Below, one piece after another: positions 1 through 10,638 of a stretch of DNA of 10,638 nucleotides. The position numbers and the translations under genes were made by a program. The notes under the pieces were generated by a model that worked only from the letters and a program-made list of their open reading frames with translations, was not told the origin of the DNA and ran no database searches. Position 1 is the first letter of the stretch. The number at the start of each line of letters is the position of its first letter. The stretch covers positions 1 to 10,638 of the forward strand of contig NQJI01000087.1 of the NCBI GenBank assembly GCA_002256705.1, read 5' to 3'. This DNA is from Methylococcaceae bacterium NSM2-1. Its GTDB lineage: Bacteria; Pseudomonadota; Gammaproteobacteria; Methylococcales; Methylomonadaceae.

Positions 1-122
1 AGAACATCCAGAACCGGTTGCGCAAGAGCGGGGTCTATTACGGCGGTTTCTCCCGATACCGGGTCATTAATCAGATAAATATAGTTATCGGTTAAAACCG
101 GAATTTGCGTGATAGTCAGCAT
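1..122 (-). CDS. Hydroxyacylglutathione hydrolase (glyoxalase II)-like, N-terminal part, cut by window edge
   Basis: Only the first 40 codons are in the window; the gene continues past base 1. The N-terminus reads MLTITQIPVLTDNYIYLIND and goes on to AVIDPA near residues 27-32. The 'P-x-L-x-DNYIYL' strand followed by 'VIDP' is the typical start of glyoxalase II proteins of the metallo-beta-lactamase fold, which hydrolyse S-lactoylglutathione to lactate and glutathione. The metal-binding THxHxDH motif would lie beyond the edge and cannot be seen, so another hydrolase of the same fold is possible. The ATG start (120-122) is preceded by GAGGA about nine bases upstream and by a promoter at 180-208, so this gene probably has its own transcript. 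Confidence 0.72.
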   Translation of the reverse strand, partial: MLTITQIPVLTDNYIYLINDPVSGETAVIDPALAQPVLDV

Positions 123-179
123 GTCTTTATGTCCTCAAAACGCCAATCCTAGTAAAGGAGAATTTTGTAAGCTAAGCGG

Positions 180-208
180 GTTATAACTTAAGCGAATCGC
201 AAAATCAA
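180..208 (-). promoter_or_regulatory. Sigma-70-type promoter for the glyoxalase II-like gene
   Basis: On the minus strand, TTGATT (203-208) is followed by a 17-base spacer and TATAAC (180-185), matching the -35 consensus at 4 of 6 and the -10 at 5 of 6. The predicted start is near 173, which gives a leader of about 50 bases before the ATG at 122. The -35 box sits in the T-rich tail of the upstream terminator. Confidence 0.5.
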
Positions 209-233
209 AAAGCCTGAACTCCCTTTTCGGCTT
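201..233 (-). terminator. Intrinsic terminator after the DUF29 gene
   Basis: Read on the minus strand, AAGCCGAA pairs with TTC(A)GGCTT, an 8-bp stem with one bulged base and a 7-base loop. It is followed at once by TTTTTGATTTT (plus-strand 201-211). It lies 12 bases past the stop codon of the DUF29 gene and fits a rho-independent terminator for that transcript. The plus-strand side has no T-tract, so it is unlikely to act in both directions. Confidence 0.6.
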
Positions 234-244
234 ATAAACTGGAA

Positions 245-673
245 TTAATCAGGATAAAATTCATCTTCTATAAGCTGAGGCAATTCCCAAGGGCAGTATT
301 CAGGAAACACGGCTTTACTGATCCTGGTTTCTCGGGCTGCTTTAATGACCGCGAGTTTGTAAGCATCTTTTATTATTTCATCTAATGCGGGTTTTAAGCC
401 GGGGTTTTCATTAAGAGTCTTGCAAAATTGAAACCGTTGTTCATCGATAGATAATTGCCAGCTTCTTCCGCGTCTTACCTCCTGATACTTCCATTTTAAA
501 AGATGCAACAGCAAGGCAGTCAAGCGGCTTTCGAGCTCGCGTTTTTCACTTCTGCCCATTGATTCCACTTCTTCAATTAAATTATCAATATCCAGTTCCG
601 AAAACCGGCCATTCTTTAATAACGCCGCCTGTTCCTGTGTCCAGCTGTAAAAGTCTTTCTCATAACTAATCAA
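245..673 (-). CDS. DUF29 domain-containing protein
   Basis: The 142-residue product fits the DUF29 family (usual length about 140-150), seen in cyanobacteria and some proteobacteria and of unknown function. The recognisable core is the N-terminal 'YEKDFYSWTQEQAALL' helix, then 'DIDNLIEEVESMGRSEKREL' near residues 28-47, and 'LLHLLKWKYQ' near 55-64. It is predicted mostly helical and soluble, with no signal peptide or membrane segment. The start is a TTG at 671-673, because no ATG is available in this frame near the N-terminus and AAGGTG stands seven bases upstream. It follows the small membrane-protein gene by 31 bases on the same strand, so the two are probably co-transcribed, and a terminator follows. 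Function is unknown. Confidence 0.85.
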   Translation of the reverse strand: MISYEKDFYSWTQEQAALLKNGRFSELDIDNLIEEVESMGRSEKRELESRLTALLLHLLKWKYQEVRRGRSWQLSIDEQRFQFCKTLNENPGLKPALDEIIKDAYKLAVIKAARETRISKAVFPEYCPWELPQLIEDEFYPD

Positions 674-691
674 TTAAATGCACCTTACAAG
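674..691 (-). promoter_or_regulatory. Ribosome binding site supporting a TTG start
   Basis: On the minus strand the sequence AAGGTG is followed by CATTTAA and then TTG. This is a strong Shine-Dalgarno match at ideal spacing, and it is the reason for accepting the unusual TTG start of the DUF29 gene. Confidence 0.55.
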
Positions 692-704
692 TTGGCTTTT
701 TCTT

Positions 705-908
705 TCATTTAATGAATTTAAGTCCTTCTGATATTAGTAATAATATGATGGCTCCACCTATTGCAATAATGTAGAAAGCTTTACTACTTATTATTGGAAT
801 TCTCCCTTTGGTTGGAGTTTCCTTATATGCTTTTGGCTTTAGAAAAAAATCCTTTTTTGGATTATTGTCTCTTCTTTCACGCATGTAGTCTCTATCTTTT
901 AATCCCAT
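705..908 (-). CDS. Small single-pass membrane protein of unknown function
   Basis: This is a 67-residue protein I do not recognise as a named family. Residues 1-40 are hydrophilic and strongly basic, with a 'GLKDRDYMRERR' start and several Lys and Arg. Residues 45-62 form one hydrophobic segment (AFYIIAIGGAIILLLIS), and a short KFIK tail follows. By the positive-inside rule the long N-terminal part would be cytoplasmic. An upstream in-frame ATG at 918-920 would add four residues (MRCK), but the GAGGTG lying between the two ATGs is a good ribosome binding site for the inner one, so I place the start at 908. The gene is clearly AT-richer than its neighbours, which suggests recent acquisition or weak constraint. 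It leads into the DUF29 gene 31 bases downstream. Confidence 0.6.
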   Translation of the reverse strand: MGLKDRDYMRERRDNNPKKDFFLKPKAYKETPTKGRIPIISSKAFYIIAIGGAIILLLISEGLKFIK

Positions 909-974
909 TTTGCACCTCATTGATTAATGCTTACTGGTTTCCGCAAAAACTACCTTTATAAATTTATTAGCTGG

Positions 975-1003
975 ATCGTATACTCGATACAAAGGCGCGA
1001 CAA
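975..1003 (-). promoter_or_regulatory. Possible promoter for the small membrane protein–DUF29 pair
   Basis: On the minus strand, TTGTCG (998-1003) and TACGAT (975-980) are 17 bases apart, each matching consensus at 4 of 6. The position is about 70 bases upstream of the start at 908. The match is modest. Confidence 0.28.
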
Positions 1004-1038
1004 TGACATAAAACTGCACGTAAAATGCACTCTACAAC

Positions 1039-2166
1039 CTATTTAACCAGACTCAGCAATACCCCGGCAGCTACCGCTGAACCAATCACACCTGCAACAT
1101 TAGGCCCCATGGCGTGCATCAACAAGAAATTATGCGGGTTGCTTTCCAGGCCTACTTTATTGACAACCCTTGCAGCCATCGGCACTGCTGAAACACCTGC
1201 TGCACCGATCAGTGGATTAATCGGTGTGTCACTGAATTTATTCATGATTTTCGCCATAATAACGCCAGCGGCTGTGCCAATGGCAAAAGCTACCGCACCC
1301 AGCGCCAGAATACCCAGCGTTTCAATTTGCAGGAAGGCTTCAGCGCTCAGCTTTGATCCCACTGCCAGTCCCAGGAATATGGTGACAATGTTGATCAATT
1401 CATTTTGTGCGGTTTGACTCAGACGTTCAACAACGCCGCAGGCATTCATCAAATTACCCAGTGCAAACATGCCGATCAGGGGTGTGGCGGAAGGCAATAA
1501 CAAGATAGAAAGAACCAGCAGCATCAGGGGAAAAATAATTTTTTCGGTTTTGCTGACCACCCGCATTTGCTGCATTTCAATTTTGCGCTCATCTTCTGTC
1601 GTCAAGGCACGCATGATCGGCGGTTGAATCAGCGGCACCAGAGCCATATAAGAATAGGCCGCAACAGCAATAGCACCTAATAGATCAGGCGACAATTTCG
1701 ATGCGACGTAAATAGCGGTGGGGCCATCAGCCCCGCCAATAATACCAATCGCGGCGGCATCCTTTAAGCTGAACTCCAGACCGGGTATGACATTGAGCGC
1801 CAAGGCACCCAGCAGTGAAGCAAAAATACCAAACTGAGCCGCTGCACCTAATAACAGGGTTTTAGGGTTTGCCAGCATGGGGCCAAAATCGGTCATCGCT
1901 CCTACGCCCATAAAAATGAGCAACGGGAAGATCCCTGCCTTGATACCAAAATATAGGTAATATAGAAGCCCCCCCTCTTCGGCTATACCGGCAACCGGAA
2001 TATTACTGAGAATGGCACCAAAGCCTATCGGCAATAGTAGCAAGGGTTCAAAACCCTTTTTAATAGCAAGAAACAGTAACAAAAAGCCGATCAGCATCAT
2101 GAAAGCCTGACCGCCGGTAAAATTGTATATGCCAGTGCTTTGCCAGAGTGAAAGCAGATTTTCCAT
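1039..2166 (-). CDS. oadB: Sodium-translocating decarboxylase beta subunit (oxaloacetate decarboxylase type)
   Basis: The 375-residue polytopic membrane protein is the beta subunit of the biotin-dependent Na+-pumping decarboxylases. It decarboxylates carboxybiotin delivered by the alpha subunit and couples this to Na+ export. The signature GGADGPT lies at residues 144-150, with Asp147 matching the catalytic and ion-binding aspartate of the family. The C-terminal [20 protein letters not shown] segment carries the conserved Asn, Gly and Ser region. Roughly nine or more hydrophobic segments alternate with short loops. The length is that of the shorter beta subunits, also found in glutaconyl-CoA and methylmalonyl-CoA decarboxylases, so this subunit alone does not fix the substrate. 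It starts 26 bases after oadA. The ATG is preceded by AAGAGA, and the stop is TAG. Confidence 0.93.
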
Positions 2167-2192
2167 GGTATGTCTCTTGTTAGCGTGCGTTG

Positions 2193-3974
2193 TTACAAAG
2201 AAATCAAGGCATTACCGCCGGCGACCGCGCCGCCTTCCTTGATATGAACAGCACTAACGATACCTGCAAATTTTGACCGCACCTCGGTTTCCATTTTCAT
2301 CGCTTCCATAATAACAACAACCTCGCCTTCGGCAACGGCACTGCCAACATCAACAAGAATTTTCAATATATTACCCGCCATAGGCGCATACACCACAGAG
2401 CCACTACTGACAACATGGCTTTTATCGGCGGCGGCAGGCTGAATTGTAAGTGGCGCACCAGCCGGACCTACTGTAACGTTAAAGTTTCTGCCATCTACGT
2501 TGACGGTATAAGTTTCGGTGACACCATCAACAGACGCTGTGTTAGGCGCATTGTTGGCCTCTGAAAAAGCTTGTGCATCGGGTGCAGCCTCAAATGCCTC
2601 AGGATTTCCACGATTGACCAGGAACTTCCAACCGACCTGAGCAAACATGCCATTGATTAATGCATCTTCTTCGATATTTTTAGCGAGTTTTACATTTTCG
2701 GCTTTGGCTTTTTCCTTTACCTCGGCAATCAGCTTATCCATTTCCGGCTCTATTAAATCGGCTGGGCGACAGGTAATGGGATGTCCACCTTCCAGCACTC
2801 TGTCTTGGAGTTGTTTATTAACAGGCGCTGGAGTTGCTCCGTATTCTCCTTTCAATACCCCCGCTGTTTCCTTGGTGATGGTTTTATAGCGTTCGCCACT
2901 TATGACATTTATAACCGCTTGTGTACCCACGATTTGTGAAGTGGGTGTCACCAGTGGAATAAAACCCAAATCTTCACGCACACGTGGAATTTCGTGCATG
3001 ACTTCATCGAATTTGTCAGCCGCACCCTGCTCTCTTAATTGGCTCTCCATGTTGGTCAACATGCCGCCAGGAACTTGAGCGATTAAAATACGGCTGTCTA
3101 CACCCTTCAGGCTGCCTTCAAACTGAGCGTATTTTTTGCGTATGTCCCTGAAGTAATGCGCGATTTCTTCCAGTTTAACCAAATCCAGCCCCGTGTCACG
3201 CGCTGTGCCTTCAAGACTGGCAACAATGGTCTCGGTTGCGCTGTGACTATAAGTCATGCTCAGCGTTGAAATGGCCGTATCGACATTATCTATGCCCGCT
3301 TCAGCAGCTTTGATTATGCTGGCCACACTTAATCCAGTCGTAGCATGACTATGCAAATGTATGGGAATCCGGGTGCTTTTTTTCAAGCGACTGACCAGTT
3401 CAAAGGCCTCGTAAGGCTTAAGCAAACCGGCCATGTCTTTAATACAGATGGAATGCGCCCCCATATCTTCAATTTGTTTACCCAGATTGACCCACGTATC
3501 CACGGTGTGTACGGGACTGGTAGTGTAGGAAATAGTTCCTTGGGCATGAGCATCGGTAGCGAGTACTGCTTTTACCGCGTGTTCAATGTTACGCATGTCG
3601 TTCATCGCATCAAAGATACGGAACACGTCAATACCATTGATTGCACAGCGCTCGACAAACTTATCAACAACATCATCGGCATAATGTCGATAGCCTAAAA
3701 TATTTTGTCCTCTCAGCAACATTTGCTGCGGCGTTTTAGGCATTGCCGCTTTCAGCAAGCGCAATCTTTCCCAAGGGTCTTCACCCAGATAACGGATACA
3801 CGCATCAAAAGTAGCGCCACCCCATGATTCGATAGACCAGTAACCGATCTGGTCGAGCTTTTCACATATCGGCAGCATATCTTCTATGCGTAAACGAGTG
3901 GCTAAGATTGATTGATGAGCATCACGCAAGACAACTTCAGTGATAGCCAGTGGCTTTTTTTTATCTTTTGCCAT
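2193..3974 (-). CDS. oadA: Oxaloacetate decarboxylase alpha subunit, with carboxyltransferase and biotin domains
   Basis: The 593-residue cytoplasmic subunit transfers the carboxyl group of oxaloacetate to biotin, releasing pyruvate. Domains in order: an HMGL-like (DRE-TIM) carboxyltransferase barrel at about 10-275, starting with RDAHQS (17-22); a conserved carboxylase/OadA domain at about 290-490; a short Ala/Pro linker; and a biotinyl domain at about 525-593 with EAMKME, where Lys560 is the expected biotinylated residue. Within the barrel, Lys179 (CIKDMAG) and His208/His210 (LHSH) match the catalytic lysine and metal ligands of the family. The length is typical for OadA. Pyruvate carboxylase subunit B is a close relative, but flanking oadG and oadB favour the decarboxylase pump. 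The ATG at 3972-3974 has GGAG upstream at slightly long spacing. Confidence 0.94.
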
Positions 3975-4098
3975 TCTTAATTTTTCTCCAGGAACCTTTG
4001 CAGGCTTTTAAACATTGACCTTTCGGGTCGTTTGAATGCGTTAAACACAAACCAATAATAGTCAAACGCCACAGACATCTAACCAAAAATTCTTAACT

Positions 4099-4335
4099 TT
4101 ATTTATGCTTGCTTCGGTGCTGATGCACCGCTGCCGTAATCGCTGCAATGATGCTTTTATCAATGCCGCTGGATACAGTAGTAGCAGCTACCACGAGGGT
4201 TGGTGCGTCTGGAAAAAAACGCTGCACCAATGATGACATAATATTGATCGCGACCACCAGCATGGTCAAAAAAAGGAACACAATGCCCATTCCGGCAAAC
4301 ATCAATTCGACTCCGCTACTCATCAGTTCTGTCAT
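4099..4335 (-). CDS. oadG: Oxaloacetate decarboxylase gamma subunit
   Basis: This 78-residue protein has one hydrophobic segment near residues 12-34 (MFAGMGIVFLFLTMLVVAINI) and a polar C-terminal half with an Ile/Ala-rich helix ending in HQHRSKHK. This is the architecture of OadG, which anchors and assembles the alpha and beta subunits. The sequence 'LMFAGMGIVFLFL' and the D-K-x-I-I-A-A-I-T-A-A-V-H stretch (residues 59-71) are typical of the family. The His-rich tail fits the metal-binding C-terminus reported for gamma subunits. It is first in the operon, as in most oadGAB loci. The ATG at 4333-4335 has AAGG nine bases upstream. The gap of 124 bases to oadA is large for an operon of this kind. 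Confidence 0.9.
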   Translation of the reverse strand: MTELMSSGVELMFAGMGIVFLFLTMLVVAINIMSSLVQRFFPDAPTLVVAATTVSSGIDKSIIAAITAAVHQHRSKHK

Positions 4336-4394
4336 ATCGCCAAACCTTGTATTGAAACTCTTGAATCTATTGAAAATCCTGAAACCATTGGTAC

Positions 4395-4423
4395 ATTATC
4401 CATAAAACCAAGCTGCTAAACAA
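4395..4423 (-). promoter_or_regulatory. Probable promoter of the oadGAB operon
   Basis: On the minus strand, TTGTTT (4418-4423) is followed by a 17-base spacer and GATAAT (4395-4400), a 5 of 6 match to the -10 box. The predicted start near 4388 gives a leader of about 53 bases before the oadG ATG. Confidence 0.42.
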
Positions 4424-4481
4424 ACTAAAGATAACTAACACCTTTGTTTTTGGATTGCCAATGGGATTGAATAGTGGCTAA

Positions 4482-4670
4482 TCAATGAAGGAGCATAGAA
4501 AGTGTAGCTTTAGCGGAACGGCGTACGACGCCCTCACATAGCTCGTATGGGCCGGAGGGTTTTGACGAAGATGGAGTGATAGGGGAAACATAGTCAAAAT
4601 ATAAGTCCATTCGAGACGGCGTCAAGTCATTGGGAGCCAGGTCGCGTGCTCGCGACACAAAGTACAGCAT
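4482..4670 (-). CDS. Doubtful 62-residue ORF inside the GC-rich intergenic block
   Basis: The frame is open from an ATG at 4668-4670 and encodes a product with SPITPSSSKPSGPYELCEG near its middle and VVRRSAKATLSML at the end. No ribosome binding site precedes the ATG, no family is recognised, and the frame spans the inverted repeats of the block. It is more likely a translation of a repeated or degenerate element than a gene. Confidence 0.13.
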   Translation of the reverse strand: MLYFVSRARDLAPNDLTPSRMDLYFDYVSPITPSSSKPSGPYELCEGVVRRSAKATLSMLLH

Positions 4671-4814
4671 AGAATGGACGCGAGCCTAATGCGGGCCGCT
4701 AAAGACAATAATCGCCAGGCCATCTCGCTGCTAAAGTCGATTGGATCCCCCACATTTTAGCTTTCGTGAACAATCCAGACACCTTGTTTAATTTTCCGGT
4801 ATTGAAATGATCTT

Positions 4815-4832
4815 GAGATTCCGAGGAATCTC
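4815..4832. repeat. 18-bp near-perfect palindrome
   Basis: GAGATTCC and GGAATCTC are perfect inverted repeats of 8 bp separated by GA. Neither strand has a T-tract after it, so it is not an obvious intrinsic terminator. It could be an operator for a dimeric regulator, a small hairpin, or part of the repeat-rich region downstream of tpx. Confidence 0.55.
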
Positions 4833-4915
4833 CATAGAGTCACTCACAGCGCCACTGCTTATTTTTTATGGTTTCCTGCTGATCTTTTTAAAACAGCTTT
4901 AAGACTACCTGTTAT

Positions 4916-5410
4916 TTACAACGCCGCCAACGCGCTTTCGTAATCCGGTTCGTTAGCTATTTCGCTCACCAATTGCGTATAAACAACGTTGTCATGCTCA
5001 TCAATAATGATGACAGCCCGGGCGGTTAACCCGGCAAGAAAGGTATCAGCCAGCTTTACACCATAGTCATCGGCAAAACCTGAACGGAATGTTGATAAAG
5101 GAATCACATGTTTTAAGTCTTCTACTTCACAAAATCGGCATTGTGCAAACGGTAAATCAGCAGAAATAACCAATACAACGGTGTTATACAAGTGTGACGC
5201 TTTCTCGTTGAATTTGCGCGTCGAAGCGGCGCAAGTGGGAGTATCCAGACTCGGTACGATATTCAGTACTTTCTTTTTACCAGCGTATGTTGCCAGAGTC
5301 ACATCCGCTAATTTACCATTGACCAGTGAAAAATCGGGGGCTTTGATGCCCACTGCCGGTAATTCGCCAGATGTATGAAGTGGTTTACCTTGAAATGTAA
5401 TAGTTGCCAT
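4916..5410 (-). CDS. tpx: Thiol peroxidase (Tpx, atypical 2-Cys peroxiredoxin)
   Basis: The 164-residue protein aligns end to end by eye with the Tpx family (E. coli Tpx is 168). It reduces hydrogen peroxide and alkyl hydroperoxides with electrons from thioredoxin. The peroxidatic cysteine is Cys60 in [11 protein letters not shown], with the catalytic Thr at 57. The resolving cysteine is Cys94 in RFCEVEDL. The C-terminal [19 protein letters not shown] is typical. An additional Cys91, where E. coli has Ser (QSRFC), creates C-R-F-C. The ATG at 5408-5410 has AAGGA seven bases upstream. There is no signal peptide, so it is expected in the cytoplasm. It is separated from der by a strong terminator, so it should have its own promoter, which I could not identify clearly in the 74-base gap. 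Confidence 0.96.
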
Positions 5411-5433
5411 TACTTAATCCTTCTTATGAAGTT

Positions 5434-5478
5434 GATAAAAATCAGGTTAAAGGTTCAAGGGGTTTTAACCTTTAGCCT
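5434..5478 (-). terminator. Intrinsic terminator closing the rlmN–der operon
   Basis: Read on the minus strand, AGGCTAAAGGTT pairs with AACCTTTAACCT, a 12-bp stem with one G-T wobble and an 11-base loop. It is followed by GATTTTTATC. It begins seven bases after the der stop codon and is a strong rho-independent terminator candidate. Confidence 0.75.
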
Positions 5479-5484
5479 TGCACC

Positions 5485-6734
5485 TCATTCTTTCTTAGGT
5501 TTTGCTCGCTTCGCCAAACGTAGACGCTTTTGTACTTCCCACTCGGTGAGCTTCTTTTTTTGCCCGTGAAAAGGATTGACCGGTGATTTAAATTCCAGAC
5601 GTATCGGTGTCCCTGACAACTTTAGCTTGTCACGGAAATAATTCATCAAATAACGCTTGTAGGAAGTCGGCAACGCATCTGTTTGTACGCCATGAATAAC
5701 CACAATAGGCGGATTTCGCCCGCCCTGGTGTGCGTATTTTAACTTGATTCGACGCGTGTTCACTATTGGCGGTTGATGCGCAACAGTCGCTTCTTTAAGT
5801 ATTCGGGTTAACGCAGGCGTTGACATATCAAGCATCGCTGAATCATACAGTTTATGTACAACATCAAACAATTTGCCAACACCGCTGCCATGCAGCGCGG
5901 AAATGGGATGTTTTTCAGCAAAATCAAGAAAGGACAATTTCACATCCAATTGTCGATTAATGGTGTTTTTTTGCTCGGTACTTATACCATCCCATTTATT
6001 GAGACCAATAATCAACGCCCTTCCCGCTTCCAGAACCAGGCCCAGTAAATGAGCATCCTGATCGGTAATGCCTTCCCGTGCATCAATCAAATAAATAACA
6101 ACATTTGATTTTTCAATCGCTTGCAACGTTTTAATAACACTGAATTTTTCAATGGTCTCAGAAACTCTGGATCGTCTACGCATTCCCGCCGTATCAATCA
6201 GCGTAAACTGTTTGCCATTGCGTTCAAATGGAATATAAATGCTATCGCGTGTAGTGCCGGGCTCATCGAACACAATAACCCTTTCTTCACCCAGCAGCCG
6301 ATTAACCAGGGTCGATTTACCGACATTAGCAGTGAATAGAAGTCTGAAGCCGCTATTGTGGCATCAATACCATCAACCTTGTTTGTTACCAATATTACCG
6401 GTTTATCCAGCTTCCTCAGGGTATCGGCAATGACTTTATCTGAAGCACTGAGTCCTTCGCGGGCGTCGACCATAAATAACACGATGTCTGCTTCTTCCAA
6501 TGCAATTTGCACCTGCTTTCTGGCAAAGCTTTCTATGCCTTCTGCATCATCGGCTATACCACCGGTATCGACAACCAGGCACGCACGATCGCCGTGCTTC
6601 ACACGGCCATACTGCCGGTCTCTGGTTAACCCTGGGAAATCCGCGACCAGGGCTTCCCGACTGCGGGTTAAATAATTGAATAATGTGGACTTGCCGACAT
6701 TAGGGCGCCCTACCAGGGCTATTACAGGTAACAT
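5485..6734 (-). pseudogene. der: Ribosome biogenesis GTPase Der (EngA), broken by an internal deletion and frameshift
   Basis: Der has two consecutive GTPase domains and a C-terminal KH-like domain and acts in assembly of the 50S subunit. From the ATG at 6734 the first GTPase domain reads normally: GRPNVGKST (9-17), DTGGI (56-60), NKVDG (118-122) and DFYSL (131-135). E. coli also has DFYSL at 131-135. After base 6330 the frame is lost and runs about 43 nonsense residues to 6198. From 6327 another frame resumes with [20 protein letters not shown] and continues through TTRDS, DTAGM, NKWDG, SALHGSG and the KH domain GTPIRLEF to the stop at 5485. Missing are the end of domain 1, the acidic linker and the GRP of the second P-loop (76 residues in E. 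coli, often fewer elsewhere). The remaining 135 + 280 residues equal the rest of the family length. Since der is normally essential, a sequence or assembly error is as likely as real loss. Confidence 0.9.
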
Positions 6735-6738
6735 AGTG

Positions 6739-7803
6739 TTAAGGTGACCGGGTTTTTAAAGCGGCAAGTGTGCCGTCTTTTGCATAAATATAAACGGTAT
6801 TATCTACCACGATAGGTTTGGCATCGATTGCACTATCCGCAACTTTTATACGACCAAGTTGCCTCCCATCACTGGTAGACAACCAATGCACATAACCTTC
6901 AAAATCGCCTACCACGACATAGCTTTCATAGACAGCCGGAGCTGTTAATTTTCTTTGATGCAATTCCTTTTGTTTCCATAGTGACGCGCCACCGCGCTGT
7001 TCCAGCTGCCAAACATCATCGGTCGAATCTGATAAATACAGATACCGGAAATCATGACTCAAGCCGGTATAGGAAGAAATAGATTCATTACGCCACAACA
7101 CATCTCCATCCAATTCCGAAATGGCTGCGGCTCCGCCATTATAACTGGCAATATAAATCACGCCTCCCACTTCTATCGGATCAACATCAAGATCCACCAG
7201 CCTTTCAACCTCAGATCGTCCTTTGGGAATGGCGACACTGGTTTCCCAGACATATTTGCCATCGGTTAAACGCAATGCCATCAGCTTGCCATTATCGTAA
7301 CCAACGATCACATTATCCTCGACAATAATGGGGGCGCCGATTCCACGCACACTTAAAGCAGGTGCGTTATGTTCATAACTCCACAGTTTTCCGCCATTCT
7401 TTTCATTGAGGGCAATAATCGCACCATCCGTAGTGCGAACGACCACAATGCCATTGGCAATAACCGGCACAGAAAGCACCTCGCTGGATACCTCGGACTT
7501 CCAAAGCACCTCACCGTTTTCACTATTCAAGGCAACGACTTCTGCATCACTGGAACCCAAAATGACGGTTCCAACACCCAGACCAGGCCCGGCGGAAAAA
7601 TGCACGTCCGTCTCTGCTTCCCATACCAGGCGACCCGTGCTCAAATCTCTGACCTGAACCAATCCATCCCTATCTGCTGCCAGTATGTTGCCAGAGCCAA
7701 TTGCGGGATAATCGGAAATACCGGAAACAGACTCATTAAGGGTATCAAATGCAGCGCAACCTGCCAAAGCCAAACAAAACAATAAAAGCGTAATCAGGCG
7801 CAT
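6739..7803 (-). CDS. bamB: Outer membrane protein assembly factor BamB (lipoprotein)
   Basis: BamB is a lipoprotein of the BAM complex that inserts beta-barrel proteins into the outer membrane; it binds BamA on the periplasmic side. The 354-residue product has a signal peptide ending in the lipobox LAGC with the lipidated Cys at position 16. PQQ-like beta-propeller blades follow, visible as repeated 'G.v.AL...G...W' units: [51 protein letters not shown] and [14 protein letters not shown]. It is somewhat shorter than E. coli BamB (392). The ATG at 7801-7803 overlaps the yfgM stop by one base (TAATG) with no clear ribosome binding site, which suggests translational coupling. der begins four bases after its stop codon, the classical gammaproteobacterial order. 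Confidence 0.95.
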
Positions 7804-8450
7804 TATTTTTGAATTTCTATTTTTTCAGATGCGGTCAAATCATCAATTTTAAATTGCAATAACGGTGACTTGTGGCCATTTTCCAATGCTTTTTGATAAG
7901 AACTTCGCGCCTGATCCAAACGATCCAGGGCAACATACAAATCACCCACCAATTCATCATAGTTACCTGAAAAACTGGATGATGTTGCCGGATCGACATC
8001 GTTAATCAACTGCAATCCCTGTTCATATTCGCCGCTAGCCAGCATCAAACGAACCTGCCTGATCTTGGCAATGTTGCTCAACTCCTTATTCGACCCCGCG
8101 GCTATGCCCTTCAGAATTGCTTGTGCTTTAGCTGTATCACCTTGCTGAACTTTTAATTTTGCCAGCAACAGGCCGCTATAGGCTGCATATTGGGTCTTGG
8201 GGTATTGTTCCTGTATGCGCTCAGCCAGTTTCTCTGCGCTGTCTTTTTTGTCTGCCTCAATCGCCAGAATTAATTGACTATATAACGATGACGCCTGCTC
8301 CGCCTGAGCCTTCTTATGATCTTGCCAATAGTTCCAGCCCAGAATGACAGCAATACCAAGGACCAGACCTATAATCGTCGACTGTCCATTTTCTTTCCAC
8401 CATCTTTTTAATGCGTCAAGTTGTTCTTCTTCTGTTTCGTAAATTTCCAC
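7803..8450 (-). CDS. yfgM: YfgM family tetratricopeptide protein, inner-membrane periplasmic chaperone-like
   Basis: The 215-residue protein has a short cytoplasmic N-terminus (EIYETEEEQLDALKRWWKEN), one membrane segment at about 26-43 (GLVLGIAVILGWNYW), and a periplasmic helical TPR-like domain (TPR_21 type) to the end. E. coli YfgM (206 residues) has the same layout, associates with SecYEG and PpiD, and aids periplasmic protein folding. The start is GTG at 8448-8450; the frame and the EEEQLDALKRWWKENG motif fit the family start, and AAGAGA lies upstream. It lies between hisS and bamB, its usual place, with a 57-base gap after hisS and a one-base overlap with bamB. Confidence 0.92.
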   Translation of the reverse strand: MEIYETEEEQLDALKRWWKENGQSTIIGLVLGIAVILGWNYWQDHKKAQAEQASSLYSQLILAIEADKKDSAEKLAERIQEQYPKTQYAAYSGLLLAKLKVQQGDTAKAQAILKGIAAGSNKELSNIAKIRQVRLMLASGEYEQGLQLINDVDPATSSSFSGNYDELVGDLYVALDRLDQARSSYQKALENGHKSPLLQFKIDDLTASEKIEIQK

Positions 8451-8500
8451 TGGCTTTCTCTTGTTTGTATTTTTAAAAATAGCAGGTATTGCGCAGGCGG

Positions 8501-8518
8501 GGTTACGCTACGCTAACC
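8501..8518. repeat. Short palindromic element at the 3' end of hisS
   Basis: GGTTACGCTACGCTAACC has inverted arms GGTTA/TAACC around a tandem CGCTA core. From memory, very similar GGGTTACGCTACGCTAACCC units recur as dispersed repeats in several methanotroph and cyanobacterial genomes; this is recall, not a search. Read on the minus strand it supplies the last codons (Arg-Leu-Ala) and the TAG stop of hisS. Confidence 0.5.
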
Positions 8519-9788
8519 TACATAGCTCTTGCAAAAAGGCACACGTTTGTTCCCGGGATAGCGTTTGCTGTTCCTGCTCGCTACGTAACGATTTGACGCT
8601 GACCTCGCCTCGACTGACTTCATCGTCGCCCAAAATAATGGCATATTCAGCGCCTGATTTGTCAGCTTTTTTAAACTGACTTTTAAAACTGCCGCCGCCG
8701 CAATTCACTTGCAGCTTCAATCCTGGCACCTCATTTCTGATAATTTCAGCAAAACGCAAGCCTTCCCGTTCGGCAGTTTCACCGACACGAATCATGTACA
8801 CATCAACGGTTCTTGCAACCGGGACATTACCCAACGTTTCCATCAAAGCCAACAAGCGTTCAATGCCCATTGCAAAACCCACGGCATAATTGGGTTTGCC
8901 ACCCAACTGCTCTATCAGACCATCATAGCGTCCACCCGCACACACAGTGCCCTGTGAACCCAGTTCATCAGTCACCCATTCAAAAACAGTCTTGCTGTAA
9001 TAATCCAGTCCGCGCACCAATCTGGAATTAAGTTCGTAGCTGATCCCCAGATCGTTTAATGTTTCGGTTAATGCATTGAAATGTTTCAGGCTTTCATCGC
9101 CCAGATAAGCCATTAATTCGGGCGCATTGGCAACCAGGTTTTGCATGGCCGGGTTCTTGGTGTCCAGAATCCGCAAGGGATTGGTCTCCAACCGGCGTAA
9201 ACTGTCTTCATCCAGCTCATCCAGGTGCTCCTGGAAATAGCCGACCAATGTTTCCCGATAAGCCAGCCGTTCAGCAATAGTGCCCAGGGAATTCAGCTGC
9301 AAGCGCACTTTATCGCGGATACCCAGCTTTTTCCATAAGCGATCCATAATCAGAATCAATTCAGCATCGATATCAGGACCCGACATGCCATAAGTTTCAA
9401 CACCCAATTGAATAAACTGGCGATAACGTCCCTTTTGCGGGCGTTCATGGCGATACATGGGGCCGTAATACCATAACCTGTGCACCTGATTATGTAACAG
9501 CCCATGCTCCAGACAGGCTCTAAGACAGCCTGCCGTCCCTTCCGGGCGCAAGGTTAAGGAATCTCCGTTACGATCCTCAAAGGTGTACATTTCTTTTTCG
9601 ACTATATCGGTCACTTCACCAATAGAGCGCTTGAAAAGTTCTGTCTTTTCTACAATCGGCAGCCGGATTTCACTATAGCCATAGGCACCCAGCGCGTCTC
9701 TTATCATTTGTTCCGCGTACTGCCAGAGTGGTGTTTGCTCGGGAAGCACATCGTGCATCCCGCGAATTGCTTGTATATTATTAGCCAT
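8508..9788 (-). CDS. hisS: Histidine–tRNA ligase
   Basis: Histidyl-tRNA synthetase is a class II synthetase that charges tRNA-His in the cytoplasm as a homodimer. The 426-residue product (E. coli 424) shows RPEGT (81-85); motif 2 [14 protein letters not shown] with Arg113 and Glu115; the histidine-binding [12 protein letters not shown] (259-270); AGGRYDGL (284-291); and motif 3 GFAMGIER (304-311). A C-terminal anticodon-binding domain runs from about 330 to 426. All key motifs are intact. The ATG at 9786-9788 begins [16 protein letters not shown], the standard N-terminus, although the ribosome binding site is weak. It follows pilW after 18 bases. The last three residues and the stop codon are formed by a short palindromic repeat, so the C-terminus may have been altered by its insertion. 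Confidence 0.97.
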
Positions 9789-9800
9789 ATTGGTCAGAAT

Positions 9801-9823
9801 GGCCTGTTATTGTAAAACAGGCT
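9801..9823 (-). other. Hairpin between pilW and hisS
   Basis: GCCTGTT (9802-9808) pairs perfectly with AACAGGC (9816-9822) around a 7-base loop, and the pilW stop codon lies in it. On the minus strand no T-tract follows, so it is more likely an mRNA-processing or stability element than a terminator. The T-rich flank is on the plus-strand side, where no gene is read. Confidence 0.45.
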
Positions 9824-10565
9824 TGATTTGTTTTGCTTCATCTGAAAGTGGAAATTTTTCCATTAACAAGTTTTGGTATTCTTTTGCCAGCGCAGCATTA
9901 CCTAATGCTCGTTCTGTTTGCATACCGAACCATAAAGTTCCTGACGTATGCGCTGCAACGCTCAGGTAGCGTTGTAGATAGCCTTTTGCCGCCCAATATT
10001 CGCCGTTTTGATAACTGATTTTTTGCATTTCCAGCAATGCAGGCGCGTAAGTGTTGTTAAGTATCAGCGCTTGCTTAAAGTAAGCCTTGGCACCCTGTTG
10101 TTGTTTCATTGCCAGTTGGCAACGTCCGGCATTTGTTAATGCCAGCCACTGCCTATCGTTTAATTGAGTCGAAATAGCCTGATTCAATAAAGCCATGCCT
10201 TGTTCATATTCGCCACGGTCGCAGAGGAAACGGCCAAAGTTGTTTTGTACGCTCCAATCATCCGGTGACACACCCAGCGCCATTTCATAATGTTCCTTGG
10301 CTTGGTCATAGTCATTCAATTTTTCATACAAAAAAGCAAATGCATTATGTACCTGAGCATTATCGGGATCTTTTTTTAATGCCAGCTGTAAGTTCTCTTT
10401 AGCTACTTCCAGCTTGTTCAGATCCATGTAGCGCACCCCCAGTTGCAAATAGATACTGGCAGAATCATCATTTTTGGTACCGGTCGATGAAGCGCAAGAA
10501 GTAAATACAAGTGTTAAAAACAGGCCAACAAGACAATTAATTATTTTTGATGTGTCAGGCAGCAC
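9807..10565 (-). CDS. pilW: Type IV pilus biogenesis/stability lipoprotein PilW (PilF), TPR
   Basis: This family is an outer-membrane lipoprotein of TPR units needed for assembly of the PilQ secretin and for pilus stability. The 252-residue product has a hydrophobic signal (residues 8-22) ending in the lipobox FTSC with Cys24. TPR units follow, with visible helices near 38-71 (YLQLGVRYMDLNKLEVAKENLQ...), 72-105 (AQVHNAFAFLYEKLNDYDQA...) and 106-140 (QNNFGRFLCDRGEYEQGMALL), and more to the end. The start is GTG at 10563-10565, overlapping the end of rlmN by 11 bases, which suggests translational coupling. Its position after rlmN and before hisS is the standard one, though the usual rodZ and ispG are missing downstream. 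No other pilus gene is in the window. Confidence 0.9.
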   Translation of the reverse strand: MLPDTSKIINCLVGLFLTLVFTSCASSTGTKNDDSASIYLQLGVRYMDLNKLEVAKENLQLALKKDPDNAQVHNAFAFLYEKLNDYDQAKEHYEMALGVSPDDWSVQNNFGRFLCDRGEYEQGMALLNQAISTQLNDRQWLALTNAGRCQLAMKQQQGAKAYFKQALILNNTYAPALLEMQKISYQNGEYWAAKGYLQRYLSVAAHTSGTLWFGMQTERALGNAALAKEYQNLLMEKFPLSDEAKQIKPVLQ

Positions 10566-10638
10566 GCTCTGAACCTGTTGCCTTTAGCTTAAGGTGTCTG
10601 CGACTTTTATCCTCAACTTGCCCGACCAGTTGACCACA
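10555..10638 (-). CDS. rlmN: 23S rRNA (adenine-C2)-methyltransferase RlmN, C-terminal end only
   Basis: An open frame enters from the right edge and ends at TGA (10555-10557), giving 27 residues. It begins CGQLVGQVEDKSRRHLKLKA. The CGQL...R(R/T)R pattern matches the C-terminus of RlmN (E. coli CGQLAGDVIDRTRR). The Cys at the start is the conserved catalytic cysteine of this radical-SAM enzyme, which methylates A2503 of 23S rRNA and A37 of some tRNAs. The rest of the gene, including the CxxxCxxC cluster, lies outside. It overlaps the pilW start by 11 bases, as expected for the head of this operon. Confidence 0.82.
   Translation of the reverse strand, partial: CGQLVGQVEDKSRRHLKLKATGSERAA

Follow-up and report, generated by a model that had tools for sequence, protein, structure and literature searches.

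The window analysed here, 10,638 bp long, is the entire contig C273 of a draft assembly of 1,902,074 bases (1.90 Mb) that is split into 279 contigs and has an estimated completeness of 65%. Its minus strand carries the genes hisS, yfgM, bamB, der and tpx. The products Der, BamB and thiol peroxidase (tpx) were named by NCBIfam profile match, while the names hisS and yfgM are presumed from the reading of their open reading frames. In the compared parts of four related genomes (G018, G012, G020 and G022), collinear blocks with the contig are found. The neighbourhood of der, composed of bamB, yfgM and hisS, is common to the relatives' stretches, as expected of a Der/EngA gene. The genome is related to Methylobacter-like methanotrophs: among the named species genomes listed, metagenome assemblies of Methylococcales and of Methylobacter-like bacteria are the nearest neighbours by Der. 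Two of the genes, der and bamB, are each interrupted by an internal loss, with the following organization:

5485-6734, minus strand: der as a whole, two reading frames joined at 6330/6329
6330-6734, minus strand: first part of der, 135 intact residues of GTPase domain 1 ending in SDFYSL, matching positions 1-135 of profile TIGR03594 with 178.8 bits
6329-6330, minus strand: blunt junction at which 148 bp of der are absent
6198-6329, minus strand: out-of-frame tail of the first frame, 43 residues followed by a stop codon at 6198-6200
5485-6327, minus strand: second part of der in the other frame, 280 residues from NVGK to the stop, matching positions 184-432 of TIGR03594 with 328.8 bits
6739-7803, minus strand: bamB, 354 amino acids with 43 codons lost internally and in frame, matching TIGR03300 with 372.6 bits
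7708-7709, minus strand: second blunt junction, position uncertain by 1 bp, at which 129 bp of bamB are absent

Elsewhere, the match to the relatives also breaks near 5488, 8481-8519, 140-1039 and 4451-4900; these breaks are intergenic or lie where length varies among the relatives, and are taken as ordinary variation. Two small ORFs (245-920) are found between the contig start and position 1039, where G018 has only ~140 bases; this is either an insertion in the window or a loss in G018.

Both pieces of der match TIGR03594, the profile of the two-domain ribosome biogenesis GTPase Der/EngA, and do so in the right order. The window's gene differs from this family in lacking profile positions 136-183 and in changing frame at the gap, and two complete domains in one frame are not found. 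The second part, which comprises GTPase domain 2 and the carboxyl terminal domain, scores alone above the profile cut-off of 306.7 bits, while the first part remains below it. The frame reading and the profile matches agree with the initial annotation, in which the first domain ends at YSL (residue 135, base 6330) and the protein resumes at NVGK (base 6327) in a different frame. That annotation also described the gene as broken exactly between its two GTPase domains. The division in two pieces holds, but the break is not a clean one, as the missing stretch removes the GRP of the second P-loop in addition to the last portion of domain 1. The lost end of domain 1 includes what we take to be the G5 region.

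The length of the loss was established by comparison with relatives. All six that span the der site carry 148 bp more than the window between flanks of 60 bases; a seventh, G014, was left out of this count, its contig beginning inside the missing stretch. The value equals 3x50-2 and bears out the earlier estimate of a loss of 3k-2 bases. In the nearest relative (locus L009 of genome G005), bases 1-405 of the query align to 1495-1899 and bases 406-1247 to 2048-2889, with 148 bases left over. The two blocks are 92% and 90% identical, and the encoded residues are identical at 131 of 135 positions in part 1 and 266 of 280 in part 2, one of the 14 differences in part 2 opposing the stop of L009 to the last residue of the window. 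At the edges of the junction no base is shared with the segment present in L009: its bases next to the left and to the right flank both differ from those of the window.

Broader surveys give the same picture. Among 40 relatives searched for Der, 34 have a single full-length match, five a partial one (G004, G010, G014, G015 and G032) and one (G008) none at the threshold used; two Der pieces on one contig occur in the window's genome only. Of 80 species loci listed, 79 could be judged for the der segment (L090, which starts at a contig edge, was left out) and none is without it. Sister genomes, whose comparison had been proposed in the initial annotation, carry the segment in all cases that could be judged. 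The 178-aa product of the broken frame finds full-length identity, among the 120 matches listed, only in the window's own protein (P0001, one member on one contig). The 240 homologues listed include no near-identical, intact Der from this very species; the best full-length protein among them is identical at 131 of 135 and 268 of 279 residues. Matches were also obtained in 28 plasmid records, all within the 60-80% identity band. In locus L116 a run of 145 N (4802-4946) directly precedes the der match and might be a scaffold gap or masking. It is not counted as proof of a scaffold gap because some N stretches in the collection stem from masking.

A working split Der, made either as two polypeptides or as one polypeptide by programmed frameshifting across the junction, was among the options of the initial annotation. 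Both frames are open over the junction (the first down to 6198, the second from ~6363), which speaks for such an arrangement. Its anatomy fails nonetheless. No start codon (ATG, GTG or TTG) precedes NVGK in the second frame, where the first one is a GTG at 6273, downstream of the P-loop, and a product made by frameshifting would still be without the closing stretch of domain 1 and without the second P-loop's GRP. The halves do not each have a start of their own and a complete nucleotide site, and a conserved piece is lost from each domain; by our assignment of the motifs, each domain would, if split, be without part of its nucleotide site. In the homologue collection, 208 of the 240 listed proteins cover both Der parts (the other 32 failed the coverage rule) and every one of the 208 keeps 47 to 79 residues in between. 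A statement in PMC3466195 that cites earlier work holds that both G domains are needed in vivo. A functional split Der is therefore extremely unlikely here.

The two parts of der show no decay. Only one of the 415 der residues, an alanine in part 2, is private to the window when 13 relatives are compared. Codon changes were attributed to the branch of the window or to that of G005 using up to five outgroups, and ambiguous differences were dropped. On the window branch, part 1 of der (135 codons) has one non-synonymous and four synonymous changes, with 18 differences unassignable, and part 2 (271 of 280 codons aligned) has one and ten, with 38 unassignable. The corresponding non-synonymous/synonymous counts are 7/10 for hisS, 4/9 for tpx and 7/9 for yfgM, where 60, 21 and 30 differences, respectively, were dropped as ambiguous; pilW was left out of the comparison. 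By these counts, der was under strong constraint until its loss, if any loss happened, and this constraint fits an artefact or an event that is very recent. An old pseudogene is ruled out by the codon pattern together with the near-absence of private residues. It is also barely conceivable that an intact der-bamB locus exists elsewhere in the genome, of which the one seen here would be a decaying duplicate. The bin is incomplete and could harbour such a locus, but der is free of relaxed constraint and the collinearity with G018, G012, G020 and G022, over the compared parts, speaks against it too.

The claim that everything else is intact, made in the initial annotation, is correct for der but not for the contig. 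Alignment of the whole window to its relatives revealed the loss in bamB, which had escaped notice: 129 bp are missing at 7709/7708 relative to all seven relatives measured. The alignment break falls at 7701-7709, varying by relative, and the edges of the relatives' segments share 0-1 bp. BamB is consequently 354 residues long, compared to 397 in L055, and the reading frame stays open because the loss is in frame. Nine of the 80 species loci listed were not judged for this segment; none of the remaining 71 is without it, two divergent ones among them aligning over 34 of its 43 residues. The rest of bamB accumulated 11 non-synonymous and 10 synonymous changes on the window branch, 52 differences being dropped as ambiguous. 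This ratio is looser than that of der and counts against an artefact, but in G005, whose bamB is intact, the values are 16 and 19.

Another draft genome (L107) has a BamB match, at 3398-4438, with an in-frame gap that is likewise 43 residues long. It falls between two blade motifs that resemble each other and looks like the collapse of one propeller repeat. Its place is a different one, and it was not counted as the same event as the loss in the window.

The two junctions are ~1.38 kb apart and have the same character. With 0 bp of shared edge in der and 0-1 bp in bamB, neither repeat collapse nor slipped-strand deletion fits, while plain concatenation of the flanks does; the blunt edges relative to the relatives rule out repeat collapse as the origin. 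Blunt joins, edges free of repeats, a missing length that is constant among relatives and intact flanks, as expected when a gap is joined without Ns, are all found. Of its options, the initial annotation preferred an error or an event of very recent date, and the results agree and lean further to error, on account of the bamB loss, which strengthens that side, the fragmented assembly, the intact relatives and a comparable loss in G005 described below.

A real and very recent deletion is the main alternative. It would be present in part of the sampled population, the strain concerned being rescued or dying, while an intact der would exist in other cells or among the unbinned sequences of the genome. 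The clean flanks of der are compatible with this reading, and about one third of the genome lies outside the 65% complete bin, leaving room for a second copy. It would, however, require two blunt, repeat-free deletions ~1.38 kb apart in neighbouring genes with no other lesion found, and the broken product occurs, among the matches listed, on the window's contig only. A search of the 65% complete assembly for a second der, as the initial annotation had advised, found none, other matches to the Der profile reaching at most 95.4 bits, and no second bamB was found in it either. The missing piece of der and a second piece of bamB were likewise not found elsewhere in this assembly, although their absence is weak evidence when about one third of the genome is missing. 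A recent deletion of this kind is overall unlikely. It is very unlikely that a methanotroph lineage truly lost an intact Der together with a full BamB very recently and survives either by a bypass of Der in large-subunit assembly or by an intact copy elsewhere.

The occurrence of similar losses was surveyed in seven other contigs of the window's genome (104,834 bases) by comparison with G005, G018 and G012, the match tables being read by eye. Candidates were places where two query matches almost touch while two relatives or more carry an excess of at least ~60 bases; small differences inside long gapped matches are below resolution. No counterpart existed for roughly the initial 12 kb of the C226 stretch or for some shorter ones. 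No further clear loss of the same kind was seen in these seven contigs. A candidate at 16105-16151 of C226 lies at the end of a reading frame and was not taken as a loss. Two others (C241 ~8340-8513 and C1 ~16575-16709) were rejected: G012 and G018 have extra bases there, but G005 aligns straight through. Judged from these alignments, such losses would not be dense over the window's assembly, and a dense, genome-wide stripping of gaps is unsupported. Two losses in 10.6 kb and no clear one in the seven other contigs call for a local cause.

These alignments also uncovered a dispersed repeat of ~100-180 bp, found at ~5111-5294 of L136 (contig C241 of the window's genome) and at 4759-4923 of contig C319 of G005, between der and tpx. 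It recurs at two places in G005 and at three in G018, outside the collinear match. At the end of L139 (contig C10 of the window's genome), the last 139 bases (10429-10567) are 99% identical to contig C115 of G005, while the main G005 matches are 89% identical.

A loss of the same type was found in G005 itself, at 2878/2879 of contig C208 (L158). Relative to the window's genome (G000) and G012, 86 bp are bluntly missing (88 bp relative to G018), which removes the start of the gene and its first hydrophobic stretch; G000, G012 and G018 keep both. The gene is presumably nqrF. The event resembles those of the window in being a blunt loss within a conserved gene of a draft genome and differs in the genome and gene affected. 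G005 corresponds to the draft genome of NSP1-1 (contig NQJG01000062.1), which PMC6222125 describes as assembled from short reads with IDBA-UD.

It is highly probable, taking these results together, that the break in der is an artefact of the draft assembly and not a real biological feature. The fragmented, 65% complete assembly, the two nearby blunt losses, the clean der flanks, the presence of the segments in all judgeable relatives and the nqrF loss in G005 all support this interpretation. Two short stretches, of ~148 bp in der and ~129 bp in bamB, would have been left unassembled due to low coverage or strain variation, and their flanks would then have been set side by side without Ns by the assembler or scaffolder, probably on the basis of paired short reads. 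The sizes of 86, 129 and 148 bp could be spanned by short-insert read pairs. We infer both the joining step and its cause. By keeping the frame, the bamB loss resembles a tolerated real deletion, which is one point against an artefact, yet one third of random losses are in frame.

Spurious pseudogenes resulting from low-coverage assembly have been documented, and the cases drawn here from PMC11017572 resemble the window in having a single clean lesion per gene, intact flanks and a draft genome. They concern frameshifts and internal stops in bacterial assemblies, while the window lacks blocks of 129 and 148 bp.

Der is required by most bacteria. Most likely, der and bamB are both whole in the living organism and its Der is an ordinary two-domain GTPase of ribosome assembly. 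If the break is an artefact, it warns that essential genes in draft metagenome assemblies can show losses of blocks of ~90-150 bp that no Ns signal, and that annotation may turn such losses into pseudogenes, truncated genes or gene fissions. Were the loss real, the window would represent a natural example of bacterial life in which Der is not intact.
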